Assembly: GCA_900317955.1 (NCBI GenBank)
Contig: ONIP01000004.1
Coordinates: 1 to 64,000 of the forward strand
Direction: 5' to 3'
Length of the DNA stretch: 64,000 nucleotides
Source of the DNA: an uncultured Bacteroidales bacterium
Lineage (GTDB): Bacteria; Bacteroidota; Bacteroidia; Bacteroidales; P3
Shown here: positions 1-64,000 of the stretch, one piece after another
How the letters are laid out: every line of letters begins with the position of its first letter
Numbering within the stretch: position 1 is the first letter of the stretch
Notes under the pieces: generated by a model
What the model was told of the DNA's origin: nothing
Seen by the model: the letters and a program-made list of their open reading frames with translations, nothing else
The model's database searches: none
Program-made: the position numbers and the translations under genes

Positions 1-302
1 ATAGTAGGCATATCCAATTACCTCCTTCGGTGATACTATTTCCTATTATTATACGCTATTTCTCATCAAAAATCAACCATTTGTTGTGACATAGCCTTTT
101 CAATTACATATCATCCATGTTGCAACCGTCTGAATACCTTTTATACCGCCTCAATAACATTTATGATTTGTTAAGATAAACGGTTTTGCCATTCTTCACT
201 ATTCTGCTATTTGCCAATACTGTTTTTTGAGAAAAAATTTTTACGGCAATGACAGAGCACTACCCAACCAAATGACAGGGGGGGGGTGGGGGCTTACATC
301 AT
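1..302. other. AT-rich flank of mobile element, no gene seen
   Basis: No convincing coding sequence is visible here. The stretch is AT-rich and lies just downstream of the initiator-like gene that ends at 303. The only notable structure is a run of nine G, one T and five G at 278-292. The element presumably continues to the left of the window, because no second copy of the tRNA-Val 3' end is found here. Confidence 0.5.
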
Positions 303-1076
303 CTACAGTTTGCCAACTTTGTGATTGGGGTGTTTCTTGTTATATTCCTCGATCATGGTATTTATTTTATTCTTTCCGGCTGGGCTGTTAAACCATTGAC
401 CAAATTCATCATCATTATAACAGCTTAAATTGTGGGTGTCTTTAATAAAATCAAGAATTGCAATTCCTATTATATCCTCATGCACATTGTATTTGATGCT
501 ATTATCTTTGATAATTCTATGCATTCTTTCGCTTTCGTCTCCCAAATCCTCATTTTGTGGATTGGAGATTTCTTTTTGTCCACAGTAGTCTGTAACTTTA
601 AGATTATTATTTGCTATATTTTTTTTATTATCTTTTATATTGCAATCCACATTTTGCGGATTGGGAAATCCACATTTTGCGGATTGGGAAATCCTCATTT
701 TGCCTATTCCCGAATACGGATAATGTGTATTTGCATCTTGCTCAACTGCTTTTCCCAATCCACATTTTGCGGATTGGGAAATCGTTTTATTATTGCCCGT
801 TGGCAGACTAAATTTCATGCCCCTTTGCCCTCTTCTTATCTCCAAAAAACCTTTACTTACCAGCTCATCGATTGCCCGCCTTACGGTTTCCTCGCTCACA
901 CAAAATATCTCTGCAATTTTTTTGTTCCCACCATATACAGCCATATTTTTTTTGAGAAATCCATATATGTAACTAAACACACATGCAGTTAAGGGCTTAC
1001 AATAGGCGAATAGGTCGTGTGACACCTTAATATAACTGCCACTTTCCATTACATCTTCGATAAATTCTCTATCCAT
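303..1076 (-). CDS. Helix-turn-helix replication-initiator-like protein of a mobile element
   Basis: A 257 aa protein. Residues about 10-95 look like a winged helix-turn-helix of the kind found in phage and plasmid replication proteins, with the recognition-helix-like stretch KIAEIFCVSEETVRRAIDEL. Residues about 95-180 are low-complexity and contain a duplicated peptide, ISQSAKCG, because the DNA below it carries near-identical 19-bp palindromes (545-775). The C-terminal 70 residues, NVHEDIIG onward, form a separate small domain. It is the last visible gene of a tight operon; its start is 3 bp from the stop of the nuclease gene. A replication role is inferred from the fold, the nuclease neighbour and the iteron-like DNA. 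A plain transcriptional regulator is the alternative. Confidence 0.6.
   Translation of the reverse strand: MDREFIEDVMESGSYIKVSHDLFAYCKPLTACVFSYIYGFLKKNMAVYGGNKKIAEIFCVSEETVRRAIDELVSKGFLEIRRGQRGMKFSLPTGNNKTISQSAKCGLGKAVEQDANTHYPYSGIGKMRISQSAKCGFPNPQNVDCNIKDNKKNIANNNLKVTDYCGQKEISNPQNEDLGDESERMHRIIKDNSIKYNVHEDIIGIAILDFIKDTHNLSCYNDDEFGQWFNSPAGKNKINTMIEEYNKKHPNHKVGKL
545..775. repeat. Intragenic iteron-like palindromic repeats
   Basis: Five copies of a 19-bp unit lie inside the initiator-like gene. Three are identical, AATCCACATTTTGCGGATT at 644-662, 667-685 and 757-775. One variant is at 545-563 (TC for AC and TG for CG in the arms), and one is degenerate at 690-708. Copies at 644, 667 and 690 are spaced exactly 23 bp apart, about two helical turns, and 757 is a further 67 bp on. 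Each intact unit can fold back (AATCC with GGATT); the last copy extends into a 31-bp palindrome at 751-781. The arrangement resembles replication-origin iterons inside an initiator gene, as in lambda O, but function is inferred. Confidence 0.7.
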
Positions 1077-1079
1077 AAC

Positions 1080-1544
1080 TCAAAACGTTGTATTCTCATA
1101 CCATTTTACAAATTCATTGAAACTTCGGGCAACATAATACAACCCCCCAGCCCGTTCAATGTCGGATTGGTACTTTTTTTGTTTCTTGCTTTGTTTGTCT
1201 GTCCCTATCTTCACTTCGATTTTCACACTTCGCCCTTGAATGGTTGCAGAAATATCAGCTGTTCCGACCGTCATGTGTGATTTTCCCCACTTGACACGCC
1301 CGCAAACTTCGGTCGGTCTACCCATTACCGTTATACGCTCCGCTTGCCCACCATGCAGCTTAATATAATCAATAATGCATCGAGTAAGACTGTTTGCTGT
1401 GGTGTCATCACGGCTCGGCATCGGGATATATGACTGTGTCGGGAAAGGCGTTTCTGCTGCATGTTGCACCAATGCCGGATGTGCATCGCACATCTGCCCC
1501 CATAAGTCCATTTCAAACTGTTTAATTGCTTTATTCTTCTTCAT
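1080..1544 (-). CDS. VRR-NUC family PD-(D/E)XK nuclease
   Basis: A 154 aa protein with the core of a VRR-NUC endonuclease in its C-terminal half: GTAD (Asp97), then IEVK (Glu110, Lys112), then Q122-K-K-Y. These are the metal-binding and catalytic positions of the PD-(D/E)XK fold. VRR-NUC proteins of phages and mobile elements are usually small stand-alone nucleases or Holliday-junction resolvases. The start codon overlaps the stop of the preceding gene as ATGA, so translation is probably coupled. The N-terminal 60 residues have no recognisable domain. Placement beside the initiator-like gene suggests a job in replication or recombination of the element. Confidence 0.7.
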   Translation of the reverse strand: MKKNKAIKQFEMDLWGQMCDAHPALVQHAAETPFPTQSYIPMPSRDDTTANSLTRCIIDYIKLHGGQAERITVMGRPTEVCGRVKWGKSHMTVGTADISATIQGRSVKIEVKIGTDKQSKKQKKYQSDIERAGGLYYVARSFNEFVKWYENTTF

Positions 1545-1888
1545 GATGGCAAAACGTCAAATATTGTTAGTTGCCTTTGCTGCGGTTGGCATTCTTCAAG
1601 CCAATACACCTTATAACGGTCTCCAAACTGGTTTACTCTCCATTCCTTTTGTATGTTGTACCCCATACCCAAAAGCCGTTTAATGGTGGTTCTTGCATCT
1701 GTTATGGTGTGTCCCCCAGCCCGTACTATTCCATTTGCGGTCTTAACGTCCATATAGTATTGCTCTGCCAATTTTTCTATTTGTGCGTTTGATAGGGGTG
1801 TGTCTGCATCCCGTAAAATCTGCAACACGATACGCATTACATAACCTTGCATCGTGGGGGCTTGTGGCTGCTGTTCGTGCATTGTCAT
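1541..1888 (-). CDS. Small hypothetical element protein, possible winged helix
   Basis: A 115 aa protein of unknown function. Residues about 15-95 are helical with the flavour of a winged helix: a segment around LSNAQIEKLAEQYYMD could be a helix-turn-helix, and the GHTITDARTTIKRLLGMGY segment resembles a recognition helix and wing, as in domains that read DNA or protect origins. This is a weak structural impression only. It overlaps the HTH gene upstream and the nuclease gene downstream by 4 bp each (ATGA), so all three are likely translated from one message. Confidence 0.55.
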   Translation of the reverse strand: MTMHEQQPQAPTMQGYVMRIVLQILRDADTPLSNAQIEKLAEQYYMDVKTANGIVRAGGHTITDARTTIKRLLGMGYNIQKEWRVNQFGDRYKVYWLEECQPQQRQLTIFDVLPS

Positions 1889-2181
1889 TTTACACCTCCT
1901 TTCCGTGGGTGGTTCAACACATAGGCTGCTGCCTGTTCCTGTACTTCCTCGTTTGTCATTACTCTGTGATTAAGTAGCCAACTGCACAAATCGGTCTTGG
2001 AAAAATACGTCTGTTTCCCTCCCTTGCTTTTGTAGTGTGGTATTCTTTTTTGGCAAACCAGCCTGTAAAGGTATGATTTTGACAAACCCGTGTACGCTGC
2101 TGCATCATCCATTGTTAGGGCATCTTTGGCACCCAATAGCGTTAATTGCTCGATACGTTCTAAACGTTGTTCGATTGACAT
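1885..2181 (-). CDS. Excisionase-like helix-turn-helix protein (HTH_17/MerR-type)
   Basis: A 98 aa protein with a short MerR/Xis-type helix-turn-helix. The core is LTMDDAAAYTGLSKSYLYRL followed by IPHYKSKGGKQTYFSKTDLCSWL, the layout of the Bacteroidota helix_turn_helix_17 family. In integrative elements these proteins act as excisionase or recombination directionality factors or as local regulators. It is the first gene of a five-part cluster running to 303, with a TAnnTTTG-like -7 box on the minus strand at 2279-2286 and a terminator separating it from the integrase operon. The assignment to excisionase rather than repressor is inference from position. Confidence 0.75.
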   Translation of the reverse strand: MSIEQRLERIEQLTLLGAKDALTMDDAAAYTGLSKSYLYRLVCQKRIPHYKSKGGKQTYFSKTDLCSWLLNHRVMTNEEVQEQAAAYVLNHPRKGGVK

Positions 2182-2278
2182 TGTTTTTGATTATATAATT
2201 GCGGGGCTGTTAAACGGCTCCCCAATCCCGTAACTTTCGATGCTGGTTCGCTCCCTCGCTCTCGATCGAAAGACGGTG

Positions 2279-2286
2279 CAAAAGTA
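2279..2286 (-). promoter_or_regulatory. Putative -7 box for the element's second operon
   Basis: The minus strand reads TACTTTTG, matching the Bacteroidota -7 consensus TAnnTTTG, about 100 bp upstream of the excisionase-like gene. No good TTTG is seen at the expected distance upstream, so support is partial. Confidence 0.4.
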
Positions 2287-2304
2287 CAATAAAGTGCTAT
2301 AAAA

Positions 2305-2333
2305 ACGGGGAAATTCCCCGCGAAATTCCCCGT
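2305..2333 (-). terminator. Rho-independent terminator after the integrase operon
   Basis: On the minus strand ACGGGGAA pairs with TTCCCCGT and is followed by TTTTT. It lies 34 bp beyond the stop of the 2367-3017 gene and separates the integrase pair from the excisionase-like operon. The sequence also contains an internal direct repeat, GAAATTCCCCG, giving alternative stems. Confidence 0.7.
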
Positions 2334-2366
2334 AATAAATACTGAAAATCAAACGATTATATAATA

Positions 2367-3017
2367 TTATTTTTCAATTGCTTTGTTTATTATCCCCGTT
2401 ATTTCACTTAATCCTCTCACACTCGCCCCCTCATCATCTATCTTGTAGGCTGTTTTCGCCAACCCTGTGGCAATCCCAAAATAAGTTTCAAACGGCTCGT
2501 ATTCATATTTTCCGTTTGTAGGTTGCCACAATCCCTGTGTTCTTTCCTCAATCAACCGAACAGCCTCTACACACAATCTCCTTTTTTTTCCTTCCCTCCA
2601 CTCATCACAATAGCCTGCTTGCTCCAACGCATCTAATATCTTCTTCACATTCCCCTGCGTCAGTCGTTCATCAATCGGCTTTTCTTTTTTCTTCTGTTGC
2701 TTTGTGGTATCTTCAATCCTCTCCAACTCTGAAAGTACTATTTTTCTATACTCATTAATCGAAAGGTATGCGGGCAATAATCTCGCTCTATTCAATCCTT
2801 TCTGTATCTCATTTAACACCCGTTCCAGCCAATCTTTATAACTCCCATTACGGTCACATGCTGCCTGTTGCATACACCAATTATAATGTTCCTCTCTCTT
2901 TTGCATTATCCATGCATCCACTTCGGGGAACACCTCCCTAACATCACCGGGGGTTGTATTGGGGCTTACTTCCACCCAATTGCCGTTATAATTCACTTTC
3001 ATCCTCTTGCCCTCCAT
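2367..3017 (-). CDS. Hypothetical protein co-transcribed with integrase
   Basis: A 216 aa charged, mainly helical protein with no motif I recognise. It has no signal peptide or membrane segment. Residues about 105-150 are rich in Lys and Glu (KQQKKKEKPIDERLTQGNVKKIL) and may contain a helix-turn-helix-like fold. The start ATG overlaps the integrase stop as TAATG, so the two are probably translationally coupled. Genes in this position in Bacteroidota elements are often element-specific. A second start five codons in (MKVNYNGNW) is equally possible. Confidence 0.6.
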   Translation of the reverse strand: MEGKRMKVNYNGNWVEVSPNTTPGDVREVFPEVDAWIMQKREEHYNWCMQQAACDRNGSYKDWLERVLNEIQKGLNRARLLPAYLSINEYRKIVLSELERIEDTTKQQKKKEKPIDERLTQGNVKKILDALEQAGYCDEWREGKKRRLCVEAVRLIEERTQGLWQPTNGKYEYEPFETYFGIATGLAKTAYKIDDEGASVRGLSEITGIINKAIEK

Positions 3018-4189
3018 TACAGATTATTCAACAGGTTTACCGCATCCACTTTCTTTTTATCCACTATCTTTGCATATATCTGTGTTGTGGCAACCTCGGA
3101 ATGTCCCAACAGCTTACTAACGGTGTAGAGGTCTGCCCCTTTTGTCAATAGGGTTGTGGCGTATGTGTGGCGGGCTGTGTGTAGTGTCAAATTCTTGCTT
3201 ATCCCTGCCCGTTCTGCCCACGCTTTCAACGTGCGGTTCATTGCTGGCTCTGTCGGTATGTCGGCAAATACAAGCCCGCTGGCGGGGTTTTCTCCCTGCT
3301 GCGGTAGAAACTCCCGTGCCTTGCTCGATAGGGGCAAATAGAGGGGTGTTTGCGTTTTCTGCTGGCGTATGGTGATAGTCCATTGTTCGCCCTGCTGGTT
3401 TATGTCAGCCCACCGCAACGCTTTAACGTCCGATATACGCAAACCGCAATAACACATAAAGAGGTACGCCCGCCTTGTTTCCTCGCTGGCTGTCGGGGTG
3501 TTCTCTAACAACTTCAACTCATCAATGGTAAGATACGCCCTTGTGCTTTCGGGTACTTTGATTTTGTCCGCATCTGCCAACATATCACACGGGTTTTTGT
3601 TTATCACGCCCTCCCTCACAGCCTCGGACAATGCAAACCTCAAACATTGGTAACGCTTTTGTGCTGTGCTGGCTGCTAAATGCTGCCCCGTGTTCTGCAC
3701 AGTACGCCCGATAACGTAACCCGTACGCAAATACTCTATAAAGCCCTTGCAAAATTCAGTGTCCACGTCCGACACTCTCACACGCTCACCAGCGTATTGC
3801 CTCAACAGGTCGGCTGTGTTCTCTATCGTACGCCCCCACGTGTGGCGGTTGGCTGCGGTGCTGGCTCTCTGCTCTGCCTGTTCGGCACAATGCATCATCC
3901 AATCCGACAACAGTATTTTCGACTGCCAAACACGCTTTAATCCCGCCTCTTCGGCTATGATTGCCCGTGTACGCTCTGCCTTGATAGCGTTTGCAGCGTT
4001 CAGCACCTCCAAGTTATGCAGCTTGTCAAAGGGTGTTTTTTCGGGTATTAGATAGAGTTTCAAAAATTCATATTCCCTTTGCCCGTCTTTGTAATAGTCC
4101 AAATACAACGACACATTCCCGTTTGACAGTCTTTTTTCCCTCAAACGTACCGTTTCTTTCGCCTTGCTGGCAACTTTCTTTCTTGGCAT
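3017..4189 (-). CDS. Tyrosine recombinase / site-specific integrase
   Basis: A 390 aa integrase of the phage type common in Bacteroidota. The N-terminal half is an arm-binding domain followed by a SAM-like core-binding domain (residues about 100-200). The catalytic domain shows the expected set: Arg251 in GLRISD, Lys278 in RQQKTQ, His337-x-x-Arg340 in HTARH, His363 in LLGHS and the nucleophile Tyr372 in TTQIYAKI. It breaks and rejoins DNA at the att sites to integrate or excise the element. It is oriented away from two tRNA-Val genes that end about 200 bp upstream, the usual target arrangement. A -7 box lies at 4221-4228, giving a short leader. Confidence 0.93.
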   Translation of the reverse strand: MPRKKVASKAKETVRLREKRLSNGNVSLYLDYYKDGQREYEFLKLYLIPEKTPFDKLHNLEVLNAANAIKAERTRAIIAEEAGLKRVWQSKILLSDWMMHCAEQAEQRASTAANRHTWGRTIENTADLLRQYAGERVRVSDVDTEFCKGFIEYLRTGYVIGRTVQNTGQHLAASTAQKRYQCLRFALSEAVREGVINKNPCDMLADADKIKVPESTRAYLTIDELKLLENTPTASEETRRAYLFMCYCGLRISDVKALRWADINQQGEQWTITIRQQKTQTPLYLPLSSKAREFLPQQGENPASGLVFADIPTEPAMNRTLKAWAERAGISKNLTLHTARHTYATTLLTKGADLYTVSKLLGHSEVATTQIYAKIVDKKKVDAVNLLNNL

Positions 4190-4220
4190 ACTCGATAAGA
4201 TTTAATTTTGTTTCCGATTG

Positions 4221-4228
4221 CAAAGATA
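4221..4228 (-). promoter_or_regulatory. Putative integrase promoter -7 box
   Basis: The minus strand reads TATCTTTG, a strong TAnnTTTG match, about 32 bp upstream of the integrase start. A possible TTTG lies at 4252-4255, spaced 23 bp instead of the usual 19. Confidence 0.5.
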
Positions 4229-4365
4229 CAAACTTTTTTTCATTCGAGTAACAAACGAGTAACAAAAATGTACCTTATAACATCAAAACAAGGTAAAATA
4301 ACCCCCAAAACCGCAACGGCTGTATTTCAGTATATTAGCAATGAAAATCAACACTTTAGGGCATT

Positions 4366-4391
4366 AAAAAAGCCCCTATTTTAGGGGCTTT
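4366..4391 (-). terminator. Terminator of the tRNA-Val transcript
   Basis: On the minus strand AAAGCCCCTA and TAGGGGCTTT form a 10-bp stem with a three-base loop followed by a run of T. It lies just past the 3' end of tRNA-Val(CAC), between it and the integrase. Confidence 0.85.
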
Positions 4392-4394
4392 GTG

Positions 4395-4469
4395 TGGTCT
4401 GTGGCAGATTCGAACTGTCGACCTCTTCCGTGTGAAGGAAGCGCTCTGAACCAACTGAGCTAACAGACC
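4395..4469 (-). tRNA. tRNA-Val (anticodon CAC)
   Basis: Reading the minus strand, a full cloverleaf is visible: acceptor GGTCTGT/ACAGACC, D arm TTAGCTCAGTTGG, anticodon stem CTTCC/GGAAG with loop TTCACAC (anticodon CAC, codon GUG) and T loop TTCGAAT. The T stem GACAG/CTGCC has one A-C mismatch, unlike its neighbour. No CCA is encoded after the discriminator A. The 3' end faces the integrase, so this gene is the likely attachment site of the element. Confidence 0.93.
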
Positions 4470-4518
4470 TTCTCTTCTTGACATGACAAGCGGAGGCATT
4501 AGTACCTCCGTCTTTCAT

Positions 4519-4596
4519 TGGTGATCTGTAACAGATTTGAACTGTTGACCTCTTGCCTGTCAAGCAAGCGCTCTAAACCAACTGAGCTAACAGATC
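4519..4596 (-). tRNA. tRNA-Val (anticodon GAC), CCA encoded
   Basis: The minus strand folds as a cloverleaf: acceptor GATCTGT/ACAGATC, D arm TTAGCTCAGTTGG, anticodon stem CTTGC/GCAAG with loop TTGACAG (anticodon GAC, codons GUC/GUU), and a perfect T stem AACAG/CTGTT. The discriminator A is followed by an encoded CCA. It lies 49 bp upstream of tRNA-Val(CAC) and is probably co-transcribed with it. A small hairpin, CGGAGG/CCTCCG at 4491-4510, sits in the spacer and may be a processing signal. Confidence 0.95.
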
Positions 4597-4632
4597 ATTT
4601 ACTTCTCTCCATTCTCTTTCGAAAAGCGGTTG

Positions 4633-4663
4633 CAAAAGTACGACTTTTTTTCGAATTGACAAA
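4633..4663 (-). promoter_or_regulatory. Promoter of the tRNA-Val operon
   Basis: On the minus strand TTTG (4660-4663) is separated by exactly 19 bp from TACTTTTG (4633-4640), matching the Bacteroidota -33/-7 promoter. Transcription would start about 30 bp before the first tRNA. Confidence 0.75.
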
Positions 4664-4975
4664 ATATTTTTTAGAAAAACATTGCAACACACTGATTCTA
4701 AAGATTTCAAAATATTCCATAACACATCATAAACACCCAAAAAAATTACCTATTTAACAATTATAATTCCCCATTTTCCAACTATTTCACCCTTCCAAAA
4801 ACCAAATCAATCATAACACACTATACTTCAATAAACTATATTAAATCAAAGCCAACAGCAACAACCTTGCAAACAGGAAGTAGAACTACTTGAAACATCG
4901 TATCCAAAGGCACTTTTCACAGTTTGAATTATTTTTCGTATCTTTGCATTTGCAATTTATTTATATACGACCTTC
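4664..4975. other. AT-rich divergent intergenic region
   Basis: No gene is seen between the tRNA promoter and the T9SS plug gene. The stretch is strongly AT-rich. A TATCTTTG box at 4939-4946 on the plus strand, 30 bp before the next start codon, is the likely -7 element of the gene at 4976; a matching -33 box at standard spacing is not obvious. Confidence 0.5.
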
Positions 4976-6271
4976 ATGAACAGGAATATCCTTCTGGCAT
5001 TCACCCTATTGGCAACCATGTCGGTTGCGCTGTCAGGAATCGCACAAAATCAAGTTGTCTCAGACTCGAACTGGTCGGCACTCGTGAAAACAGTAACGTT
5101 GCAGCGCGGTGGTGTCGAACTGGAGGCACCCGTACTCACTCTCGGCGACGGAGAACGGCTGCTGCTGCGTTTCGATGTTCTGGGAGCCGAGGTGCGAAAC
5201 TACCGCTATCGTATAGACCATTGCGACAGCCGGTGGAGAAAGGACAACCTGGAACCCTACGAATACATTAACGGCTTTGAGGAAGGGGCAATAGAAGGCT
5301 ACAACAGCTCCTTTACAACACGAACAGAATACGTCAACTACCACCAATACATTCCCGGCCAGTACAGTCAGTTGCTTGCGTCGGGCAACTACGTAGTGAC
5401 AGTGTTTGACCAGGACGAACCCGACAGCATACTCTTGACACGACGATTCTATGTCACGGAAGAGAGTCTGAAAGCCCGCATCGATGTAACAACCCCCTAT
5501 GACGGTGCCAGCATACGCGAGCGCCGCGAAGTAGACGTAACCCTATCTACCAACCGCGACTATCGCGGCGATGCACCGACCCCAACGTTGAATCCTGCAT
5601 GGTGTGAAATAGTCCTACAACAAAACGGCAGAGTGGACAACCTTCGTCGGCTACAGTTCAGCGGTTATGAGGGCGATGCCCTCTGTTTCCGCAACCGTCA
5701 AGAGAACCTCTTCTGGAGTGGCAACACCTTCCGCTGGTTCGACCTAAGCAACATCCGCACCCCTATGTACAATGTGGTCAAAATCGAGGAATATGGCGGA
5801 GAATGGTATGCCATGCTAAAGCCCCTCGAAGACCGGTCAAAGAAGAACTTCATCACCGAAGAGGTGCTGAACGGTGGCATGAAAGTGAACGTGTGGGACC
5901 GCACCAACAAACAAACCGAGGCCGACTATGTATGGGTTAATTTCCTCTTACCCATGAATTATCCTTTCTTAAACGGGAACATCTACGTAGTTGGCGACCT
6001 GACATTATGGAAACTAAACGAGGAAAGCCGCATGGAGTATCTTCCCGAAGTGAAGGCATACCGGTTGAAGCTCCAGCTCAAACAAGGCTACTACTCCTAC
6101 CAACTTCTATTCGTGCCTGTAGGGGAAAAAGAAGGAATGACCTCTACTCTGGAAGGCAACCATTTTGAAACGCCCAACCGCTACACCGCCTACGTATACT
6201 ACCACGCACCAAACGACCGCTACGACCGCCTGGTGGCACTTCGCAAGTCCTCCTCCCGCAACAATCCTTAA
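4976..6271 (+). CDS. Type IX secretion system plug protein (DUF5103)
   Basis: A 431 aa exported protein with a signal peptide ending near ALSGIAQ. The body matches the DUF5103 family: an early beta-rich segment with FDVLGAEVRNYRYRIDHCDSRW, a central FSGYEGD...FRWFDL segment and a C-terminal carbohydrate-binding-like beta domain (NGNIYVVGDLTLWKL...YYSYQLLF). DUF5103 proteins have been assigned as the periplasmic plug that closes the SprA translocon channel of the T9SS; that is family knowledge, not visible here. It lies far from the gld cluster at 38-45 kb and is followed 36 bp later by miaB. Confidence 0.8.
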   Translation: MNRNILLAFTLLATMSVALSGIAQNQVVSDSNWSALVKTVTLQRGGVELEAPVLTLGDGERLLLRFDVLGAEVRNYRYRIDHCDSRWRKDNLEPYEYINGFEEGAIEGYNSSFTTRTEYVNYHQYIPGQYSQLLASGNYVVTVFDQDEPDSILLTRRFYVTEESLKARIDVTTPYDGASIRERREVDVTLSTNRDYRGDAPTPTLNPAWCEIVLQQNGRVDNLRRLQFSGYEGDALCFRNRQENLFWSGNTFRWFDLSNIRTPMYNVVKIEEYGGEWYAMLKPLEDRSKKNFITEEVLNGGMKVNVWDRTNKQTEADYVWVNFLLPMNYPFLNGNIYVVGDLTLWKLNEESRMEYLPEVKAYRLKLQLKQGYYSYQLLFVPVGEKEGMTSTLEGNHFETPNRYTAYVYYHAPNDRYDRLVALRKSSSRNNP

Positions 6272-6307
6272 ACCCTCCCTAATCCAAAAAGAAAGAGAAA
6301 TAAGACC

Positions 6308-7633
6308 ATGTCGAACATATATATTGAAACCTACGGCTGCCAAATGAACTTTGCCGACAGCGAAATCGTGGCTTCTTTGTTGCAAAAAGAAGGCCATTCC
6401 GTTGTTACCGATATTGAGCAGGCCGACTATGTATTAATCAATACTTGCGCCATCCGCGACAATGCCGAACAACGCATACGCAAAAGACTCAGGGAATTGC
6501 GAGCTTTGCAAGGACGCCATAAACAACTGCGTATAGGCATTCTCGGCTGTATGGCTGAACGGCTGCAAAGCCAACTAATGGTCGAAGAGGAGAATGTCAG
6601 CTTTGTCGTGGGTCCCGATGCCTACCGACGCCTGCCCGCCATACTCCAGCAAGTACGCCAACAGGGAACCAAAGCCTCCGAAACAGAACTCAGCACCACA
6701 GAAACCTATGCCGACATCGAGCCTGTGCGTCTGGGCTCTAATGGCATTTCTGCCTACATTTCCATCATGAGGGGATGCCAGAACTACTGCGCCTACTGCG
6801 TTGTCCCCTATACCCGAGGCCGCGAACGCAGTCGCGACCCGGAAACCATCGTGGCAGAAGCCCGCAGCTTGTTTGATCAGGGGTACAAAGAAGTAACCCT
6901 GTTGGGTCAAAATGTAAACTCTTATCGTTTCAGCAGCAACGGCCGCGAGGTGGACTTCCCCGAACTGATGCACCGCGTGGCGGAAATCAGCCCACTTCTT
7001 CGGGTACGTTTCGCCACCTCCCACCCCAAGGATTTGAGCGACAAACTTCTTGAAGTCATGGCTTCTCACTCCAACATCTGCAAATGCATCCACCTGCCCG
7101 TGCAAAGCGGCAGCGACAGGATGCTGAAACTGATGAACCGCCATTATGACTCGGCATGGTACCTTGACCGCATAGCTGCCATCAGGCGTTACATGCCCGA
7201 CTGCTCCATCACTACCGACGTGATTGCTGGTTTCTGCACCGAGACCGAAGAGGAGCACCAAATGACTTTGGAGATGTTCCGTAAGGTTCGTTACGACTAT
7301 GCCTATATGTTCAAATTCTCCATGCGACCCGACACCTACGCCGCCAAACATCTTCAAGACGACATTCCTGAAGCTGAAAAAACTCGCCGACTGGAGGAAA
7401 TCATCGCGCTGCAGGGTGAGATTGCCTTAGAAAACAACCGCAAGGAGATAGGCAAAACATTCGAAGTACTGGTGGAAGGGGAGTCTCATCGTAGCAAGGA
7501 ACAACTATTTGGCCGCAATAGCCAAAACAAAGTAATTGTTTTTGACCGTGGCGACGCCAAGCCGGGACAATACATCATGGTGAAGGTAACCGACTGTACT
7601 GCTGCTACCCTGAAGGGAGTAAGGGTACAATAA
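6308..7633 (+). CDS. miaB: tRNA-2-methylthio-N6-dimethylallyladenosine synthase
   Basis: A 441 aa radical-SAM methylthiotransferase that adds the 2-methylthio group to i6A37 of tRNAs reading UNN codons. Three parts are visible in order: the N-terminal UPF0004 domain starting YIETYGCQMN with further cysteines at NTCAIRD and GCMAERL (the auxiliary 4Fe-4S site), the radical-SAM motif CQNYCAYC near residue 158, and a C-terminal TRAM domain (about 375-441). Length matches the family. The YGCQMNxADSE opening is typical of MiaB rather than MtaB or RimO. It sits 36 bp after the T9SS plug gene and may share its transcript. Confidence 0.95.
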   Translation: MSNIYIETYGCQMNFADSEIVASLLQKEGHSVVTDIEQADYVLINTCAIRDNAEQRIRKRLRELRALQGRHKQLRIGILGCMAERLQSQLMVEEENVSFVVGPDAYRRLPAILQQVRQQGTKASETELSTTETYADIEPVRLGSNGISAYISIMRGCQNYCAYCVVPYTRGRERSRDPETIVAEARSLFDQGYKEVTLLGQNVNSYRFSSNGREVDFPELMHRVAEISPLLRVRFATSHPKDLSDKLLEVMASHSNICKCIHLPVQSGSDRMLKLMNRHYDSAWYLDRIAAIRRYMPDCSITTDVIAGFCTETEEEHQMTLEMFRKVRYDYAYMFKFSMRPDTYAAKHLQDDIPEAEKTRRLEEIIALQGEIALENNRKEIGKTFEVLVEGESHRSKEQLFGRNSQNKVIVFDRGDAKPGQYIMVKVTDCTAATLKGVRVQ

Positions 7634-7751
7634 GACTTCCACACAATCACAAACTAATACGCACCCCCCGTCAGCAACCCTCCGCACCTACTTGGACACA
7701 AAAAAGATTACTGGACAATAAAACAGCACACATCGCGTTATTAACTCAGTT

Positions 7752-8639
7752 ATGAATAAAGACTTCCTCAAGAAATATCCCCTGGTCAAGCATCTTCTTT
7801 ATATGCTTGCAGTGTCAGCCATTATCGTGGTTCTGGCCTTTTTACTTATCAAAACGATTGCCCGCCAAGGCAAAGAGTACGAATTGCCCGATTTCTGCGG
7901 CACTGCATTGACCGAGATTGAGTCCAACAACCCACTGCATCTCAAATATGTAATAATAGATTCCATCTACGATGCCGAAAGCGAGGGCGGTATCGTGGTG
8001 CAGCAAGACCCCAAGCCGGGTACTATGGTGAAGACTCACCGCAAGGTTTATGTCACCGTCACCACCTTCGCTCCCTCCGATGTGGTGCTTCCCGAATTAG
8101 CCAACATGACCGTGCGCAGTGCCGTCTCGGCTCTCGAGGCTTCCGGACTGCGTTGCGGAAAACTGAAATTCGTCGACAGTCCATACCGCAACATGATTCT
8201 GGAAGCCACCCACAAAGGTAAAATGGTCTATCCCGGTGAGAAGATGGATCAAGGAGCCGCAGTTGACCTCACCGTGGGTCTGGGCGACAAGCCAGTGGGC
8301 ACTCGCGTGCCTTTTGTCATTGGCCAAGCTCCTTCAAAAGCCCGTCGGGGAATCCTCTCCGCCTCATTGAATGTGGGCGTGGAGCACTGGGAGGGTGTCA
8401 ACAACCGAAACAGCGCAGTATGCTATAAGCTCTATCCCGACTATACTGGCGTCACCCGCTACCCCTTGGGAACCGCTGTCGAGGTTTGGTACTGCGACGC
8501 AACTGAAGCCGACATCGAACGTATTATCTCCAACTTCAAGGTTGACTCTTCTCAGATATTCCACACGCAATACGACGGTTACGACGACTATTACATCACC
8601 GAAGAGGATGAAACCCTTGATGAAGGCTGGGACTGGTAG
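7752..8639 (+). CDS. PASTA domain membrane protein
   Basis: A 295 aa protein with a short cytoplasmic N-terminus, one membrane helix (about residues 13-34) and an extracytoplasmic part built of PASTA domains (about 43-110, 112-180 and 183-250), then an acidic tail. Motifs such as VVQQDPKPGTMV and LPELANMTVRSAVSALEASGL are typical. PASTA domains bind peptidoglycan fragments, but no kinase domain is attached. In Bacteroidales such proteins often precede an RluA-family synthase gene; here a secreted-protein gene is inserted between them. The next gene starts 2 bp after the stop. Confidence 0.85.
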   Translation: MNKDFLKKYPLVKHLLYMLAVSAIIVVLAFLLIKTIARQGKEYELPDFCGTALTEIESNNPLHLKYVIIDSIYDAESEGGIVVQQDPKPGTMVKTHRKVYVTVTTFAPSDVVLPELANMTVRSAVSALEASGLRCGKLKFVDSPYRNMILEATHKGKMVYPGEKMDQGAAVDLTVGLGDKPVGTRVPFVIGQAPSKARRGILSASLNVGVEHWEGVNNRNSAVCYKLYPDYTGVTRYPLGTAVEVWYCDATEADIERIISNFKVDSSQIFHTQYDGYDDYYITEEDETLDEGWDW

Positions 8640-8641
8640 CA

Positions 8642-10504
8642 ATGAAGAAATCCTTAGTCATACTACTGCTTTTGTTTTCTGGAGCCTGCATCGAGGCTCA
8701 AGAAGTGCTGCTGCCCGTACGGTACGAGGCTACCCCCTCTAAGAACGGAGCACCCCTCTCCCTCCCCTTTTTTGACGATTTCTCCAACCCCTCACTGACC
8801 CGCACCCAATGGGAGACTGGTGGATTCTTTGTGAACCAAGGCTACGCACCCCTGCCACCCACCATAGGAATGGCAACCCTCGACGCTTTCGACGTCGAAG
8901 GATACTTATACCCCACAGCCACTGGGCAACTGTTCACAGGCGACACCCTTTGCTCTATGGCCATCCGGTTGGACTCGGTATTTCTGCCCTACGCCCGTCC
9001 ACTCACTCTCGACGATTCTATCTACCTGAGTTTCTTCTACCTGCCAGGAGGAGGCTATGGCAACCTTTGGGAACGCATCGGTGATGTACCCGAGTCTCAG
9101 GACTCGTTAATTCTTGAGTTCTACGACCCTCTTGCCGATAAATGGGAACGTGCATGGGACACACGAGGCATTTCCGCCGACACACTGTTTTCTTGGACTG
9201 GCAACTACTGGCAGTACTGCGAGATACTAATAAGCAACACCCAATACCTTCAAAAAGGATTCCGTTTCAGATTCCGCAATTTGTGCAGCCTCGACAATAA
9301 CAACAAAAACGGAATCCTGAGCAACGCCGACCAATGGAACATCGACTATGTGTATCTGAACGCGGGCAGGCATTTCCTCGACACGGCGGCACGCGACATT
9401 GCCTTCGTCAATCCTGCGCCCTCCATGCTGAAGCGTTACCAAGCCATGCCAGCGCATCAATTCACACCCGACGAAATGGTGGACAACATGCCACTGACCA
9501 TCACCAATCGCTATACCGAGATGTTGGCAACAGAATACGGCTACAGCATCTACAATGACCAAGGGGTTTGCATACACACTTACGACGGAGGTTACGAAAA
9601 CGCCCCTGTCTATTGGCATGGACGCCAGTATCAAACCGCTCCGGCTCACGCCAACCCACCCATGGGATCCGTAATAGTCGTGAGAACCGACATCCCTTCC
9701 CGTTTCACCATTGTGCACGGTCTGAAAGAAGGCGTCAGCGGTGACATTCACAAAAGCAACGACACCATCTCCTTTACCCAGATTTTCGACAACTACTACG
9801 CCTACGACGACGGCACCCCCGAAAACGGATACGGCATCACCTCGACTACTCCTAAAGTCCGTCTGGCCTGCCGTTTTGTCCTCAACACCGAAGACACCCT
9901 GACTGCCCTACAACTCTATTTTAACCGTACCTATGCCGACCAAAACAGCAACATCCGTTTTTACATCACCGTCTGGGACGACAACAACGGACATCCTGGC
10001 AACATCATCTATCAAGACAACGAACGACGCAAACCCCTCTTTGATGGCTTCAACCGCTATGTGCGCTACGTACTCGAAGAGCCGTTGGTATGTAATGGCA
10101 CCATCTACGTGGGCTTCGAACAAACCACTGCCGACTATATAAATCTCGGCTTCGACCGCAACAACGACGCTTCTTCTCAAATTTTCTACCTTACCGGCTC
10201 CGAATGGCAGACCAGCATACTGCGTGGGGCATTGATGCTGAGACCCTGCTTCGGCCAACGTGCTACGGTGGCAATAAACTCCACCGAAGAAACCCCAAGC
10301 AACATTTTTGCCGAAGGAAACCGCATAACAGTCGAAACGCAAAATGCCGCACCGGTAATGATTTACAATGCACTCGGACAACTTGTGTTCCAAAGCCGTC
10401 TGTCGGCTGCCACCCAGCGCATCACCACCCCGGCATTGCCCCGCGGTCTGTATCTTGTACGTATTGGCGAGGCCGCTGCAAAGAAAATCATCCTCTACAA
10501 TTAG
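8642..10504 (+). CDS. T9SS-secreted protein with C-terminal sorting domain
   Basis: A 620 aa exported protein. A signal peptide (SLVILLLLFSGACIEAQ) is followed by beta-rich regions with aromatic and Asp-rich segments (FFDDFSNPSLTRTQW; YYAYDDGTPENGYGI) typical of Bacteroidota cell-surface proteins. The last 75 residues form a T9SS type A sorting domain: VMIYNALGQLVFQSRL, then TPALPRGLYLVRI and a basic end, KKIILYN. The function of the mature part is unknown; no catalytic motif is recognised. It lies between the PASTA and rluD-type genes on the same strand and is probably co-transcribed. Confidence 0.85.
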   Translation: MKKSLVILLLLFSGACIEAQEVLLPVRYEATPSKNGAPLSLPFFDDFSNPSLTRTQWETGGFFVNQGYAPLPPTIGMATLDAFDVEGYLYPTATGQLFTGDTLCSMAIRLDSVFLPYARPLTLDDSIYLSFFYLPGGGYGNLWERIGDVPESQDSLILEFYDPLADKWERAWDTRGISADTLFSWTGNYWQYCEILISNTQYLQKGFRFRFRNLCSLDNNNKNGILSNADQWNIDYVYLNAGRHFLDTAARDIAFVNPAPSMLKRYQAMPAHQFTPDEMVDNMPLTITNRYTEMLATEYGYSIYNDQGVCIHTYDGGYENAPVYWHGRQYQTAPAHANPPMGSVIVVRTDIPSRFTIVHGLKEGVSGDIHKSNDTISFTQIFDNYYAYDDGTPENGYGITSTTPKVRLACRFVLNTEDTLTALQLYFNRTYADQNSNIRFYITVWDDNNGHPGNIIYQDNERRKPLFDGFNRYVRYVLEEPLVCNGTIYVGFEQTTADYINLGFDRNNDASSQIFYLTGSEWQTSILRGALMLRPCFGQRATVAINSTEETPSNIFAEGNRITVETQNAAPVMIYNALGQLVFQSRLSAATQRITTPALPRGLYLVRIGEAAAKKIILYN

Positions 10505-10562
10505 CATCCATAAAGACGCTGCCAACGCAGCTTCAAACCTGATTTCTCTACAGAATAAGAAC

Positions 10563-11633
10563 ATGACAACGCTCCCCTCTCCCCAACAGGAAAACCCCGA
10601 TTTGCCCGAAGATATTGAATTGGGCGAACCCGAACTCTTTGAGCATCACCGCATCATCGTGGACAAAGGCCAAGCCATGCTGAGACTTGACAAGTATCTG
10701 CAAATGCGTCTGGAAGGCATCTCGCGAACCAAAATTCAGGCCGCCACAAAAGCCTCATGCGTTAGGGTAAACGACAAACCTGCTAAATCAAACTACAAAG
10801 TAAAGCCCTGCGATGTCATCACCATCCTCCTACCCGAGCCACGCCACGAAATCGAGTTACTTCCTGAACCGGTACCCTTTAAATCCGTATACGAGGATGA
10901 CGACGTGCTCATTGTCGACAAAGAACCAGGACTGGTGGTTCATCCGGGCTACGCCAACTTCACTGGCACCTTGCTTAACGGACTTTTATACTATTTTCAA
11001 GGCAAGAAGGGACGGAATGGCGAGCCCGTCCAACCCTATCTGGTTCACCGCATCGACAAGGATACTTCGGGGCTGCTACTCATTGCAAAGAACGAAGAGG
11101 CGCAGGCCGTTCTTGCCAAACAATTCTTCGAACACACCATAGAGAGGAAATACAATGCACTAGTATGGGGCAATTTCGATGAGGACAACGGCACGGTGAT
11201 TGGTAACTTGGAACGGTCGCCACAGGATCGACGCATCATGCACGTCACCGACGACCCCGAACGGGGCAAATACGCCGTAACCCATTGGCACGTACTGGAG
11301 CGTTTCGGATATGTAACGTTAGTGGAATGCGTACTGGAAACCGGCCGCACGCACCAAATCCGCGCCCACATGCAACACATTGGACACCCCCTCTTCAACG
11401 ATGCCGCCTACGGTGGTGACCGCATCCTCAAAGGCACCACCTTCTCACGCTACAAGCAGTTTGTCGAAAACAACTTCCGCCTGCTGCCCCGCCAGGCACT
11501 CCATGCCCTCATACTCGGCTTTGAACACCCCACAACAGGACAACACATGCACTTCGAAAGCCCCATCCCAGACGATATGGCCTCAGTGCTCGAACGCTGG
11601 AGAAACTACGCAACTCATTCTGAAACACTATAA
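10563..11633 (+). CDS. rluD: RluA/RluD-family 23S rRNA pseudouridine synthase
   Basis: A 356 aa protein with an N-terminal S4 RNA-binding domain (LRLDKYLQMRLEGISRTKIQ, about residues 41-100) and a pseudouridine synthase domain containing HRIDKDTSGLLLIAK with the catalytic Asp. Further family motifs are EPGLVVHPG, ETGRTHQIRAH and GHPLFNDAAYGG. The S4 plus RluA architecture is that of RluD, which modifies helix 69 of 23S rRNA, though RluC-type specificity cannot be excluded. I chose the ATG at 10563 because the upstream extension to 10368 overlaps the preceding gene and has no S4-like sequence. Confidence 0.88.
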   Translation: MTTLPSPQQENPDLPEDIELGEPELFEHHRIIVDKGQAMLRLDKYLQMRLEGISRTKIQAATKASCVRVNDKPAKSNYKVKPCDVITILLPEPRHEIELLPEPVPFKSVYEDDDVLIVDKEPGLVVHPGYANFTGTLLNGLLYYFQGKKGRNGEPVQPYLVHRIDKDTSGLLLIAKNEEAQAVLAKQFFEHTIERKYNALVWGNFDEDNGTVIGNLERSPQDRRIMHVTDDPERGKYAVTHWHVLERFGYVTLVECVLETGRTHQIRAHMQHIGHPLFNDAAYGGDRILKGTTFSRYKQFVENNFRLLPRQALHALILGFEHPTTGQHMHFESPIPDDMASVLERWRNYATHSETL

Positions 11634-11721
11634 CATACCATAACTAACAACGGCTACAGATTCCCACTTCCAGAATGGATAAAAACAAAAAGAACCCAAC
11701 ACTAAAAATCAACTAAAGATT

Positions 11722-12357
11722 ATGGCTGACAACTATTTGGAAAAACGATACGACGAGGTTTTCGGAAACGGAAAAACAAAAATCAAACGCATCGGACACA
11801 CGCTCGATGAACTCCTCCTGCGCAACAGAAGCTACCGAGGCTTTAAAAAGGAATATGTTGTGAAACGCGAAGAACTGGAACGCATTGTAGGCGTGTGCAA
11901 CAAAATTCCATCGGCGCGCAACCAACAGGTGTTACGCTTCCGTCTTGTCACCCAGGGCGAAGCCTCCCAAGCCGTTATGCGCAACATACGCCTTGGTGCC
12001 GCCCTCCCAGAACTGCACCTCCCCTTCCCCGGCACCGAACCGGAAGCTTTCATCATCATTTGCAGCACAATCGACGAGAACAAGATGGTCGACATCGACT
12101 TGGGCATTGCCATCCAGAGCATGCTGCTAAAAGCTGTCGAGATGGGGCTGAACGGAATCACCATCGGTGCTTTTAACCCTGAGAAAATAAAAGAGGAACT
12201 GGAATTGCCACTGAACCCTGTCATGATATTAGCCATTGGAAAAGGCTCCGAAAACATTGAGCTAACGCCTATTCAAGCCAACGAGAGCCACGCCTACTAC
12301 CGTGTAGACGGGAAACACTATGTACCTAAAGTAACAATGAAAGAACTGATTATCTAA
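11722..12357 (+). CDS. Nitroreductase family FMN-dependent oxidoreductase
   Basis: A 211 aa protein of the nitroreductase fold. The start of the domain is seen as LDELLLRNRSYRGFKKE, where the Arg-Ser-x-Arg segment contacts the FMN phosphate. KIPSARNQQVLRF follows, and VDIDLGIAIQSMLLKAVEMGLNGITIGAF is the dimer helix and FMN-binding turn. Family members reduce nitro groups, quinones or flavins with NAD(P)H, but the natural substrate is not predictable. The C-terminal HAYYRVDGKHYVPK is seen in Bacteroidota members. It ends 17 bp before the convergent NusG-like gene. Confidence 0.88.
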   Translation: MADNYLEKRYDEVFGNGKTKIKRIGHTLDELLLRNRSYRGFKKEYVVKREELERIVGVCNKIPSARNQQVLRFRLVTQGEASQAVMRNIRLGAALPELHLPFPGTEPEAFIIICSTIDENKMVDIDLGIAIQSMLLKAVEMGLNGITIGAFNPEKIKEELELPLNPVMILAIGKGSENIELTPIQANESHAYYRVDGKHYVPKVTMKELII

Positions 12358-12374
12358 TCAGCAAACCAAAATCC

Positions 12375-12893
12375 TTACGGAATAACCTGAAGCACGTCGG
12401 GCTCCAACTTGACAACAAGCCTCACATTTAGTCCTCCTATCTTTACGGAGAAATTGCCCTCCTGCACATTCTTCACAATCGTGCCTTCCATTCCTTGAAA
12501 CTCTCCTGCCACAATTCTCACATGCGCCCCGTAACGCAACATGTCGGCATTGTGAATATAAATCTCCCTGTCAGAATCTGCCAACTGGCGGAGGTTTGCA
12601 ATATCCTGCTCCGGGATAACGGCAATGCCTGTACTGGGAAAAGACACAAAGCCACAAATTCCATAAATATCCCGCACATTCCACAGGTCGCACTCCCTCA
12701 TCTTGATGAAGGTATATGAAGGGATAAGGGGTACCTCTACACTTTTCATCCGGTCCGACCACTTGCGAAGCATATGGTGCAACGGCAGATAGGTCTCTAA
12801 TCCAAGTTCCTGGGCTATGCGCAAAGTAACCGTCTTCTCGGCACGGGGCGAAGTGTACGCTGCCACCCACTGCGGTATTTGACTAAGTGCCAT
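12375..12893 (-). CDS. UpxY-type NusG paralogue (transcription antiterminator)
   Basis: A 172 aa NusG-superfamily protein. The NGN domain (residues about 8-105) starts QWVAAYTSPRAEKTVTLRIAQELGLETYLP, typical of the UpxY/RfaH-like branch rather than housekeeping NusG, and a KOW motif follows (GAHVRIVAGEFQGMEGTIVKN). UpxY proteins travel with RNA polymerase to prevent early termination, usually in the capsule operon they head. Here nothing follows on the same strand: it converges on the nitroreductase gene. It begins 63 bp beyond the stop of the hydrogenase operon, after that operon's terminator, so read-through could link them. Target is unknown. Confidence 0.82.
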   Translation of the reverse strand: MALSQIPQWVAAYTSPRAEKTVTLRIAQELGLETYLPLHHMLRKWSDRMKSVEVPLIPSYTFIKMRECDLWNVRDIYGICGFVSFPSTGIAVIPEQDIANLRQLADSDREIYIHNADMLRYGAHVRIVAGEFQGMEGTIVKNVQEGNFSVKIGGLNVRLVVKLEPDVLQVIP

Positions 12894-12908
12894 ATACTAA
12901 GAAAAAAC

Positions 12909-12937
12909 AAAGCCCCCAACGGGTTGCAGGGGGCTTT
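12909..12937 (-). terminator. Terminator of the hydrogenase operon
   Basis: On the minus strand AAAGCCCCC and GGGGGCTTT form a 9-bp stem with an 11-base loop, followed by GTTTTTT. It lies 19 bp after the last hydrogenase gene and just before the NusG-like gene. Confidence 0.9.
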
Positions 12938-12955
12938 GGTATTAAAGTGCGATAA

Positions 12956-13435
12956 TTAATCGTTGTACTCAGCAATGATTCCAGGAACCAAGTCGGGGGT
13001 CAAACGGCCATAAACCTTGTCACCAATCATGGCAACAGGAGCAAGACCGCAAGCACCTACGCAACGCAGGGTGTTGAGGGAGAACTTACCGTCGGCGGTG
13101 CATTTGCCAATCTCCACATTCAAAGCGCGCTGGAAAGCGTCGAGAACCTTCTCGGCACCACGCACATAGCATGCAGTACCCAAGCAAATGTCAATGGGGT
13201 GTTTGCCCTTGGGCTCCATGGTGAAGAAGCTGTAGAAGGACACAATGCCATAAACACGGGAGACGGGGATGTTGAGCTCATGAGCAACAACTTCCTGAAC
13301 CTCGGCAGGCAAGTAACCGAACTTACCCTGTACCTGGTGAAGGACATTGATAACCTCACCCGGCTTATTGCCAAACGATTTGGCAATCTCCTTGATGATA
13401 TTTATTTTCTCTTCAGATAACTTGATGTTTGCCAT
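12956..13435 (-). CDS. hydC: NADH-dependent [FeFe] hydrogenase, NuoE-like 2Fe-2S subunit
   Basis: A 159 aa NuoE/HndA-type subunit with a helical N-terminus and a thioredoxin-like 2Fe-2S ferredoxin domain. The four cluster ligands are visible as GTACYVRGAEKVL (CxxxxA spacing) and LRCVGACGLAP. It delivers electrons to the NuoF-like flavoprotein in the HydABC complex. The start at 13435 (MANIKLSEEK) is preferred over an upstream in-frame ATG at 13492 because the extra 19 residues are translated from a repeat-rich spacer. It is the last gene of the operon and is followed by a strong terminator. Confidence 0.9.
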   Translation of the reverse strand: MANIKLSEEKINIIKEIAKSFGNKPGEVINVLHQVQGKFGYLPAEVQEVVAHELNIPVSRVYGIVSFYSFFTMEPKGKHPIDICLGTACYVRGAEKVLDAFQRALNVEIGKCTADGKFSLNTLRCVGACGLAPVAMIGDKVYGRLTPDLVPGIIAEYND

Positions 13436-13447
13436 ATTATTCTTATT

Positions 13448-13511
13448 TTGTGAATGTGTTAATGCGTTAGTGACTTGCACTGCACGACTCACACATCAAC
13501 ACATTCACATG
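13448..13511. repeat. Imperfect inverted repeat in the hydA-hydC spacer
   Basis: The two arms, about 24 bp each (13448-13472 and 13487-13511), are imperfect inverted copies and can form an mRNA hairpin between hydA and hydC. The gene-proximal arm, read on the minus strand, is nearly identical over 24 bp to the end of the repeat array at 23034-23057, which also lies directly upstream of a start codon. Confidence 0.6.
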
Positions 13512-13520
13512 TTATACAAT

Positions 13521-15287
13521 TTACTTTGTTGCCTCCAATTTGTCGGACTTGTCGAAGTAGTGGGTGTGCAGTTGCTCGTGGCTGAGATGGCCGCAAGGTT
13601 CACCGTAGTACTCCTCATAGATGGCACGAATTTCGGGATTCTCGTGGCTCTTACGGATGGGTTTGCCCTCGTCTTCGCGATAGATGGCCTCCATACGCTT
13701 GCGGATAATGTCGCTGTTGCCATGGTGATAGGGCTGACCGGCACCGCCGATGCAACCGCCGGGGCATGCCATCACCTCGATGAAGTGGTAGCCGTTGGGG
13801 TTGCCCTGACGCACCTGCTCCATCATCTTACGGGCATTGGCAAGGCTGTAAACGACAGCAATCTTCAGGGGGAAACCGTCAATATCGATGGTAGCTTCCT
13901 TCACACCGTCGAAACCACGGGTCTCGTGGAACTCGACCTTGGGCAGAGTCTTGCCGGTGTGCAGTTCGTAGGCGGTACGGAGAGCAGCCTCCATAACACC
14001 ACCGGTGGCACCGAAGATGACAGCAGCACCTGTAGACTGACCGAGCGGACTGTCGAAGTCCTCTTCGGGCATGTCGTTAAGGTTCAGGTTGCACTGGCGA
14101 ATCATGTGAGCCAGCTCGCGGGTGCTGAGGGTGTAGTTGACATCGCTGTCGCCGTTGACGGCCAGTTCCTCACGAGCGCGCTCGCTCTTCTTAGCCAAGC
14201 AAGGCATGATGGAAACGACCACAAGGTCTTCGCGTTTCACTCCCAGTTTGGGAGCCAGGTAGTTCTTGGCAACAGCGCCGAACATACCCTGAGGTGACTT
14301 GGCAGTCGAGGGGTATTCAAGCAGATCGGGGAAGTTCTTCTCGTAGAAGGTTACCCAAGCGGGGCAGCAGGAAGTGAACATAGGCAGTTTCACCTCTTCG
14401 CCGGCGAGGGCTTTCTTCAGGCGGCCGAGGAGCTCGGTGCCCTCTTCCATAATGGTAAGGTCAGCGCTCCAGTCGGTATCGTACACCTGGTCGAAACCAA
14501 GGCGACGGAGAGCGGCAGCCATCTTGCCGGTAACGATTTCACCGGGTTTCATGCCGAACTCTTCACCGAGAGCAACACGCACGGCAGGAGCGGTCTGGAC
14601 AACCACCTTCTTGGTAGGATCGGCGATAGCCTTGAGCACGTCGCTGATATTGTCAACCAAAGTGAGGGCTCCGACGGGGCATACCTGTACGCACTGGCCG
14701 CAGTTGACGCAGCTGCTGTCACCGAGATTCTGCTCGAAAGCAGGAGCGACAACGGCCTGGAAACCACGGTTGACACCGCTCAGGGCACCAACAGACATGA
14801 ACTTGTTGCACATCGACTCGCAGCGGCGGCACATGACGCACTTGTCCATATCGCGGTAAACGCTGAGGGTGCTGTCTTTACGGTAGGTGGAAGTAGCTCC
14901 CTTGAAGGGGATTTCCTTAATACCGAGACGTTTGGTAAGGCTCTGCAGCTCGCAGTCTCCGTTCTTCTCGCACTGGAGGCAGTCATTGGGGTGGTCGCTG
15001 AGGATAAGCTCAACAACGGTCTTGCGGGCGTTGATAACGCGGGCGCTGTGGGTCAGCACTTCCATGCCTTCCATTACATCGGTGGCGCAGGCAGGGGCGA
15101 GGTTTCTACGACCCTTCACCTCGACGACACACACGCGGCATCCGCCAGGTTTGTTTTCAAAATTCATCCCATCAAGCTCAAAATGGCACAAGGTGGGAAT
15201 GTCGATACCGTTCATACGGGCAGCCTTCAAAATGGTGGTGCCTTCGGGAACTTGAATCGGTTTATTATCTATTGTGAGATTTACCAT
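13521..15287 (-). CDS. hydA: [FeFe] hydrogenase catalytic subunit (group A, HydA/HndD type)
   Basis: A 588 aa catalytic subunit with every cofactor site visible: an N-terminal 2Fe-2S ferredoxin (Cys34, 50, 53, 67), a His-Cys3 4Fe-4S cluster (His99, Cys103, 106, 112), two 4Fe-4S clusters (Cys150-153-156-160 and 193-196-199-203) and the H-cluster domain. Its three signatures are TSCCPAW (307 and 308), MPCLAKKSE (363) and ACPGGCIGGAGQP (508, 512). The proton-shuttle cysteine is present, so it should be catalytically active. With the NuoF-like and NuoE-like partners this is a HydABC enzyme, likely bifurcating: it makes H2 from NADH plus reduced ferredoxin, or the reverse. A 9-bp tandem repeat lies just upstream. 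Confidence 0.95.
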   Translation of the reverse strand: MVNLTIDNKPIQVPEGTTILKAARMNGIDIPTLCHFELDGMNFENKPGGCRVCVVEVKGRRNLAPACATDVMEGMEVLTHSARVINARKTVVELILSDHPNDCLQCEKNGDCELQSLTKRLGIKEIPFKGATSTYRKDSTLSVYRDMDKCVMCRRCESMCNKFMSVGALSGVNRGFQAVVAPAFEQNLGDSSCVNCGQCVQVCPVGALTLVDNISDVLKAIADPTKKVVVQTAPAVRVALGEEFGMKPGEIVTGKMAAALRRLGFDQVYDTDWSADLTIMEEGTELLGRLKKALAGEEVKLPMFTSCCPAWVTFYEKNFPDLLEYPSTAKSPQGMFGAVAKNYLAPKLGVKREDLVVVSIMPCLAKKSERAREELAVNGDSDVNYTLSTRELAHMIRQCNLNLNDMPEEDFDSPLGQSTGAAVIFGATGGVMEAALRTAYELHTGKTLPKVEFHETRGFDGVKEATIDIDGFPLKIAVVYSLANARKMMEQVRQGNPNGYHFIEVMACPGGCIGGAGQPYHHGNSDIIRKRMEAIYREDEGKPIRKSHENPEIRAIYEEYYGEPCGHLSHEQLHTHYFDKSDKLEATK

Positions 15288-15307
15288 TTTACTTTATTTA
15301 TTTTTTT

Positions 15308-15352
15308 GTCGGACAAGTCAGACAAGTCGGACTGGTCAGACAAGTCAGACTA
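15308..15352. repeat. 9-bp tandem repeat between hydB and hydA
   Basis: Five consecutive 9-bp units, reading on the plus strand GTCGGACAA, GTCAGACAA, GTCGGACTG, GTCAGACAA and GTCAGACTA. The array fills most of the 74-bp spacer between hydB and hydA, so it is transcribed within the operon. It is distinct in sequence but equal in period to the array at 22.9 kb. Confidence 0.85.
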
Positions 15353-15361
15353 ACTATGATA

Positions 15362-17176
15362 TTATTTAATAGAAATTGCACCAAATTTACAGTTGTTGAT
15401 ACAGGCACCGCACTTGATACACTTGGTGCTGTCGATAACCATCGAAGCCAGTTTGTGGCCGGGAGCGATATAATCGGTGCGGGTAATGGCCTCTACGGGG
15501 CAGCCCTTGGCGCACTTGCCGCAGCCAATGCACTTCTCGCGGTCGATAACATAGCTCATGAGTTTCTTGCAGACACCGGCACGGCACTTCTTGTCAACTA
15601 CGTGCTCCACATACTCATCCCAGAAGTTGTCAAGGGTTGAGAGTACGGGGTTCGGTGAAGTCTGACCAAGTCCGCAGAGAGCGGTATCCTTGATAACGGC
15701 TGCAAGGTTACGGAGCTCTTCGAGGTCTTCCATCGTACCGCGGCCGTCGGTAATCTTCTCAAGGATTTCGCACAGGCGCTTGTTACCAATACGGCAGGGC
15801 GAGCACTTACCGCAGCTCTCCTCGCAGGTGAACTCAAGGTAGAACTTAGCAATAGCGGGCATACAGCTGGTCTCGTCCATGACAACCATACCACCGGAAC
15901 CCATCATCGAGCCGGCTGCTACAAGGCTGTCATAGTCAATGGCTGTGTCAAGGTGCTTGGCTGTCAAGCAACCACCCGAAGGACCACCGGTCTGGACGGC
16001 TTTGAACTGACGGCCATCCTTGATGCCACCACCAATTTCATAAATAATCTCACGCAGGGTGATTCCCATAGGAACCTCAATCAAACCTACGTTGTTAATC
16101 TGACCGGCAAGGGCAAACACTTTCGTACCTTTCGACTTCTCGGTACCAATCTTGTTGAACCAGTCAGCACCCTTGGTGATAATAACGGGAACATTGGCGA
16201 AAGTCTCAACGTTATTAACGTTGGAGGGCTTGCCCATATAACCGCTCACTGCAGGGAATGGGGGTTTCAGAGTAGGCTCACCACGCTGGCCTTCCATCGA
16301 GTGGATCAGAGCTGTCTCTTCACCGCAAACGAAAGCACCTGCACCGTAGCGGAGCTCAATGTCGAAATTGAAACCAGTGCCGAGGATGTCTTCACCCAGC
16401 AGGCCGTATTCGCGAGCCTGGTTGATGGCAATCTTCAGGCGCTCAATGGCCAGAGGATATTCAGCACGGATATAAACCAAACCCTTGGTGGCTCCGATAG
16501 CGTAGCCGCAGATGGCCATAGCCTCGACGATGCTGTTGGGGTCGCCTTCCAAAATCGAACGGTCCATGAATGCGCCGGGGTCGCCCTCGTCAGCATTGCA
16601 GATAACATACTTCTGGTCAGCCTTGTTCTTGGCGCAGAGTTCCCATTTCAAACCAGTGGGGAAACCGGCACCGCCACGGCCACGGAGACCCGAAGCCTTC
16701 ATCTCGGCAATAACCTGCTCGGGAGTCATCTCGGTCAAGCACTTGGCCAAACCTTCATAACCTCCGCGGGAAATGCTCTCTTCAATATTCTCGGGATCTA
16801 CAAAACCGCAGTTACGCAGGGCTATACGGATTTGCTTCTTGTAGAAATCCATGTGTTTGGAGTCGCTCACATGCTCTTTGTTCTCGGGGTTGAGATAGAG
16901 CAACTCGGGAACCTTACGACCCTTAATCAAATGTTCCTCAACAATGCGACGCACATCCTCAGGTTTCACCTGTGTGTAGAATGTGTTGTCAGGCATAATC
17001 TTCACAATGGGGCCCTTCTCGCAGAATCCGAAGCAACCGGTCTTGATTACCTGCACCTCGTCCTGAAGGTTCTTCTCTTTAAGTATTGTGTGGAAGTTTT
17101 CTATAATATCCAAGCTGTTGCTAGACTTACATCCAGTACCGCCACAGATGAGAACGTGCATTTTGTACTTTGCCAT
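15362..17176 (-). CDS. hydB: NADH-dependent [FeFe] hydrogenase, NuoF-like flavoprotein subunit
   Basis: A 604 aa subunit. In order: an N-terminal thioredoxin-like 2Fe-2S domain (CGGTGCKSS and GCFGFCEKGP, residues 1-100), the NuoF FMN/NADH module with the glycine-rich GRGGAGFPTGLKWE and NADEGDPGAFMDR, an SLBB segment, the NuoF 4Fe-4S site ESCGKCSPCRIG, and a C-terminal pair of 4Fe-4S motifs, CIGCGKCAKGCP and CIKCGACINNCK. It oxidises or reduces NAD(H) and is where bifurcation is thought to take place in HydABC enzymes. It lies 18 bp after the small ferredoxin gene and 74 bp before hydA. Confidence 0.95.
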   Translation of the reverse strand: MAKYKMHVLICGGTGCKSSNSLDIIENFHTILKEKNLQDEVQVIKTGCFGFCEKGPIVKIMPDNTFYTQVKPEDVRRIVEEHLIKGRKVPELLYLNPENKEHVSDSKHMDFYKKQIRIALRNCGFVDPENIEESISRGGYEGLAKCLTEMTPEQVIAEMKASGLRGRGGAGFPTGLKWELCAKNKADQKYVICNADEGDPGAFMDRSILEGDPNSIVEAMAICGYAIGATKGLVYIRAEYPLAIERLKIAINQAREYGLLGEDILGTGFNFDIELRYGAGAFVCGEETALIHSMEGQRGEPTLKPPFPAVSGYMGKPSNVNNVETFANVPVIITKGADWFNKIGTEKSKGTKVFALAGQINNVGLIEVPMGITLREIIYEIGGGIKDGRQFKAVQTGGPSGGCLTAKHLDTAIDYDSLVAAGSMMGSGGMVVMDETSCMPAIAKFYLEFTCEESCGKCSPCRIGNKRLCEILEKITDGRGTMEDLEELRNLAAVIKDTALCGLGQTSPNPVLSTLDNFWDEYVEHVVDKKCRAGVCKKLMSYVIDREKCIGCGKCAKGCPVEAITRTDYIAPGHKLASMVIDSTKCIKCGACINNCKFGAISIK

Positions 17177-17194
17177 AGTGTACCCTCCGATTTT

Positions 17195-17590
17195 TTACTT
17201 GTCAATGGTTTCGTAATTGACAGGAATGATACCTTCAACCAATTCGCCGTTCATGACATATTTGGTCAGGATCTCGTCAGCGCGGTTGTTGTCTACATGT
17301 CCGAACACAATGGGGTCTTTCCCAGGAATACGTACTTCCAGGGTCGGCTCTGCGTGGCAATATCCCATGCATCCCGTCTGGGTGAATACGGCGGCAATCT
17401 TGAGCTCTTCAGCCTTAGCCATCATGTGTTCCATTACCTGCTTGGCTCCTGCGGCTATTCCGCAAGTGGCCATTGCGACTTTAATTTGCACAAGCGACTC
17501 GGGATTCTCTGCCTTCTCGCGGACATCCAGACTCGACTGAAGCTTCTCTCTCATTGCTTTGAGGTCAGCTAATGATTTTACTTTTGTCAT
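17195..17590 (-). CDS. Small 2Fe-2S ferredoxin-domain protein of the hydrogenase operon
   Basis: A 131 aa protein with a thioredoxin-like 2Fe-2S fold: MATCGIAAGAKQV supplies the first Cys and QTGCMGYCHAEP the last pair. It is the first gene of the hydrogenase operon and resembles the N-terminal domain of HydB and NuoE-type subunits. Similar small subunits accompany HydABC in many anaerobes, probably as an extra electron carrier. The residues 1-35 are a helical arm (LADLKAMREKLQSSL). A well-formed promoter lies about 115 bp upstream. Confidence 0.85.
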   Translation of the reverse strand: MTKVKSLADLKAMREKLQSSLDVREKAENPESLVQIKVAMATCGIAAGAKQVMEHMMAKAEELKIAAVFTQTGCMGYCHAEPTLEVRIPGKDPIVFGHVDNNRADEILTKYVMNGELVEGIIPVNYETIDK

Positions 17591-17705
17591 ATGAAAACTC
17601 CTTGTTTTTGGATTAATTTATGGATTAATTTTTCTGTTAAAATATATTATACCTGTTTATACTACAAATATTTACATACTTAACATTACATCAAGCATGT
17701 CCTGC

Positions 17706-17736
17706 AAAGATACACATTTTATTTCATTACGCAAAA
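17706..17736 (-). promoter_or_regulatory. Promoter of the hydrogenase operon
   Basis: On the minus strand TTTG (17733-17736) is followed after exactly 19 bp by TATCTTTG (17706-17713), a perfect Bacteroidota -33/-7 pair. The start codon is about 115 bp further on, leaving a sizeable AT-rich leader that could carry regulation. Confidence 0.8.
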
Positions 17737-17770
17737 TATTTTTTCCCATTGCGCGTTAAATCGGCACGTT

Positions 17771-19705
17771 ATGAACAAAAACCATTCTATTTCAGCACTT
17801 GAGGAGCAGGTCCAACTTCTTAAAATCGAGATGCAATACGAGCAGGAAGCCTACTCCCGCGCACTCCTATCCGGCCACTTCGCCACACAGATTCAGGAGG
17901 CCGCCTGCCGCTACCCCGTCTCCCTCGGCAACACTTCCTACAACACCCTCGACCAACTCACCCTCTCCGTCTCCTTCTCTCTCTCCGACGACGAACCCGA
18001 CACCGAATTCGAACCCGGCAAACCCGTCGCCTTCTTCTACCGCAACGACGACATGACCCTCCACGAACTCCCCTTCCAGTTCTACATCGAGCAAGTCGCC
18101 CCGGGCTCCCTCACCCTCGCAGTACCCAACCACTCCGCCCTCCAGTCCATCCGCTCCTCCGCCCAAATCAGGCTCCTCGGCATCCAAACCTGCGTCGACA
18201 CCACCAGCTATACCGTCATGCTCGACGCTCTCCACGACGCCATCCGCAGCTCCGACCCCAAATTCATCCACCTTCGCGAAACCCTCATCGGTCCCCTCTC
18301 TCCCACCTTCCGCCGTCTCCCGCCCCTCTCCTTTCCATGGCTCAACAACAGCCAGCAACAAGCCGTCCAGCGCGTCGTCGAAGCTCAGGAAGTGGCCATC
18401 GTCCACGGTCCTCCCGGCACCGGCAAAACCACCACCCTCGTCGAAGCCATCATCGAAACCCTCCAGCGCGAAACACAAGTCCTCGTCTGCGCCCCCAGCA
18501 ACGCCGCTGTCGACTGGATTAGCGAACAGCTTTCCCTCCGCGGAGTCCCCGTCCTGCGCATCGGCAACCCCATGCGTATCAGCACCAACATGCTCGATTG
18601 CAGCTACGAACGCCGTTTCGCCGCCCACCCCGACTACACCGAACTCTGGAACATCCGCCGCACCCTCCACCAGCCCCCTCACGACGGCCACCGCTCTCGC
18701 GAACAAGCCGCCCGCCTGGCCAAACTCCGCGACCGTGCCACCGAACTCGAACTCCGCATCCAGCAAGACCTCTTCAACCAAGCTCGCGTCATTTCCTCCA
18801 CCCTCATCGGCTCCGCCTACCGCATCCTCGACCGCCGCCGCTTCTCCTCCCTTTTCATCGACGAAGCCGCCCAAGCCCTCGAACCTGCCTGTTGGGCCGC
18901 CATCCTCAAAGCCGACCGCGTCATCTTCAGCGGTGACCACTGCCAACTGCCCCCCACCGTCAAAAGCCCCGAAGCCGCCCGCCGTGGCCTCGGCTTCACG
19001 CTCATGCAGAAAATCGCCCGCACCAAACCCCTCTGCCTCTCCCTCCTCACCACGCAATATCGCATGAACCAGCACATCATGCAATTCTCCTCCCGCTGGT
19101 TCTATCACAACAACCTCACTGCCGCCCCACAAGTGGCCGACCGCCTCGTCTCTCCCCTCGACACTCCCATCACCTGGGTCGACACCTCCCAATGTCTCTT
19201 CTCCGAAAAACAAAACCGCTCCCTCAGCCGTTCCAACGCCGAAGAAGCCCGACTTCTCATCCACATCCTCCGCGACTACATCGAAATGATTGGCCCCTCA
19301 CGCATCCTCAACCAACGCGTCGACTTCGGCATCATCTCCCCCTACCGCGCACAGGTCCGTCTCATCCGACGACTACTCAAATGGCAGAAATTCTTCCGCT
19401 CCCTCCGCGGCCTAATCTCCGCAGCCACTGTCGACGGCTTCCAAGGACAGGAACGCGATGTCATCCTCATCAGCATGGTACGCGACAACGACCAAGGTGC
19501 CATCGGCTTCCTCAACGACCTCCGCCGCATGAACGTCGCCATCACCCGCGCCCGCATGAAACTCATCATCGTCGGCAACGCTCAAACCCTCTCCCGCCAC
19601 CGTTTCTACGCCCAACTCATCGAACACTTCCAAGCCCACGGCGACTTCATCACCCTTCCCCCGCCCGACAACACTGAACCTCAGCAACCCGTCTCCGAAT
19701 CCTGA
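17771..19705 (+). CDS. UPF1/IGHMBP2-like superfamily 1 DNA/RNA helicase
   Basis: A 644 aa AAA_11/AAA_12 helicase. A non-helicase N-terminal domain (about 1-185) is followed by PWLNNSQQQAVQRVV (Q motif), Walker A GPPGTGKTT near residue 216, motif Ia CAPSNAAVDWI, Walker B FIDEAAQALEP, motif III GDHCQLPPTV, motif IV QYRMNQHIMQFSS, motif V TVDGFQGQERDVI and motif VI NVAITRARMKLIIVG. This order is that of the Upf1-like SF1B helicases, which unwind 5'-3'. The cellular job in bacteria is not established. The coding strand is extremely C-rich at third positions, which creates a long spurious antisense frame. Confidence 0.9.
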   Translation: MNKNHSISALEEQVQLLKIEMQYEQEAYSRALLSGHFATQIQEAACRYPVSLGNTSYNTLDQLTLSVSFSLSDDEPDTEFEPGKPVAFFYRNDDMTLHELPFQFYIEQVAPGSLTLAVPNHSALQSIRSSAQIRLLGIQTCVDTTSYTVMLDALHDAIRSSDPKFIHLRETLIGPLSPTFRRLPPLSFPWLNNSQQQAVQRVVEAQEVAIVHGPPGTGKTTTLVEAIIETLQRETQVLVCAPSNAAVDWISEQLSLRGVPVLRIGNPMRISTNMLDCSYERRFAAHPDYTELWNIRRTLHQPPHDGHRSREQAARLAKLRDRATELELRIQQDLFNQARVISSTLIGSAYRILDRRRFSSLFIDEAAQALEPACWAAILKADRVIFSGDHCQLPPTVKSPEAARRGLGFTLMQKIARTKPLCLSLLTTQYRMNQHIMQFSSRWFYHNNLTAAPQVADRLVSPLDTPITWVDTSQCLFSEKQNRSLSRSNAEEARLLIHILRDYIEMIGPSRILNQRVDFGIISPYRAQVRLIRRLLKWQKFFRSLRGLISAATVDGFQGQERDVILISMVRDNDQGAIGFLNDLRRMNVAITRARMKLIIVGNAQTLSRHRFYAQLIEHFQAHGDFITLPPPDNTEPQQPVSES

Positions 19706-19743
19706 CCCCCTACCCCCGATTCCCTCTTGGCAAAACAATAAGC

Positions 19744-19777
19744 AAGGGCACCCACGAAATTCTTCACGGATGCCCTT
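19744..19777. terminator. Bidirectional terminator between convergent genes
   Basis: AAGGGCA (19744-19750) and TGCCCTT (19771-19777) form a stem with a 20-base loop in the gap between the helicase and the convergent lipoprotein gene. A pyrimidine-rich tract, TCCCTTTT, follows on the plus strand. Confidence 0.6.
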
Positions 19778-19827
19778 TCCCTTTTACAGGCCTTACGCCT
19801 GTCTATTTTGTGTGAGTCATCTTCACG

Positions 19828-21336
19828 CTATCTCACTTCGTAAACCAAACGTACGGACATACCCCAATGCGGATAGCCTTTGTTCTGACCTTCGCTATAA
19901 ATATAATCATTGCCGAACTTAAAGCAGTAAGCATACTCATAGCTATTATTATAAACAGTAGAAGTCGACCAATAGTAACCAAAGGATCCGTATTGACTAA
20001 CGGCTGTTCCCTCTCGGTGACCAGCAGCTGGGAAGAAAACAGCACCAGAAGCCTCCATCTTAGCCCACTTGGTAACATCATAAGAATTCTGATTCCAACC
20101 ATTAACATAGCCCGACGTAAAGGTACAGTCTGAAGGTAAAGTCCATACATCCGGCAAAAGCACCACACCGTGAACTCCATTCACCGTCGCAGTGGCTCTT
20201 TTATCGCTAGCATCGTCACGCCCATTAAGAACGTATGCCCACTCTTCCTTTGACAGGGTGCTCCAAATGTCAGCATTCCCACCACCGTTTGAAACAGCAT
20301 TGGCAGCCCAATCGGAAAAATTAGTATAGTTTTCATCCGGAGATGTGCGGGTCGGTGCGTTACCAGTACCCCAGCCGAATAGATCCATTACACCGTTGTT
20401 GCTGTTGTTGCTACTGCCAAGATAATCGTACTGATTGGCGGCAAACTGCCAAGTCTGGTTGGTTACATTATATTGTAGGTTGCCTTTCGAGAAACGCACC
20501 TTCTTTGTTGCCGACACGGAGAATTCACCGTTGAGGACGCCTTCTGTCGGTAGGAAGGTTACGCTGGTTTTGCTAAGGTCGATAGTGGTATACTGGCTAC
20601 GATTGACGGGCACTGCGGAAGCATTATTCTTGTGTGTTAATGTGCTGACGCAACCTTTACTGTCGGTCAGTTCAAGGTCAAGGCCAGTGTAGCTGCCTGC
20701 GGGGAGGGTAATCCACACAACGCCACCGTTGGCAAGAGACTGGCTGCACTGCACCGTGATGGTGTTACCCCCCGATGTAGGAGTACTTGCTCCATCGATA
20801 TAACTAACTATCGAGGTGCCAGTCACCTGCTGGTTAACCGTAAGCTTGACGGAGGCAAGTGTGGTATTGGCTTTCGCTGGCAAAACAATTTTCAGCAATC
20901 CGCAAAGATTCTTGAAATTAAGCGTCTTGGAGGTGGACTCTGCATACATCGGGAAACCATCGGGCGACCCGTTGGTATTGGTCTGGATGGCAGGAAGCAT
21001 AATCGTTGTTGCCGACTGTGCAATCGAAGCCGGATAAATGGCTTTATACGGACCGCTACCCAAACTAACATTGCTGGAGAGAACGGTATTGGTACCACCA
21101 CTCTGAGAAGCGGTAAAGTCACCATTAGCAGTATTGCTATATATTTTCACCATATCTCCATCCTGCCAATAAAGGTAGCCATTACTCTGGAGCGAAGTCT
21201 TTGCATGAATATCGGTGCAGTCCTCCATCGTGGCTTTAAACTGAACGTCACCGTCATTCTCCTTTGAACAGGACACCGTCATCATAAGTGCCGACATGGA
21301 CACAACCGTAACAATAGAAACAAATATCTTCTTCAT
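19828..21336 (-). CDS. Fimbrillin-like surface lipoprotein with SUMF/lectin-like C-terminal domain
   Basis: A 502 aa lipoprotein: signal peptide with lipobox Cys23 followed by SKEND, which resembles the Lys/Asp/Glu surface-export signal of Bacteroidota lipoproteins. Residues about 30-245 form a fimbrillin-type domain, marked by PMYAESTSKTLNFKNLCGLLKI. Residues about 265-502 form a second domain opening with GEFSVSATKKVRFSKGNLQY and ending MSVRLVYEV, as in formylglycine-enzyme or C-type-lectin-like domains. The protein at 26.6 kb has the same two domains. It follows a 71 aa peptide gene by 25 bp. Ligand and role are unknown. Confidence 0.78.
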   Translation of the reverse strand: MKKIFVSIVTVVSMSALMMTVSCSKENDGDVQFKATMEDCTDIHAKTSLQSNGYLYWQDGDMVKIYSNTANGDFTASQSGGTNTVLSSNVSLGSGPYKAIYPASIAQSATTIMLPAIQTNTNGSPDGFPMYAESTSKTLNFKNLCGLLKIVLPAKANTTLASVKLTVNQQVTGTSIVSYIDGASTPTSGGNTITVQCSQSLANGGVVWITLPAGSYTGLDLELTDSKGCVSTLTHKNNASAVPVNRSQYTTIDLSKTSVTFLPTEGVLNGEFSVSATKKVRFSKGNLQYNVTNQTWQFAANQYDYLGSSNNSNNGVMDLFGWGTGNAPTRTSPDENYTNFSDWAANAVSNGGGNADIWSTLSKEEWAYVLNGRDDASDKRATATVNGVHGVVLLPDVWTLPSDCTFTSGYVNGWNQNSYDVTKWAKMEASGAVFFPAAGHREGTAVSQYGSFGYYWSTSTVYNNSYEYAYCFKFGNDYIYSEGQNKGYPHWGMSVRLVYEVR

Positions 21337-21361
21337 CTGAACCTAACTATTTTAATTAATA

Positions 21362-21577
21362 TTAAAACAAATCACTTCCATTAATGATTATGCCGTTGTT
21401 ATCTACACTCTCATTTCTATTCTGCAAATCATCAGATGCAGGAAAAATTTGTTCTCCTGCCGAGCCCTTGTACGGGGATGATGCCTCAAAACCTCTTTCT
21501 ACTAAGAAATCCACAGCTGTAACTTTAGGAGACACATACGCTCCTTTCTTTGAATATAAAATTGATTGTCTCATCAT
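21362..21577 (-). CDS. Small VERGF-motif peptide upstream of lipoprotein
   Basis: A 71 aa peptide of unknown function. The N-terminus is basic (MMRQSILYSKKGAYVSPKV), followed by TAVDFLVERGFEASSPY and an acidic, Asn-rich tail. It has no signal peptide. The segment Y-V-S-P-K-V-T-A-V-x-F-x-V-E-R-G-F-E-x-S is shared with the peptide at 28578-28739 and more loosely with those at 28384-28548 and 33706-33885, all of which precede fimbrillin-like lipoprotein genes. I chose the Met at 21577; an upstream extension to 21634 is not shared with the relatives. A good promoter lies at 21769-21799. Confidence 0.7.
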   Translation of the reverse strand: MMRQSILYSKKGAYVSPKVTAVDFLVERGFEASSPYKGSAGEQIFPASDDLQNRNESVDNNGIIINGSDLF

Positions 21578-21768
21578 TTTTGATACTTTATTTTTATGAT
21601 TATTTATAATTTCATATTGACATTCGACAAACAAAAATCGAATATGGTAATATTAATTATTCCTAAAATCAAAACCAGATTTGCACCTGAATGCTCTGCC
21701 GAAAACCAATCAACTACCCAATCTGACAACTTCTTACACCTCATTTAACACTACCATACACAACGGCG

Positions 21769-21799
21769 CAAAGGTAAAACATTTTTTTTGAATCACAAA
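21769..21799 (-). promoter_or_regulatory. Promoter of the peptide-lipoprotein operon
   Basis: On the minus strand TTTG (21796-21799) is followed after 19 bp by TACCTTTG (21769-21776), a full match to the Bacteroidota promoter. It predicts a leader of about 185 nt before the peptide gene. Confidence 0.75.
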
Positions 21800-21821
21800 A
21801 AAATTATCAACAATTAAGAAT

Positions 21822-21889
21822 AGCTTCCCACCACCACTCATAGCAAGCTTCCCACCACCACTCATAGCAAGCCTCCCACCCCTACCTCA
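21822..21889. repeat. 24-bp tandem repeat, about 2.8 copies
   Basis: Two perfect copies of a 24-bp unit beginning AGCTTCCCACCACCACTCAT lie at 21822-21845 and 21846-21869, followed by a degraded copy, AGCCTCCCACCCCTACCTCA. The array sits between the peptide operon promoter and the divergent gene at 22061. Its C-rich composition stands out from the AT-rich surroundings. Confidence 0.85.
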
Positions 21890-22060
21890 TCCTCATGCCG
21901 CCCTGCCTTCGCTTTCCATCCGCAAATCCTGCGAGAAGTCTAAATGTTAAAAATTTTGCTGTCTCAAATACTTTGTGTACATTTGCAGTGCCAATTACGA
22001 AAGCATTTTATGTTAAAAATACATTTTAATTCAATTATTATCAACTAAAAAAGTACCAAT

Positions 22061-22870
22061 ATGAAAAAAGTAGTATTCGTTGCAGCCCTGATGCTGGCAT
22101 TCGTCGGAGCCAAAGCTCAGACCAACATTCAAGAAATGTACGACTTCAACCGTGGCCACCTTACCACCACCCTCGAGATGTTCAAGACCGACAACTACGG
22201 TAGCACTTTCTTCTTCAACGACATCTACCATCCTACCGACCAGATTACACCCACTGGCTACTACACCGAGATTGCCCGTGCCATCAACGTCTGGCAGCAC
22301 ACCGCCCTCGCACCCCTCAGCCTCCATGTAGAGTGGAACGGCGGCCAGTTCGCTTCCAACGCCTGGCTCTTCGGTGTTGAGTATTTCCTCCACAACGAGA
22401 GCTACACCAACACCTTCACCTTCGAACTCATGTACAAACGCATCAGCGGTCAGAAGCAGATCAACGAAATCCCCGCCGAATTCCGCGCCTATGACAAAGT
22501 CAGCGACATCCCCATCCAGTTCACCTTCGTCTGGGGCATGCAGAACCTCTTTGGCGTGAAGGGTCTTACTTTCAGCGGCTTCCTCGATGTCTGGGGCGAG
22601 AATAATAACTGGGTGATTACCCCTGATGTAATGGCTGAAGACGGCTCCATAGCCACTCCTGCCGTTGTCGAGAATACTAAACTCGTCATCCTCTCCGAAC
22701 CGCAGATTTGGTACAACATCGGTCAGCACTTTGGCTGCAACCACCTCATGATTGGTGGCGAAGTGGAACTGGCCTACAACTTCTCCGGTGGCTGGCGCGG
22801 CGGTGCCGACTTCCACAAGAACAAAGGCTTCAACGTGGCCCCCTGCGCTGGTATCAAATGGGCCTTCTAA
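22061..22870 (+). CDS. DUF5020 / Tsx-like outer-membrane channel
   Basis: A 269 aa protein with a clear signal peptide (KKVVFVAALMLAFVGAKAQ). The rest is a string of alternating, aromatic-rich beta strands ending WAF, as expected of a small outer-membrane barrel. Opening NIQEMYDFNRGHLTTTLEMFKTDNYGSTFFFNDIY and WVITPDVMAED match my memory of the DUF5020 family, related to the nucleoside channel Tsx. The gene 188 bp downstream is a purine permease, so a nucleoside or nucleobase route across the outer membrane is a reasonable inference. The two are separated by a 9-bp repeat array. Confidence 0.78.
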   Translation: MKKVVFVAALMLAFVGAKAQTNIQEMYDFNRGHLTTTLEMFKTDNYGSTFFFNDIYHPTDQITPTGYYTEIARAINVWQHTALAPLSLHVEWNGGQFASNAWLFGVEYFLHNESYTNTFTFELMYKRISGQKQINEIPAEFRAYDKVSDIPIQFTFVWGMQNLFGVKGLTFSGFLDVWGENNNWVITPDVMAEDGSIATPAVVENTKLVILSEPQIWYNIGQHFGCNHLMIGGEVELAYNFSGGWRGGADFHKNKGFNVAPCAGIKWAF

Positions 22871-22888
22871 ATAAAGAGCAAATAAAAG

Positions 22889-23057
22889 ACTAACGAATTC
22901 AAGGATTAAAGGATTAACGCATTAACACATTAACGAATTAACGAATTCAAAGATTCAAGGATTCAAGGATTAACGAATTAACACATTAACGAATTAACGA
23001 ATTAACGAATTCAAAGATTAACGCATTAACACATTAACGCATTAACACATTCAAAAC
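22889..23057. repeat. Degenerate 9-bp tandem repeat array
   Basis: About eighteen contiguous units of a 9-bp motif, consensus NATT(A/C)A(A/C)(C/G)N, with variants such as GATTAACGA, CATTAACAC and GATTCAAAG. The array fills almost the whole gap between the outer-membrane channel gene and the permease gene and stops 1 bp before the permease start codon. It contains no spacers, so it is not a CRISPR array. Confidence 0.88.
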
Positions 23058-23058
23058 C

Positions 23059-24399
23059 ATGCTCAAGAAATTATTCGGATTCGATTCCGCAGTACATAAT
23101 GTCAGGACTGAAATCATCGCCGGCATCACCACCTTCTTAGCCATGGCCTACATTCTGGCCGTGAACCCCGGCATCTTCAGTGCCCTTGCCGACCAAGGCA
23201 TGCCAACCACGGCAGTATTCACCGCCACCGCACTGGCCGCCATCATCGGCACCCTCGTCATGGCAATCTATGCCAAGAAACCTTTCGCCCTTGCTCCGGG
23301 CATGGGTCTCAACGCCTTCTTCGTCTTTGGTGTCTGCCTTGGCATGGGTCATTCCTGGCAATTCGCCCTTACCGCCATCTTCCTTGAGGGTATCATCTTC
23401 ATCATCCTCACCCTCACCAAGGTGCGTCAGTGGATTGTCGACGCCATCCCGATGAACCTCCGCCATGCCATCGGCGCCGGTATCGGCCTCTTCATCGCCT
23501 TCATCGGACTCAAGAACGGCGGCATCATCGTCGACGACGCTGCCACCCTTGTCCACCTCGGCACCATCTGCCACGGCACCGCACTCCTTGCCGTTATCGG
23601 CATCGTCATCACCGCCGTGCTGCTCATCCTCAAGGTTCCCGGCAACATCCTCATCGGCATCATCGCCACTGCCCTCCTCGGCATGCTCCCCGTCTGGCAG
23701 ATTCCTGCCGACGACGGCACCATCACCTACGGCGCTCTTACCGTCTTCGACAAAGTGGTCGACGTTCCTCCTTCGGTAGCCCCCATCTTCTGCCAGTTCC
23801 AGTGGAGCGAAGTGCTCTCGCTCGACATGCTCGTCGTCCTCTTCACCTTCCTCTTTATCGACATGTTCGACACCATGGGCACCGTTATCGGCGTTTCGCA
23901 GAAAGCCGGCATGGTCGATGAGAAAGGCAACATCGACGGCATCAACAAGGTCTTCATGGCCGACGCTGTAGCCACCACCTGCGGAGCCTGCCTTGGCACC
24001 TCCACCACTACCACCTATGTCGAAAGTGCCGCTGGTGTCGGTGCTGGCGGCCGCACCGGCCTCACCGCCTTCTCCACCGTCTGCTGCTTCGTCATTGCAC
24101 TCTTCTTCGCGCCCATCTTCACCCACATCCCCTCGGCAGCCACCACAGCAGCCCTGGTCATCGTTGGTCTGATGATGCTCAGCCCCATCAAGCAGATTGA
24201 ACTCGACGACTTCAGCGAATCCATCCCAGCATTCCTCACCATCATACTCATGCCCCTGTGCTACAGCATCAGCGACGGCATCCTCATCGGTATGATTTCC
24301 TATGTGGTCATTAATGCACTGTGCGGAAAAACCAAGAAAATCTCCGTCACCATGTGGATTCTGGCCATCCTTTTCATCGCACGCTACATCTTCCTATAA
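23059..24399 (+). CDS. NCS2 family (AzgA-type) purine nucleobase permease
   Basis: A 446 aa inner-membrane transporter with about 13 hydrophobic helices. The opening FGFDSAVHNVRTEIIAGITTFLAMAYILAVNP is the signature start of the AzgA-like NCS2 branch (adenine, guanine, hypoxanthine:H+ symporters), and motifs APGMGLNAFFVFGVCLGMG, FIDMFDTMGTVIGVSQKAGMVDEKGN and GTSTTTTYVESAAGVGAGGRTG cover the substrate-binding helices. Its position after a Tsx-like channel supports nucleobase uptake. The start codon abuts the 9-bp repeat array and no ordinary ribosome-binding site is visible. Confidence 0.93.
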   Translation: MLKKLFGFDSAVHNVRTEIIAGITTFLAMAYILAVNPGIFSALADQGMPTTAVFTATALAAIIGTLVMAIYAKKPFALAPGMGLNAFFVFGVCLGMGHSWQFALTAIFLEGIIFIILTLTKVRQWIVDAIPMNLRHAIGAGIGLFIAFIGLKNGGIIVDDAATLVHLGTICHGTALLAVIGIVITAVLLILKVPGNILIGIIATALLGMLPVWQIPADDGTITYGALTVFDKVVDVPPSVAPIFCQFQWSEVLSLDMLVVLFTFLFIDMFDTMGTVIGVSQKAGMVDEKGNIDGINKVFMADAVATTCGACLGTSTTTTYVESAAGVGAGGRTGLTAFSTVCCFVIALFFAPIFTHIPSAATTAALVIVGLMMLSPIKQIELDDFSESIPAFLTIILMPLCYSISDGILIGMISYVVINALCGKTKKISVTMWILAILFIARYIFL

Positions 24400-24424
24400 T
24401 CCCCTATAGGCACGTAACAAACCA

Positions 24425-24457
24425 ACGAGTGGCATCCATCATGTGGGTGCCACTCGT
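24425..24457. terminator. Hairpin between convergent permease and umuC genes
   Basis: A perfect 10-bp stem, ACGAGTGGCA/TGCCACTCGT, with a 13-base loop lies between the convergent ends of the permease and umuC genes. There is no T-run on either side, so it may act as an mRNA 3'-end stabiliser rather than a classical terminator. Confidence 0.6.
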
Positions 24458-24520
24458 CCGTTATAGGGCATATTGCTTAAGATACAATTGGGAACAATTA
24501 TCATGCCACTACCGCTTCCC

Positions 24521-25822
24521 TCATTTCAGCTTTATAATATCGCTCCATCGGGTAGTGTAATTGGGGCTTTTAAACTCATGTTTTATTGCATCGGCAAACT
24601 GGGTTGACTTGCCTTTGCTGTCCCTCCCTCTGAACTGTTGCGACCCCAAGATTACCGTCTCTGTTCCGTTCACCTTGTTCAGACTGTCTATCACCTTGTT
24701 CAGTCGTTTCATTTTCTCGAACTGTTCCGCATCAAAGTCGAGGAAGTTGGTCTGTATTCCCCCGCCGGTATCCATGCTCAGCACTATCACGCCCGCCCGC
24801 TTGTACTGGAATCCGGGGCGGTACACCTTCTCGAGTGCCTCCATCGCTTTCTTCACTATCGTTATGCTCGAGTTGGAAGGTGTGAGCAGATTCACCTCGG
24901 CAAAGTTGTTATATTGTCCCAGGTCCTCGCGGAAAGGATTTGTGCTGATGAAAACGCCCACCACTGCAGCCACGGTGTTCTGCTTCCTCAACTTCTCCGC
25001 ACAACGGGCGGCATAGTTGGCGATATAGGTCTTTAGCTGGTCTATATCCCCTATCATGCCGGGGAAAGAACGGCTCACGCAGATACTCTTCTTCTTGGCG
25101 GGCTCCTCGTTCGGCACACAATCCTCACCGTTCAACTCCCGCCAGGTTCTCAATACAACCACCTTGTTGAACATGGCGTTAATCCACTCCCGGCTATTCT
25201 CGGCAAAGTCGTAGGCGGTATGTATGCCCATACTCTCAAGCTTGGTGGCGTACCGTCTCCCTATGCCCCACACCTCGCCGATAGGATACAGTTTCAGGGC
25301 TTTCTTTCTCTTTTCGCTATTATCTATCAGGCAGCAGTGATTGTAGCCCTTATAATGTTTGGCAAAATGCGATGCCATCTTGGCGAGTGTCTTTGTGGGG
25401 GCAATACCGATACTTACAGGTATACCCACTCCCTGCCTGACGGTCTTGTACAGTTGCTCACCCCATGCCTTCAAGTCCACGTTCTCCATACCTCTCAGCA
25501 CCACGAAAGCCTCGTCAATAGAATAGCGGAAATATTCCGGAGCCTGTTGCGCTATTATCGCCATCACCCTTGCCGTCAAATCGCCGTAAAGCTCATAATT
25601 TGACGAAAACACCGCTATCTTCTGGTCGGGGAACTGCTCGGCCAGCTTGAAGTATGGCGTACCCGCCTTTATCCCCATCTTCTTTGCCTCGTTGCTCCTC
25701 GCCACCACGCAGCCGTCGTTGTTCGACAGCACCACTACAGGCTTGCCGTTGAGGTCAGGCCGGAACACCCGTTCGCACGAAACGTAGCAGTTATCGCAGT
25801 CAACAACGGCAAAATAGGTCAT
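24521..25822 (-). CDS. umuC: Y-family DNA polymerase V catalytic subunit
   Basis: A 433 aa translesion polymerase. The palm and fingers begin FAVVDCDNCYVSCERVFRPDLNGKPVVVLSNNDGC with the first metal-binding Asp, and SIDEAFV carries the catalytic Asp-Glu pair. The helix-hairpin-helix WGIGRRYATKLESMGI and the little-finger domain follow, ending in the UmuC-specific tail. I take the ATG at 25822, which overlaps the umuD stop as TGATG; this keeps the family-typical N-terminus and makes coupling likely. It is expected to be SOS-regulated, but no operator could be defined by eye. Confidence 0.93.
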   Translation of the reverse strand: MTYFAVVDCDNCYVSCERVFRPDLNGKPVVVLSNNDGCVVARSNEAKKMGIKAGTPYFKLAEQFPDQKIAVFSSNYELYGDLTARVMAIIAQQAPEYFRYSIDEAFVVLRGMENVDLKAWGEQLYKTVRQGVGIPVSIGIAPTKTLAKMASHFAKHYKGYNHCCLIDNSEKRKKALKLYPIGEVWGIGRRYATKLESMGIHTAYDFAENSREWINAMFNKVVVLRTWRELNGEDCVPNEEPAKKKSICVSRSFPGMIGDIDQLKTYIANYAARCAEKLRKQNTVAAVVGVFISTNPFREDLGQYNNFAEVNLLTPSNSSITIVKKAMEALEKVYRPGFQYKRAGVIVLSMDTGGGIQTNFLDFDAEQFEKMKRLNKVIDSLNKVNGTETVILGSQQFRGRDSKGKSTQFADAIKHEFKSPNYTTRWSDIIKLK

Positions 25823-26256
25823 CAGTTCCAAGGTTTAATGGTATACACCACTACGCCCCACACCTCAAAGTCGTCCCCCTCGTCAATTCTGATGGGCTTG
25901 TACTTGTCATTGGCAGGCCTCAACTCTATATATCCTTCCTCCTTGTGGGTGGTGTCGAGATACTTGATAGTGAATTCGTTATTGATATATGCCACCACTA
26001 TCGAACCGTTGTGGGCCTCTCTTGCCTTATCGATGACGGCAATATCCCCGTCGTTGATACCGGCATCTATCATACTGTCGCCACAAACCCGGCCATAAAA
26101 AGTGGATTCGGGGTGCTTGATTAAGTCACGGTTAAAGTCGAGACTGTCCTGCAAGTACTCTTCCGCCGGGCTGGGAAAACCCGCCCGCAGCTCAGGAGCA
26201 ATCTGCAACTCCAATTCTTTGGAGAACTCACTATCAAGTAGCGTGATGCTTTTCAT
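25822..26256 (-). CDS. umuD: UmuD-like S24 self-cleaving mutagenesis protein
   Basis: A 144 aa LexA/UmuD-family protease fold. The predicted self-cleavage site is Ala25-Gly26 (RAGFPSPAE), the nucleophile Ser61 in VCGDSM and the general base Lys98 in EFTIKY, nearly the same numbering as E. coli UmuD (Ser60, Lys97). After RecA-stimulated cleavage the truncated form joins UmuC as DNA polymerase V. No DNA-binding domain precedes the peptidase domain, which distinguishes it from LexA. The stop codon overlaps the start of umuC. Confidence 0.93.
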   Translation of the reverse strand: MKSITLLDSEFSKELELQIAPELRAGFPSPAEEYLQDSLDFNRDLIKHPESTFYGRVCGDSMIDAGINDGDIAVIDKAREAHNGSIVVAYINNEFTIKYLDTTHKEEGYIELRPANDKYKPIRIDEGDDFEVWGVVVYTIKPWN

Positions 26257-26593
26257 TTACAATATGGCATTATATTAGAAAGGTGATATGTCTTAAAACG
26301 AGCCATCTGTGTTTTTATTGCCTATGGCCTGCGAATTCCACATCCAGAATGTTATGGTTGCCCCCTTCAGGGACAACAACCCCATGCAGGGGGTGAAGCG
26401 TAACGTAGCCCTTGTACGGCAACAGCTCCACGCAGTCCAGACCCTCTAGGGACGAAAGACTGAGTTCCTTTTCCCTTTCAGAGCCTTGAGTTAGATGCTA
26501 TCCATTTTATTTTAAGGGTTACTTTCATTTGAACGATTATTTGGACATCCCGACCCGTCCCAAATCATTATCTGTCATAGCCCCAAAAAAAGT
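26257..26593. other. Gene-free region with short G/C-rich palindromes
   Basis: No coding sequence is supported. The stretch 26345-26460 is richer in G and C than its flanks and holds several short complementary blocks, for example CCCCCTTCAGGG with CCCCATGCAGGGGG and CCCTCTAGGG. This resembles a decayed REP-like or mobile-element remnant, but no transposase is seen. Confidence 0.35.
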
Positions 26594-26627
26594 AATCGGG
26601 CCTTCACCGTACAGCAAAAGCCCGATT
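26594..26627 (-). terminator. Terminator of the 26.6-28.7 kb operon
   Basis: AATCGGGC (26594-26601) pairs with GCCCGATT (26620-26627). On the minus strand the hairpin is followed by ACTTTTTTT. It lies 27 bp after the lipoprotein stop. Confidence 0.85.
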
Positions 26628-26653
26628 GAATTGTATGTTTAACTACCTACACT

Positions 26654-28360
26654 TCATTTCGAAGCATTGTAGTCTTGTACCGCACGTACAGAACAACCTA
26701 AGTAACGGTGGTTATATTGCGTACTTATGGATGGATTAGCATTAAAGAAAACCAACATATAAGCATAATACATAGTACCTGAAACATAACTTGTAGTTGA
26801 ATGGTACATACCTGTACCACCCACTTGGTCAACTCGTCCCGCTCCACCGTTATTTCTTCTACCTGCTGCCGGTAAAAACAAAGCACCCCTATCTTCCATT
26901 TGAGTCCAGGCATCTCCATCGTAAACATTTTCCGTGTAATTTGATAATTGAGTAGAGAAACTACCATCACTGGAATAACTATTAACTTTAGGGTCACTAA
27001 AAACATCGGGAAGCAAAATAAGACCATGTTTTCCATTCACAGTTCCACACCCCTTTTTAGCACTGGCATTCTGTCGAGTACTAATCAAATAATCCCATTC
27101 TTCTTGTGATAATGTACGCCATGTATGAGCAACACTACTGGTACTTGAACTCGGTGAATGATAGATTACGTTATGCCAAGCCCAGTCTGCATCAGCATAA
27201 TCACCCTCTAAATTATAGGTCTGGTTATAACCCCAATTCACAGAAGTATTATTTGCATCATAAGTTCTTGGGCCATAATAGAAATTATTAGCAATCGTAG
27301 CCGTAGGCAAATCACCCTTAGGATGGTAATTATTGTAATGATTAGGTGCCCAACCATTTTCAGTCCAGCCGCTGGTTCCCCAACCAAAAAGACTAACGAC
27401 ATTTTGGTTAGCATATTCAGTACCTACATTCTGACCATCAGTCTCAACTGTATTCCACTGGTGTTCCATGAAACTCCATTTATCAGCCGACTTGTCATAC
27501 TGCAAGTTACCCTTAGAGAACCAAACTTGCTTGTTATCACCCACACTGAATAATCCGTTAATAGCACCTTCAGGAGCAGGAACAAGGGTGAAATTAATCG
27601 TATAATAGTTGTTCTGATTAATAGTCAAACTACTATTCAGGCTCTTGACCCAACGCTGGCTACCCGCATTGATGGTGATAGTCATGCTTGTGTAGGTCTG
27701 AGGCGGAAGGTAAATGTAATATGTACCTGCAGTACTTTCATTACAATTAAGTGTGACAGTATTTCCGCCCTCAGTTGGAGCAGTAAGCACTGGTGTCTCA
27801 TCGTAGTTGGCAACAAAATTGCCAGCAATTATTTTATTCGGAGTGTTAACAACAATGCTACTAATAGGAACGCTGGTATTAAGGTTCAGTTGAAGCACAC
27901 CGCAGACGTTCTTGAACGGAAGGTTCCTCGTTGAAGACTTGGCATACATCGGGGCATCGAAACGCTCAGCATTGAAATTCTGCACTTCAGGAAGGGCGAC
28001 GATATTATAGGCCGTTGTGAGGTCACAAGGGAATTTGGCATAGTAGTAGGTTCCCTGAGGCACATTGTCGCTTTCACCATTGGCGCGTCTGAAAGTGGCA
28101 ATCTTGTGATTGTCAGCATCGCGCGTGGCAACAAAATCAACTCCAGACGAAAGATCACCATCACCATAAATAGCAATATGATCACCGCTTGCACTCCAAG
28201 ACATTGCGCCGGTGCTACTGATCACTGTCTTGCCATTTGTTTGCGCGCTTTCGATAGTGGCGGTAAAAAGTGCCTCCCCATTATTTTCTTTCTGGCAGGA
28301 AGCAAATGCCAGAACCGCAGTGGCACACACTGCTACTGGTAATAAAATTCTATTCTTCAT
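26654..28360 (-). CDS. Fimbrillin-like surface lipoprotein with SUMF/lectin-like C-terminal domain
   Basis: A 568 aa lipoprotein with lipobox Cys22 followed by QKENNGE, acidic and Lys-containing as in surface-export signals. The first domain (to about 265) carries the same hallmark as its relatives, PMYAKSSTRNLPFKNVCGVLQLNL. The second domain begins LFSVGDNKQVWFSKGNLQY, then FGWGTSGW, LILLPDVF, GALFLPAAGRR and ends CSVRAVQDY; it is the same type as at 19.8 kb but with a longer insert. The start is uncertain: the ATG at 28387 overlaps the stop of the upstream peptide gene (ATGA), but the one at 28360 gives a normal signal peptide. Confidence 0.78.
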   Translation of the reverse strand: MKNRILLPVAVCATAVLAFASCQKENNGEALFTATIESAQTNGKTVISSTGAMSWSASGDHIAIYGDGDLSSGVDFVATRDADNHKIATFRRANGESDNVPQGTYYYAKFPCDLTTAYNIVALPEVQNFNAERFDAPMYAKSSTRNLPFKNVCGVLQLNLNTSVPISSIVVNTPNKIIAGNFVANYDETPVLTAPTEGGNTVTLNCNESTAGTYYIYLPPQTYTSMTITINAGSQRWVKSLNSSLTINQNNYYTINFTLVPAPEGAINGLFSVGDNKQVWFSKGNLQYDKSADKWSFMEHQWNTVETDGQNVGTEYANQNVVSLFGWGTSGWTENGWAPNHYNNYHPKGDLPTATIANNFYYGPRTYDANNTSVNWGYNQTYNLEGDYADADWAWHNVIYHSPSSSTSSVAHTWRTLSQEEWDYLISTRQNASAKKGCGTVNGKHGLILLPDVFSDPKVNSYSSDGSFSTQLSNYTENVYDGDAWTQMEDRGALFLPAAGRRNNGGAGRVDQVGGTGMYHSTTSYVSGTMYYAYMLVFFNANPSISTQYNHRYLGCSVRAVQDYNASK

Positions 28361-28383
28361 CTTATTCTTTACTTGAATGTTAA

Positions 28384-28548
28384 TCATGTAAATAAACCGG
28401 TTATATCTCCAGCTAAGTTATAGTCCTTTATTTCATCGGGGTTTTCTTCTACATTGAACTGAGACATGGTAAAACCTCGTTCAACACGGGCTTCAAGTCG
28501 CTCGACAACAGGAGCGGAATAAGCCATCCTTTGTTTCAATTTATCCAT
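28384..28548 (-). CDS. Small VERGF-motif peptide
   Basis: A 54 aa peptide translated from 28548: MDKLKQRMAYSAPVVERLEA followed by RVERGFTMSQFNVEENPDEI and a short tail, DYNLAGDITGLFT. The Y-S-A-P-V-V and VERGF elements align with the peptides at 21.4 and 28.6 kb. It has no signal peptide. Its stop overlaps an in-frame ATG of the lipoprotein gene as ATGA, and it follows the sister peptide gene by 29 bp. The function is unknown; an assembly factor, leader peptide or modified-peptide precursor are all open. Confidence 0.68.
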   Translation of the reverse strand: MDKLKQRMAYSAPVVERLEARVERGFTMSQFNVEENPDEIKDYNLAGDITGLFT

Positions 28549-28577
28549 AATAACTTGAAAATTAATTAATATTATTG

Positions 28578-28739
28578 TTAAATAAAATTACCTGTTGCAT
28601 CATTAGGTTGATAATCATTTAACTGGTCACTGGATTCAGGAACTTGCCCTTGCGGGGAATTTTCAAATCCCCTTTCAATAACGAATGCCACGGCAGTTAC
28701 TTTAGGTGTCTGGTACTCTTGTTTTTTTCTGTCAAACAT
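28578..28739 (-). CDS. Small VERGF-motif peptide, first gene of operon
   Basis: A 53 aa peptide: MFDRKKQEYQTPKVTAVAFV, then IERGFENSPQGQVPESSDQL and a tail ending ATGNFI. Over 20 residues (Y-Q-T-P-K-V-T-A-V-x-F-x-x-E-R-G-F-E-x-S) it is nearly identical to the peptide at 21362-21577, although the two lie 7 kb apart in different operons. It opens an operon of two such peptides and a lipoprotein. A TATATTTG -7 box lies on the minus strand at 28959-28966 with a TTG 17 bp further upstream. Confidence 0.7.
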   Translation of the reverse strand: MFDRKKQEYQTPKVTAVAFVIERGFENSPQGQVPESSDQLNDYQPNDATGNFI

Positions 28740-29348
28740 TATTTAAGTGTTTTAATACGAATTGTTACACAACTACATTACAGCCACTTTGGGACTTATT
28801 AATCCAAAAACAGCATAAATAGGGATGCGATAAAACTGAATATGAGAATAATTCAACTCCTCCCAACATAAGCATTCCCTCAAAAACGCCCGCAAAGAAG
28901 TTAACAATCAGTGCATTAAATATAAATTTACACATCATCTTCATATTTTTTCAAATTGCAAATATACACTTTTTTTTTTTGAACAATAAAAAAAGTATCA
29001 TTTTGAGGCATTTTTATTAGTGGAGGGGTCTATTGGTCAAATCAATTCCCTATCAAACCCATCGGAATAACGATTATATTACAGTACTTTCGCTGTTGTA
29101 TTTCATTTCTCGAATGCGAAACAAATGCACTTCAAGCGTTATTCAAAAGCGGGTTTTGCGAGTGTAGGGCGGCGGGGGAGCCTCACGGCTTTGGCGGTCG
29201 CAGAAATATGGAGGGGACTTTTTATTTGCTTTCATGTCGCGTCCCTATCGGGACACAATGCGTTGCCACAGATAATCACCGCACTGCGTACGGTATCATT
29301 CAAATCTCACCCCGTCGGGGTGATTGATAGAGACCCTCAACTATAGGG
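28740..29348. other. Gene-free region with REP-like palindromes
   Basis: No gene is supported in these 609 bp. The part next to the peptide operon (28740-28990) is AT-rich leader and promoter. From 29150 composition becomes G/C-rich, and three short palindromes follow: GTCCCTATCGGGAC near 29243-29256, ACCGCACTGCGTACGGT at 29279-29295 and CACCCCGTCGGGGTG at 29307-29321. Together they resemble REP or BIME-type extragenic palindromes. They could also terminate transcription of the hydrogenase-sensor operon, which ends at 29349. Confidence 0.5.
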
Positions 29349-30722
29349 TCAGATTTTTTCTGGAGGGTTGTTGTCGCCTATAGGGTCTTCGCCCCATACG
29401 GAGCGGGAGGCAGCGAGACATTCCTGGCGGGTGATGTCGTTGAGGCGTTCGAGGTGGCGCTGGTAGAAGACGCAGCGGGTGAGACCCACCTGCTTGCATA
29501 CGACGTCGGTGGCAAAAGCCTCGCAGGTTGGGGCGCCGCACATACCGCAGTCCACCTGCGGGAGGTACATCTTGAGTTTGTTGATACGCTCCAGTTTCTG
29601 GTAGGCTTTGGCGAGGTCCTTGTCGAGAGTGAGCATGGAGCGGGGCTGAGCTGGCTCGGCGAAGGAGTTTTCGATAAGGTAGTCTTTGTAGGCGTCCATA
29701 TCGCGGGCGCGGGCCACCTCGCCGTTGCGTTCGCGTTCGGCGGCTTTGCGGGCGCGGGCATACATGCGTTCGCCGCAGAGGAATCGGTTTTCGATGGAGA
29801 GGAGGGCACCGGCGCAGCTTTGGTCGCAGGCGCGCAGTTCGAGGAATTCCACGCCTTCCACCTCGTCGTTCTCAAGTTTGTCGAGGAAGTCGGTGACGTT
29901 CTGGATGCCGTCGATGGCATAGGAACGCTTGGCGCGGCAAATGCGACGTTCGCCGTTGGTGAGGGTGGAGAGGATGGCGTCGGCGGAGAGCTGCGGCATT
30001 TGCAGGGCGGTGTAGGAGTAGCCTTTGCCCTGTTCTTTGATTTTGCGGTATACTTTGTTGAAGAGAGCGTCCATATTGATGACACCGTCGATGATAGAGC
30101 GTTTCTCGCCCACGGGGGCTTTGACGGCGGCAATCTTGGCGGCACAGGGGGTGACGTAGAAGAGGCCTATCTCCTCGCGGGGCACACCGCGTTCCTCGGT
30201 GAGCATTTTGAGGACGTACATGGCGGAGATGTCGAGGGGGGCCTTGACGGGGATGATGTTGCCGACAAGGGAGGGGTATTTAATCTGGATAAGCCTTACG
30301 ATGGCGGGGCAGAAACTGGAGATGAGGGGTTCGTCGTCGTGATGCTGGTCGGCGTAGCGGTGTTTGACGTCGGCGTAGATGCTTGCCGCCGACTCTACTT
30401 CGAAGACATGCTTGAAACCGAGGTCCTTGAGGGCGGCATAGATGCGGGAGACGCGGATGTCGTCGGGAAACTGGCCGAGGAAGACGGCAGGGAGGAGGGC
30501 CACGGAGTGTGGGAACTCATGCACCATTTTGAAGTCGTCCTGCTTGATATAGATGGCATCGACGGGGCAGGCTTCGTGGCATTTGCCGCAGTCTATACAG
30601 CGGTCTTCCATGATGAATGCCTTGCCTCCACGGATGCGGATGGCTTCGGTGGGGCAGATTTTCATGCAACGGGAACAGCCTATACAGTTGCCTTCGTCGA
30701 TTTCAAGGGCGTGGTAAAACAT
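29349..30722 (-). CDS. Sensory-type [FeFe] hydrogenase-like protein (HydS, group C/D)
   Basis: A 457 aa protein. Two 4Fe-4S motifs come first (Cys13-16-19-23 and Cys42-45-48-52), then an H-cluster domain with ligands Cys138, Cys193, Cys299 and Cys303. The first signature reads SSFCPA rather than TSCCPA: the proton-shuttle cysteine is Phe137. The second reads TPCAAK and the third RACDQSCAG. A further cysteine cluster, DCGMCGAPTC, lies near residue 390. Loss of the shuttle cysteine and company with signalling proteins point to the sensory hydrogenase group rather than H2 metabolism. It ends an operon with an anti-sigma-like ATPase and a DRTGG protein. Confidence 0.85.
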   Translation of the reverse strand: MFYHALEIDEGNCIGCSRCMKICPTEAIRIRGGKAFIMEDRCIDCGKCHEACPVDAIYIKQDDFKMVHEFPHSVALLPAVFLGQFPDDIRVSRIYAALKDLGFKHVFEVESAASIYADVKHRYADQHHDDEPLISSFCPAIVRLIQIKYPSLVGNIIPVKAPLDISAMYVLKMLTEERGVPREEIGLFYVTPCAAKIAAVKAPVGEKRSIIDGVINMDALFNKVYRKIKEQGKGYSYTALQMPQLSADAILSTLTNGERRICRAKRSYAIDGIQNVTDFLDKLENDEVEGVEFLELRACDQSCAGALLSIENRFLCGERMYARARKAAERERNGEVARARDMDAYKDYLIENSFAEPAQPRSMLTLDKDLAKAYQKLERINKLKMYLPQVDCGMCGAPTCEAFATDVVCKQVGLTRCVFYQRHLERLNDITRQECLAASRSVWGEDPIGDNNPPEKI

Positions 30723-30743
30723 GAGTTTAGGGGTGTTAAGAAG

Positions 30744-31157
30744 TTAAACGAAATTGACAATCATTTCGACGGTGGTGCCGACGCCCACTTCGGAAGTGAC
30801 GTTGAGCACATCGACGTTCTTCTGCATGTTGGGGAGACCCATACCGGCGCCGAAACCCATGTCGCGCACTTCGGGGCGGGCGGTGGAGTAGCCTTCCTGC
30901 ATGGCTTGAGCTATGTCGGGGATGCCGGGGCCTTTGTCGGCAACGACCATGTGGATTTTGTCGGCTTCGATGTCGACGAGGACTTTGCCGCCGTAGGCAT
31001 GGGCTATGGCGTTGACTTCGGCTTCGTAGAGGGCGACGACGACGCGTTTGACCACTTGGGGGGCGACACCCAGTTGCTTGAGGGTTTTCTTGACGGAGCT
31101 GGAGGCGGTGCCGGCATTGGTGAAATCGCCTTCAATAACGGTGTATTCCTGATGCAT
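30744..31157 (-). CDS. Anti-sigma-factor-type HATPase (RsbW/RsbT-like)
   Basis: A 137 aa stand-alone GHKL ATPase/kinase domain. The N box is YEAEVNAIAHA, the G1 box DKGPGIPDI and the G2 box GFGAGMGLPNM, all in the order of the RsbW/SpoIIAB family. Such proteins bind or phosphorylate partner switches and sigma factors. No anti-anti-sigma or sigma gene is adjacent. Set between a DRTGG protein (20 bp gap) and a HydS-like protein (21 bp gap), it probably relays an H2 or redox signal; known clostridial sensory-hydrogenase clusters have the same partners. Confidence 0.85.
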   Translation of the reverse strand: MHQEYTVIEGDFTNAGTASSSVKKTLKQLGVAPQVVKRVVVALYEAEVNAIAHAYGGKVLVDIEADKIHMVVADKGPGIPDIAQAMQEGYSTARPEVRDMGFGAGMGLPNMQKNVDVLNVTSEVGVGTTVEMIVNFV

Positions 31158-31177
31158 GGTAAAGAAAAACTAAAGGA

Positions 31178-31519
31178 TTAATAGAGCGGCTGGATGCCGG
31201 CGTCGAAGAGCAGTCCACAGGTCTTGAACATAGAATAGCTGGTAGCGATAAGAACCATATCGTTGTCCTCGGCCAGTTCGACCATGTCGGGGGTAGGTTT
31301 TTTATTGCGAACAAAGACCACAATGTCGAGGGTGGCCATGTCGCAGGTGCGGATGGTCTGCACATTGCAGAGACCGGTTATGAGCATGGGTGTATCTTTA
31401 AGGGTGAGTACATCGCTCATAAGGTCGGACGCGAAGGCGGTGGTAACCTCTTCGTCCAGACGTTCCGAGCCGAGATACACTGTAGCGTTAAGCTTATCAA
31501 CTATTTCACGCAGTGTCAT
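31178..31519 (-). CDS. DRTGG domain protein
   Basis: A 113 aa protein consisting of one DRTGG-type domain: MTLREIVDKLNATVYLGSERLDEEVTTAFASDLMSD at the start and a hydrophobic core, DMVLIATSYSMFKTCGLLF. DRTGG domains are found in phosphotransacetylase and CBS-linked regulators and as single-domain proteins beside [FeFe] hydrogenases. It is the first gene of the three-gene operon. A TATATTTG box on the minus strand at 31562-31569 is a likely -7 element. The biochemical role of the stand-alone form is not known. Confidence 0.85.
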   Translation of the reverse strand: MTLREIVDKLNATVYLGSERLDEEVTTAFASDLMSDVLTLKDTPMLITGLCNVQTIRTCDMATLDIVVFVRNKKPTPDMVELAEDNDMVLIATSYSMFKTCGLLFDAGIQPLY

Positions 31520-31615
31520 AATATATTGTGTTTTACGTTAGGTAATGATAAAATGGATTTGCAAATATACGAAACTTTTTTCAAATAGACGTTAAAAAGA
31601 TAAAAAAAAATGAAA

Positions 31616-31644
31616 GAGGACGTCCAGATTGTCCGGACGTCCTC
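31616..31644 (-). terminator. Terminator of the 31.7-33.9 kb operon
   Basis: GAGGACGTCC and GGACGTCCTC form a perfect 10-bp stem with a 9-base loop. On the minus strand it is followed by TTTCATTTTTTTTT. It lies 25 bp past the lipoprotein stop. Confidence 0.92.
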
Positions 31645-31668
31645 AGTAGTATATCAATAAAAGGGATA

Positions 31669-33684
31669 TTACTTAGAGCCAGTGGGCGGTGCAGTAACAT
31701 CAGCACTAAAAGTTAAGTAGTGGTCGTCTACTCCGGCATTATTACTTGAATCACCTCTAATAAAATCCACTATTCCTTGTGTGCAGTGAACAGTACAACC
31801 TCCAGAGTTTCGTAAATCATAACCTGTTAATAGAAACATCTCACCATAATATTGAATAATATTTCCGTTGATTTCAAAATTATAACCTAACGTCAACGTT
31901 CTAAGATTCTTACAATTCTTAAACATAGCTCTTATATGTGTAACTTGCGTAGTGTTAAGATTGGAAAGATTAAGGGAAGTCAGATTATTGCACCCATTAA
32001 ACATATCTTGCGTATTCGTAAGAGAACCGTCGGTGGTTAATGAAGTGAGGTTTATAGAAGTTAGATTAGAGCAGCCCAAAAACATAGACTGCATAGTAGT
32101 TAAAGCAGGTGCATTGAGATTTGACGGAAGAGTCAGCGAAGACAACGCACCACATCGATAGAACATACTCCACATACTTTGAACATTAGAAATGTCGAAA
32201 GAAGAAATGTCGAGGGTTTGCAGAGACGAACATCCAGAGAACATAGCCTGCAAAGATGTCACACCAGCAGTATTTAGGGAAAGGACGTTGCCCGTGGTGT
32301 TAGCACCGCATTCGATAGTAGTTAGGCTACTGCAATTATAGAACATGTGATCCATCAGGGTCACGCGGTCTGTATTGAATGTTTCTGGAAGAACAATACG
32401 TTGAAGTGAAGAGCAAGAATAAAACAGATTGCCCATGTTGGTTACATGGTCAGTATAGAAAGTCTCAGGGAATTCAAGTTCGGTGATTTGATTGCACCCA
32501 CTAAACATCTGATAAATAGAAGTAGTGTTTTTAGTATTGAATTGCGAGCCGAAATCAATATCAGCCAGGGTCACCATGCCCATGAACATATCACTACAAT
32601 CGCTAGCGGCATAGATGCTGTCGGCAGCAGTGACAACAAAATAAGTATCCCCAGAGACATAGCCGTAGATGGGCGTGGACGAAGGACTATCATTTATCTG
32701 AAGTTCTGTAGCGTTATCGGGAGTTGTTGTGATGTTATACTCAAACTTTATTTTGGTAACAGTACTACCTGTCACAAAATTATTTTTCACACGCGAATTA
32801 AAAGTAGAACCAGAAACAAGTTTGGCAGGATTGGGACGGAGGTCTTTCACATTGATTGTGGTGGCAACGTAACTGCTGTGATCCAATGTGACATTATCGA
32901 ATTTCATTTTCTTATAGCCTTGTTCTGCTGTGACGGTGATGGTTATGTTGTCCCTATCAGAGAACTCAGGTACTACAATATCGAAAGATTTTGATTGTCC
33001 AGGCTCAAGGTTGACCAAGCGATAGTTAGTGTTCTGTTGTGACAGGACAACATATTTTTTGTTGGTTTGGACATTACTGATGGTGATTTTATTATCATCA
33101 TCATTGGTACCGATGGCAGCAGTGCCGGTGCCACTGAGATAAGTATTGTCAGCATCGATACGGATCTCTTTAATCCTCCTGTCTTCGGTAGCGTCGCTAG
33201 GGTTGTCGACGGTTACCCTTATCACAGAGCAGAGATTACTGAAACGCAGGGTATTGCCGCTTGCGATATAGGCACCCATGGGAATCTGAACCTTCTGGTA
33301 ATTGACACCCGCGACGCTGGTTGTGTTGTATATCTGACGTGAAGGAAGGGTTACCTGCACAGTGTTGTTAAGGATGTCGGAGCCTTCAGGGACGATGCTG
33401 GCAGGGTAGATGGCACGATAGCCATTGGTGCATGATACCACCTGGAGTTTGGCGACAGTGCGGTTGTTTGGTTCGACATCGGAAACTGGATAGGGAGCAT
33501 CGTTGACATAAATCATATCGGGATTGTTGCCAGATTCCCAACAAGGATAGTTTTGATCGTTGATGAAGACCTTGGAGGGTTGATTGATGACGGCAGAGAG
33601 TGTGACGGTGTCTTGATCTTTTTTGCATCCGGTCACGAATATTAAGGATGCTATAAATATGCAAAAGATTGAGGATTTTTTCAT
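31669..33684 (-). CDS. Fimbrillin-like lipoprotein with BspA/DUF285 repeat C-terminus
   Basis: A 671 aa lipoprotein with lipobox Cys20 followed by KKDQD, a typical surface-export signal. Residues about 25-290 are fimbrillin-like, with IPMGAYIASGNTLRFSNLCSVIRV replacing the PMYA...LCGV hallmark. From about 365 to 640 there are DUF285/BspA-type leucine-rich-like repeats: MFSGCNQITELEFPE, LFYSCSSLQRIVLPE, MFYNCSSLTTIE, MFSGCSSLQTLDISS and so on at 22-28 residue spacing. These repeats form elongated binding surfaces in adhesins. A small peptide gene lies 21 bp upstream. Ligand is unknown. Confidence 0.82.
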   Translation of the reverse strand: MKKSSIFCIFIASLIFVTGCKKDQDTVTLSAVINQPSKVFINDQNYPCWESGNNPDMIYVNDAPYPVSDVEPNNRTVAKLQVVSCTNGYRAIYPASIVPEGSDILNNTVQVTLPSRQIYNTTSVAGVNYQKVQIPMGAYIASGNTLRFSNLCSVIRVTVDNPSDATEDRRIKEIRIDADNTYLSGTGTAAIGTNDDDNKITISNVQTNKKYVVLSQQNTNYRLVNLEPGQSKSFDIVVPEFSDRDNITITVTAEQGYKKMKFDNVTLDHSSYVATTINVKDLRPNPAKLVSGSTFNSRVKNNFVTGSTVTKIKFEYNITTTPDNATELQINDSPSSTPIYGYVSGDTYFVVTAADSIYAASDCSDMFMGMVTLADIDFGSQFNTKNTTSIYQMFSGCNQITELEFPETFYTDHVTNMGNLFYSCSSLQRIVLPETFNTDRVTLMDHMFYNCSSLTTIECGANTTGNVLSLNTAGVTSLQAMFSGCSSLQTLDISSFDISNVQSMWSMFYRCGALSSLTLPSNLNAPALTTMQSMFLGCSNLTSINLTSLTTDGSLTNTQDMFNGCNNLTSLNLSNLNTTQVTHIRAMFKNCKNLRTLTLGYNFEINGNIIQYYGEMFLLTGYDLRNSGGCTVHCTQGIVDFIRGDSSNNAGVDDHYLTFSADVTAPPTGSK

Positions 33685-33705
33685 TTTTTTAGGTTGTTTA
33701 ATGTT

Positions 33706-33885
33706 TTAGATTTCGCTTCCTGTCCAAGATTGTTGTTCTTGTAATCGATATGTGCCGGGCTGCATCAAAGTGGGGTCTTCAGAATATTTTCCTATATTCG
33801 TCTCGGAGAGTTGAGAACCCACTTCTACAACAAAGGAGACAGATTTCACTGTAGGAACGATGTAATTGTTTTTTTGTTGTTTCAT
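33706..33885 (-). CDS. Small peptide of the VERGF type (divergent member)
   Basis: A 59 aa peptide: MKQQKNNYIVPTVKSVSFVV, then EVGSQLSETNIGKYSED and a Gln/Ser-rich tail ending WTGSEI. The Y-I-V-P-T-V-K-S-V-S-F-V-V-E-x-G core aligns with the three other peptides, though RGF is replaced by VGS. It has no signal peptide. It ends 21 bp before the DUF285 lipoprotein start, so the two form an operon. I chose the Met at 33885 because the relatives begin at this point; an extension to 33924 is possible. A TAATTTTG box at 34024-34031 may be its -7 element. Confidence 0.65.
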   Translation of the reverse strand: MKQQKNNYIVPTVKSVSFVVEVGSQLSETNIGKYSEDPTLMQPGTYRLQEQQSWTGSEI

Positions 33886-34210
33886 TTTCTTTTGTTTTTT
33901 GTCCCCAAAGTCCCAACAGGACATGTTCTATGATGAAAAGCATGGACTTTGTACATATTCCCAATCCCATTAAAGCACATGGCAATAGAGAGTTATGTAA
34001 TGCCTTTACTTTTTTTTCGAATGCAAAATTATATATTTTTTTTGAAACAGACAGATTTTAATAATATTCGTAAAAAAAAGGAAGGCCATGTTGGGGAGGT
34101 TGCTGGGTAATGGCTGAGGAGGCGGCACAATAAAAAGGGGGATGACACGTTAAAAAAGGGTGTTTGCAGGAGGGAAACGCCGCCTGCAACAGCAAAAAAA
34201 CGACAAGACG
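33886..34210. other. Divergent intergenic region
   Basis: No gene is supported. The left part is AT-rich leader and promoter of the peptide operon on the minus strand; from 34080 the composition becomes purine-rich on the plus strand and leads into the LD-carboxypeptidase gene. No repeat or strong hairpin is seen. Confidence 0.5.
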
Positions 34211-35125
34211 ATGAGTAGACCCCAATACCTGAAAGAGGGCGACCGGGTGGCGATAGCCGCTCCCGCCCGCAAGATAACGCCCGACGAACTGCTTCCGGCA
34301 GTAAAACTGCTGGAGAGCTGGGGCCTTGAGGTGGAACTGCCAGAGCACCTGTATGACAGCGACAACCAGTTTGCCGGCAGCGACAAGACCCGCGCCGAGG
34401 TGCTACAAAAGTTGTTGGACGACCCCGAGGTGCGCGCCATATTCTGCGCCCGAGGAGGGTACGGCACGGTGAGGATTATCGACGCATTGGATTGGAGCCG
34501 CTTTGCGCAGAGCCCGAAATGGATAGTGGGGTACAGCGATGTGACAGTACTGCACAGCCATATACATCGAAACACCGGCATAGAGACGCTGCATGCAACC
34601 ATGGCAATAGACATACCGGCCGACGCCACGGAGAAGCCCTACCGCTCGACGGTGTCGATGAAACAGGCGCTGTGGGGAGGGACGATGCAGTATCGCAGCC
34701 CCGCCCATGCTTTGAACCGCGACGGAGCTGCGGAAGGAGAGATAGTGGGAGGGAACCTCTCAATACTGTATAGCCTGTGCGGGTCGAGAAGCGACATCGA
34801 CACCGCAGGGAAAATCCTGTTTATAGAAGATTTGGACGAGTACCTATACCATATAGACCGGATGATGATGAATATGAAACGGAGCGGCCACCTGTCAAAC
34901 CTGGCAGGGCTGGTGGTGGGCAGGCTAAGCAATATGCACGACAATGCCGTGCCTTTTGGACGGACGGCAGAGGAAATAGTGCGGGAGGCGGTGGAGGAAT
35001 ACGACTATCCGGTCTGTTTCGATTTCCCAGCCGGACATATCGGGACCGACAACGTTGCGATAGTAATGGGACACCGCATAAGGCTTGAGGTAGATGGTGG
35101 CGGAGAGGTGCTTTTCATACCCTAA
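34211..35125 (+). CDS. LD-carboxypeptidase (S66 family)
   Basis: A 304 aa cytoplasmic serine peptidase of the LdcA/MccF family, which trims the terminal D-Ala from L,D-linked muropeptide tetrapeptides during cell-wall recycling. Seen in order: LKEGDRVAIAAPARKI at the N-terminus, the glycine-rich FCARGGYGTVRIIDALDW, the nucleophile segment GYSDVTVLHSHIH with Ser in the SDxT turn, EGEIVGGNLSILYSLCGS, the acid-region LFIEDLDEYLYHIDRMM and the C-terminal FPAGHIGTDNVAIVMGHRI with the catalytic His. I start at 34211; an upstream in-frame ATG at 34160 adds a low-complexity stretch. Confidence 0.9.
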   Translation: MSRPQYLKEGDRVAIAAPARKITPDELLPAVKLLESWGLEVELPEHLYDSDNQFAGSDKTRAEVLQKLLDDPEVRAIFCARGGYGTVRIIDALDWSRFAQSPKWIVGYSDVTVLHSHIHRNTGIETLHATMAIDIPADATEKPYRSTVSMKQALWGGTMQYRSPAHALNRDGAAEGEIVGGNLSILYSLCGSRSDIDTAGKILFIEDLDEYLYHIDRMMMNMKRSGHLSNLAGLVVGRLSNMHDNAVPFGRTAEEIVREAVEEYDYPVCFDFPAGHIGTDNVAIVMGHRIRLEVDGGGEVLFIP

Positions 35126-35151
35126 AAAAGACCTTCGGGAAGCAACATTTT

Positions 35152-35182
35152 TTTGTCAATCAAAAAAATAGTCGTATCTTTG
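35152..35182 (+). promoter_or_regulatory. Promoter of the polysaccharide deacetylase gene
   Basis: TTTG (35152-35155) and TATCTTTG (35175-35182) are separated by 19 bp, a full Bacteroidota promoter. The start codon follows 20 bp later, giving a short leader. Confidence 0.75.
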
Positions 35183-35201
35183 CATTTTCAAAGCAACAGG
35201 T

Positions 35202-36527
35202 ATGCTGCTGATATATGTTCCCAAATTGACCAACCGGACCGGCTACACAATCAATGTGGTCATGGGGAATATTTTGCAGACCGAGTTTGCCATTACCACC
35301 GACACCGAGACATTCAAGAACCATACAGGAGCAAGGTTGTGCTATGCACAGAAGCCTGTAGCGGGGAGCGACGCGCCGTTTGTGAAAGCGGCTAAACTGC
35401 TGTTCGAAACGACAATAGAGGAACAGGACTGCCTCTATTTTGAATATGAGGGACAACCGGCACTTTTCCCCGTATACGGAGGTGGGACGGCACTGCCTTT
35501 CGACCCTTTTGCAGCAATCTTTTATATGCTTTCGCGCTATGAGGAGTACCTCCCACACAGGAAAGACGCCCACGGAAGGTTTATGGCCCAGGAGTGCCTG
35601 GCCTACAAGAGGGGCTTTCTGCAAAAGGCCGTGGTAGACAGATGGGCGTTGATGGTTCGCGACATGCTGCAACGGCACTATCCCGAACTGGGATTCAGGA
35701 GCAGGGCTTTTGCTTTTGAACAAACGGTGGACATAGACGCCGCCTATTGCTACCTGTACAAGGGGACTTTCAGAACGGTGATGGGGCTGCTGCGCGACGG
35801 CCTGCACCGACACGACCCCGAGGAGGTGAAGCACCGGATAAGGGTGCTGAAGGGAAAGGAGCACGACCCATACGACACGTTTGACTATATACTGGAGACC
35901 AGCCAGAAATACGGCTGCCGGAACACGTTGATATTCTTCCCATTGATGGGGGACTATGGCATATATGACAAACCGGCATCGCCACACCACAACGAGTTCA
36001 GACAGTTGCTGCAACATCTGTCGGACTATTCCAAAGTGGGGATTCACGGTTCGTACTATTCGGCCGAGGAGCCAGTGCGCATGGAGCGGGAGATAGAACG
36101 GCTGTCGGACATATTGCACCGCCACATCGTGCGGAACAGATTCCACTTTCTGCGTTTCAACCTGCCGGAAGCCTACAGGACACTTGCGCGGTTGGGAATA
36201 GCGCACGACTACTCGATGGGGTTTGCCGATGTGCCGGGGTTCAGGTGCGGGACATGCACGGCGGTGCCGTTCTTTGACCTGAACAGCGACCAGGAGAGCC
36301 CGTTGAGCATGCACCCCTTTGCGGCGATGGACACCACTTTCCACACCCACATGGGACTGAACACCGAGGAGACCAAGGGAGAGATGAGGAAGCTGGTGGA
36401 CGAGGTGCGCGCAGTGGGCGGGACGTTCAGCTGCATATTCCACAACCAGAACCTGTGCGAGGATTTTGACTGGAAGGGATGGCGGACGGTGTACGAGGAT
36501 TTGCTTGCCTACGCTACAGGAAACTAA
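35202..36527 (+). CDS. Polysaccharide deacetylase family protein
   Basis: A 441 aa protein. The N-terminal 150 residues match a Bacteroidota-specific domain that precedes NodB-like domains (FDPFAAIFYMLSRYEEYLPHRKDAHGRF). The C-terminal part has a degenerate NodB-type barrel: FEQTVDIDAAYCYL supplies the Asp pair, VGIHGSYYSA the His motif and RNRFHFLRFNLPEAYRTLARLGIAHDYSMGFADVPGFRCGT the later strands. FHNQNL may carry the last His. It probably acts on a cell-envelope glycan, but one of the usual His-x3-His ligands is not obvious, so activity is unproven. The kdsC-like gene follows 35 bp later. Confidence 0.8.
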   Translation: MLLIYVPKLTNRTGYTINVVMGNILQTEFAITTDTETFKNHTGARLCYAQKPVAGSDAPFVKAAKLLFETTIEEQDCLYFEYEGQPALFPVYGGGTALPFDPFAAIFYMLSRYEEYLPHRKDAHGRFMAQECLAYKRGFLQKAVVDRWALMVRDMLQRHYPELGFRSRAFAFEQTVDIDAAYCYLYKGTFRTVMGLLRDGLHRHDPEEVKHRIRVLKGKEHDPYDTFDYILETSQKYGCRNTLIFFPLMGDYGIYDKPASPHHNEFRQLLQHLSDYSKVGIHGSYYSAEEPVRMEREIERLSDILHRHIVRNRFHFLRFNLPEAYRTLARLGIAHDYSMGFADVPGFRCGTCTAVPFFDLNSDQESPLSMHPFAAMDTTFHTHMGLNTEETKGEMRKLVDEVRAVGGTFSCIFHNQNLCEDFDWKGWRTVYEDLLAYATGN

Positions 36528-36562
36528 TACACTACATACCAGCATACAAGACTAAACAGAAC

Positions 36563-37099
36563 ATGATTAATTACAAGGAGAAACTGCACGAAATAAGAGC
36601 CTTTGTGTTCGACTTTGACGGCGTGATGACCGACGGGAGCGTCTGGACATACGCAGACCGCGAGACAGTGCGCTGCGGAAACATAAAGGATGGATTTGCA
36701 ATACAATATGCAGTGAAAAGAGGATATATCATCGCCTTGATATCGGGGGCGACATCGTTGAGCATTGACCACCGGATGGCCGCGTTGGGGGTGACCCAGT
36801 GCCACACGGGCTGCGCCAACAAGATGGATACCTACAGAAGGTTCCTGAAAGAGAACGGATTGAGCGAGGAGCAGGTGGTGTGCATGGGCGACGATATACC
36901 AGACTATGAAATCATGAGCCACTGCGGAGTGGCCGCCTGCCCAGCCGACGCGGCGACAGAGATTAAGGAAATCAGCGACTATATATCGCTGTATGGCGGT
37001 GGGAAAGGTTGCGTGAGAGACATTATAGAGCAGGTGATGCGGCTGCAAGGGAAATGGTTTGACCCCAAAGTGTCCAACCACGAGGCATTGAAATGGTGA
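36563..37099 (+). CDS. kdsC: KDO-8-phosphate phosphatase (KdsC-type HAD)
   Basis: A 178 aa HAD phosphatase without a cap domain. Motif I is FVFDFDGVMTDGSVW with catalytic Asp17 and Asp19, motif II ALISGATS, motif III Lys in HTGCANKMD and motif IV GDDIPDYEIMSHCGVAACPADA. This is the KdsC pattern; the enzyme makes 3-deoxy-D-manno-octulosonate for the lipopolysaccharide core. The start at 36563 removes an overlap with the preceding gene and gives the family-typical N-terminus. Confidence 0.9.
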   Translation: MINYKEKLHEIRAFVFDFDGVMTDGSVWTYADRETVRCGNIKDGFAIQYAVKRGYIIALISGATSLSIDHRMAALGVTQCHTGCANKMDTYRRFLKENGLSEEQVVCMGDDIPDYEIMSHCGVAACPADAATEIKEISDYISLYGGGKGCVRDIIEQVMRLQGKWFDPKVSNHEALKW

Positions 37100-37263
37100 A
37101 AGGCAGATGCCCTGAGCGGAATGCGCGGAGAGGATGTAGCTGTGGACCGAAAGACTGGCAGGAATGGACGCCGGGGAGCCTGAGACAGAGGGGTACGAGA
37201 CAGAAAAGTTGATAATGAGAATATAACTAAACACAAAAGCTTATCGAAAGAAGGATATTATTA

Positions 37264-38154
37264 TTGCTGTTGGCACTGGCCTTTGCCCCGGTATGGGCTC
37301 AGAACGACACAGAAACAGAGAATGCACAACCGGAACTGAAACCGCAAGGGACGGTTATGCGGGGAACTTACTATGCCGACAAGTTCGTTGGCCGGAAGAC
37401 CTCGAACGGAGAGATTTTCCGCCAGAACCAGTACACGGCAGCCCATAAGTCGATACCTCTGGGGACATACCTGTTGGTTACAAACCCCGCCACAAGTCTC
37501 ACGATAGTGGTGCGGGTGAACGACCGTTGCCCGAAACGGGGAATACTGGACTTGACAAAGCTTGCAGCCAACTCGTTGGGAATAAGGGGATCGGGAAAGG
37601 TTATCGTGACGGCACTGGACGCCGAGACGGGGTATGCCATCTGGGTGAACCAGGATACGCTTGCCATGAGTGCGGAAGAGTATTACGCTTTTCGCGACAG
37701 GAGCCGGAACAAGAGGATTTCGCCCTATCCCATCTCCCCTACCGACCGTAAGGAACAGGCAGCGCAAAAGGCTGCCAAACCCGTTGTAACCCCCAAGAAG
37801 AAGGCCGTGGAGAAGTCCGCAAAAAGTGTGGAGCCAGAACCGATAGACACGCTGCCGCCGCCGTTGCCGGATCCTGAGCCGCAACCGGCAGTGCCCAAGA
37901 GTTCGAAGAACGAGATAAAGGGGCCGCTTTATGACATAGAATTGTGCATAGTGAATACCCAGATGGCCGCTCAAAGGGAGGCGAGCCGTCTGCCTAAAGA
38001 CTTGCAAGAAAAGGCTTTGTTCAGACGGAACCAATTGAACAACCAGGTGCACGTAATTCTTTCGCTTGCCGACACAAGGAGCCACGCAGTGAGGACGCAG
38101 GCGATGCTGATAGAAGAGTATCCGGAGAGCTGTCTGATACCGCACGAAAAATAG
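37264..38154 (+). CDS. RlpA-like double-psi beta-barrel protein
   Basis: About 296 aa, exported. The RlpA domain (residues about 30-125) reads GTYYADKFVGRKTSNGEIFRQNQYTAAHKSIPLGTYLLVTN and VVRVNDRCPKRGILDLTKLAANSLGI, with the usual Asp. A Pro-rich linker and a C-terminal SPOR-like segment follow. RlpA-family proteins cut or bind denuded glycans at the septum. The 5' end is odd: no in-frame ATG or GTG exists between the stop at 37228-37230 and the domain. TTG at 37264 gives a truncated signal sequence, while an upstream Arg-Arg stretch would complete it. Confidence 0.75.
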   Translation: MLLALAFAPVWAQNDTETENAQPELKPQGTVMRGTYYADKFVGRKTSNGEIFRQNQYTAAHKSIPLGTYLLVTNPATSLTIVVRVNDRCPKRGILDLTKLAANSLGIRGSGKVIVTALDAETGYAIWVNQDTLAMSAEEYYAFRDRSRNKRISPYPISPTDRKEQAAQKAAKPVVTPKKKAVEKSAKSVEPEPIDTLPPPLPDPEPQPAVPKSSKNEIKGPLYDIELCIVNTQMAAQREASRLPKDLQEKALFRRNQLNNQVHVILSLADTRSHAVRTQAMLIEEYPESCLIPHEK

Positions 38155-38264
38155 CAGAAAAAAGGCAAGGGGCAAAGGGTGCGCTTAAGCACTGAGGATT
38201 AGTCAGACAGGGACGGGAAAAAGGTCGAAAAAAAAGAAAAAAAGAAAAAAATACAAAAAAAAAC

Positions 38265-38294
38265 ATTGCATGTGAATAATTATTGTTATCTTTG
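38265..38294 (+). promoter_or_regulatory. Promoter of the porP gene
   Basis: TTG (38265-38267) and TATCTTTG (38287-38294) are spaced by 19 bp. Transcription would begin about 85 bp before the PorP/SprF start codon. Confidence 0.65.
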
Positions 38295-38384
38295 CAAGTC
38301 AAAATCTGAATTGTTTTTTCGCAAAAAAAGCAGCTCAGAATAGCGCATATATAAAAGAATATTAAATAGATACATGATACTAAA

Positions 38385-39380
38385 ATGAGTGCTCGCATGA
38401 AAATCAAACTAAGTAATAAACTGTCACTTTTGTTGATAGCCTTGGGATTTTCATGTGTTGCCATGGCCCAGCAGGAGCCCCAATTCTCACAATACATGTT
38501 CAACAGGTTGTCGTACAATCCCGGTTATGCAGGCAGTTCAGGCTCCATCTGCGCTGCGGCGATGTACAGACAGCAATGGATGGGATTGAAACTTGACGCC
38601 CCCACAGGTGGACAGAATGCCGGTTCGGTGCCGACAGACATTCTTTTCACGTTTGATATGCCCGTCCGTTTCCTGCATGGCGGTCTTGGACTTAATGTGG
38701 TTTCCGACAAGATAGGTTACCGCAACAATACGATGGTCTCACTGGACTATGCATTCCGCATGTTCTGGGGCGAGGGAAACCTGTCCGCCGGTGTTGAAGT
38801 GACCCTTAACAGCAGCAAACTGGACAAGTCCGGACTGATAGGAAACGACCCGAACGACCCCGCCCTCTCCCATTTAGGAGAATCGGCATCGTTGATTGAC
38901 GGTTCGGTAGGATTGTACTATCAGGTTCCCGGCAAGTACTATTTAGGATTGTCGGTGAAGAACCTGCTTGGAGCCCACAGTGACGAGATACTATTTACGA
39001 ACGCCCGTACATTGTATATAATGGGCGGATACGACTATGTTCCTGCTTCCGCGCCTTCGCTGCGCATCAAACCTTCGGCGATGATTAGAACCGCCAATTT
39101 CAGTATTTTCCAAGCCGATGTATCATGCTTGGTAGACTATCGCAATGCATTCTGGGGCGGCCTTGGCTACCGTGTGCAGGACGCTATCTACATTTTGACC
39201 GGCGTACATTGGAAAAATGTGCGCGTCGGCCTCTCCTATGACTTGACCACCAGCCGTTTGGGTACCTACAAACCAGGACGCAGCATTGGTTCGGTGGAGT
39301 TGTATCTTAAATACTGCTTCAAGGTGTCTGTGCCGCGCAAACCCAACACCGTATACGGCAACACCATCTATCTGGATTGA
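38385..39380 (+). CDS. porP: T9SS outer-membrane protein PorP/SprF family
   Basis: A 331 aa outer-membrane barrel with a signal peptide (LSLLLIALGFSCVAMAQ) and the family hallmark QEPQFSQYMFNRLSYNPGYAGSSGSICAAAMYRQQW, followed by alternating beta strands and the end SIGSVELYLKYCFKV. PorP/SprF proteins anchor T9SS substrates or components at the outer membrane. It lies 131 bp upstream of gldK and begins the T9SS cluster. It has its own promoter; whether transcription continues into gldK cannot be seen, as no terminator hairpin is evident between them. Confidence 0.93.
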   Translation: MSARMKIKLSNKLSLLLIALGFSCVAMAQQEPQFSQYMFNRLSYNPGYAGSSGSICAAAMYRQQWMGLKLDAPTGGQNAGSVPTDILFTFDMPVRFLHGGLGLNVVSDKIGYRNNTMVSLDYAFRMFWGEGNLSAGVEVTLNSSKLDKSGLIGNDPNDPALSHLGESASLIDGSVGLYYQVPGKYYLGLSVKNLLGAHSDEILFTNARTLYIMGGYDYVPASAPSLRIKPSAMIRTANFSIFQADVSCLVDYRNAFWGGLGYRVQDAIYILTGVHWKNVRVGLSYDLTTSRLGTYKPGRSIGSVELYLKYCFKVSVPRKPNTVYGNTIYLD

Positions 39381-39511
39381 TAACTATAAAACGTAAAAAT
39401 ACCTAAAAAACGAAACTTTTTAGCCGAAACAACGTATAAAGGGGGACAGGCAAAAGCTGTAACCCAAAAGAACAGAGACACAAAAAAGAATAAATAAAAA
39501 AAGTATACAAT

Positions 39512-40879
39512 ATGAAAAAGTTGTTTTTCTTGTTAGCAGCCTCAGTAGTTTTATTCTACGGATGCTCTTCACGTTCAGAGAATGGAGAATTGGTGGGAGT
39601 ACTCGACCGCTCCCAGTTTGAGGACATCGACCTGAAAGGCATGGTTTTTATTAACCAAGGCAACTTCAGCATGGGAGCCGGTGTACAGAACAACACCTAT
39701 GGTGTGACCGACCAGCCCCGCACGATGCAGGTTTCTTCGTTCTTTATGGACGAGACCGAAATCACCAATAACGAGTACCGCCAGTTCGTATTCTGGGTGA
39801 CCGACTCTATCGTTCGCAGAATGCTTGCCGAAGCCGGCGTGGAAGGCGAATACCAGATTGAAGAAAATGAGTACGGTGAACCTCTGGATCCCCCAAGGCT
39901 GAACAAGAAGACCAAAATACGCTGGAACGATGCAGAAACACGCGAGGCCTTGAATGACCTCTATGTAGCTGAGAAAGACAGATATTTTGGCCGTCGCGAG
40001 ATTGACGCTTCCAAATTGAACTATGAATACTACTGGATTGACTATGCCGATGCAGCCCGCAAGGAAGCCGGTGTGCAGAACCGTGAGGAACATCGCGGTA
40101 CCCTCTATACCGCCCGTCCCCGTGGTTTGAACAACCGCACGGCATTCGTTCACAAAGAGAGAATCAACGTGTATCCCGACACCCTGTGCTGGGTTCATGA
40201 CTACACCTACTCCATGAACGACGACTTTACCCGCAACTATTTCTGCTCCTCGGCATACGACAACTATCCTGTGGTAGGTGTCAGCTGGCTCCAGGCAAAG
40301 GCCTTCTGCATTTGGCGCAGCCATTTCCTGAACGACTATCTGGAGAGCATCAACTATGCACACATGAACGATTTCCGTCTGCCTTCAGAAGCTGAATGGG
40401 AATTTGCAGCCCGTGGCGGCATCGCTGCCGAGAGCTATCCTTGGGGCGGTCCCTATGTGCGCAATCCTAATGGATGCTTCCTCGCCAACTATGAGCCCCT
40501 CCGCGGTGCCTATGACGACGATGGCGGTGTGCGCACTCTGATTGTCGGACACTATGCTCCCAACGACTACGGCCTGTATGACATGTCGGGTAATGTATCT
40601 GAGTGGTGCGCCGATGCCTACAACGAGAACACCTACATTGTTGCCAACGCCCTCTCGCCCTACTACAACTACAACGCCCAGGAGAGCGATCCTATCGCCC
40701 AGAAACGTAAAGTGGTTCGTGGCGGCAGCTGGAAAGACCAGAAATATTTCATCCAGGTTCAGACCCGCTCATTTGAATTCCAGGATACCAGCAAGTGCTA
40801 CATCGGTTTCCGTTGCATACAGCCTTATCTGGGTCGTGTGAAAGGCGACAATCTTAAAACCGCTTCTAACGTATATTAA
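39512..40879 (+). CDS. gldK: T9SS ring lipoprotein GldK/PorK
   Basis: A 455 aa lipoprotein with lipobox Cys18 (VLFYGC) and a formylglycine-generating-enzyme-like (SUMF) domain: MVFINQGNFSMGAG, FMDETEITNNEYRQFVFW, FRLPSEAEWEFAARGG, YDMSGNVSEWCADAY and KVVRGGSWKDQ. With GldN it makes the large periplasmic ring under the outer membrane. The family's usual length and the genes that follow (gldL, gldM, gldN) make this assignment firm. It is followed by a strong hairpin before gldL. Confidence 0.96.
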   Translation: MKKLFFLLAASVVLFYGCSSRSENGELVGVLDRSQFEDIDLKGMVFINQGNFSMGAGVQNNTYGVTDQPRTMQVSSFFMDETEITNNEYRQFVFWVTDSIVRRMLAEAGVEGEYQIEENEYGEPLDPPRLNKKTKIRWNDAETREALNDLYVAEKDRYFGRREIDASKLNYEYYWIDYADAARKEAGVQNREEHRGTLYTARPRGLNNRTAFVHKERINVYPDTLCWVHDYTYSMNDDFTRNYFCSSAYDNYPVVGVSWLQAKAFCIWRSHFLNDYLESINYAHMNDFRLPSEAEWEFAARGGIAAESYPWGGPYVRNPNGCFLANYEPLRGAYDDDGGVRTLIVGHYAPNDYGLYDMSGNVSEWCADAYNENTYIVANALSPYYNYNAQESDPIAQKRKVVRGGSWKDQKYFIQVQTRSFEFQDTSKCYIGFRCIQPYLGRVKGDNLKTASNVY

Positions 40880-40900
40880 TAGTAGCAGAAAGAGCAATAT

Positions 40901-40927
40901 AGGGTCTTTGGGCTAACCAAAGACCCT
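40901..40927 (+). terminator. Hairpin between gldK and gldL
   Basis: AGGGTCTTTGG and CCAAAGACCCT form a perfect 11-bp stem with loop GCTAA, 21 bp after gldK. The downstream sequence is not T-rich. It may be a partial terminator or a processing site that sets different gldK and gldL levels. Confidence 0.7.
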
Positions 40928-40982
40928 AATATAGGAAAAATACATCAAACTAAATAATTAAGTAACACTAAAACGTAACATT

Positions 40983-41840
40983 ATGAGTTTTATTGACAAC
41001 ATTGTTCGGAGTAATACTTATAAAAACTTCATGTCCAAACTATACGGTTGGGGTGCCGCCGTTGTTATTATTGGAGCTCTTTTCAAAATTAACCACTGGC
41101 AGGGCGGTGAGTTGATGCTGATTATCGGTATGGGTACTGAGACCCTCATCTTCTTCCTGTCAGCATTTGAACCCCCTCACGTAGAATTCGACTGGACACT
41201 GGTTTATCCTCAGTTGGCCGGTATGGAAGGAGGAGAAGGCCTGAATGCCAAAAGCGACGCATTTGACAATCTGGACAATCTTGCCACCGTTCCCGAGGCA
41301 GAGGATCCCCTGACAGCAAGACTTGACAAGATGTTGGAAGAGGCTAACATCACCCCCGAACTGATTGAAAGACTTGGCAAGGGCATGGAAAATCTCGCCG
41401 ACAGTGCACAAGCAATGAACGGAATGGCAAGCGCAGCCGCTTCAACCGACAAGTTTGTCAATACCCTCGACGGTGCCTCCGAAGCCGTTGGAAATCTGAA
41501 ACAGGCTTCAGAGGCTGTCAACACTCTCACCACCATATATCAGGAGACCGCCCAGGCTCTTACAAGCGGCGATGCCTCTTATGCTGACGAGATGAAGAAA
41601 CTGGCAAGCAGCCTTGCTTCAGTGAATGCGATGTACGAGATGCAGTTGCAGACCTCTACCAGCCAGCTGGAAGCCACCAAGGCTGTTGAGGAACGCATCC
41701 AGCGCATGATGGCCAACTTTGCAGATTCTGCCGAAGGGGTACTCAAGTACAAAGACCAGGTTGACGCCCTCACCCGTAAGGTTGCCGAGCTCAACAACGT
41801 CTATGGCAACATGCTTGCTGCAATGCAGACCAGACTTTAA
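40983..41840 (+). CDS. gldL: T9SS inner-membrane motor protein GldL
   Basis: A 285 aa protein with two membrane helices, about residues 22-36 and 43-61, a charged residue in the second (Glu53), and a long cytoplasmic tail that is helical and coiled-coil-like (about 140-285). GldL is the stator-like half of the proton-driven GldL-GldM motor that powers T9SS export and, in gliding species, motility. The NHWQGGELMLIIGMGTETLIFFLSAFEPP segment is highly characteristic. Spacing to gldM is 46 bp. Confidence 0.96.
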   Translation: MSFIDNIVRSNTYKNFMSKLYGWGAAVVIIGALFKINHWQGGELMLIIGMGTETLIFFLSAFEPPHVEFDWTLVYPQLAGMEGGEGLNAKSDAFDNLDNLATVPEAEDPLTARLDKMLEEANITPELIERLGKGMENLADSAQAMNGMASAAASTDKFVNTLDGASEAVGNLKQASEAVNTLTTIYQETAQALTSGDASYADEMKKLASSLASVNAMYEMQLQTSTSQLEATKAVEERIQRMMANFADSAEGVLKYKDQVDALTRKVAELNNVYGNMLAAMQTRL

Positions 41841-41886
41841 TCGACTTCATTAATACTCAACAATAAAACCACACTAATTAGAAGAT

Positions 41887-43578
41887 ATGAGTGCTTCAAA
41901 CTGTCCGGAAACCCCGAGACAAAAAATGATTCAGATGATGTACCTTGTGTACACCGCCATGTTGGCACTTAATGTGTCGGCAGAGGTTGTTGAGGGATTC
42001 AAAACAGTCGGTAACGCCATGACCAAGTCGAACGAGAACATGGTCACAAAGCTTGACGACACCTACAATAACTTTGAAGCCGCACTCAAGAACAACCCCG
42101 CAAAAGTAAAAGAGAAATACGACAAAGCCCAGGAGATTAAGAAACTCTCCGACGAGCTTGTTTATACTATCGACACTGTTACCTACAGTTTTATCGGCGA
42201 AATTGCACAGGAAGCCGAAATCAAACTGATTGACCCCAACAACAAGGATAAAACCATCAAAAGAACTATCAATCTGCTCAACGCTGATGGTTCTAAGAAC
42301 TTTGACAGTATTGCTGAAGCCTTGAGAATAGGTGGTTTCAGTTGGATACAGAAACTGGATAACAACCACCTTGGAACACCTTACTTCATTGGTAAAGCAG
42401 AAGGTAAGGAGGTTTCGGAAGGTGCAGCCGCTGAGGTCAAGAAACGTATCATTGAATACAAAAAGGCCGTTAAAGAAAGACTGGGAGCTGACTCTGTACA
42501 CGTAACTCTTGGTCTCGCCGTAGAGGATTTGCACCTTAACAGCGAGGGCGAACCTACCTCATGGGAACAGTTGAACTTTAACAACACCGTTGCTGGTGCC
42601 GCATTGGTGACCTTGACCCGTATGAAAGCTGAGGTGATGAACGCCGAGTTCGATGCCGTGAATATGCTGTATAAGCAAATCCGCTCGAATGACTTCTCAT
42701 TTGATAAAGTCGCAGTCATTACCCGTCCGAAGTCATCTTATATCATGCAAGGTGGCAAATACGAACTGGTTGTTAACGTCGGTGCTTACGACTCGAAAGC
42801 AAAATTCGAAGCTACCGTTGGAGGAACACGTTTCACAGCTAACGATACAGGTGCCGTTGTTTACAGTACAGTATGCAACAGCACAGGTCCCAAGACTATT
42901 ACAGGTACCGTATACGTCAAGAACGATAACGGAACCAGCAATTACGACTTCAAGGAGACCTACTTCGTTGCTGAACCCATGGCAGTGTTTGAGTTGACCG
43001 AAATGAACGTTGTTTATTCCGGAATTGACAACCCTGTAAGGATTTCTGTCCCCGGTATCGCAGCACATAATGTTGTTGTATCACTGGCAGACCCCAATCA
43101 GGCAACAATAGTACCTGATACGAAAGCCGGTGCGGGTAACTACATCATCAAACCTAAGGTCAACAAAGGCAAGATTAAAATCAATGCTTCGTTCAAAGAT
43201 GGTAACCAGACCCGATTTGCAGGTTCTACAGAGGTCCGTGCCCGCCCACTTCCAGACCCGAAGATTTACCTCGGTACTATCGAAGCAGGCAAGGGTATAC
43301 CCATCAACGACTTGAAAGGTATGAAAGGACCACGTGTTGGTTATGGCCCAGACTTTGCATTCCACTTGAAATCACCCACCATCAATAAACAGACCATCGA
43401 TATTACGAAGGTTAACGGTGCAACCGATATTGAGAACAGAGGTCCTCAATGGGGTGCTGAGGTGATGAGTTATATCCAGAAAGCAAAACCTGGCTGCAAG
43501 ATTACCCTCAGCCTTGATGTGAACATGCCTGATGGCACCAAGCGTAACATCAGCAGCACATTCCGTATCACCAGATAA
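41887..43578 (+). CDS. gldM: T9SS inner-membrane motor protein GldM
   Basis: A 563 aa protein with one N-terminal membrane helix (MIQMMYLVYTAMLALNVSAEVV) and a long periplasmic part of four domains rich in beta structure. The early domain is helical (residues about 40-220), followed by Ig-like segments such as SSYIMQGGKYELVVNVGAYDS and FELTEMNVVYSGIDNPVRISVPG. GldM dimers rotate with GldL and reach the GldK-GldN ring. Length and motifs agree with the family; gldN starts 35 bp later. Confidence 0.96.
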   Translation: MSASNCPETPRQKMIQMMYLVYTAMLALNVSAEVVEGFKTVGNAMTKSNENMVTKLDDTYNNFEAALKNNPAKVKEKYDKAQEIKKLSDELVYTIDTVTYSFIGEIAQEAEIKLIDPNNKDKTIKRTINLLNADGSKNFDSIAEALRIGGFSWIQKLDNNHLGTPYFIGKAEGKEVSEGAAAEVKKRIIEYKKAVKERLGADSVHVTLGLAVEDLHLNSEGEPTSWEQLNFNNTVAGAALVTLTRMKAEVMNAEFDAVNMLYKQIRSNDFSFDKVAVITRPKSSYIMQGGKYELVVNVGAYDSKAKFEATVGGTRFTANDTGAVVYSTVCNSTGPKTITGTVYVKNDNGTSNYDFKETYFVAEPMAVFELTEMNVVYSGIDNPVRISVPGIAAHNVVVSLADPNQATIVPDTKAGAGNYIIKPKVNKGKIKINASFKDGNQTRFAGSTEVRARPLPDPKIYLGTIEAGKGIPINDLKGMKGPRVGYGPDFAFHLKSPTINKQTIDITKVNGATDIENRGPQWGAEVMSYIQKAKPGCKITLSLDVNMPDGTKRNISSTFRITR

Positions 43579-43613
43579 TTAGATTAGATAATAACGAACA
43601 AAAAAGAATAATC

Positions 43614-44510
43614 ATGAAAAAAGTATTGTTAGGCCTCAGCCTCATAATTCTCGCGTTCGGAGGAATCAAAGTAAATGCACAGAATATCCTTGATCCCGAA
43701 GATGAAACTAATTTGAGCAGATTCTACTCACGTCAGATGACGATGAGCAAAAAGGCTATACCCTACCCCAGCATTCGTGAGAGCGATGTGATTTGGGAGA
43801 CCTGCATCTGGCGTACCATCGATTTCCGCGAGAAATTCAATCAGTTCTTCTATTTCCCCAAGGGTGAAGACTCTATCAACAACAACCAAGGCCGTATCAA
43901 CCTTGCATATCTTATCTACAGATCTGCCGCCAACGGTGAATTTGAGATTTTTGAAGATGACGAGTTGAAGACTCCTGTTGACTGGGATTTCATGTACAAG
44001 AGATTGAACAAGGCCGATTCCACCAAAACAGACCCCATCTATGATGAATACGGTGAAATTATTGACGAAGGCCATGATACTGTGAAATACAAGTCCTTCA
44101 CTTCCGATGACTACTACAAAATCCATATTAAGGAATATTGGTATATCGACAAGCAGGATACCCGTATGAAAGTCCGTATCGTTGCTCTGGCTCTTGTTGA
44201 TGAGAACTGCAAAGAAGTTGACGGTGAAATGGAATGCAACCCCACCACCCGTTTCTGGATTCCCATGAACGACATGCGTGTCCGCAACATTTTTGCCAAA
44301 ACCAATGCCTACGACATCTATAATAACAATATGGAGCGTAGCTACGACCAGATTTTCATCACCCGTTATTTCGACAGTTTCGTAACTCGTGAGACCAATG
44401 TTCACAACCGTGCCATTCATGAGTACTTGACCGGTGAAGATTCACAACTCGAATCTCAGAACATCGAAGAGCGCATTTTCGATATCGAATCCGATATGTG
44501 GGAATACTAA
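43614..44510 (+). CDS. gldN: T9SS ring protein GldN/PorN
   Basis: A 298 aa exported protein (signal peptide ending GIKVNAQ). Family features are IRESDVIWETCIWRTIDFREKFNQFFYFP near residue 60, EIFEDDELKTPVDW and the C-terminal IHEYLTGEDSQLESQNIEERIFDIESDMWEY. It binds GldK and GldM and joins the ring to the motor. A paralogue follows after a terminator. Confidence 0.96.
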   Translation: MKKVLLGLSLIILAFGGIKVNAQNILDPEDETNLSRFYSRQMTMSKKAIPYPSIRESDVIWETCIWRTIDFREKFNQFFYFPKGEDSINNNQGRINLAYLIYRSAANGEFEIFEDDELKTPVDWDFMYKRLNKADSTKTDPIYDEYGEIIDEGHDTVKYKSFTSDDYYKIHIKEYWYIDKQDTRMKVRIVALALVDENCKEVDGEMECNPTTRFWIPMNDMRVRNIFAKTNAYDIYNNNMERSYDQIFITRYFDSFVTRETNVHNRAIHEYLTGEDSQLESQNIEERIFDIESDMWEY

Positions 44511-44550
44511 TCTCGAAAAGGTTTTCCTAACCGATTCGGCATAGAATCTC

Positions 44551-44597
44551 AAAAAAGAGTTAAGAGTAAGTTCCCTTATTCTTAACTCTTTTTTTTA
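44551..44597 (+). terminator. Terminator after gldN
   Basis: AAGAGTTAAGA...TTCTTAACTCTT forms a long stem with a short loop and is followed by seven or more T. It separates gldN from its paralogue and implies that the second copy is expressed by read-through or from its own promoter. Confidence 0.9.
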
Positions 44598-44662
44598 AGA
44601 CAATGACATATTACAGCACAGATAATCATTAATCATCAACGATAATATTCATCCACAATAAG

Positions 44663-45532
44663 TTGTCCAAGTATCCCAAATCATTCTTGATGCTGGTTAT
44701 ATTAGTCAGCCTTACAACTGTGGCTCATGCCCAATGGGTAGAGCCACAGCCAAATGACTATTATAAACGCTCCATGACATGGGAACAGAAGCCCCAAGAG
44801 CTGATGTTTGTGCGTGAATCAGACGTGTATTGGAGCAAACTATTGTGGCGAATAATTGACATCCGGGAGAAAGAAAACCAGTTCTTTTATTTCCCTCTAA
44901 ACCCTGAAGGTATTCGCGGTCGGAAGAATCTGGCCTACGTTCTTTGGGATGCAATACTTGCTGGTGAAATAGAACTATTTGAAGACGATGAGATGAAGAT
45001 TCCCATCGACTGTGCAAAGATAGTGGAACGTGCCACCCGGAGCGATACCGTCCAGATGGAAGTATACGATGATTATGGTGAAGCAGACTATACCACCGTA
45101 TACGTCCCCCATGAATTCAAGTCTGACGACATCTACCAATACAAAATAAAAGAAGCCGTGTACCTTGACCGGGCTCAAAGCGGTATGCAAGTCCGTAAAC
45201 TGGGAATTGCTCCCCTTGAAGACCGTTTTAAAGTCATTGATGGCGAAACGGAATATATGGGCACAGTAACCCTATTTTGGGTTCCCATGCTATCATTGCA
45301 GACTCGCATACTCTTTGCCAAGAAAGAGGCCTATCTGCGCGAGAACTTAGTTCATCTGCCCACATGGGAATACATCTTCAACTCATTCATGTACACCTCA
45401 TTCATCTGTAGAGAAGACAATGTATGGAACCGCTCCATCCATGAATACCTTACAGGTGAAGACGCCCTCATCGAATCAGAAAGAATCGAAGAGGAAATCA
45501 TGAATATTTCCATTGATATGTGGGAATACTAA
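44663..45532 (+). CDS. gldO: Second GldN-family protein (GldO-like paralogue)
   Basis: A 289 aa GldN-type protein: VRESDVYWSKLLWRIIDIREKENQFFYFP, NLAYVLWDAILAGEIELFEDDEMKIPID and the tail IHEYLTGEDALIESERIEEEIMNISIDMWEY align with gldN throughout. The start appears to be TTG at 44663, which restores a complete signal peptide (SKYPKSFLMLVILVSLTTVAHAQ). Flavobacterium johnsoniae also has a tandem gldN-gldO pair, where the two are partly redundant. It comes after a terminator and its stop codon overlaps the stop of the convergent GTPase gene by 4 bp. Confidence 0.9.
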   Translation: MSKYPKSFLMLVILVSLTTVAHAQWVEPQPNDYYKRSMTWEQKPQELMFVRESDVYWSKLLWRIIDIREKENQFFYFPLNPEGIRGRKNLAYVLWDAILAGEIELFEDDEMKIPIDCAKIVERATRSDTVQMEVYDDYGEADYTTVYVPHEFKSDDIYQYKIKEAVYLDRAQSGMQVRKLGIAPLEDRFKVIDGETEYMGTVTLFWVPMLSLQTRILFAKKEAYLRENLVHLPTWEYIFNSFMYTSFICREDNVWNRSIHEYLTGEDALIESERIEEEIMNISIDMWEY

Positions 45533-46824
45533 TCTGCCAGACAAGCATCAAGCTTGCGACAAATATCTTCCTTATCCATATTTTGACCGATGAAAACAAT
45601 CTTCTCCATACGGTCGCCATATTCTTCGTCCCAGTCATGAACAAGACCTGCGTCTCGACGCATCATCTCTATCAGTTCATCCTCTGGCATTGTGGCATAC
45701 CATTGTCCAGCCTCGGATAATTTCACCTGGACACCCGATTGCTCGAAAAGGTATGACATATCCTGGTCATCGGCAAAATAACACACGCCTTTGGCTCTAA
45801 TCACGCTTTTGGGCCATTCGAAGTTGACAAAATGGTCAAACTTGTCAATGTCTAAAGGCTGCCTTCTATAGTACACGAATGTGCCTATTCCATACTCTTC
45901 CACCTCACCACCCTCGGCATGATGATGGTGATGGTGTCCATGTTCATCGTGGTGATGGTCATGTTCATCATGGTCGTGATCGTGGTCATGCTCTTCATGG
46001 TCATGATCATGATCTTCTTCTTCATGATGATGCTCATCATCTCCGTGGTGCCTTTTAGCTTCAGCATCTTCCTCCTCAGTGGTTAACCGTTCAAGCTCAC
46101 GAACCCAACCAGCCGCACCTTCCGTGGAGCCATACTCAAAGCTATGAGTATTTATTATCTCATCCAAATCAATCTGGGCATAATCAGCCTCTATGATGCG
46201 CGCACCGTGATTCAGATTCATAATAATCTGACGCAAACGCTCCAATTCAGCAGGTGCAACTTTCGACTTCTTATTCAAGAGCACTATATTACAGAACTCT
46301 ATCTGTTGAATAATCAGATTCTCAATATCCTCTTCAGCAATGGCCGACCCTAACAGACGCCCCCCGCAATCAAATTCGCTCTGCATACGCAAGGCGTCAA
46401 CCACCGTCACCACGCAATCCAAATGAGGAATTCCATACCGCGTATACTCCTCGCCCATCCGTGGAATAGAACATATTGTCCTTGCAATAGGTTCCGGTTC
46501 GCAAATACCACTGGCCTCTATCACAATATAATCAAACTTAGCAAGAGACATAATCTCTGATAGTTGCTTTACCAAATCCATTTTAAGTGTGCAGCAAATG
46601 CAACCATTCTGCAAGGCTACAAGACTGTCGTCACCCTGTCCCACAATGCCTCCTTTGGCTATCAAAGAAGCGTCTATATTCACCTCACCAATATCGTTAA
46701 CCATCACAGCAAAGCGGATATTTCTCTTGTTATTTAAAATATGGTTCAGCAAAGTTGTTTTGCCGCTGCCAAGATAGCCGGTCAGCAGCAATACTGGAGT
46801 GGTTCGTAACTGAGTATTATTCAT
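45529..46824 (-). CDS. COG0523 (CobW/ZNG-type) GTPase with His-rich metal-binding loop
   Basis: A 431 aa G3E-family GTPase. Walker A GYLGSGKTTL, the metal site CICCTLK (CxCC motif), the switch region VIEASGICEPEPIARTI and the CobW C-terminal domain are visible. Between the two domains, residues about 265-310, is a dense run of His, Asp and Glu, a metal-storage or capture loop. Members insert Zn2+, Co2+ or Ni2+ into target proteins or handle zinc starvation. No metalloenzyme or Fur/Zur site is adjacent. I start at 46824, removing an 8-residue extension. Promoter elements were not recognised. Confidence 0.9.
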   Translation of the reverse strand: MNNTQLRTTPVLLLTGYLGSGKTTLLNHILNNKRNIRFAVMVNDIGEVNIDASLIAKGGIVGQGDDSLVALQNGCICCTLKMDLVKQLSEIMSLAKFDYIVIEASGICEPEPIARTICSIPRMGEEYTRYGIPHLDCVVTVVDALRMQSEFDCGGRLLGSAIAEEDIENLIIQQIEFCNIVLLNKKSKVAPAELERLRQIIMNLNHGARIIEADYAQIDLDEIINTHSFEYGSTEGAAGWVRELERLTTEEEDAEAKRHHGDDEHHHEEEDHDHDHEEHDHDHDHDEHDHHHDEHGHHHHHHAEGGEVEEYGIGTFVYYRRQPLDIDKFDHFVNFEWPKSVIRAKGVCYFADDQDMSYLFEQSGVQVKLSEAGQWYATMPEDELIEMMRRDAGLVHDWDEEYGDRMEKIVFIGQNMDKEDICRKLDACLAD

Positions 46825-46978
46825 ATAGCATAGTTTTTTATAATTCATCTAAGGAATGCAGCACATAGCAAAAAAGAATGTTTAATGATGCATTGACTAT
46901 TATTAAATAACGCAGAATACCTAATAATATTTTTAATCAAACAAAGCTTTTTTACAAGTTGATTATGCAACTGGACAG

Positions 46979-48271
46979 CTACCGTTCTCTCCTACCACGG
47001 CGCAACCAACGTATTCCATAAATCACATCGCGCAACAATACAAAAACCTTAGGCATCAGCCAAGCACTAAATATACCCATAATCAACAATGCCAACGCTT
47101 TCCAAAAACCAGCAACAAAAATTGCCACAACAAAAAGAACCAGCAAATAGACAAGAGTAAGACCAAAACGGATACCGTAATTTATTGAACTACGGAACTG
47201 CGGATCCTTGACCTTTGTTCTTGCTATCAAATGCGTAGGCAGATAGACTATCGGATTACTGAGAATCCACAACGGCAACATATCCCAGCAAAGTAACAAT
47301 GCAAACAATAGAGCCAGCAAACATAAAGCCCATTTCAGCACATATTTCCAAGCGTTATGACGTGGATATTTCGAAGCAAACCATAGGGGCACACGATGTG
47401 CACTGCATTCAGCGGCAAACGCCTCCCCTTCTTTATATAGTGGTTCCAACTCATTTTCATTCATCTGCGCCAGTTGCAAACTCACATTCTGACGTGCAAC
47501 AAACCGTCCCCACACCGTGTTGCGCAAACCTCTTTCCTTTAGCAAGGACGGTGTACGCCAATGGCAATAAGCATACTCATCGGCATAATGCTCGTCAGCA
47601 TTCACCTGATGGATTACAGACTTCATCGCCAACGATAAATCATTACGCATTTGATTAAGTGCCACAGGTTCATTGTCGGCAAATTCATTCATGTACGCCC
47701 TCATGTCAATAGGCTTGCCAATGTTCACTGCCACACTGCTATACGTGCTCTCATACTCATCATAATCCAACCCAACGGGCACAATATACAACGGCTTGTT
47801 TCCCAGATCCCGCTGAGTCTCCCCTGCTATTCTGAACATTCCCTTCACCAGCGGCAACAACTGATGCCGATCGTTGTGGGTTCCTTCTGCCATCAAACAC
47901 AATGGTACCCCTTTTTCCAACGACTCTCTTGCGGTGTTGAACACTTCAGCATTGCGCGACAGCTGGTCTCTGCCATCCCGTATGCGATACACCGGACTGA
48001 TTTTAAGCCATGTCAGGAAAAACCTTGCTACCGGTTTGCTGAATATATCGGCCCTTGCCAGAAAAACTATCGGCCTATTCAGCACCATCAACACTACCAA
48101 GGGATCCATCATCGCGTTCTGGTGACACGGGGCAAGAATATAATGTTCCCCCTCTGGAATATTTTCTTTGCCTTTCACCACCACCTTGCGGTAATGGCAC
48201 CAAGTAGCGTACCTCACTATCGGAAAGAAAAGTGCATAAAAAAGGTTAAAATCTGCCAAACTTTTTTTCAT
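46979..48271 (-). CDS. 1-acyl-sn-glycerol-3-phosphate acyltransferase-type protein
   Basis: A 430 aa PlsC-domain protein. The HX4D catalytic motif is HQNAMMD, followed by FLARADIFSKPVARFFLTWLKISPVYRIRDG and the substrate motif LMAEGTHND (EGT for the usual EGTRS). Two or three hydrophobic helices follow after residue 300. It transfers a fatty acyl chain in phospholipid synthesis; the extended C-terminal membrane part is found in Bacteroidota members. A CAAAAATA stretch (TATTTTTG on the coding strand, 48276-48283) lies only a few bases before the ATG at 48271, so the message may be leaderless. Confidence 0.85.
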   Translation of the reverse strand: MKKSLADFNLFYALFFPIVRYATWCHYRKVVVKGKENIPEGEHYILAPCHQNAMMDPLVVLMVLNRPIVFLARADIFSKPVARFFLTWLKISPVYRIRDGRDQLSRNAEVFNTARESLEKGVPLCLMAEGTHNDRHQLLPLVKGMFRIAGETQRDLGNKPLYIVPVGLDYDEYESTYSSVAVNIGKPIDMRAYMNEFADNEPVALNQMRNDLSLAMKSVIHQVNADEHYADEYAYCHWRTPSLLKERGLRNTVWGRFVARQNVSLQLAQMNENELEPLYKEGEAFAAECSAHRVPLWFASKYPRHNAWKYVLKWALCLLALLFALLLCWDMLPLWILSNPIVYLPTHLIARTKVKDPQFRSSINYGIRFGLTLVYLLVLFVVAIFVAGFWKALALLIMGIFSAWLMPKVFVLLRDVIYGIRWLRRGRRER

Positions 48272-48323
48272 ACTGCAAAAATACAAAATATTTTCGACAT
48301 TTATGAGTTATTTGTGCAAAAAT

Positions 48324-48932
48324 ATGAAGACTACTATGAACCGATTCCTTTTTGTAACTCTACTCACCGCCCTCGTTGCCCTCGCCTCCACAGCGCAGTG
48401 CCAGGTGGTGACTGACCGCAAAGTGCGTTTTGGCATAATAGTTGACGGCGACACCATTCCTTACTATCGCCTTAACGATGTGAAAGTAATCGAATCCGCT
48501 TCCCTCCTCACCGAAGCCGAGATTCGAAAAAACCAGAAACTTATCCGCAATGTCAAGAAAATGTTGCCCTATGCCAAAATCGGCAAGCAACGTCTTGACA
48601 TTCTTGAAAAACAAATCGCCGACCTGCCCAAAAAAGAACGCCGCGCTGCCATCCGCGAAGCCGAAAAGAACCTTCTGGCCGACTTCAGCGACGAGTTGAA
48701 AGAATGCACCATCTCCCAGGGAAGAGTGCTCTTGAAACTCATTGACCGCGAAACAGGACGCACTTCCTATGTCCTTGTCGACGAACTGCGGGGCAAACTC
48801 CGCGCAGGTTTTTACCAAACTTTTGCCCGTCTGTTCGGCTACAATCTCAAGGCAGCCTATGACCCAAAACATAACAAAGACGACAACCTGATTGAACGCA
48901 TTGTCCTCTCCGTCGAACGGGGCAAACTATAA
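48324..48932 (+). CDS. DUF4294 family exported protein
   Basis: A 202 aa protein with a signal peptide (FLFVTLLTALVALASTAQCQ). The body contains GIIVDGDTIPYYRLNDVKV and EAEIRKNQKLIRNVKKMLPYAKIGKQRL, as in the Bacteroidota DUF4294 family. A long helical, Lys/Arg/Glu-rich middle follows, then ISQGRVLLKLIDRETGRTSYVLV. Function is unknown. It starts 52 bp from the divergent acyltransferase gene and ends 10 bp before the NlpC/P60 gene. An upstream in-frame ATG at 48303 is less likely because it lengthens the n-region. Confidence 0.8.
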   Translation: MKTTMNRFLFVTLLTALVALASTAQCQVVTDRKVRFGIIVDGDTIPYYRLNDVKVIESASLLTEAEIRKNQKLIRNVKKMLPYAKIGKQRLDILEKQIADLPKKERRAAIREAEKNLLADFSDELKECTISQGRVLLKLIDRETGRTSYVLVDELRGKLRAGFYQTFARLFGYNLKAAYDPKHNKDDNLIERIVLSVERGKL

Positions 48933-48942
48933 TCCATACTTT

Positions 48943-49557
48943 ATGATTCGTGCCTATTGTTTTCTCTCTGCCGTACCCATGCGCCGCGAACCTTCCGACC
49001 GCGCCGAAATGGTAAACCAACTCCTTCTGGACGACACCTTTGTCATTCTCAATCAACAAGAAAAATGGTCCCTGATTCGATGCGACTGGGATAATTATGA
49101 GGGTTGGGTCGACAACAAACAGTGGAAACCCTTCCCCGGCGGTGCCAATCTTTCCACTGGCCAGGAAGTCAGCCCAGCTACTGTGGCACAAAAGCAATAT
49201 CTCAACGCCCCTTATCTCTGGGGTGGCCGCACCGTCATGGGCATAGACTGCTCCGGACTCACGCAAGTCTGTTTCCGTGCCTGTGGCATGCGTCTTCTCC
49301 GCGATGCTTCTCAACAAGCCACCCAAGGCTCTCCCGTCCCCAACCTACAAGAAGCCCGTCGAGATGACCTATGCTTCTTCTGCAACGAACAAGGGCGCAT
49401 AATCCATGTTGGAATCTTTATGGGCAACCATCAGATAATCCATTCATCGGGACAAGTGCGCATCGACACCCTAACCCCCGAAGGCATTTTCAACAACGAC
49501 ACTCAATCCTTCACACATCGCCTGCATTCCATCCGCCGTATCCTTCAGCTCTCTTAA
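48943..49557 (+). CDS. NlpC/P60 family cysteine peptidase with SH3 domain
   Basis: A 204 aa hydrolase. The first 65 residues look like an SH3b domain (VPMRREPSDRAEMVNQLLLDDTFVILNQQEKWSLIRC...YEGWVD). The C-terminal NlpC/P60 domain has PYLWGGRTVMGIDCSGLTQVC with the nucleophile Cys near residue 103, then DLCFFCNEQGRIIHVGIFMG and HQIIHSSG supplying the His pair. Such enzymes cut gamma-D-Glu-diaminopimelate bonds in peptidoglycan peptides. No signal peptide is visible, so it may act in recycling like other cytoplasmic Bacteroidota members. It follows the DUF4294 gene closely. Confidence 0.9.
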   Translation: MIRAYCFLSAVPMRREPSDRAEMVNQLLLDDTFVILNQQEKWSLIRCDWDNYEGWVDNKQWKPFPGGANLSTGQEVSPATVAQKQYLNAPYLWGGRTVMGIDCSGLTQVCFRACGMRLLRDASQQATQGSPVPNLQEARRDDLCFFCNEQGRIIHVGIFMGNHQIIHSSGQVRIDTLTPEGIFNNDTQSFTHRLHSIRRILQLS

Positions 49558-49574
49558 CCGTTCCTCGACAGAAC

Positions 49575-51347
49575 CTACACAAACAGCTCTGCAATCATTG
49601 TTTTATAGAAGTTAGCAATATTCCTGCGCTTAATCTTTAAGGTAGGCGTCAGGAATTGGTTTTCAGTACTCCACACCTCCGAAACCAGTCGGAACCTCTT
49701 CACCTGTTCGTGGTTGCCCAACTCGGCATTATATTTATCTATCACACGTTGGTAACGCTCCAGTACAGTCTTGTTGGTAATCATCTCTTCCCGGGTCTGG
49801 GCATTAACACCGTGACGCCCGCACCAGTCCTTCAACATATCAAAATCTGGTGCAATAATGGCTGCGGCAAACTTCTGACCCTCACCCACTACCATCATGT
49901 CAAGTATAAAAGCAGACTCCTTGAATTTCTCTTCAATCACTTCGGGATTAACGAACTTGCCCATAGAGGTCTTGAACATATTCGTTGTGCGTCCCGTCAA
50001 GAACATATAGCCTCCACGATCCAAATACCCGGTGTCGCCGGTATGGAACCAACCGTCAGCATCTATTGCCTCTGCTGTCAACTCCGGTGCCTTAAAGTAG
50101 CCTTTCATCACATTACCTCCCCTGCACATAATCTCTTTGGTGTCAGGGTCAAAACACACCTCAATGCCTGGCAGCACAAACCCTACCGAACCTACTTTGC
50201 GGCCTTCCTCGGCATAACTGTTTGTAACTGCCACCAACGGAGAGCATTCCGTCAAGCCGTAACCCTCGTAAAGGTCAAGCCCTACAGCACTGAAGAACCG
50301 GGTCAGCCTTGGCTGAATCGAGGCTCCGCCCGACACAAGCATGTGGAAATTATTGCCTAAAGCCTTGCGTATCTCTGAATAAACAAGCTTGTCGGCTATT
50401 GCGTGCTTGATTTTATATCCCAACTTGCGTTTTTTGTCGTTCAGTTCATAGCGGAATCCCAATTCCAGCGCCCAGTCAAACACCTTTTTCTTAAATCCCA
50501 CCAACTTCTCGCCTTTGCGAAACACCTTGTCATACATCTTTTCTATAAACCTCGGCACGGCAGCCATCATATACGGATTCACCTCCTGGGCATTCTCTGC
50601 CACCTTGGCGATACTTTCCGCATAGAACGTCTCCATGCACAGATACTGATACAAGTAGTTCATCATTCGCTCATAAATGTGACACAACGGCATCCAACTC
50701 AACGCCCGGGTCCAGGTCTTTCCAGGCGAATCTTTTATACCCAACACATTCAATAGTATCCCGCGGTGAGCAAGCATCACACCTTTGGGCGTCCCTGTCG
50801 AACCACTGGTATAAATCATTGTTGCAACGTCATCCGTGCTGATACTGTCTTTTATAGCCTGCAGTCCTTCAGGATCGCGGTGGCTCTCGCCAAGGGCATA
50901 CAAATCGTCTATAGAAGGAACTCCTTCCAACGGCAAAATAGTATACACCTCCTCCAACGACGGAAGCTGACTACGTATACTACTAATTTTCTTATACAAG
51001 GTTTCGCCTTCAACTATCAGAAAACGAACTTCGGCATGGTTCAATATGTAAAGATACTCGCTTTCGCTGATTGTGGGGTAAATCGGCAGCAACACCGCCC
51101 CCATCATCTGCACACCCATGTCTATATAATTCCATTCAGGGCGTCCTGTTGATATCAACCCTACATGCTCTCCGCGCTTAATCCCCTTTTGCATGAACGC
51201 ATAGCTCAGCAGGTTCGACTTCTCAAAATATTCATCAATTGTGTGTTCTTCCCATACTCCATTCTTCTTGTTTGCAAACACCGGACGCTCCGGGCAAAGA
51301 GCCTTTCTGCGATCCATTAAATCAAATAGCCTTTCGGGTTCTTTCAT
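49575..51347 (-). CDS. Long-chain acyl-CoA synthetase (AMP-forming)
   Basis: A 590 aa ANL-superfamily ligase. The AMP-binding motif MIYTSGSTGTPKGVMLAH, the LYEGYGLTECSPLVAV segment, DGWFHTGDTGYLD and TGRTTNMFKTSMGKFVNPEVIE occur in order. The long insert WALELGFRYELNDKKRKLGYKIKHAIADKLVYSEIRKALG is typical of FAA1-like long-chain ligases. It activates fatty acids for phospholipid synthesis or degradation. I begin at 51347, skipping an N-terminal extension that is not conserved. Confidence 0.92.
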   Translation of the reverse strand: MKEPERLFDLMDRRKALCPERPVFANKKNGVWEEHTIDEYFEKSNLLSYAFMQKGIKRGEHVGLISTGRPEWNYIDMGVQMMGAVLLPIYPTISESEYLYILNHAEVRFLIVEGETLYKKISSIRSQLPSLEEVYTILPLEGVPSIDDLYALGESHRDPEGLQAIKDSISTDDVATMIYTSGSTGTPKGVMLAHRGILLNVLGIKDSPGKTWTRALSWMPLCHIYERMMNYLYQYLCMETFYAESIAKVAENAQEVNPYMMAAVPRFIEKMYDKVFRKGEKLVGFKKKVFDWALELGFRYELNDKKRKLGYKIKHAIADKLVYSEIRKALGNNFHMLVSGGASIQPRLTRFFSAVGLDLYEGYGLTECSPLVAVTNSYAEEGRKVGSVGFVLPGIEVCFDPDTKEIMCRGGNVMKGYFKAPELTAEAIDADGWFHTGDTGYLDRGGYMFLTGRTTNMFKTSMGKFVNPEVIEEKFKESAFILDMMVVGEGQKFAAAIIAPDFDMLKDWCGRHGVNAQTREEMITNKTVLERYQRVIDKYNAELGNHEQVKRFRLVSEVWSTENQFLTPTLKIKRRNIANFYKTMIAELFV

Positions 51348-51635
51348 AATAGTACATTTTAAAGTGACATGCAAAATTAGCAATCTCCTTCCTATCCCCA
51401 ACAAAAATAAGTACCCATACTGTTAAAAGTGACAAAATGGGCTCAGATTGGTGCCCAATTAACTAAATTTAGGGATAAAACAACCCTTCCACCCTGTTTA
51501 TCCCACATCATAAGTGACGAATTTGGGGCAAAAATCAGCATATCACCTCCCATTTAACCATTTTTTCAAAAAACATGACATTATTTTTACAAAAAAAATA
51601 GTATCTTTGCAGATTCTATTTTATATAAATACATT

Positions 51636-52643
51636 ATGCTCATATCTGACAAACAGCTTATCGACGACCTTAAAGCAGGCAAATACTTCCCCGTTTATCT
51701 GCTCACAGGCGAAGAAAACTATTATATTGACCTCACCTCCGATTTCTTTGAACATAACGTTGTTTCTCCCGACTTCAGCGATTTCGACGAGAATATACTC
51801 TACGGGCGCGAAACCGACATGCACACTGTCATAAGCTACGCCAAACAGTTTCCCATGATGTCCCCTGTCAAGGTCGTCTTGGTCAAAGAGGCTCAAGAAA
51901 TCCCCACTAAAGAGTGGGAACTTCTCGCCGACTATCTCCAAAATCCCCTTCCTCAAACTCTTCTCGTCTTTTGCTACCGCAACAAAAAACTCGACAAACG
52001 CTCCAAAGCCTACAAAGCCATCAACGACAAAGGTTGCATCTGCGAACGTGCCAAACTCTACGACAATCAAGTTCCCGACTGGATTGGAACCTTCGTCAAC
52101 CAGCACGGACACACCATCACCCAAAAAGGCTCCATCCTCATCGCCGAATACATAGGCAACAACCTCTCCAAAATTGCCAACGAACTCTCCAAAGTCTTCA
52201 TCTCTCTCCAACCCGGCGATGTCATCAACGAAGACATCATCGAACAGAACATCGGCATCAGCAAAGAATACAACGTCTTTGAACTCCAAAGCGCCATAGG
52301 CCGCCGCGATGTCCTCAAATGCAACCGCATTGTCAACCACTTCGCCGCCAACCCAAAAGACAACCCCATCCAGATGATTCTCCCCTCACTCTACAACTAT
52401 TTCATCAAAATCATGCTCTACCACCAAGTCCCAGACAAGTCGCAAGCCGCTTCCGCCCTCAAAGTCAACCCATTCTTCATCAAAGACTACGCCACCGCAG
52501 CCAGTAACTATTCTCTTGGTAAATTAGCCAGTTGCATCGGTTACCTCCACGAGGCCGACCTCCGTTCCAAAGGCATCCGAAACTCCGGAACCGTCACCGA
52601 TGGCGAACTCCTCAAAGAACTAATCTTCAAAATCATCCATTAA
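51636..52643 (+). CDS. holA: DNA polymerase III subunit delta
   Basis: A 335 aa HolA-type AAA+ clamp-loader subunit: DLKAGKYFPVYLLTGEENYYID at the start, then FSDFDENILYGRETDMHTVISYAKQFPMMS, and the helical collar (NVFELQSAIGRRDVLKCNRIVNHF and beyond) at the end. The subunit opens the sliding clamp but does not hydrolyse ATP. Length fits the family. A TATCTTTG box at 51602-51609 is the probable -7 element, 26 bp upstream. Confidence 0.9.
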   Translation: MLISDKQLIDDLKAGKYFPVYLLTGEENYYIDLTSDFFEHNVVSPDFSDFDENILYGRETDMHTVISYAKQFPMMSPVKVVLVKEAQEIPTKEWELLADYLQNPLPQTLLVFCYRNKKLDKRSKAYKAINDKGCICERAKLYDNQVPDWIGTFVNQHGHTITQKGSILIAEYIGNNLSKIANELSKVFISLQPGDVINEDIIEQNIGISKEYNVFELQSAIGRRDVLKCNRIVNHFAANPKDNPIQMILPSLYNYFIKIMLYHQVPDKSQAASALKVNPFFIKDYATAASNYSLGKLASCIGYLHEADLRSKGIRNSGTVTDGELLKELIFKIIH

Positions 52644-52700
52644 TCCCCCCATAAATATCCAACATCATCCATTCATCCCCTATTTTTTAATCCCAACCTA

Positions 52701-55019
52701 ATGAAACGTTTCATCATTCTTTCCCTCCTTGCAGTTTGCCTCGCACCTCTCTCCGCCCAAACCATCAAAGGCACACTCACCGACAACGAAACCGGTGAAG
52801 CCATTCCCTTTGCCACCGTCTCCCTCGATGGCACCCGTCATGCCATCCCCTCCGACATCAACGGATTCTTCATCATCAACAAAATCCACGAAGGCACCTA
52901 TATCCTCAAAATCCACCTTACCGGCTACGAAGACTATTCCGATAGCATTACCGTTGCCAAAGGCCAAACCGTTGTCCGAAACATCTCCCTCAAACCCACC
53001 TCCCAACTCCTCAGCACCGTCACAGTATCCGACAATCGAATTGAAGAACGCAAAATTCAGACCCAAGTATCTGTCGAAAAAATCACCGCCTCCCAAATCC
53101 AGCAAATGCCTTCCATCGGCGGCACCTCCGACCTCGCCCAATATCTCCAAGTCCTGCCTGGTGTCAACTCCACCGGCGACCAGGGCGGCCAACTCTACAT
53201 CCGTGGTGGCTCAATGATTCAAAATCTATGCCTCCTCGACGGCATGACTGTCTACAACCCCTTCCACTCCATCGGCCTTTACTCCATTTTTGAAACCGAC
53301 ATCATCCTTAACGCCGACATATACAGTGCCGGCTTCGGTGCCGAGTATGGCGGTCGTATCTCCTCCGTCATGGACATCACCACGCGCGATGGAAACAAAA
53401 AACGTCACTCTGGCAAAATAGGCATCAACACTTTCGGTGCCAACCTCATCCTCGAAGGTCCACTCAAAAAAGAGAAAGCCAACAGCCCCTCAACTATTAC
53501 CTACCTCCTTACTGCCAAAAACTCCTTCCTCTCCAAATCCTCATCCATCTTCTACCCCTACATCTCAGGTGGTCTCCCCTTCGACTTCACCGATCTCTAC
53601 GGCAAACTCACTATCAACTCTGGCTCCGGCAGCAAAATCAGCTTCTTCGGTTTCCGCTACGACGACAAAGTCATCGGCTACCAATCACTCTTTGACTTCA
53701 GCTGGCTCAACTACGGCCTCGGCACCAATTTCATGCTGGTCTCCGGCTCCAGTTCCATTCTCGAAGGACATGTCGCCTATTCCAACTACCACATCACTCA
53801 AAAAGACTCCGCCAACCTCAACAACTACAGTGGCATCTACAACTACAACATGGGACTCGACGTGACCAACTTCATCGGTAACAATCGCCTTCGCTATGGT
53901 ATCTCTTTCGAAGGATGCAGAACCGAATACGAATACACAAATCCTTACAACATCTCCAACTCCGATCCACCCATATTTACAAGCAACCTTTCTGCCTACG
54001 CCACCTACAAAATTGCCACTGGCAAATGGCTTATCAACCCCGGTCTCCGCTTCATCTTATACAACTCAATCTCTACAACTTGCCTTGAGCCCCGTATCTC
54101 TGCCAAATACAACGCTACCGACCGTTTCCGTCTCAAAATGGCAGGCGGCCTCTACAGCCAGATTCTCCTTGACGTCCGCCCCGACAAAGACATTGTCAAC
54201 CTCTTCTCCGGCTTCCTAATCGGCGACAACAATATCAACAAACCCAAAACATTCATTAACAACGAAGTTAACAGCTGCATCCAACGCGCTCAACATCTCA
54301 TTTTCGGCGCTGAATACGACTTCTCCAACCATCTCACCGCCAATGCCGAACTCTATTTGAAAAACTTTAGCCAACTCCTCAACTCCAACCGCAACAAGAT
54401 GTACGACCGCAGCGACAATGCATACACTACCGGAGGCATCTACGAAAAACCTGAATACCTCCTCACCGACTTCATCTTCGAAAAAGGCATCGCTTATGGT
54501 CTCGACCTCAGTTTCTGCTACGACATTGATTGGCTTTACATCTGGGCCACCTATTCCCTTGGATGGGTACACCGCACCGATGATATCCAAACCTACTCCC
54601 CGCACTACGATCGCCGCCACACCATCAACCTCCTCTCCACCGTCCGTCTTGGCGAAAAACACCAGTGGGAAATCAGCGGTCGCTGGGGCTTCGGAAGCGG
54701 ATTCCCCTACACACAAACTCAGGGCATGTTTGAAAACATCACCTTCGGCCAAGGCATCACCACCGACTACACCCTCGTCAATGGCGAATATGGGGTCGTT
54801 TATGCCGAGCTCTATGGCGGTCGATTGCCCAGCTACCACAGATTCGACATTAGCGTTAAACGTAAATTCTCTATTGGCAAACGCTCCATTCTTGAACTCA
54901 ACGCCAGCGTCACCAACGTATACAACAGAAACAACATCTTCTATTTCGACCGTCTCACTTTCCAGCGGGTCGACCAACTTCCCATCCTCTGGTCATTCGG
55001 CCTCAACTTCAATTTCTGA
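52701..55019 (+). CDS. TonB-dependent receptor with carboxypeptidase-like domain
   Basis: A 772 aa outer-membrane receptor. The signal peptide (IILSLLAVCLAPLSAQ) is followed by a carboxypeptidase-regulatory-like domain (IKGTLTDNETGEAIPFATVSLDGTR to about residue 95), then a plug (SVEKITASQIQQMPSIGGTSDLAQYLQVLPGVNSTGDQGGQLYIRGG), and a barrel ending with an aromatic (FGLNFNF). No SusD-like partner follows, so the substrate is not indicated and a non-glycan ligand is possible. Spacing to the convergent ung gene is 45 bp. The coding strand is rich in C-ending codons like the helicase at 17.8 kb. Confidence 0.9.
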   Translation: MKRFIILSLLAVCLAPLSAQTIKGTLTDNETGEAIPFATVSLDGTRHAIPSDINGFFIINKIHEGTYILKIHLTGYEDYSDSITVAKGQTVVRNISLKPTSQLLSTVTVSDNRIEERKIQTQVSVEKITASQIQQMPSIGGTSDLAQYLQVLPGVNSTGDQGGQLYIRGGSMIQNLCLLDGMTVYNPFHSIGLYSIFETDIILNADIYSAGFGAEYGGRISSVMDITTRDGNKKRHSGKIGINTFGANLILEGPLKKEKANSPSTITYLLTAKNSFLSKSSSIFYPYISGGLPFDFTDLYGKLTINSGSGSKISFFGFRYDDKVIGYQSLFDFSWLNYGLGTNFMLVSGSSSILEGHVAYSNYHITQKDSANLNNYSGIYNYNMGLDVTNFIGNNRLRYGISFEGCRTEYEYTNPYNISNSDPPIFTSNLSAYATYKIATGKWLINPGLRFILYNSISTTCLEPRISAKYNATDRFRLKMAGGLYSQILLDVRPDKDIVNLFSGFLIGDNNINKPKTFINNEVNSCIQRAQHLIFGAEYDFSNHLTANAELYLKNFSQLLNSNRNKMYDRSDNAYTTGGIYEKPEYLLTDFIFEKGIAYGLDLSFCYDIDWLYIWATYSLGWVHRTDDIQTYSPHYDRRHTINLLSTVRLGEKHQWEISGRWGFGSGFPYTQTQGMFENITFGQGITTDYTLVNGEYGVVYAELYGGRLPSYHRFDISVKRKFSIGKRSILELNASVTNVYNRNNIFYFDRLTFQRVDQLPILWSFGLNFNF

Positions 55020-55064
55020 CACCGCACACCCTCTCTTCCTTCAACAATTCGGCCAAGGCTCGCT

Positions 55065-55745
55065 CTATCCTATCCTTGTCCAGTCAATGGGTTCCTTCCC
55101 CTGCTGCTGCAAAATAGCATTACATTGCGAAAAATGACGGCATCCAAAGAACCCCCTGTACGCCGACAACGGCGATGGATGGGGTGCCGTAAGCACATAA
55201 TGACGGCTGCGGTCAATGTACTGTGCCTTGCTGATGGCGAAACTCCCCCACAACATAAATACAATGCCCGTGCGTTGCTGTGCCAACGCCTGTATTGCGG
55301 CATCGGTAAACAGTTCCCAGCCTCTATGCTGATGCGACCCTGCTTGGTGTGCCCTTACCGTCAACGTAGCGTTCAACAGCAGCACTCCTTGTTCTGCCCA
55401 ACCGGTTAGATTGCCGCTGGTCAGTGGAATCTGAGTACCAAGGTCGCTGTTAATTTCCTTGATGATATTCACCAATGAGGGCGGCACGGCAATACCCTCC
55501 GGAACCGAGAAACACAGCCCGTGTGCCTGACCAGGCTCATGATAGGGATCCTGCCCTAATATCACCACCTTCACCTTGTCAAAAGGTGTGTGGTCAAAAG
55601 CAGCAAAAATGTCGCCCCCTTTTGGGTAGCATACATATTGTTGCCGTTCGGCAACCAGAAAGTCCTTCAACTGCGCAAAATAGGGTGCCTCAAACTGAGG
55701 TCTAAGCACCTCGAGCCACGAGGGTTCTATCTTAGGATTAATCAT
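55065..55745 (-). CDS. ung: Uracil-DNA glycosylase (family 1)
   Basis: A 226 aa base-excision repair enzyme. The family-1 signature is complete: the water-activating loop VVILGQDPYHEPGQAHGLCFSV, then SLVNIIKEI, LLLNATLTVRAHQAGSH and the Leu loop APHPSPLSAYRGFFGCRHF. It removes uracil from DNA. The start codon overlaps the stop of the metallo-hydrolase gene as ATGA, so translation is likely coupled. Confidence 0.96.
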   Translation of the reverse strand: MINPKIEPSWLEVLRPQFEAPYFAQLKDFLVAERQQYVCYPKGGDIFAAFDHTPFDKVKVVILGQDPYHEPGQAHGLCFSVPEGIAVPPSLVNIIKEINSDLGTQIPLTSGNLTGWAEQGVLLLNATLTVRAHQAGSHQHRGWELFTDAAIQALAQQRTGIVFMLWGSFAISKAQYIDRSRHYVLTAPHPSPLSAYRGFFGCRHFSQCNAILQQQGKEPIDWTRIG

Positions 55746-56383
55746 ATCAAAAAACCGTTATAACGCCGTTCCTCGCCTATTGTGCTTATATCGCCATGTC
55801 CTGGCAACACTTCATAGTCGTCGGGCAATGTCAGCAAACGGGTACGGATTTTCTCAATCAGCAGGTTATAGTCGCCTCCAGGCAAATCTGTCCTGCCTAT
55901 ACTGCCGCGGAACAATGCATCGCCGGTCAGCACCACTTCAGCACTCGGCACAACGTATGCCATACTCCCGGGGCAATGTCCCGGCACACAGTGGCATATT
56001 ATCGTCTCTTTGCCCACTTCCAACTCATCGTCTTCTCCCACCTCATTCACAGGCAAGCCCTCCATACTCTCCACCATAAAACCCATCACGGCCCCATAAG
56101 CCTCGGCTTGACGCAGCAATTTCTTCCCGTCGGCATGCATTGTCACCGGCAAACCGTAACGTTCACACATCTGCGGCAATCCCGCTATATGGTCCACATG
56201 GGCATGTGTCAACAAGATATACTTAGGCCTCAGTCCCTTTTCATCGATATACTGCGTCACCTGAGCCTCCTCGTACGTCGTCTCGGCACATGGGTCAACT
56301 ATAACACACTGCTTCGACTCCTCATCCCAGAGCACATAGCAGTTTGTCTCAAAGTGGTTCAGTGCAAACTGTTTTATCTTCAT
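55742..56383 (-). CDS. Metallo-beta-lactamase fold hydrolase (glyoxalase II-like)
   Basis: A 213 aa MBL-fold hydrolase. Metal ligands: THAHVDHIAG (HxHxDH), the second-site PGHCPGSMAYV His, the bridging Asp in VVLTGDALFRGSIGRTDL and the C-terminal LPGHGDIST His. Family members hydrolyse S-lactoylglutathione or act on other thioesters and persulfides; specificity cannot be told. It ends by overlapping ung. Confidence 0.9.
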   Translation of the reverse strand: MKIKQFALNHFETNCYVLWDEESKQCVIVDPCAETTYEEAQVTQYIDEKGLRPKYILLTHAHVDHIAGLPQMCERYGLPVTMHADGKKLLRQAEAYGAVMGFMVESMEGLPVNEVGEDDELEVGKETIICHCVPGHCPGSMAYVVPSAEVVLTGDALFRGSIGRTDLPGGDYNLLIEKIRTRLLTLPDDYEVLPGHGDISTIGEERRYNGFLI

Positions 56384-56403
56384 AAAGCAACCCTTTGTGC
56401 CGG

Positions 56404-58122
56404 TTAACCCGCTATCCAGCCCTCTACGGCTTCTTTCTGCACTGGGGGAATGTCTAACTTGTTCTTTTTGCGCAGACCGTTTAAGTCGTTATACAGCTTG
56501 TTGGGATTAGCCTCTTTGAGCTGTGCCAATGTGTTGACACCTGCTTTGCGCAGCATGGGAACCCACTCGGCTGCCACGCCGTGCTCCACAAACTCCTCGT
56601 CTGTTGTCACTGCGGCCTTCTTCTCCGGCTTCATCTGCGGGAATAGCAACACATCCTGTATGCTCTGCTCGCCCGTCATCATCATCACCAGACGGTCGAT
56701 ACCGATACCCATGCCCGATGTTGGAGGCATACCGAACTCCAAAGCGCGGACAAAATCCATGTCGATAAACATCGCCTCGTCGTCGCCCTTCTCGCTCAGG
56801 CGCAGCTGCTCCTGGAAACGACCTAACTGGTCTATCGGGTCGTTCAACTCGCTATAGGCATTAGCCAACTCTTTGCCGTTGACAAACAACTCAAAACGTT
56901 CCGTCAGGTTCGGGTTGTCGCGGTGGCGCTTGCACAGCGGCGACATCTCAATGGGATAATCTGTCACAAACGTTGGCTGTATCAACGTGTGCTCGCACTT
57001 CTCGCCGAAAATGGCGTCTATCAGCTTGCCTTTGCCCATCGTCTCGTCGGTCTCAATACCAAGAGCCTTGCAGGTATCGCGCAATTGCTGCTCGTCCATA
57101 TCGGCCACATCATAGCCCGTCTGTTCTTTTATCAACTCGCACATCGGGGCCTTACGGAATGGCGGTTTGAAATCAATCTCGTTGCCCCACACCTGCACCT
57201 TGGTCGTGCCATGCAGGGTCATCGCTATTCTTTCCAGCATCGTCTCTACAAACTTCATCATCCAGTTATAGTCCTTGTAGGCCACATAAATCTCCATACA
57301 GGTGAACTCTGGATTATGGGTACGGTCCATACCCTCGTTGCGGAAATTGCGACTAAACTCATACACACCCGCATATCCACCCACAATAAGACGTTTTAGA
57401 TACAATTCATTGGCAATTCTCAGATACAAGTCTATATCCAGCGCGTTGTGGTGTGTAATGAAAGGCCGTGCAGCAGCACCGCCAGGTATTACCTGCAACA
57501 CCGGTGTGTCAACCTCCAAATACCCCTGCTCGTTGAAATAATCGCGCATCGTATTCACTATCTTCGCCCGCTTCACGAACGTCTCACGCACATGAGGGTT
57601 CACAATCAAATCCACATAACGCATACGGTAACGCTGCTCAGGGTCGCTGAAAGCGTCGTACACTACACCGTCTTTCTCCTTCACTATAGGTAACGGGCGC
57701 AAACTCTTGCTCAACACCGTCAAACTCTTCACATGAACCGAAATCTCACCCATCTGCGTCACAAAAACATAGCCGGTCACACCGATAATGTCGCCAATAT
57801 CCAGCAACCGTTTAAAGACAGTATTATACATTGTCTTGTCCTCGCCCGGGCATATCTCGTCGCGCTTCACATACAACTGTATTCTTCCGTATGAATCCTG
57901 CAACTCCACAAACGATGCCGCACCCATGATACGGCGGCTCATGATACGTCCCGCTATGCTTATATCTTGAAACAACGTATTATCTTGCGGAAACTTTTCC
58001 AATATCTCGCTCGACTTTACATTTACTTCATACAAGGCTGCGGGATAAGGGTTAATACCAAGTTTCTTCAATTCGTTCAACGAATTTCTGCGTATTTGTT
58101 CTTGTTCGGTCAATTCGGCCAT
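56404..58122 (-). CDS. lysS: Lysine-tRNA ligase (class II)
   Basis: A 572 aa class II LysRS. The N-terminal OB-fold anticodon-binding domain is [38 protein letters not shown]; motif 1, [26 protein letters not shown]; motif 2, [20 protein letters not shown]; motif 3, [13 protein letters not shown]. The C-terminus has an extra helical segment of about 70 residues ([34 protein letters not shown]) that resembles a helix-hairpin-helix extension common in Bacteroidota LysRS. A TATATTTG box at 58181-58188 on the minus strand is the likely -7 element. Confidence 0.96.
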
Positions 58123-58188
58123 GTCGCAATATCTTATTTATAAACAACTTATATCTTCCTGCATTAATCAATGCAATTTACAAATATA

Positions 58189-58398
58189 CAAAAAAAATAT
58201 CAATCCTCAGAAATAGACTTGCACAAACCTTTCCATTCCTTTACAAATTATAGTATATCACCCTCTTGTCCTTCCCCCGCAGACCAAGTCGCCACCTTCG
58301 CAAATCGCCCTTTCCTCATTACAACATTTTCCACCCTCTTCTCATGAATCTCAACGAAAACCAACTTCACCCCTATCATGGGGACAACTATAAATAAA
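58189..58398. other. Intergenic region between lysS and tRNA-Gln
   Basis: No gene is supported between the lysS promoter and the tRNA-Gln terminator. The sequence is of mixed composition with no repeat or hairpin of note. Confidence 0.45.
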
Positions 58399-58432
58399 AA
58401 AAGTCCCGCACAAACCTCTTGTGCGGGACTTT
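58399..58432 (-). terminator. Terminator of tRNA-Gln
   Basis: A perfect 14-bp stem, AAAGTCCCGCACAA with TTGTGCGGGACTTT, with a 5-base loop. On the minus strand the stem is followed by TTTTTTATTTAT. It lies 4 bp past the 3' end of tRNA-Gln. Confidence 0.93.
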
Positions 58433-58435
58433 CTG

Positions 58436-58506
58436 TTGTCCAACCAGGACTCGAACCTGGACTGACAGAACCAAAATCTGGAGTGCTGCCATTACACCAT
58501 TGGACA
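58436..58506 (-). tRNA. tRNA-Gln (anticodon TTG)
   Basis: Reading the minus strand: acceptor TGTCCAA/TTGGACA, D arm GGTGTAATGGCAGCA, anticodon stem CCAGA/TCTG with loop TTTTGGT (anticodon TTG, codons CAA and wobble CAG), T stem CCAGG/CCTGG with loop TTCGAGT. The discriminator base is A and no CCA is encoded. Confidence 0.96.
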
Positions 58507-58584
58507 TCCTTGCATTTATCTAATCACACAGAAACAAAAACTTACATCACAATTCTGTCGTTTCTATCTCTTGTTTTGAGGTTG

Positions 58585-58615
58585 CAAAGATACAAATAAT
58601 TTTTGACATAGCAAA
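58585..58615 (-). promoter_or_regulatory. Promoter of tRNA-Gln
   Basis: On the minus strand TTTG (58612-58615) and TATCTTTG (58585-58592) are 19 bp apart, a perfect Bacteroidota promoter, about 80 bp upstream of the tRNA. It overlaps the end of the neighbouring lipoprotein gene's intergenic space. Confidence 0.75.
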
Positions 58616-58620
58616 TTTTT

Positions 58621-59400
58621 CTATTCAAAAACTAACTTATTTTCTTCGTCATCCCCAAGTTTGATTGTGCAAAAACCATTGCGTGTTATCTCTATGTGCT
58701 TGCCTTCTTTCAAATTCTTCTCACATACACGGCCGTCTTCAGTCACCATTATTACATTAAAAGTGTTGTAATACCCAGGTGCCAAGAAGAACTGCAATTC
58801 AGCACCCTGGCTGAAATCCATTCCTTGAACAGCTTCGCAATCGATGCAAGGCGAACCCTCTACAGCCTCAAGTGTCGGGTACGGATAATTATTTACATTG
58901 AACGTTCCAGCTATATTGACCAAAGAATCCAGAGTCTCCACACGCACACATTTCAACTTCTCAGCTGTAGTCAAATTAAGTTTCAGCACCCCGCAGAGCG
59001 TTCTGAATGCCAATTCCGATGCACCTTCTTCCACTTCGGCATAGCAGGGAATCTCAGTCAACGGCTCTTTACCCGACTGCATTGTGGCAATTTTCACATG
59101 TCCTTTTTCAAACGCAGACTTAGGATACATGAAACGGCACAAACCTTGCCTCTTAAATCCTTCGGGCATCTGAATCGAAGCATAGCTGCTGTCGGGAGCC
59201 ACGCCTGCCAACGCCACATCTACAGGAGCCATAGCATCGTCCCACATCGTCAGAACAGTGCCGGTCTGCCACACCACGGGGCTGGAACCTTCTTGTCCCA
59301 AACCCTCTACAGTCAACTGATACATACTGCCATTATGGCACGATGAAAACATTGCTGCCACGGCAAGCAACGATAAAAAACTAATAATACTTTTCTTCAT
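58621..59400 (-). CDS. Fimbrillin-like lipoprotein, single-domain
   Basis: A 259 aa lipoprotein with lipobox Cys21 (AAMFSSCHNGS). It is made only of the fimbrillin-type domain: EIPCYAEVEEGASELAFRTLCGVLKLNLTTAEKLKCVRVETLD is the hallmark found in the N-terminal halves of the larger proteins at 19.8, 26.7 and 31.7 kb. It lacks a C-terminal module, lacks the acidic stretch after the Cys, and has no small VERGF peptide gene upstream. It is probably an outer-membrane lipoprotein of unknown function. A TAAATTTG box lies at 59471-59478 on the minus strand. Confidence 0.75.
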   Translation of the reverse strand: MKKSIISFLSLLAVAAMFSSCHNGSMYQLTVEGLGQEGSSPVVWQTGTVLTMWDDAMAPVDVALAGVAPDSSYASIQMPEGFKRQGLCRFMYPKSAFEKGHVKIATMQSGKEPLTEIPCYAEVEEGASELAFRTLCGVLKLNLTTAEKLKCVRVETLDSLVNIAGTFNVNNYPYPTLEAVEGSPCIDCEAVQGMDFSQGAELQFFLAPGYYNTFNVIMVTEDGRVCEKNLKEGKHIEITRNGFCTIKLGDDEENKLVFE

Positions 59401-59633
59401 AATATTACCTGATTAATTAATATTCCAATCAATTAGTTCTTTCAGACAAGGGAAGAACTTTTTACGACTGCAAATTTACAAAAATTCTCTGACATAAAAA
59501 CAGTTAAACAAAAAAAAATAATATACATTGCATATTATCACACATTTATCACAATTAGAACAATGCCAAAAGCACGTCAATTAGCACCAACAACAAAAAG
59601 AAAGATACAAAAATACCCCCAATAAAACACCCA

Positions 59634-60995
59634 TCAGGTTCCCTCAACGTTAGCACCATCGCTATCATTCTCTCCCCCTACGCTGACAAGAAGAAGATTT
59701 TTCGAATCATCCTTTACCCTAAAAGGATGTGCTGTCCGCCGCCCCACAATCCAAAGTATATGGTCTTTAGCATCAACAAGGAGGAGCTGACGATGCTTTT
59801 CGGGAATACTGTATTTGTGGTCAGAGAAAAAGTCGCTGAGGAGTTGCGTTCCGTAATCCATACCAAGGGGTTGGAACCTATCCCCTTGCTTCCAATGTCT
59901 TAGGGCAAGAGGCAGAACTACAGAATCAGCGTCAAAGAGTGCCTGATTAGGTTCGAGCTTTCGATAGTCTATGCAACATTCTTCCGCAGTTAGATGTTTG
60001 ATGTAAAGTGCAGGAAAAGAAGTTGTCGAGTGTGCATCAAGTGGCATAACAAACAAAGAACCACGGTCGAGAATGGCTTGATGTGTTGCCGAAAAGAATC
60101 GTCGCCCCGATGAAGAACACTGCAATATATCAGACACGGTAGATGCATTGAAACCAAATGGGCGAAGCAACTCAAAAAGTAGTTGTGAAATAATTACAGG
60201 AGGAGCAGGCGATTGGAAAAGGTCAGAGAGAGAGTCAAAATCAAGACTAACCCTGAAAGAACCATCGGGTTGTAAGCTGACAAGGCGTTGGCGAATGGGC
60301 TCGAGGAGGGCAAGGTAGAGACGTTCAACCGACTGAAGGTTTTGGATGGTTTGCTGCAAGGCTGTGTCGGCAGAGGGCTGAATAGTACGCAAGAGGGGAA
60401 GGAGGCGGTGACGTACTTGATTACGTCGGTAAAGGAGGGAGGAGTTGGTTGTGTCCTCGACATGGGTCAGGTTATGATTGGCGGCGTAAGATTCTATTTC
60501 GGCTCTACTAAAGGGCAGTAGCGGACGAGCAATGAGTTCGTTGCGAGGAAGGATACCACGAAGACCGGCAAGGCCGGTACCCCTAAGAAGATTGATGAAG
60601 AAAGTTTCAGCGGAATCATCTCGGTGGTGAGCCGTAAGAATGGCCGGGTAGCCATAGTTGCGGCAGAGCTGACGGAACCAGTCGTAACGCAGTTGACGGG
60701 CGGCTTCTTCAACGCTCTGGTGGTGCTGATGGGCGTGGTCGAGCGTGTTGAAAGAAACGACATGAAAGGGGACATCGTAACGGAGCGAGAGTTGGCGTAC
60801 GAAAAGTTCATCGCGGTCGCAATCACCGGGGCGCAGATGAAAGTTGCAGTGTGCTATGGCGAAAGGAAAGCCTGCAGAGTGCATGAGGTGGGCGAGGACG
60901 ACAGAATCGACTCCGCCACTAACAGCCAGCAGCACCTGCTGCCCCGTGGGGAAGAGGTGCTGCTGACAGACGTGGTCTATGAAGTGTTGTAACAC
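59634..60995 (-). CDS. tilS: tRNA(Ile)-lysidine synthase
   Basis: A 453 aa ATP-pyrophosphatase-type enzyme that makes lysidine at C34 of tRNA-Ile(CAU). The PP-loop is VLLAVSGGVDSVVLAHLM near residue 25, with further motifs IAHCNFHLRPGDCDRDELFVRQL and PAILTAHHRDDSAETFFINLLRGTGLAGLRGI. A TilS substrate-binding domain (ESYAANHNLTHVEDTTNSSLLYRRNQVRH) and the C-terminal tRNA-binding domain follow (VLPLALRHWKQGDRFQPLGMDYGTQLLSDFF). It begins 5 bp from the stop of the neighbouring T9SS-cargo gene, on the same strand. Confidence 0.93.
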   Translation of the reverse strand: MLQHFIDHVCQQHLFPTGQQVLLAVSGGVDSVVLAHLMHSAGFPFAIAHCNFHLRPGDCDRDELFVRQLSLRYDVPFHVVSFNTLDHAHQHHQSVEEAARQLRYDWFRQLCRNYGYPAILTAHHRDDSAETFFINLLRGTGLAGLRGILPRNELIARPLLPFSRAEIESYAANHNLTHVEDTTNSSLLYRRNQVRHRLLPLLRTIQPSADTALQQTIQNLQSVERLYLALLEPIRQRLVSLQPDGSFRVSLDFDSLSDLFQSPAPPVIISQLLFELLRPFGFNASTVSDILQCSSSGRRFFSATHQAILDRGSLFVMPLDAHSTTSFPALYIKHLTAEECCIDYRKLEPNQALFDADSVVLPLALRHWKQGDRFQPLGMDYGTQLLSDFFSDHKYSIPEKHRQLLLVDAKDHILWIVGRRTAHPFRVKDDSKNLLLVSVGGENDSDGANVEGT

Positions 60996-61000
60996 TACAC

Positions 61001-64000
61001 TTACTTGATAATCATCTTGTGGAGTCGGCGCATACCATCGAATTCAACACCGTAGTAGTAAGCACCTGTGGGGAGGTTGCCTTTCTTGAAGGAGATGTGG
61101 TTGCGTCCCTCAGGATAGGTTGTGTTGGACTCGTAGACAAGACGGCCAGCCATGTCGGTGACGAAGAATCGAACATTGCCACCATAGGGGATGAAGAATT
61201 CGATACTTGTGGAGCCGTCGAATGGGTTGGGGTAGTTTTGTTCGAGGGTGAATACCGTTTCATTATCGGCAGTAGGAATGCTCTCGAAATAGTTGACAAC
61301 TTCTACGACGGTTGACTGGTCGTTGTTGGGATCGGCTTGAGTAACGGGGATGGTGAAATATCCACTACCAACATAATCGCGTGTGGGGGACTTGGGTATT
61401 TGGAGGTATCTGCCGTTAATGCTGCCTTCAGTATCATTTACTCTCTGTTTGAAATCAAGATGTTTGATGCCACCAGTTTCTGGAATGCTGTAACTGAACC
61501 GCGGGTAGCGTGAACGGAGGCGGTCGCCACCATTGATCGTTGCGAATATTTCGATATTGTTGTCAAAAGGTACAGTGGAGTTATTGCGGATTACAGCACG
61601 GACACGACAGGAGTCGGTATTGTTTTCTTCAATCTGGATTTTGACGAATTCTACATCCATGAAGAAGTCAGCAGTACGAACAATTAGCGTAGATGTATCA
61701 TTAGAGAGGTTCGTATCGTTGGGGTGGTGGAGCCAAACTGTGAGATATGTCCAGGGGGTAGTTCGTGAAGCGATGGTGGTATCGGTTACGAAATAGTAGA
61801 CTGCTCGTTCACCTGCAGCGAGGCCATTTTCTTTATGGAAGATGTTATAGGTTGTTTTAGTGGTATCTCTGTCGTAGTAGAATCCTACTTCAAAGTCGTT
61901 GGCCATGCTGGCTCCTACGTTGTCAAGGACGATGGCGAAGCGTACTTCATTGTGGTCAGAGGTATCGACTATGCCGGTAGTGGCACGGATGTCGGTGAGG
62001 TTGGTGATACCTGCGATTTGACGCGAGAGTGTATCGTTGTAGGGGTATACATCGAGACCATACTTACACCAAGTTGTGAGAAGCATAGTGCCGAAAGTGG
62101 CACGTTCACGACGCTTGAAAGTGTAGTTGAAGAATTCGGTGGAAGAGAGATTGCGTCCTAAATAGTCTGGGAAATGGACGTGTTCATGGACGGTATCACC
62201 TTGGTTGTAGATGTAGTATAGGTCGCAGTCTTCGATTTCGTTCTGACCGAAGTTACGGAGACGGACTGTAATGTAGAGGCTGTCGCCTGCAACGGCACTG
62301 GCCAAGGGTGAGTTGATATTATACATGTAGAGGTCATTGGCCAAGGGGGCAAGACCGTAGATGCGACAGGCAGTGTCGTTGTCGTTGTAGACATCGAGCT
62401 GGACATCGGTGAAGGCGCACATCTGGAAGGTGTCGGGGTAGTTGTTGGTGATGGTGAAGGGGAACGGAAATTCGTATTCGAGGTCTTCGCCTGCGGGGAT
62501 GGTATCAGTGCAGGTGGCTTCGCGGGAAAGGTAAGAACCGTATGGGAGATAGCTAACCCTGAAGTTGGAGATGGGTTCGAGACCGTAGTTGTGAATGAGG
62601 ACACGTGGGTAGATTGTCTGGCCGAACTGGGGGTCGGTGGGGTGGGTAATGGCTATGACACCGGGGTCGATTTCGCGCTTGGCTCGGCCAAGTTTGAAGT
62701 TGTCGATGGCGGCACCATCACCGAAGGCTGCTGTAGCCGAAGTGGTGGTAGGTGTGGTGTAGACGAATCGGAACTGGAGATCCTGGAAGAAGTCGCCTGA
62801 AAGTGGCTTGGTGGGGATGGAGAGGTGGACATATTCGCCATTGCGTGTGGAGCCTGTCCAACCGTCGGGAGTGTCGTACCAACTGGAGTTGTCAGCAGCA
62901 CCCCAACGGGCGTTGGCATCATCAAGACGCACCCATTTGTCTTCGTAGTTCTTGTATTCAAGGACGAGGAAACTTCCTGAAGCGAGGTCTTTGCTGAGGA
63001 GGAGCTCGATGGTGTCAGCTTTAATGAGTCGGAGGTTGACAATGGGCGAATAGATGACACTACGGTTGCCGCGTTTGCCCGTGACAATTGTTTCGGTGCA
63101 ACTGGTGACGATAGCGTTGGGTTGAGAATATGGACCTGTGATGTTGCTCTTAGCAGGTGTTCCAATTTCGAAGTAGTTGCGAGTGTATTTGTTGTAGCCG
63201 ACGGGAGCATACCACTTGTTAACAAAGTCGAAACTATCGATATAGCGAGGCTGGACAACAAAGTAGCGATGGTACTGGTAGCGGAGTGTGTCGTTGAGGT
63301 TGTTGAGGGTATCGCCCGGGGCGTTGACTACACAGACAAGGTTAGAGGTGCCTTCGTTGAAGATAAGACTGTCGATGACGATGGAGGTGCTCAGGCCTGG
63401 CTGGAGGTTACCTGCCCAGTTGATAGTGCCGATTTGCGGGGCATGGTCGGGATGGAGGAGACGATAGGTGATGGCAGCAGAAGTGATAGGTTGGAGACCC
63501 TTGTTGGCCATGACAATGGTCACTTGATGGTTGTTCTCGGTGACGATATGGTTGCGCGGAGCCTGGACACGGGTGAGTGCAGCATCGTTGGTGTCGAGTT
63601 CGCAATCTTCCCTGATGAAGAGGAGGTACTCCTGCATTTGTCCGTTGTCGAAGGTTGAGAGGGTATGGATACCATTGACGTAAGCGGTGGAGTCACCGTG
63701 TACCCAAACTAGCATACGCATGTAGCCGTAATGGGCATAGTCGGGGATGGTCAACGGAGTCTTGAACTCTTTGCGGCTGCGGACCTTGGCATTTTTGGCA
63801 AAAAGGGTTTTGGTGATGTTTTCGTTGCCGTCGAAGTCGTATTCGCCGTCGCGGTTGTAGTCGATGGCTACACATAACGAGGCAGCGGTAGAGGTATCGA
63901 GTTCATTATAGTTGTTGGCGACCATGACGGTGAGAGTGTCTTCGGTTCCACGACGGATGAAAAGCGTGGGGATTTCGGCATTACGCGCGTTGTAGTTGCC
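61001..64000 (-). CDS. Large T9SS-secreted protein, 5' end outside window
   Basis: At least 999 residues; the reading frame is open to the right edge, so the N-terminus and signal peptide are not in view. The protein is built from repeating beta-sandwich segments of CARDB or Ig type: phrases such as NHQVTIVMANKGLQPITSAAITYRL, HNYGLEPISNFRVSYLPYG, LRNFGQNEIEDCDLYYIYNQGDTV and LDNVGASMANDFEVGFYYDRD. It ends with a T9SS type A sorting domain: NYPNPFDGSTSIEFFIP, DMAGRLVYES, NLPTGAYYYGVEFDG and KMIIK. It probably sits on the cell surface as an adhesin or scaffold. No catalytic motif is seen. The stop is 5 bp from tilS. Confidence 0.88.
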   Translation of the reverse strand, partial: GNYNARNAEIPTLFIRRGTEDTLTVMVANNYNELDTSTAASLCVAIDYNRDGEYDFDGNENITKTLFAKNAKVRSRKEFKTPLTIPDYAHYGYMRMLVWVHGDSTAYVNGIHTLSTFDNGQMQEYLLFIREDCELDTNDAALTRVQAPRNHIVTENNHQVTIVMANKGLQPITSAAITYRLLHPDHAPQIGTINWAGNLQPGLSTSIVIDSLIFNEGTSNLVCVVNAPGDTLNNLNDTLRYQYHRYFVVQPRYIDSFDFVNKWYAPVGYNKYTRNYFEIGTPAKSNITGPYSQPNAIVTSCTETIVTGKRGNRSVIYSPIVNLRLIKADTIELLLSKDLASGSFLVLEYKNYEDKWVRLDDANARWGAADNSSWYDTPDGWTGSTRNGEYVHLSIPTKPLSGDFFQDLQFRFVYTTPTTTSATAAFGDGAAIDNFKLGRAKREIDPGVIAITHPTDPQFGQTIYPRVLIHNYGLEPISNFRVSYLPYGSYLSREATCTDTIPAGEDLEYEFPFPFTITNNYPDTFQMCAFTDVQLDVYNDNDTACRIYGLAPLANDLYMYNINSPLASAVAGDSLYITVRLRNFGQNEIEDCDLYYIYNQGDTVHEHVHFPDYLGRNLSSTEFFNYTFKRRERATFGTMLLTTWCKYGLDVYPYNDTLSRQIAGITNLTDIRATTGIVDTSDHNEVRFAIVLDNVGASMANDFEVGFYYDRDTTKTTYNIFHKENGLAAGERAVYYFVTDTTIASRTTPWTYLTVWLHHPNDTNLSNDTSTLIVRTADFFMDVEFVKIQIEENNTDSCRVRAVIRNNSTVPFDNNIEIFATINGGDRLRSRYPRFSYSIPETGGIKHLDFKQRVNDTEGSINGRYLQIPKSPTRDYVGSGYFTIPVTQADPNNDQSTVVEVVNYFESIPTADNETVFTLEQNYPNPFDGSTSIEFFIPYGGNVRFFVTDMAGRLVYESNTTYPEGRNHISFKKGNLPTGAYYYGVEFDGMRRLHKMIIK

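Follow-up and report, generated by a model that had tools for sequence, protein, structure and literature searches.

A putative lambda-type replication origin encoded inside the initiator gene of a Bacteroidales integrative element

Replication origins carried within initiator genes

The origin of lambda is located inside a replication gene. In ori-lambda, dimers of O bind to 19-bp inverted repeats that are nearly perfect, and a 40-bp AT-rich region beside the repeats opens; all of this lies in the O gene (PMC5043065; PMC7466680). In the annotated lambda record, four 18-bp iterons are found at nt 348-433 of O. They are spaced 20, 24, and 23 bp, fall in several frames, and are followed by a stretch of 80% A+T. 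Similarly, SPP1 has its oriL inside the replisome-organizer gene 38, where initiator-binding repeats are accompanied by an AT-rich unwinding region (PMC6316719). The origins of phage-inducible chromosomal islands (PICIs) have a two-sided arrangement and are sited 3' of the rep gene (PMC6092414).

The window analyzed here is a 64,000-nt stretch from an uncultured, gut-type Bacteroidales bacterium, whose genome comprises 2.8 Mb in 61 contigs. Its gene at 303-1076 on the minus strand resembles lambda O in several respects. Both encode a winged-helix initiator and contain, in the middle of the gene, inverted-repeat iterons of about 19 bp at spacings of about 20-24 bp and in several frames. In both, an AT-rich stretch is present on the 3' side with the same polarity. 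The positions in the gene also correspond: nt 348-433 in lambda and nt 301-433 for copies 1-4 of the window. In both genes, A+T then peaks at 80% or more. The window differs from lambda in the letters of the iteron, in its five copies, in the gaps of 67 and 99 bp, and in one copy past the AT-rich stretch. Further, its element, of about 5 kb or more, is not a phage with known structural genes, and no helicase-loader gene of the P, gp39, or DnaC type was found within the 302 bp downstream of the initiator gene, where the contig ends. Kinship between the two iteron sequences was also considered. They agree at 11 of 18 positions, which is matched by 3.7% of random near-palindromes; this likeness is within chance (about 4%), and the sites are therefore not proposed to share an ancestor.

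The window shares with SPP1 the repeats in the initiator gene, whose binding by the window protein is putative, and the AT-rich region. SPP1 is different in having a second origin, and its host and protein family are distant. PICIs, like the window element, are small integrated elements with an integrase and a regulator, and the window copy beyond the AT-rich stretch resembles their two-sided origins. However, their origin lies 3' of rep, whereas the window array lies inside rep, and membership in the PICIs was rejected on this ground. Neither packaging nor interference genes were seen in the part of the element on this contig; the remainder is off this contig.

The initiator gene, its repeat array, and the host element

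The 257-aa protein is similar to PHROG families of replication initiators and helicase loaders (428, 186, 678, and 345), with e-values from 9e-10 to 5e-8. The match to the PHROG 428 profile (9.3e-10) is due in part to a low-complexity linker. The best full-length matches are replication initiators. Among Pfam families, HTH_36 scored 25.2 bits, barely above the cut-off of 25, GntR was slightly below its cut-off, and Phage_rep_O reached 17.5 bits, far under the curated cut-off of 28.7. No close homologue was found in viral contigs, phage and plasmid records, or genome contigs, and no relative in PDB was detected by sequence. The protein is predicted to consist of an N-terminal winged helix (approximately aa 1-90), a linker of low predicted order (approximately aa 92-180), and a helical C-terminus, with domain limits taken from a low-confidence model. 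This single-sequence AlphaFold2 model has pLDDT 35 and was left out of fold searches. It is this linker that the iterons encode.

Inside this gene are five copies of a 19-bp imperfect palindrome, AATCCRCAAAATGNGGATT in the coding strand. In the direction of the gene, the copies are located at 757-775 (copy 1), 690-708 (copy 2), 667-685 (copy 3), 644-662 (copy 4), and 545-563 (copy 5), all on the minus strand. Copies 1, 3, and 4 are identical, copy 2 has lost one arm, and copy 5 differs at 2 of 19 positions. The starts at 644, 667, and 690 are separated by exact 23-bp steps. The first-pass annotation had described five repeats in this helix-turn-helix gene, three of them at an exact 23-bp period, and this was confirmed. 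Its description of perfect palindromes was not, as the 19-mer contains one mismatched pair, which is G.U in mRNA; arms of 14 bp are reached only by copy 1 with its flanks (751-781). It had also proposed that the 23-bp period puts the binding sites on the same face of DNA. At 10.5 bp per turn, 23 bp corresponds to 2.19 turns, and neighboring sites are about 69 degrees apart; the proposal is thus not supported.

The array is unique in the genome. When up to 2 mismatches were allowed across the 2.8 Mb, only the five in-gene copies were detected, and a reversed control pattern showed no match. In the window, 9 matches on both strands were found with up to 3 mismatches, against 0.3 expected, and 0 of 100 shuffles reached 9. 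Inside the gene, 101 pairs of 12-mer repeats were counted. The maximum was 9 among 100 codon shuffles and 67 among 100 synonymous shuffles. In viral contigs, 37 records contained the pattern with one match apiece, which is the chance level.

Counted along the gene, the copies start at nt 302, 369, 392, 415, and 514. Their phases are 1, 2, 1, 0, and 0, and they are translated as QSAKCG, GKMRIS, QSAKCG, NPQNVD, and NPQNED. All three frames are thus used. The peptide ISQSAKCG, which the repeats had been thought to force into the protein, occurs only twice. The spread over three reading frames indicates that DNA is both the repeated unit and the target of selection, and excludes selection for one peptide. 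Across the gaps of 67 and 99 bp the unit is kept while the intervening DNA is unrelated. Copies 1-4 end at nt 433 of the gene. The stretch directly after them (597-643), which copy 4 abuts, is a putative DNA-unwinding element; its 40-bp maximum is 90% A+T, against a gene average of 64%. Copy 5 stands alone across this stretch.

An integrative element, whose genes (303-4189) all lie on the minus strand, adjoins tRNA-Val (4394-4469). The order is a tyrosine integrase (3017-4189, family match), a 216-aa protein, an excisionase-family HTH protein of 98 aa (1885-2181, family match), a 115-aa protein, a nuclease-like protein of 154 aa (1080-1544), and the initiator. The nuclease-like protein, encoded immediately upstream of the initiator, shows a weak match to VRR-NUC and a match to a PHROG endonuclease. 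A 15-bp direct repeat of the 3' end of the tRNA-Val gene, GTGGTCTGTGGCAGA, is found at 4394-4408 and again on another contig (G000 C20:732-746), and is likely the attachment core. With the second core on that contig, its positions 1-731 would represent the other end of the element, which is thus split over two contigs. The left end of the window is the end of contig C28. Exact copies (97-99 bp) of window positions 1-99 are present in contigs C13 and C47, and C20, C23, and C32 share a part of 28-32 bp. These bases probably come from the end of an insertion sequence with several copies, which would explain the contig end at this point.

Recurrence of the layout in O-like genes

Using the excisionase gene as a marker, related elements were found in 29 genomes. 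The nearest homologue of the initiator is encoded by L105 (G057 C3), from a congener, at the same position in the element. The two proteins show 22% identity, with an e-value of 1e-5 in a two-sequence comparison. The L105 gene contains the palindromes ACGTCAAAAATGGC, ATGCCGAAAATGAC, ACGCCAGAATTGAC, ACGACAAAATCGGC, and ACGCCAAAATCGAC, spaced 24, 23, 24, and 24 bp, in the same gene region as the window array; the sequence differs. This array is degenerate and was missed by exact-repeat counting. It was found with a periodic-array score, which is 103 versus 65.7 +/- 2.6 in 60 codon shuffles (maximum 73; z about 14). A stretch of 82% A+T follows. The L105 element also encodes a 135-aa protein with weak matches to the terminase small subunit (e-value 3e-5), and its integrase is split into two frames, hinting at a phage satellite.

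Replication genes of other related elements are different. L098-L102, L107, and L108 have integrases 98-99% identical to that of the window, and their replication genes, which encode either a G2P-type rolling-circle Rep or a 241-aa protein, are unrelated; behind a constant integrase, one replication module has been exchanged for another. Pairs of palindromes with an A-run center (GGTAACGCAAAACGCGTTACC; GTATACAAAAAATGTATAC) are present at nt 767-820 in L101 and nt 640-690 in L102, downstream of the excisionase start. They lie immediately upstream of the gene for the G2P-type Rep and are possibly its origin or operator. In L115, repeats of NHDCNHNCNHDLNHNCN are found at the end of one ORF and then at the start of a later ORF (nt 295-1047 and 1495-2232 downstream of the excisionase start). 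They are a candidate for another iteron array in coding sequence.

The PHROG 428 profile was used to search 120 congeneric genomes and 295 genomes of the order. Seventeen further O-like genes were collected and then tested for repeats; the profile spans the linker and may favor repeat-rich genes among those collected. In 12 of the 17, internal repeat pairs exceed those of all 100 codon shuffles; one of these, L130, was discounted for having in-frame repeats only. Significant multi-frame arrays are therefore present in 11 of the 17 O-like genes, versus 0 of 22 GntR regulators from the same genus, which are mostly shorter genes and in no case surpass their own shuffles. The other 6 show no clear multi-frame array. 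The periodic-array score, an independent measure, reaches z 4.6 to 12.1 for several of these, and no control exceeds 2.2. In the homologues, spacings not divisible by 3 are found repeatedly.

The array begins close to where the winged helix ends (aa 76-152) in the 14 genes that carry one, namely lambda O, the window gene, that of L105, and the 11 above. The most AT-rich 40-mer averages 0.80 in the 80 bp after the array versus 0.63 in the 80 bp before it (Wilcoxon p=0.0007, n=14, array-bearing genes only). Palindromic arrays with a central A-run are seen in the window, lambda, L105, and L121, and plain direct-repeat, non-palindromic arrays occupy the same place in L120, L122, and L132. A check of homologues for repeats at this place had been suggested by the first-pass annotation. 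It turned out positive: L105 and the majority of O-like genes from the genus and order follow the plan, in which the layout is fixed and the sequence changes.

Alternative readings and a model of initiation

It is highly probable that the repeats are initiator-binding iterons of the replication origin of the element, encoded inside the initiator gene as in lambda. This is suggested by the unique array, the use of three frames, the O-like matches, the layout of ori-lambda, and the recurrence in homologues. A self-encoded origin comparable to that in lambda O had been proposed from the first reading of the window, and the feature-by-feature match and the layout of the homologues speak for it.

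The repeats could instead act in mRNA, where transcript hairpins would limit synthesis of the initiator, either by slowing translation or by attenuating transcription. The hairpin at 751-781 is indeed stable in the coding-strand RNA (-20.3 kcal/mol, z -6.0), in which the mismatched pair becomes G.U. However, copy 5 folds no better than shuffles (z -0.9), copy 2 lost one arm without compensation, no U-run follows the hairpin, and the non-palindromic arrays of L120, L122, and L132 would form no hairpins at the same place. A role in mRNA is very unlikely on these grounds. Palindromes also suit a dimeric repressor, and the winged helix scores nearly equally with GntR and HTH_36. The sites may be operators; a GntR-like regulator would then bind within the gene that encodes it and repress its own operon. 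This is given little credence, because the full-length matches favor replication initiators, the 22 GntR regulators of the genus are without such arrays, and five sites deep in the gene with an AT-rich neighbor fit an origin better. Replication binding and autoregulation are not exclusive, and an additional operator role is possible.

The location of the repeats in a linker of low predicted order would also be compatible with neutral expansion of a disordered segment, since unequal crossing-over can duplicate short units, or with selection of the repeats as peptide. Neither leads to the use of all three frames, to the excess of repeat pairs over the synonymous shuffles, to homologue spacings that are not multiples of 3, or to a unit kept by copies 99 and 67 bp apart with unrelated DNA between them, and this origin of the repeats is hardly credible.

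If the repeats are iterons of a lambda-type origin, replication would presumably follow integrase-mediated excision of the element. By analogy with lambda and SPP1, the 257-aa protein would bind each imperfect palindrome via its N-terminal winged helix, probably as a dimer. The protein assembled on the array at 644-775 would strain the DNA, and the AT-rich stretch at 597-643 would open. The C-terminal part may then recruit a helicase loader or the host helicase, as in the two phages, and theta replication would begin at the opened stretch.

The arrangement is proven in lambda and SPP1, and the window would extend it to small integrative elements of another phylum. It provides a rule for finding origins from sequence only: a multi-frame array is sought in the segment that links the winged helix to the C-terminus, with an AT-rich stretch after it. 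This rule would be applicable to many unstudied Bacteroidales phages and integrated elements, and tests of binding and replication can start from the short, defined segments of the window. The linker of O-like proteins from Bacteroidales phages and integrative elements may be a general, fast-changing origin cassette, in which the recognition domain and the origin diverge as a unit and the layout (a period of about 22-24 bp and a 3' AT-rich stretch) stays fixed; we regard the case for this generalization as evenly balanced. If it is true, the origin would be carried between its own recognition domain and the helicase-recruiting domain, and recognition domain and origin would move together.
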